Assembly: GCA_003154555.1 (NCBI GenBank)
Contig: PMDT01000266.1
Location: 1 to 12,858, forward strand
Length of the DNA stretch: 12,858 nucleotides
DNA from: Spirochaetaceae bacterium
GTDB taxonomy: Bacteria > Spirochaetota > Spirochaetia > SZUA-6 > Fen-1364
Reading direction: 5' to 3'
Below the pieces are notes generated by a model. The model ran no database searches, had not been told where the DNA came from, and was given only the letters and a program-made list of their open reading frames with translations. Shown here piece by piece: positions 1 through 12,858 of this stretch. The translations under genes and the position numbers were made by a program. Within the stretch, counting starts at the first letter, position 1. Each line of letters begins with the position of its first letter.

Positions 1-347
<347 letters not shown>

Positions 348-1052
348 CTAGGTCCCGGACCCGCCGGACCCCTCCGGAGCGTTCCTGGCAGGCTTCTCCG
401 TGCCGGGGCCGGTAGCAGGCTCCGTGCCTGGCACCAACACCTTCACCCGGGCGGGGCGCAGCACGCGCTCGTGGAGGAAATAGCCCTTCTGGAAGTCCTC
501 CACGACCACGGGCTTTGCCGTGGGCGGCCCTTCGACCCGGAGAACAGCCTCGTGCCGGTTGGGATCAAATCCTTCACCCACGGAGGAGAAGCGCTTCAGC
601 CCCCAGCGGCTCTCCAGCATCTCGATGAACTGCTTTTCGATCATGCTGATGCCCTGGAGGAAGGTGGGAAAATCGCGCGACTCCTCAGCGGACTTTATTG
701 CGCGCTCGAAATCGTCGATGAGCCCGATGATGTCGGAAAGGAGCGCGGCGTTCGAATAGCGGGTGGCATCTTCCCTCTCCCGCAGCATCCGCTTGCGATA
801 GTTTTCAAAATCAGCCTGCTTGCGGAGCAGCTTGTCCTTCAGGTCGGCAGTCTCCGCCTCCAGGGTCTTGATGCGGTCTTCCGCGCTGCCGCAGGGACCG
901 GCATTTGCCGGTTGCTCCGTCCCGGACGGAGAATTGGCGCTGCCGGACGGCTCCGCGTCCTGCGTCTGTCCCCCCGCGCCGGGCTTTCCCCCTGCCGCGA
1001 AGGCATTCTGCGACCCCTCAGAGACCTCTTCCTGGTCCTTTTTCTTCGACAT
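348..1052 (-). CDS. grpE: Nucleotide exchange factor GrpE
   Basis: Cytoplasmic co-chaperone that releases ADP from DnaK. The 234-residue protein has a long low-complexity Gly/Ser/Pro/Glu leader (about 1-57), the dimerising long helix (about 58-125) with the family block KQADFENYRKRMLRERE near 78-94, and the compact C-terminal beta domain (about 152-210), including GFDPNRHEAV (161-170) and GYFLHERVLRPARVKV (190-205). A Gly/Pro-rich tail of about 24 residues follows the usual end of the family. The leader and tail make it longer than the roughly 200 residues usual for GrpE. The ATG at 1052 has a weak AGGCGG 5 nt upstream and encodes MSKKKDQEEV. It is followed by dnaK after 9 nt. A sigma70-like promoter lies just upstream, and no hrcA precedes it as in many other bacteria. 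Confidence 0.98.
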   Translation of the reverse strand: MSKKKDQEEVSEGSQNAFAAGGKPGAGGQTQDAEPSGSANSPSGTEQPANAGPCGSAEDRIKTLEAETADLKDKLLRKQADFENYRKRMLREREDATRYSNAALLSDIIGLIDDFERAIKSAEESRDFPTFLQGISMIEKQFIEMLESRWGLKRFSSVGEGFDPNRHEAVLRVEGPPTAKPVVVEDFQKGYFLHERVLRPARVKVLVPGTEPATGPGTEKPARNAPEGSGGSGT

Positions 1053-1086
1053 CAGTACCGCCTGGAGAGAGAATAGGTTTACGGAA

Positions 1087-1115
1087 AATGTAAAGATGCC
1101 GCCGCTTCAGGTCAA
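1087..1115 (-). promoter_or_regulatory. Predicted sigma70 promoter for grpE-dnaK
   Basis: Reading the minus strand, TTGACC (plus coordinates 1110-1115, 5 of 6 matches to the -35 consensus) is followed after exactly 17 bp by TACATT (1087-1092, 4 of 6 matches to the -10 consensus). Transcription would start near 1080, giving a leader of about 28 nt before the grpE ATG at 1052. It sits in the 114-bp gap after the coiled-coil gene, so grpE-dnaK can be transcribed independently of it. Seen by eye; no start-site data. Confidence 0.6.
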
Positions 1116-1122
1116 GCACTTT

Positions 1123-1163
1123 CGAGAGGGCATCGCGGGCCGAAGAAAGCTCAGCACCTCTCG
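1123..1163. repeat. 7-bp inverted repeat upstream of the grpE promoter
   Basis: CGAGAGG (1123-1129) and CCTCTCG (1157-1163) are perfect reverse complements separated by 27 bp. The element lies between the stop of the coiled-coil gene and the grpE -35 box. It could be a weak transcript-end hairpin or a regulator site. The long loop and absence of a T-run argue against a normal intrinsic terminator, and a 7-bp match can arise by chance. Confidence 0.3.
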
Positions 1164-1166
1164 CGT

Positions 1167-4007
1167 TCAGACTTTGGGTGCGAGCTCCAGGATGAGCTCC
1201 ACCTCGCCCCGGCTCAGCTGCGTGACGCGCGAGATCTCCTGGACGGACCATCCCTGGTGGGACAGCTTCACCACCGTTTCCCGCTTGTCCATGGGTGGCG
1301 CGCCGCGGTCGGCTTTTTCCTTCTTCGTCTCCGCTTTCACGATGCTTTCCAGCAACCTCACCTGCTCCTGCGCCTGCCTTCCGATTTCCTCGAAGCGCGT
1401 TTCGGTCCGCGCCATCCATTCCCGCGAGCTCTGCGCCTTTTCAAGGCGTCCTTCCAGCTCAGCCATGATGCTGCCGAGCTTTCCCACCGTCTCCATAGCG
1501 GTTTCGGCATCCTTCTTGTTGCTCGCAAGAAGGCCGTATTCCGACTGCAGGGAATTGACCTTGCCGGCAAGCTCGAGGGCGGCCTTGTCGGCGTCCTGGA
1601 GCGAGCGCTCGATGCCCTCCAGCCGCTGGAAGTTCCTGTCCACGCCTTCCGAGGTGATGGAGAGTATCTCTTTCTTCTTCTCCAGCCTTTCGAATCCGCC
1701 TTCCACCGCCTTGCCCATTTCCTCGAACTGCCGGACCTTTGCCTGGATCTGCTGCAACGCATCGCTGCTGGTCGACAGCGTGTCGAGCTTCAGGTCAACG
1801 TCGCGCGAAAGGGCAATGATCTTCTTGAACTCGCCGTCCATGTCCTCGATGCGGCGCTTCTCCGTGAGAAACCGCGTGAGCTTGGCGGTCACCTCGTCGG
1901 CGACCTTGCGCGTCCTGGTGAGTTGCACCTCGATCTCCACGATCTCCCCGCGCTCCGCGTTGAGCTTCGTCATTTCCTTCTTCATCTCGTCGATCGTGCC
2001 CTCCAGGGCGGCCTTCAGGGAGTCCGCGCGCTCGAACAGGCGTGTCTGCGACATGAAGTTCTTCACCCTCTTGTCGATCTCGGCGATGTTCACCGAAAGG
2101 AGGCGGGAGCTCTCTTCGATCTTTCCGAAGAGCTTCTCCTGCATTGCGTCCGACTTTTCCCGCGCGTCGGCGAACTGCTGCTTGTGCTCCTTGATCCGTG
2201 CCTCGACGTCGCTCTGCAGGTCGCGGAGCCGCTTCTGGCTCTCCACCTGGAAGGCATCCATCTGGCCCCGGAGCGATTCCATGGCGGACTCTGTGGATCT
2301 GCCGAGCTCCGATTTGTACGAGGCGAGGGCCTCGCCCATGTCGGAAAGCTCCTTGCGCAGCGCCATGCGCTCTTCATTCGTGGAGACCAGGAGGTCCTCT
2401 TTCTGCGCCGCGAAGGCGTCCCGGAGAGAGCCGATGGAGGAAGACGCATCCGTGGAGAGCGTGGAGATTCGTTCCGCGATGGCAAGCTCCGTCTCGGCGA
2501 GCTGTTCCTTCGCCCTGCCCTCCCAGACGGCGACTTCTGCCCGCGACGCCTCGAAAAGCTCCGCGAGCTCCTTGTGGCCTGCGTCCAGCTCCGCGGAGAC
2601 CTCCTTGAGCCGGGTCTCGATCTCACGATGCATCTTGCGCGTTCCCGATTCCAAGGTATCGCGCACGCCCGCGAGGTCCTTTTCAAAGGCAAGCGATGCA
2701 TCTTTCTTTGCCTTTTCCGTCTCTGCGCGCAGCGATTCGCGCAGCGCGAGCATGGATTCGTCGGCAGCGGCGACGCGTTCCTTGACGTCCGTTTCAAAAT
2801 CGACGGCCCGCTTCTCCATGTCTGCCTGCCATGCCAGGAGTTTTTCCTGCATGACGGAAGACCGGGCGCGCAGGTCCACGAAGAACTCGTCCTCGAACAC
2901 GGAGAGCTTGCTCTCCACGTCCTGGTACGCGCGCGTCTTCAGGGCCGCGAGCCCCGCCTCCACCTCGCCCATGCCGGCGCGGAGCTGTTCCCGTGCCGTG
3001 GAGGCAGCCGCGATTTCCGAGGTCCACCCCGCCACGAGATTCGCGCCAAGTGACTTCATCTCGGCGCGTATCCCGCCCGCCATGCGTTCCATCGTCTCGT
3101 TAAGCGACGCGCGCATTGCATCGATATCGGCGTTCGCTTCCTCCAGGGACTTCACCCGGTAATCGACGTCTCCCTGGTAGTCGGCGACGCGCGCCTCCAG
3201 CGCCTCGATGCTCTTTGCGACGACCGTTTCATCTTCCGCGATCCGCCCGGTGAGACGGGAGAACACCTCGTCCTCCAGGGACTCGCCCTTCTTCGCCGCG
3301 TTGGAAAGCTTGCCGCGCAGGTCCGCATCGAATGCGTCGAGGGTTTTCGCAAGCGCTGCGATGCGCTCCTTCTGCGTCTGCTCTTCCCGCGCTTCAAGCC
3401 GCGCCATGTACGCGGAGAAATCTTTCACCTTTTTCTCCGTGTCCACGAGGCTCGTATCCAGCGCGGCGACCTTGCCCTCCACCACGGAGAGGACCTCCGC
3501 GCGCGCCTCGTCCAGGCCGGCCCGGCACTGGTCCGCGAAGCTTCGTTCCATGTCGGGAATGCGCTGCTCGATGGACTCCATGCGCTTTGCCGATTCGCCG
3601 ATCCGGCGCTCGACGCCGTCCACGAACTCCGATTCGTCGCGGATGCGCAGGAGATTCTTGTCCACACGGGCGGACATCGCGGTGAGCTCCGCGAGGGTCT
3701 TGTCATACTCCACGAAACGCGCCTGGATCGCCTCGACGTCGGCGCCGCGCGTGTCGAGAACCTCCTCGACGCTCCGGGCGCGCGCCACGATGTCCTTGCC
3801 CATCTTGAGGCTCGCCTGGAGCTCAGCGGAAAGATCCTTCACCTCCGCGGTCTTCTCCTGCACGAGCGCCGACAGGTTCTCCGTGATCTTGTCGCTGAAT
3901 CTCTTCAGCTTTTCGAGGGATCTGTTGCTCCGGTCCAGCGCGCGGTAGATGACGAGTATGAGAAGGACGACGACAAGGGTGATCAGGTCACCGATTGAGA
4001 AAATCAT
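1167..4007 (-). CDS. SpiroCoCo-like membrane-anchored coiled-coil protein with C-terminal helix-turn-helix
   Basis: A 946-residue protein. Residues 4-23 form one hydrophobic anchor (ITLVVVLLILVIY core) followed by a basic stretch, so the bulk is probably cytoplasmic. Residues about 25-890 are almost uninterrupted heptad-type sequence rich in Glu, Lys, Ala and Leu with very few prolines, predicting a very long coiled coil. After a short linker (GAPPMDK, about 902-908), residues about 907-946 form a small helix-turn-helix-like domain: VVKLSHQGWSVQEISRVTQLSRGEVELIL. This tail resembles the C-termini of SwrB-like motility proteins. The whole resembles the spirochaete coiled-coil family that databases name SpiroCoCo, whose function is not established to my knowledge. 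The ATG at 4007 has a strong Shine-Dalgarno (GGGGAGGGG) 3 nt upstream and its own promoter. It sits upstream of grpE-dnaK. A structural or cell-shape/motility scaffold role is inference only. Confidence 0.85.
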   Translation of the reverse strand: MIFSIGDLITLVVVLLILVIYRALDRSNRSLEKLKRFSDKITENLSALVQEKTAEVKDLSAELQASLKMGKDIVARARSVEEVLDTRGADVEAIQARFVEYDKTLAELTAMSARVDKNLLRIRDESEFVDGVERRIGESAKRMESIEQRIPDMERSFADQCRAGLDEARAEVLSVVEGKVAALDTSLVDTEKKVKDFSAYMARLEAREEQTQKERIAALAKTLDAFDADLRGKLSNAAKKGESLEDEVFSRLTGRIAEDETVVAKSIEALEARVADYQGDVDYRVKSLEEANADIDAMRASLNETMERMAGGIRAEMKSLGANLVAGWTSEIAAASTAREQLRAGMGEVEAGLAALKTRAYQDVESKLSVFEDEFFVDLRARSSVMQEKLLAWQADMEKRAVDFETDVKERVAAADESMLALRESLRAETEKAKKDASLAFEKDLAGVRDTLESGTRKMHREIETRLKEVSAELDAGHKELAELFEASRAEVAVWEGRAKEQLAETELAIAERISTLSTDASSSIGSLRDAFAAQKEDLLVSTNEERMALRKELSDMGEALASYKSELGRSTESAMESLRGQMDAFQVESQKRLRDLQSDVEARIKEHKQQFADAREKSDAMQEKLFGKIEESSRLLSVNIAEIDKRVKNFMSQTRLFERADSLKAALEGTIDEMKKEMTKLNAERGEIVEIEVQLTRTRKVADEVTAKLTRFLTEKRRIEDMDGEFKKIIALSRDVDLKLDTLSTSSDALQQIQAKVRQFEEMGKAVEGGFERLEKKKEILSITSEGVDRNFQRLEGIERSLQDADKAALELAGKVNSLQSEYGLLASNKKDAETAMETVGKLGSIMAELEGRLEKAQSSREWMARTETRFEEIGRQAQEQVRLLESIVKAETKKEKADRGAPPMDKRETVVKLSHQGWSVQEISRVTQLSRGEVELILELAPKV

Positions 4008-4036
4008 TGTCCCCTCCCCAGGGTTTTTTCACTTCA

Positions 4037-4066
4037 ATAGTAGCGTCAGTGGACCTCTGATGTCAA
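4037..4066 (-). promoter_or_regulatory. Predicted sigma70 promoter for the coiled-coil gene
   Basis: On the minus strand a perfect TTGACA (-35; plus coordinates 4061-4066) is followed after 18 bp by TACTAT (-10; 4037-4042, 4 of 6 matches). The expected start near 4030 gives a leader of only about 23 nt that carries an A-run and the GGGGAGGGG ribosome binding site. It lies directly downstream of the dyad repeats after the TonB-family gene. This is the best-looking promoter in the window. Confidence 0.7.
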
Positions 4067-4067
4067 T

Positions 4068-4140
4068 GCGGCCACGGTAATCCGTGGCATTTGCGGCCAT
4101 GGTAGCTTGCACGGTATTCCGCGCAGGTCCGTGGCATTTG
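4068..4140. repeat. Duplicated dyad and direct repeats between tonB-like gene and coiled-coil promoter
   Basis: TCCGTGGCATTTG occurs twice in direct orientation (4081-4093 and 4128-4140), and GCGGCCACGGTA (4068-4079) recurs with one change at 4093-4104. GCCACGG/CCGTGGC (4071-4077 and 4082-4088) is a perfect 7-bp stem with a 4-nt loop. A second CACGG/CCGTG pair (4111-4115 and 4129-4133) has a longer loop, so the unit looks like an imperfect tandem copy. The first dyad abuts the -35 box of the next promoter. It could end the upstream transcript, but no T-run follows, or it could be an operator. Confidence 0.55.
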
Positions 4141-4160
4141 TGGGGAGGGCGCCAGGCGGG

Positions 4161-5177
4161 TCAATGGGTCCTGATGATGTACGAGACGCTGCCCTGAACG
4201 GAAATGGGCGCGCTTGCGCTTGCGGCGTTGAATCTCCAGCGTCTGATAGCGTCGATCAACGCGCTGTCCACCTGCGCGTATCCCGAGGTTTTGTCCAGGA
4301 CAACGGCAGCCATCACGCCGTTGGGTTGGAGTGTGAAGCCGATCGTCACAAAGAGAGTGAGCCCCTGCGTCGCCACCCACGCAGGGATCTGGGGCGCGGG
4401 TGTTGAGATGGGGAACCGGCCGACATTCGCCTCCGGCTTTGCCCAGTTGACCTTGAAGCTTGATGGGTCGGCGCCGCTCCCCGTCCCGCCCCCTGAGCCG
4501 GCGCCTGCGCCACCGCCGGCTCCCCCGCCGGAGCCTCCGGTCCCCGCGGTGGTCGCGCCACTGGGACCAGGCTTTGCCGCGGACCGGGCGGCGATTGCCT
4601 TGTCAAGTTGTGACATGTCGAGGCTGCCCGATGACGGGGACCCAGTCACCGCGACGCCAGTGCCGCTGCGCTGCGAGCTTGCCGCACCGGAGCCTGCCGC
4701 GGCGCCGGCGCCCGCGCCCTTGCCCGTCTGCACGGGAGCCACCGTGGGCGCCGGCACGTCGCTTGGCATGGACGGCAGGGAGGCGGCGGCTCCCGTCCTT
4801 CCGCCTGCTTCCTGGAATGCCGGACCCGCGGCGGGCCGCGCAGCATCGGTCGGCGCCGCCCGTGGCGTGGGGATGACATAGTCGCTTGCCCCGCTGGGCG
4901 CCGTCGGAGCGGCCGCGGGACGGGCGACTGCCGCCCTTGCCGGGAGAGCGCCACCGCCGCCCTGAACGGCCGGCTGCGCCGCCGGGAGCACTGCCACGGG
5001 CGGAGCCTCAACCTGCACGTCAATCGTGATGGGCGCTACGGGTGTCGTGTGGACGCCCCAGTCCACCGCCAGGGCGAGTAAAAGGATGAGGCCGGCATGG
5101 ACTCCCACGGCAACGGCAAGGCTTGTCCAGGTGCGCTTCCGCTCGCGGCTTCCGTTGATGATCACAAGGTCGCTCAC
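4161..5177 (-). CDS. TonB-family energy-transducing protein
   Basis: A 338-residue inner-membrane protein that, in the family, carries proton-motive energy from an ExbB/ExbD-type motor across the periplasm to outer-membrane proteins. A basic N-terminus (RERKR, 11-15) precedes one membrane helix (about 17-40). His27 matches the conserved membrane histidine of TonB, but the usual Ser four residues earlier is Ala23. A long Ala/Pro/Gly linker follows, with an almost pure Gly/Ser/Ala/Thr stretch at about 204-236. The TonB C-terminal domain covers about 255-338: APQIPAWVATQGLTLFV, FTLQPNGVM, DKTSGY, and ALIDAIRRWRFNAA. The start is GTG at 5177, overlapping the upstream stop as GTGA with no clear Shine-Dalgarno, so translation is probably coupled to the barrel gene. 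No exbB/exbD is in the window. It could serve a TolA-like or other role; the family call is firm, the partner is not known. Confidence 0.88.
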   Translation of the reverse strand: MSDLVIINGSRERKRTWTSLAVAVGVHAGLILLLALAVDWGVHTTPVAPITIDVQVEAPPVAVLPAAQPAVQGGGGALPARAAVARPAAAPTAPSGASDYVIPTPRAAPTDAARPAAGPAFQEAGGRTGAAASLPSMPSDVPAPTVAPVQTGKGAGAGAAAGSGAASSQRSGTGVAVTGSPSSGSLDMSQLDKAIAARSAAKPGPSGATTAGTGGSGGGAGGGAGAGSGGGTGSGADPSSFKVNWAKPEANVGRFPISTPAPQIPAWVATQGLTLFVTIGFTLQPNGVMAAVVLDKTSGYAQVDSALIDAIRRWRFNAASASAPISVQGSVSYIIRTH

Positions 5178-6847
5178 AGGCTCATCCCGAGGGATCCGCT
5201 GAATCGGAAGCCCGGAGTGACGTAGGGCGCAATGTCCGCCCGACCGCTGGGGATCAGCGGTGACAGCAGATCATCGCCGTCGATCTGAAGCTTGACCGCG
5301 TCCGAGATCTTCCAGAAACCCGACACCCGCAGGACTGGAACAATGTTCTGGAGCACGTCCGCCGCGGTCGGGGGCAGGCCACTGCTGGAAGGGAAGTATT
5401 TCATCGCAATCGACAGGCTCCCGCCAAACCTGCCATTCGGCTCGAGGCCGAGTATTTCCGCACTGATCAGGTCCGACGGGGCGAAGAATGGCCGCGCCAG
5501 GTATTGATGCGTCCATGTTGCCGAGATCGAAAAAGACTGGGAAATTCCCCAGTTGAGACCCACATCCGTTGAGAGCTGGCTCGCAGGAACCTGGGTCACG
5601 GCGAAAAGCCCGGTCGTGGGATCCTGGCTCGTCGAGCCGACGGGCATCGCGTCGGAGCGCATGAAGGCAAGCTTTGCGGAAAGAGCGAGGTCCCGCGTCA
5701 GGTTGAGCTGGACGGATGTGTCGGCAAACCATCCGCGGTCGTCCTGGAGGGCTCCAGGGAATGCATAGGCGCTGGAAGCGATGATGTCGTGCAGGTCATA
5801 AGGGACAACCTTGTAACCCCCTTCCAGAGTCACGGTGAAGAACTGCAGGGGAGTGCCCGTTGCCGAGAGTGAGAAGGGAAAGAGGCTGAGCCCTGCGCTG
5901 TTCCAGAACCATCCCCCGACAGCGGTGAACGTGTAGGGTGCTGCAAGCGTCACGCCGAACGACGCATTCGCCGTGTAGCGGTGAAGGGAGTCCGCGATGC
6001 CGGCCGTGCCCTCCTCCCGATAGGTGTAGCTCGTGTCGATGCCGAGCTTTACGCCTCCGCTGTGCGCCTCTGCCGAAAGAGACGGCGAGAGGAGCAGTCC
6101 CGTCACGCCGGTCGGCTGGGTACTCGTGCTCTCGAGGGTCAGGGTATTGTAGCCGCCGGCGAACCCTGCGTTGAGCGTGAGCCAATCCAGAGGCGATCCC
6201 GTGAAAGCCGCGGTTGCATCGAGCCTTCGCGACAAGGCTGCCACAAACGGCGACTGCCCCTGGAGGCCCGTTTCCTTTTCGAGAAAGCTTCCCGCGATAT
6301 CCGTATCCACGCTGCCGATCCTGAACTTCAGGCCGCCGTCGAGGCTGTCATTGCGGAGGCTGAATCCCGATCCCGCCGGTTTCCAGGCAAAGCCGTCGAG
6401 CGTTTCATGGTGGAATTGCAGGGAGAAACGCGGATCCTGCCCGAGCGTTTTCAGCGCGATGCTTCCGACGATCTGGTTGAGCATGCCGGCGCCCAGCTCC
6501 ACTTCGGAAGAGAGGAAACGATCGCCGCCCATTGCCGCATTCCCCTCCGCGTCCACGGAGGCGACAGGTATCTGCGGCTCGCCCACGGCGAGGTCTCCCT
6601 CGTTGAGGACGGGGATGGACCTCTCAGGGGGGAGCAGCTCCTCTTCGGGCGGAAGCTGCGCCTCGACCTTTTCCACGCTCAGGTCCTCGATCTGCAGGAT
6701 CATCTGCGGCATGACCATTTCGGGCTCCCCGGGCCCCGCCTGCGGGTTGGCCGGCTTCGCCGACTGTGCGGTGCCGGCCGCCTGGGCGGAAAGAGAGACG
6801 GCAACGAAGAGCAGAGCGATCGCCGATGCAAGCAGATGCCTCTTCAT
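5174..6847 (-). CDS. Predicted outer-membrane beta-barrel protein
   Basis: A 557-residue exported protein I cannot assign to a named family. Residues 1-23 are a signal peptide (MKRH, hydrophobic core, SAQA before the predicted cut). Residues about 25-110 are Pro/Glu-rich and probably unfolded, with an EPEMVMPQMILQIEDLSVEK segment at 41-60 and PPEEELLPPE at 66-75. From about residue 115 the sequence alternates polar and hydrophobic residues with many Gly, Ser, Thr and aromatics (for example LTLNAGFAGGYNTLTLES), ending GFRFSGSLGMSL, as expected for transmembrane beta strands. No TonB-dependent receptor plug is seen. A strong GGAGG 6 nt before the ATG lies inside the last codons of the TPR gene, which it overlaps as ATGA; it overlaps the TonB-family gene as GTGA. 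A pore, adhesin or transport role cannot be decided from sequence. Confidence 0.72.
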   Translation of the reverse strand: MKRHLLASAIALLFVAVSLSAQAAGTAQSAKPANPQAGPGEPEMVMPQMILQIEDLSVEKVEAQLPPEEELLPPERSIPVLNEGDLAVGEPQIPVASVDAEGNAAMGGDRFLSSEVELGAGMLNQIVGSIALKTLGQDPRFSLQFHHETLDGFAWKPAGSGFSLRNDSLDGGLKFRIGSVDTDIAGSFLEKETGLQGQSPFVAALSRRLDATAAFTGSPLDWLTLNAGFAGGYNTLTLESTSTQPTGVTGLLLSPSLSAEAHSGGVKLGIDTSYTYREEGTAGIADSLHRYTANASFGVTLAAPYTFTAVGGWFWNSAGLSLFPFSLSATGTPLQFFTVTLEGGYKVVPYDLHDIIASSAYAFPGALQDDRGWFADTSVQLNLTRDLALSAKLAFMRSDAMPVGSTSQDPTTGLFAVTQVPASQLSTDVGLNWGISQSFSISATWTHQYLARPFFAPSDLISAEILGLEPNGRFGGSLSIAMKYFPSSSGLPPTAADVLQNIVPVLRVSGFWKISDAVKLQIDGDDLLSPLIPSGRADIAPYVTPGFRFSGSLGMSL

Positions 6848-9735
6848 CGCGCGCCTCCAAGGAGAAGCCGTGACTTCACGGTCCAGGATGAGGCAGGGAA
6901 GCCCGCCTCCAGCCGTTTGACCAACGCTGCCACCTCGTCGGGCTTCTTCGCAAGCTGCATCATTTCCGCCGCGCGGTAGATCGCGGAGGCGGCAAAGTCA
7001 GGATCCACGTTCGTCAGCAGCACGACGGCAAGGAACTGCCGCGCCGCCTCCGCGAGGTCTCCTTTTCTGTAGAAGTATTCGCCGATGAGCATCTGCGCCT
7101 GCGGCGCTCCCTGCGGGTTGCCCTCTTTCACGACCGGGAGGAGGAGCGTGTAGCCGGTATCCGCCTTCTTGTCGCCGGCGTAGATGTAGAGCTTCGCAAG
7201 GTCGATGGTTGCCTGCCTTTTCTTGTCGCCGGTCTCACGCGCGATGATGGCGGAGAGCGCCGATTCACGGTCACCCTCTCCGCTTGCAAGCAGCCTGAGC
7301 TGCTCGGCGCGGATGTCGGCGCGCGCGGCGCGGGCATCGTCGGGAAACTCCTTGATGAAACGCGTATACAGGTCGAGCGCCTGCGGATACGCCTGGGTCT
7401 TCGCGTAGGCCTCCGCCGTCTGCTGGAGCGCCGGGCTCCTGAAGCTGCTGTCAGGGTAGCCCGCGATCAGTTGCTCCCAGAGGAGCGCCGCCGCCATCCC
7501 TTCCCCGACGTTCTGGGCTGCCTGGCCTCCCCAGTACAGGGCCGCATCGACAAGCTTCCCCTTGGGGTATCGCGTGCGGTATTCGTCGAAGGCAGCGCGC
7601 GCGTCCGACCACATCCCGTGCGTGAAGAATGTGTCCGCGCGTCGGTAGAGGGCCTCCTCGCGGAGAGGGCTGTCGGGAAACGCGTCGGTGAGCTTCCGGT
7701 ATGCCGCCGCCGCCTGTTGGGTCTGGCCGAGATCCGAGAGGGCGCCTGCTTCGTCGAACAGCGCATCGGCCGCCCATGGCGAGGGCGGCGCGGAGCCGGC
7801 GATGCCGGCCAGCACCCGCGCGGCTTCATCGCGCTTCTTCTCATTGAGCAGGCTCTTGGCATACAGATAGAGACTCTTCTGCGCGAGGTCGCCCTGGCCG
7901 CCGCGTGCCGGCACGGCGGAGAATGCCGCGGCAGCCTTGTCGAAATCGCCCGCGCTGAAATGTGACCAGCCGGCGAGATAGGTCACCATGGGCGCAAGCT
8001 CGTGCGTCGGGAACGCTGCCGCCATGTCGTCGAAGACCTGGGCGGCGCTGGGGAAATCGGACATCCGCAGATAGGCCCACCCGAGATAGTAGCGGGCATA
8101 GGGAACGATGACGGTGAGCCCGTTTTTCTGCGCAAGGGCCGGTGTGATCGACGCGAGGTCCGCCGTCGCGTGCGAATAGTCCTTCGTGGCGATCAGCGAC
8201 AGGCCGCGGAGATAGGAAACGACGATCGCCGCGTAGGGGTCCTGCGCATCAATGGCGGGGAATTGCCGGCGCACGGCGTCGGCCTCGGTGATGATCTCGG
8301 CATTCCGCTTCAATACGAAGAGCGCCTTCAGATAATCGAGACGCGACCTCAGGTCCGTGGGGTACCGCGTCACGTAATCCTTGAGCGCATCGGCGGCCTG
8401 CGCCGTCTGTCGCGCCCCATTGAAGAGCACGATCTGCAGGCGTGCAACCTGCTGGCGCAGCGCGGGATCCGTGTCCTGGCGGAGAAGCCCGTCCACCAGG
8501 CGGGCAGCCTCGTCCCCCTTGCCCTGCCGGAAGTAACAATACGCCAGCAGGTAGGCGGCTTCGGGTGCCCGGTGGGAGTCAGGGAATGCCGTTCTGAACT
8601 GGGAGTAGTAACCGGCGGCGGCGGAAAAATCGTCGCCCATGAGGCTGATGTCCCCAAGCCGGATGATCACGGCTCCCGTGCCGGGCTTCCCGGCCGACAG
8701 GAAGTCCGCGAGGATCTGCCGCGCCGCCACGGGGTCTTTTTTGGCGATCAGGATCTCGGCAAGGTAGATCGGCACGACCTCGTTGACCGGGGCTTCCTGG
8801 CGGACACTCCAGGCGCGCCGCAGGAATGCATCGGCGACATCGAGATTCCCCTGGCGGAAGCTCTCCGCCCCGACACGGGTCCAGAGGTCCGAGAGAACAC
8901 TCGTTCTCCCCGTAAAGCGCGTCTCGGCGGCCTGCGTCAGGTCGCGCATGGCCTGCAGGTCCTGCTTGCGCTGGGCGGCGGAAAAGAGCCTTCCATAGGC
9001 AACGAGCGCAACGTCGTCGGAGGCACCGACGAGCTGGATGTACAAAGGCTGTGCATCATCCGTGCGGCCGGACTGCCAGAGAGCCTCGGCCCGCAGGAGG
9101 AGGAACTGGCTCTTCCATGGCTCGGGGAAGCTTGTCGCGTCGGTCTTCTGCGTCAGCGAAAGAAGATCTGGAAAGGCGGCCTCCTTCTGCAGCAGCGCTC
9201 CAAGAAGCACGGCGGCATAGGGGAAAAGCCGCGAGCTTTGATAATTTGAGACGATCGATTTCAGGCTTGCAAGGGCATCCGTGTCATTCGAAAGCGCCTG
9301 CAGCGCAAGAGCCTTGTGAAGGAGGGCCTGCGGTGTGAACTCCTGGTCGCTCGGTCCGGCAAGGAATGCATTCAGGCTCTCCACGCTGAGGGCATAGCTC
9401 TGCAGCGCATACAGCGACAGCCCTTTCCACAGGGGGACGTAGGCGAAGTACCGGGTCGTGCGATAGTGAATCTCGATGTCGCCGATGAGCTGGACCGCGT
9501 CGCGGTAGCGCGCCAGGCGGTACATGCAGACAGCGCGGCGATATTCCACGTCCGCGACCCGCTCGGACAACGGGTAGGCGGAGAGGAATGTCGTGTATGC
9601 CTCCAGGGCCGCGGCGTAATTCCTGCCCAGGTATCGGCTCTCCGCTTCCGCGTACAGGCTGCTTTCCGCCGGAGCGGCTGAAATCGGTTGCGCGCCGCCC
9701 GCAAAAAGGAGAAGTCCCAGGATGAATGCAATCAT
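6844..9735 (-). CDS. Large exported tetratricopeptide-repeat protein
   Basis: A 963-residue protein made almost wholly of TPR-type helical pairs. Recurrent units of the form A...Y..FL..YP.S..V..A.YR.A......G.Y..A appear from about residue 25 to the C-terminus; clear ones include YAEAESRYLGRNYAAALEAY (28-47), ARYYLGWAYLRMSDFPSAAQ, and EEALYRRADTFFTHGMWSDA. Residues 1-21 look like a signal peptide (FILGLLLF core, ISAAPA cut region) but lack the usual positive charge, so periplasmic location is likely rather than certain. The repeats resemble those of periplasmic scaffolds such as CpoB/YbgF and BamD, but the protein is much longer. It starts 30 nt after the preceding stop without a visible Shine-Dalgarno. 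The ATG at 9735 is the first start codon after the in-frame TAA at 9766-9768. It overlaps the barrel gene by ATGA, suggesting it scaffolds an envelope complex with it. Confidence 0.85.
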   Translation of the reverse strand: MIAFILGLLLFAGGAQPISAAPAESSLYAEAESRYLGRNYAAALEAYTTFLSAYPLSERVADVEYRRAVCMYRLARYRDAVQLIGDIEIHYRTTRYFAYVPLWKGLSLYALQSYALSVESLNAFLAGPSDQEFTPQALLHKALALQALSNDTDALASLKSIVSNYQSSRLFPYAAVLLGALLQKEAAFPDLLSLTQKTDATSFPEPWKSQFLLLRAEALWQSGRTDDAQPLYIQLVGASDDVALVAYGRLFSAAQRKQDLQAMRDLTQAAETRFTGRTSVLSDLWTRVGAESFRQGNLDVADAFLRRAWSVRQEAPVNEVVPIYLAEILIAKKDPVAARQILADFLSAGKPGTGAVIIRLGDISLMGDDFSAAAGYYSQFRTAFPDSHRAPEAAYLLAYCYFRQGKGDEAARLVDGLLRQDTDPALRQQVARLQIVLFNGARQTAQAADALKDYVTRYPTDLRSRLDYLKALFVLKRNAEIITEADAVRRQFPAIDAQDPYAAIVVSYLRGLSLIATKDYSHATADLASITPALAQKNGLTVIVPYARYYLGWAYLRMSDFPSAAQVFDDMAAAFPTHELAPMVTYLAGWSHFSAGDFDKAAAAFSAVPARGGQGDLAQKSLYLYAKSLLNEKKRDEAARVLAGIAGSAPPSPWAADALFDEAGALSDLGQTQQAAAAYRKLTDAFPDSPLREEALYRRADTFFTHGMWSDARAAFDEYRTRYPKGKLVDAALYWGGQAAQNVGEGMAAALLWEQLIAGYPDSSFRSPALQQTAEAYAKTQAYPQALDLYTRFIKEFPDDARAARADIRAEQLRLLASGEGDRESALSAIIARETGDKKRQATIDLAKLYIYAGDKKADTGYTLLLPVVKEGNPQGAPQAQMLIGEYFYRKGDLAEAARQFLAVVLLTNVDPDFAASAIYRAAEMMQLAKKPDEVAALVKRLEAGFPASSWTVKSRLLLGGAR
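6854..6858 (-). promoter_or_regulatory. Strong Shine-Dalgarno of the beta-barrel gene
   Basis: The minus strand reads GGAGG, 6 nt and then ATG at 6847. The site encodes the final Gly codons of the upstream TPR protein (LLLGGAR) and supports the ATGA-overlap start. It is the best ribosome binding site within the overlapping operon, implying that the barrel gene can initiate independently as well as by coupling. Confidence 0.75.
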
Positions 9736-9765
9736 TATAACTAAATGATACTGCGGCCCGGTGGG

Positions 9766-11070
9766 TTATTCAATTTGCGGAGGTGCAAACTCACCCTCCG
9801 AATCGACATGGACGAGATGCACGAACTCGGCGGCGTAACGACGGTTGAGCGATGGGAGGCTCGTTTCCTTGTTCCGCTCCATCACGGAGACCCGGAAAAC
9901 GCCCTGCGCGTCGAAATACGGAAACAGCACGATCACGTGATGATGCTGGCGGAGCGTCGGCGTTCCCTCCGACAGGGCGAGCGCCGAAGGGGCGTTCACG
10001 GAGCCGACATAGATCTCGCCGGGATTCTCCCGCGCAAGAAAATACAGCACGTATTGCAGGAGCGGGACCGGATAGCCGACGTCCCGCACGTAGGGTACGC
10101 GCCGGGAGTCCCGAACGTCGATCTGGTCGTCGGCAGGAGCCACGCCTGTGCGCGCCTGCACGAGTGCCCGCGCCAGTCCCCGGCTCCAATCCAGACCAAA
10201 GTACGGGTCCAGCTCCTCCTCGTAGCGGGACGCCCATGGGTGGTCCTTTCCCGCGTTGCGCGACTTCAGCACCGCAATGTCGGTGTCCCTTCCCGTGAGC
10301 GGCGCGACGAGGCCGTCGATGATCCACTTCGCGAAGCCCGAGCAGTTGAACCCGCCCTTGCCGGCAGGTTGGCCGGTGGCGATGTAGACCATGCGGCCAT
10401 TCGCGTCCATTGCCCCATCGTCCATGTCGCGAAGCGCCGGCAGCCGGCTCCGCAGCACTTTCACCATCGCCTCGATGCGCACGTCCGCGCCGGTGCGTCC
10501 AGCGGGTGCGAGCACGAGACCCCAGTCCACGGACGTTGCGCTCAGGTCGATGATGCTCGCAAGGGGCGCGGTGAGGAGGCGATCGAAAGCCGCCGGCAGC
10601 GCAATGCCCGTCTGGAAGGGCTGGCCGAACAGAAACACGTCCATCTGTGTGCGGTCGCCGCTCGGGAAGAGGCGCAGGTAGCTTCCCGGCCCGTCCTGCA
10701 CAAATATCTTCGCCTGCACGAAGCCGCCGTCCTTCAGGCTGCGCTTGATGATCCAGGTACCGGCGCCGTCCAGGGGATAGCCCGTGCCTTTCTGGTTTGC
10801 AAAAATCAGGTACAGCGCGTCAGACTGCGCGTCGCGCCGGAATGAAACGCGCGAACCTCCGGTCTGCGTGAGGATGGCCTCTCGGGCGCGCGCGGCCTCA
10901 TCGAGCGGCGCGAAGATCGTGTCCTGCATGCGCTGTCGCGCTTCCCAGTTTTCCTGGAGCGCGATGGTCTGCGTGACAGCCCCGAGACCCGGCGCCGCGT
11001 GCGCGCAGGGAATGCAGGCTGCCACAAGGAGCAGGAAGGAAGCGGATCTATACCAGGAGCGTGTCCTCAT
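9766..11070 (-). CDS. Secreted or lipid-anchored protein with NlpC/P60-like Cys...His pattern
   Basis: A 434-residue exported protein of no family I recognise by name. MRTRSWYR followed by a hydrophobic core and LVAAC (Cys19) fits a spirochaete-type lipobox; cutting by ordinary signal peptidase at AHA-A is the alternative. FNCSGFAKW (242-250, Cys243) resembles the catalytic DCSGF motif of NlpC/P60 cysteine peptidases and amidases. HHHVIVLF (376-383) lies where the catalytic His and following beta strand would be, in the normal Cys-before-His order. The roughly 130 residues between are longer than in typical NlpC/P60 domains. The first 230 residues are unassigned. A TTG at 11073 is possible, but the ATG at 11070 has AAGGA 8 nt upstream and is preferred. 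It overlaps the pyrophosphorylase gene by 23 nt. A role in cutting peptidoglycan peptides is possible but unproven. Confidence 0.7.
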   Translation of the reverse strand: MRTRSWYRSASFLLLVAACIPCAHAAPGLGAVTQTIALQENWEARQRMQDTIFAPLDEAARAREAILTQTGGSRVSFRRDAQSDALYLIFANQKGTGYPLDGAGTWIIKRSLKDGGFVQAKIFVQDGPGSYLRLFPSGDRTQMDVFLFGQPFQTGIALPAAFDRLLTAPLASIIDLSATSVDWGLVLAPAGRTGADVRIEAMVKVLRSRLPALRDMDDGAMDANGRMVYIATGQPAGKGGFNCSGFAKWIIDGLVAPLTGRDTDIAVLKSRNAGKDHPWASRYEEELDPYFGLDWSRGLARALVQARTGVAPADDQIDVRDSRRVPYVRDVGYPVPLLQYVLYFLARENPGEIYVGSVNAPSALALSEGTPTLRQHHHVIVLFPYFDAQGVFRVSVMERNKETSLPSLNRRYAAEFVHLVHVDSEGEFAPPQIE

Positions 11071-12790
11071 CAATGCGATCCTTCAGGATCCCCCGCCGCG
11101 CGGCAAGGACGTCGGGGTCCGGCGCGAAGAGCGGGCTGATCTCGATTTCGTGGAGCGGACGGCCGTCGGCGCCCCGGGGGACTTCCACACCGACAGCCTC
11201 CAGCCATCGCGCCGCCTGCTCCACCTGGCCGCGATGACAGGACTCGATGGAGTCCACTCCTTCCCGGTTCTTCAACGGCGCGAACTCATCGGCGCGCTCC
11301 GTCTCGAAAAATAAGGCGCTGCCGGCGAGCGGGATCGCGTCGAAGATGAACATCTCCATCTTGACCGCATCCCTCTCACATACTTCGGCGCCCGCGGCAG
11401 TCGGATTGAGGGTCTTCACCTTCTTGCGCGCGACGTGCAGCGGCAGCTCGAGGCCCGGGGTTTCCAGGAAGGGCACGTCGAAAATGTGGATGGCGATGGA
11501 TCCCTGGTCGAAGAGGAGCCTGCCTCCCGCGTCGCGCGCGTGCATGCGCGCCTGGTCAAGGTCCGAGTACTCGATGACGCACGGCACTCCGTCCCTCGTC
11601 GCGATGACCCCGAGCTTCTCCTCAGGGTAGGCCTTCTCGACGACCTTGGCCGATGCGCGCGCTTCCGCGCGCAGATGAAAACCGAGGTAGACGGGGTCCG
11701 GCACGCGGACCAGGGGGTTGTCCACCTGGAAATAGAAAAGGTGCCGCACGCCCCTTTCCCGCATGCGTGCAAGATTTCCGGACCGGCGCAACGCATCGAT
11801 CACGCCGCCATGCCCGTTGGGATTGAAGAAGAGCCCGCCGTCCGGAGCCATGAGGAGCCTGCCGTCGGGCGACAGGGACGGCAGCATGCCCTGGGGGAAC
11901 ATCCGGACCGTCTCCGGTCCCAGGCCGAACCAGTCCTCCGATTCGAAGTAATCAATTGTTGCTTGATGATTCTGCGGACCGGTCATGATGAGCCAGGGGA
12001 TCTCGACCCCGTAGCGCCTGCGTGCCGCGGTGAGCTTCTCTGCAAAAAGCGCGAAAAGTGAGAGCTTCCGCAGGGGCGTGACGGGGAACATCCCCTTGGG
12101 CCCTTCGAATCCCAGTCTCGATCCCTGGCCGCCGGCAACGGTGAGAAAGGCGCATCCGCCGCGCCTGATCTCCTCCTCGCCTGCCTCGCGGGCCTGGCGG
12201 TCCGCACTGCTCACCGCGCGCGCGATGTACGGCGCGGGAACGAGCTCTTCGCTTCCGGCGGGATCGCATCCGGCAGCCGGCGCAAGGCATGCGCGCAGGT
12301 CGGAGAGGGTGCGTGGATCGAGCGATGCAAGATCCTCCAGGAGCCGCGCGCGCATCGAATCCGGCCGCGCCTCCCAGAAGTCGAAAAGGTGCCTCTGCCC
12401 CAGCTCCTCGTATCGCTCCCTCAGCTCTTTCTCTCCCATTGATCCATCCTCATCGACATCGACGCGCCCGGCGCGGTCGCGCCTGCGCTTCACGGTCATG
12501 AGCGCATCGATCAGACCCGCGCGCACCTGCGCGAATCGCGCGGCGATGTCGGGATCGCCCGCGCCCAGCTCCTCCCACAGCCGCCTTTTCGCCCCCTCGA
12601 TCGTGAACTTCCGCTCGTAGAGCAGGTCGCGAAAGCGCAGGAGGAGCTGGACTTCGTGCGCCGAATACTCGCGGCGGCCCGAGAGCCCCTTGGGCGGCGA
12701 AAGCAGCGGCAGCTCGCTCTCCCAGTAGCGGATGACGTGCGGCCGCACGCCGAGCAGACGCGCGACCTCGCCGATGCTCCACGAGCTCAT
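11048..12790 (-). CDS. MerR-type DNA-binding domain fused to UDP-sugar/UDP-HexNAc pyrophosphorylase
   Basis: A 580-residue cytoplasmic protein. Residues 3-72 are a MerR winged helix: WSIGEVARLLGVRPHVIRYW, then LSGRREYSAHEVQLLLRF and FTIEGAKRRL. After a charged linker (about 95-117), residues about 118-580 are a UDPGP-family nucleotidyltransferase that joins UTP and a sugar-1-phosphate. The UTP loop AGGQGSRLGFEGPKGMFP (219-236), NPNGHGG (323-329), FQVDNPLV (354-361), KMEMFIFD (477-484) and FAPLKN (503-508) resemble eukaryotic-type UDP-N-acetylglucosamine pyrophosphorylases more than GalU. The substrate (GlcNAc-1-P, GalNAc-1-P or glucose-1-P) is undecided. The ATG at 12790 overlaps the preceding stop as ATGA with only a weak AAGAAG upstream. 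No frameshift separates the domains; an internal ATG (118) could also give the enzyme alone. The fusion suggests transcription control linked to nucleotide-sugar state. Confidence 0.88.
   Translation of the reverse strand: MSSWSIGEVARLLGVRPHVIRYWESELPLLSPPKGLSGRREYSAHEVQLLLRFRDLLYERKFTIEGAKRRLWEELGAGDPDIAARFAQVRAGLIDALMTVKRRRDRAGRVDVDEDGSMGEKELRERYEELGQRHLFDFWEARPDSMRARLLEDLASLDPRTLSDLRACLAPAAGCDPAGSEELVPAPYIARAVSSADRQAREAGEEEIRRGGCAFLTVAGGQGSRLGFEGPKGMFPVTPLRKLSLFALFAEKLTAARRRYGVEIPWLIMTGPQNHQATIDYFESEDWFGLGPETVRMFPQGMLPSLSPDGRLLMAPDGGLFFNPNGHGGVIDALRRSGNLARMRERGVRHLFYFQVDNPLVRVPDPVYLGFHLRAEARASAKVVEKAYPEEKLGVIATRDGVPCVIEYSDLDQARMHARDAGGRLLFDQGSIAIHIFDVPFLETPGLELPLHVARKKVKTLNPTAAGAEVCERDAVKMEMFIFDAIPLAGSALFFETERADEFAPLKNREGVDSIESCHRGQVEQAARWLEAVGVEVPRGADGRPLHEIEISPLFAPDPDVLAARRGILKDRIDEDTLLV
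12437..12451 (-). promoter_or_regulatory. Possible internal translation start for the pyrophosphorylase domain
   Basis: On the minus strand GAGG (plus 12448-12451) is followed after 8 nt by ATG (12437-12439), codon 118 of the fusion gene. It falls in the linker between the MerR and enzyme domains, and the product would begin MGEKELRERYEELG, close to the natural start of free pyrophosphorylases. Spacing is good and the Shine-Dalgarno moderate, so use as a real start is a guess. Confidence 0.35.
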
Positions 12791-12858
12791 CGGGGGATCT
12801 TCTTGCTCTGCGTGAACTCGATGGAGACCGGCACAAGCGTGAAGCCCAGGTCCCTGCG
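12787..12858 (-). CDS. C-terminal end of an unrecognised gene, cut by window edge
   Basis: The last 23 codons of a minus-strand gene are visible: the peptide ends RRDLGFTLVPVSIEFTQSKK plus IPR, then TGA at 12787-12789. The stop overlaps the ATG of the MerR-pyrophosphorylase gene as ATGA, the same arrangement as further down the operon, which supports it being a genuine coding end and the proximal member of the same transcript. Too little remains to name a family. Confidence 0.6.
   Translation of the reverse strand, partial: RRDLGFTLVPVSIEFTQSKKIPR

Follow-up and report, generated by a model that had tools for sequence, protein, structure and literature searches.

We asked whether a gene that runs from a MerR DNA-binding domain straight into a nucleotide-sugar pyrophosphorylase is a genuine fusion and, if so, whether the enzyme part could serve the regulator. 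The gene (merR-uap) lies at 11048..12790 on the minus strand of the window, i.e., the whole stretch of 12,858 nucleotides that was analysed. Its frame starts with ATG and remains open for 580 codons, with zero internal stops and zero N. In the 580-aa protein, Pfam matched MerR_1 (PF13411) at residues 5-71 (59.8 bits against a cut-off of 21.6), the MerR model at residues 5-42 and UDPGP (PF01704) at residues 213-509 (108.2 bits against a cut-off of 22); PF13411 thus identified a MerR-type winged helix at the N-terminus. Both domains were detected in 118 of the 120 best listed relatives (7495 matches in all), which were 59-98% identical and were ordered by their similarity to the query, itself a fusion. 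The original prediction had described one uninterrupted frame joining MerR to a complete UDPGP enzyme and had proposed a domain-architecture search; the reading frame, Pfam and the relatives agree with that description.

The winged helix (residues 3-72; 12575..12784, minus strand) was the best-conserved portion of the fusion protein. Across 117 full-length relatives (the 120 minus three shorter sequences), mean majority identity was 0.84 in the MerR helix, 0.79 in the UAP core, 0.67 in the dimer helix and 0.50 in the linker. The AlphaFold2 model had a mean pLDDT of 88.9 and was confident in both domains, and the stretch between them (residues 77-117) was mostly below 50. A predicted helix at residues 80-107 (12470..12553, minus strand), also mostly at low pLDDT (<50), aligned with the C-terminal end of stand-alone MerRs. 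Dimerisation in MerR proteins is mediated by their C-terminal parts, and this helix may have such a role.

The UAP1-type pyrophosphorylase domain occupies residues 120-580 (11051..12433, minus strand). The UAP1/AGX family is best known from eukaryotes, and the closest solved structures by sequence were eukaryotic UAP1/AGX UDP-HexNAc pyrophosphorylases. Residues 121-556 matched the UDP-GlcNAc pyrophosphorylase UAP1 (4bma) with an E value of 1.8e-68; therefore, the enzyme half belongs to the UAP1/AGX subfamily. In a Foldseek search with the AlphaFold2 model, the top 47 rows were all UAP1-type structures (TM by target 0.73-0.87). The UTP-binding loop (residues 218-236; 12083..12139, minus strand), of which AGGQGSRLGFEGPKG forms residues 219-233, was intact as predicted and contained R225 and K232. 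Together with D357 (11720..11722, minus strand) and K507 (11270..11272, minus strand), these correspond to R115, K122, D253 and K407 of AGX1, which we take to be the catalytic residues; the AGX1 numbering was obtained through the 1vm8 alignment. None of the four was missing from any of the 59 intact UAPs, 13 fused rows among them. The predicted fusion is thus genuine and intact in both halves, as supported by Pfam, the relatives and the catalytic residues. N223 and N327 of human AGX1, presumably sugar contacts, are replaced here by H327 and S431. Among the 59 bacterial UAPs compared, H occupied the N223 position in 58 and S the N327 position in 46. Because the fold and the catalytic features were found despite H327 and S431, we assign the window protein on its sequence as a UAP-type protein; since these two residues differ from those of AGX1, we do not claim GlcNAc specificity. 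The window's genome (69% complete) contained one UDPGP gene, namely the fusion.

We then compared the fused and separate states. Among the 26 genomes of the window's order, whose counts are not independent as the sequences are related, seven carried the uninterrupted fusion (G000, G403, G404, G413, G414, G415 and G416; those of G414 and G415 are cut by contig ends) and eight carried adjoining separate merR and uap genes (G394, G396, G397, G399, G400, G401, G402 and, less surely, G398, whose pair is spread over two contigs). Nine had MerR only (G395, G405-G412), and two had neither (G392, G393). Where the two genes are separate, they lie end to end or overlap; the overlap is a 4-base stop-start junction of ATGA in G402 and of GTGA in G400. 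Consistently separate genes in homologues had been named as evidence against the predicted fusion. This objection is borne out by half: separate genes do occur in f62 and in a single genome of f61, but the fusion is real in families f1 and f65. Therefore, the covalent link is dispensable in the f62 and f61 genomes and, as many relatives in the class have MerR without UAP, MerR can function without UAP. Across Spirochaetia, the locus formed a series: a short MerR alone after der, MerR with a separate uap, MerR fused to uap, and MerR fused to a dead UAP.

In other classes, merR-uap occurred without der directly upstream and was fused in G001, G067 and G053 and separate in G046, G027, G015 and G038. 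In a first tree of UAPs, computed with G053 left out, the f23/f36 UAPs are set apart from those of the window's order. On a second UAP tree, from which the long branch G282 was dropped, the fused state requires three changes, and a single MerR-linked UAP group was not rejected (p-AU 0.36); we therefore do not claim that the other classes recruited UAP independently. In a genome scan, considering the best 80 of 212 loci, matches to the MerR part were confined to Spirochaet- records; 66 of these loci (L136-L201) had neither MerR nor a homologue of the window's next gene in the DNA examined.

Where the whole stretch was found in Spirochaetia, the gene order was rny-ymdB-tlyA-...-ptsI-der-merR-(uap)-NCSGF protein-TPR protein; the incomplete loci of f3 and f8 showed only ptsI-der-merR. 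merR began no more than 55 bases past the end of der in 44 of 47 loci containing both (L106 and L074 represent a single gene), the exceptions being L078, L111 and L064, the last because of an N gap. In L064, on the window's own contig, one or more unread bases (X in the translation) separate der from merR just past window position 12858, and the end of der is unreadable. The stand-alone MerRs after der in other families were mostly 106-136 aa long, apart from a 182-aa frame that starts upstream in G411 and a 94-aa frame in G395, and were without an effector domain. The enzyme had been predicted to sit in the place of the effector domain; this does not hold, since the stand-alone MerRs at the locus are without one, and UAP was therefore added, not substituted. 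These short MerRs share the locus, and their MerR domain is 38-50% identical to that of the window protein, but unlike the latter they have no enzyme domain. In G300 (L104:1-1381, minus strand), the MerR of the same locus runs into a long Ala/Val/Pro-rich repeat cut off by the contig end; we rejected it as a UAP fusion, its tail being of low complexity. Elsewhere in the window, a SpiroCoCo coiled-coil protein (1167-4007) is followed by grpE.

The gene at 9766..11073 (minus strand) overlaps the end of merR-uap and encodes a protein with an NCSGF motif and, by eye, a signal-like N-terminus. In many related loci, though not in all, it comes next after merR or merR-uap, and it was absent from the stretch read in G377 and G395. 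In merR-uap loci of other classes, a homologue was next in five of seven (G001, G067, G053 and G015, with G038 found by tblastn), and no homologue was seen next to the merR-uap pair of G046 or of G027. G-x-NCSGF was invariant in 23 aligned sequences, which also share a conserved His. There was no family match in Pfam or NCBIfam and no significant match to PDB sequences (best E 0.23). The protein, which to our eyes resembles NlpC/P60, is possibly an NlpC/P60-like hydrolase outside the assigned families.

Next, we considered the junction of the two domains. Met118 (ATG, 12437..12439, minus strand) is a candidate internal start of a putative 463-aa free UAP, and a Shine–Dalgarno (SD)-like GAGG lies upstream (12448..12451, minus strand; anti-SD duplex energy -7.4); one of the 11 other in-frame ATGs of the window gene was as strong or stronger. 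The junction codon was ATG in seven and GTG in one (G404) of the eight fused loci first read, and all eight had an SD-like run of purines, that of G053 being the weakest. In the junction column of the 117 relatives, which are related to one another and so do not count independently, a start letter was present in 101 (M 90, V 9, L 2) and lacking in 16. The residues preceding the Met were mostly E/G-G-E, which fits GGAG-like codons; the remaining linker varied in length and letters. Over 10 fused loci, mean anti-SD duplex energy was -8.0 kcal/mol at the junction vs. -3.2 at 93 other in-frame ATGs (p 5e-6), the G414 value coming from a later, weaker Met and the G403 and G404 frames beginning upstream of the gene. 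The junction was the strongest ATG in 6 of the 10 genes and was equalled or beaten in 4, the window gene included. Fusions with a dead enzyme had no Met in the linker proper in 14 of 15 cases, with one in L226 (Met only was scored). A start with an SD in the intact fusions, together with no Met in 14 of 15 dead ones, makes it probable that merR-uap yields two products, MerR-UAP and a free UAP. This pattern fits production of the free enzyme only where the enzyme works. A conserved internal start would be a way for one gene to supply an enzyme together with its reporter and, given such a start, gain or loss of a single stop codon would suffice for fission or fusion.

The dead-enzyme fusions, which like the internal start were missing from the original prediction, were found in families f18, f82, f83 and f22, where a MerR with an intact helix continues into a domain of UAP fold in which the active site has been destroyed. 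The phosphate loop was lost from these UAPs, and the GHGG and DN motifs were lost in most. R21, Y22, W23, E24, P32, K34, G38, R39 and R40 of the MerR helix were invariant among the 15 fusions. Genome G471 has two such gene copies on two contigs (L222 and L223), reflecting paralogy or a mixed bin. That a dead enzyme is kept on MerR suggests a sensor role for the enzyme part. Much of the ligand site is lost in the dead UAPs; therefore, they may not bind a nucleotide sugar at all and could act as a scaffold.

We also considered replacement of GlmU by UAP, and the distribution of GlmU gave no clean answer on complementarity. None of the 26 genomes in the window's order passed the TIGR01173 (GlmU) cut-off, those without UAP included, and the window protein matched UDPGP and no GlmU model among NCBIfam matches to E 0.1. 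alt_bact_glmU (TIGR03991) was above its cut-off in all three f1 genomes and in 4 of 53 genomes overall, the fourth being G394. The diphosphorylase step is part of its NCBIfam name, and Pfam finds a nucleotidyl transferase domain in it; therefore, UDP-GlcNAc cannot be attributed to UAP alone. In G000 (L033), alt_bact_glmU directly follows a gene that resembles glmS on inspection by eye. Within the 53 genomes searched, a divergent GlmU-like protein of ~500 aa was present in 3 of 11 MerR-only genomes (G395, G405-G412, G370 and G374), and the dead-UAP genomes gave weak partial matches at most. G399 (L214:1063-3765, minus strand) encodes a 900-aa protein in which a GlmU-like nucleotidyltransferase is joined to a galactokinase-like kinase.

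What can be read directly in the sequence is the fusion with its catalytic residues intact, the start signal where the two domains meet, the series of gene arrangements and the homologues with a dead enzyme. How the protein would bind DNA, dimerise, be initiated internally and respond to a ligand, and what its substrate would be, we infer as follows. The N-terminal MerR domain would dimerise and bind DNA, and the C-terminal UAP domain would make a UDP-sugar, most likely UDP-HexNAc. Occupancy of UAP by substrate or product would set DNA binding or activation, and a second, free UAP would be initiated at Met118, so that catalytic supply and a MerR-linked sensor would both come from one gene. Sister lineages would have abandoned the enzyme work and retained the UAP fold on MerR as a sensor or scaffold. 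We give this bifunctional enzyme-regulator an even chance of being correct. Against it weigh the scans that gave neither an operator nor a regulated promoter, the separate genes of f62 and f61, the many class relatives with MerR but no UAP, the damaged ligand site of the dead UAPs, the 16 relatives lacking a start letter at the junction, the 4 of 10 genes in which another ATG equals or beats the junction, and the G046 and G027 loci, beside which the neighbour gene was not seen. The predicted enzyme-regulator is plausible, given the intact halves and the MerR helix as the most conserved part; its premise of a replaced effector domain is the part that did not stand. A regulator that acquired a pyrophosphorylase, dead in sister families, is also the simplest account of a fusion that outlasts enzyme activity. 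More tentatively, and at slightly under even chances, the loci may represent a class of one-component regulators with a pyrophosphorylase as the sensor of a MerR switch, seen at the stages of coupled genes, dual-start gene and dead-enzyme regulator; such a class would couple a pool of cell-envelope precursors directly to transcription.

A simpler account is that the stop between overlapping operon genes was lost and that MerR and UAP do their old jobs independently. The abutting or overlapping genes of f62 and the one f61 genome, the single mutation needed to join or split them given the internal start, and the three changes to the fused state all favour such co-expression; however, the dead UAP remains fused to MerR in four families, and co-expression of an enzyme is therefore not the reason there. 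We regard this account as unlikely, though a real contender. Alternatively, UAP might provide oligomerisation or partner binding rather than small-molecule sensing; this is favoured by the loss of the phosphate loop and, in most, of the GHGG and DN motifs from the dead UAPs, and by the role of MerR C-terminal parts in dimerisation. Against this, none of the four catalytic residues has been lost from the intact fusions (13 fused rows), which means that their pocket remains under selection; we find such a scaffold rather improbable.

MerR proteins bind to dyads within promoters whose spacer is long. In a simple scan, no recurrent inverted repeat was found upstream of the three neighbouring genes (the commonest arm was common to two loci), and a promoter scan of window 9000-12858, with spacers of 16-18 nt only, gave one weak promoter-like site, ahead of the TPR gene. 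The operator and promoter scans thus yielded no target, as would be expected if the MerR part were no longer a regulator and anchored or dimerised the enzyme. Its winged helix is, however, conserved more strongly than any other part, and even the 15 dead-enzyme fusions show no change in R21-E24 or G38-R40; we therefore consider loss of regulation very improbable. As for an assembly or frame artefact, the window's genome assembly is only 69% complete and in 418 contigs, but the fusion recurs on many contigs from different sources, and six further genomes of the order carry it; this refutes the explanation and leaves it a negligible probability.

If the bifunctional enzyme-regulator is correct, the MerR family would gain a new sensor fold, and the loci would offer a natural series from metabolic enzyme to transcription sensor. 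It would also provide a handle on how nucleotide-sugar supply is tuned in little-studied environmental spirochaetes. Databases already carry MerR and UDPGP annotation on relatives, and among the papers listed by searches of open-access PMC text none was on a MerR-UDPGP fusion. A list in PMC4403809 includes the MerR-family hypothetical protein TPASS_0699 of T. pallidum.

The component families, and the principle of a DNA-binding domain joined to an enzyme or an enzyme-derived sensor, are known. UAP1/AGX UDP-N-acetylhexosamine pyrophosphorylases (PF01704) have the fold and catalytic residues in common with the window protein, but only the latter is fused to MerR, and AGX1 N223/N327 are H/S in it. 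NadR, BirA and PutA combine a DNA-binding domain with an active metabolic enzyme in one chain; by sequence the window protein likewise has a DNA-binding domain and an intact enzyme in one chain. They belong to other DNA-binding and enzyme families, and ligand control is proven for them, whereas for MerR-UAP it is proposed. The ROK repressors NagC/Mlc, and NrtR, consist of a DNA-binding domain with a dead enzyme-derived sensor, like the f18/f82 homologues; their fold is that of a sugar kinase or Nudix protein, not a pyrophosphorylase, and their DNA-binding domain is not MerR. CarH/LitR and other MerR one-component sensors join a MerR helix to a C-terminal sensor, the layout proposed here, and CarH gave a weak NCBIfam and PDB match to the window protein; their sensor is a domain binding cobalamin or another small ligand, in contrast to the metabolic enzyme that would take this role in MerR-UAP.
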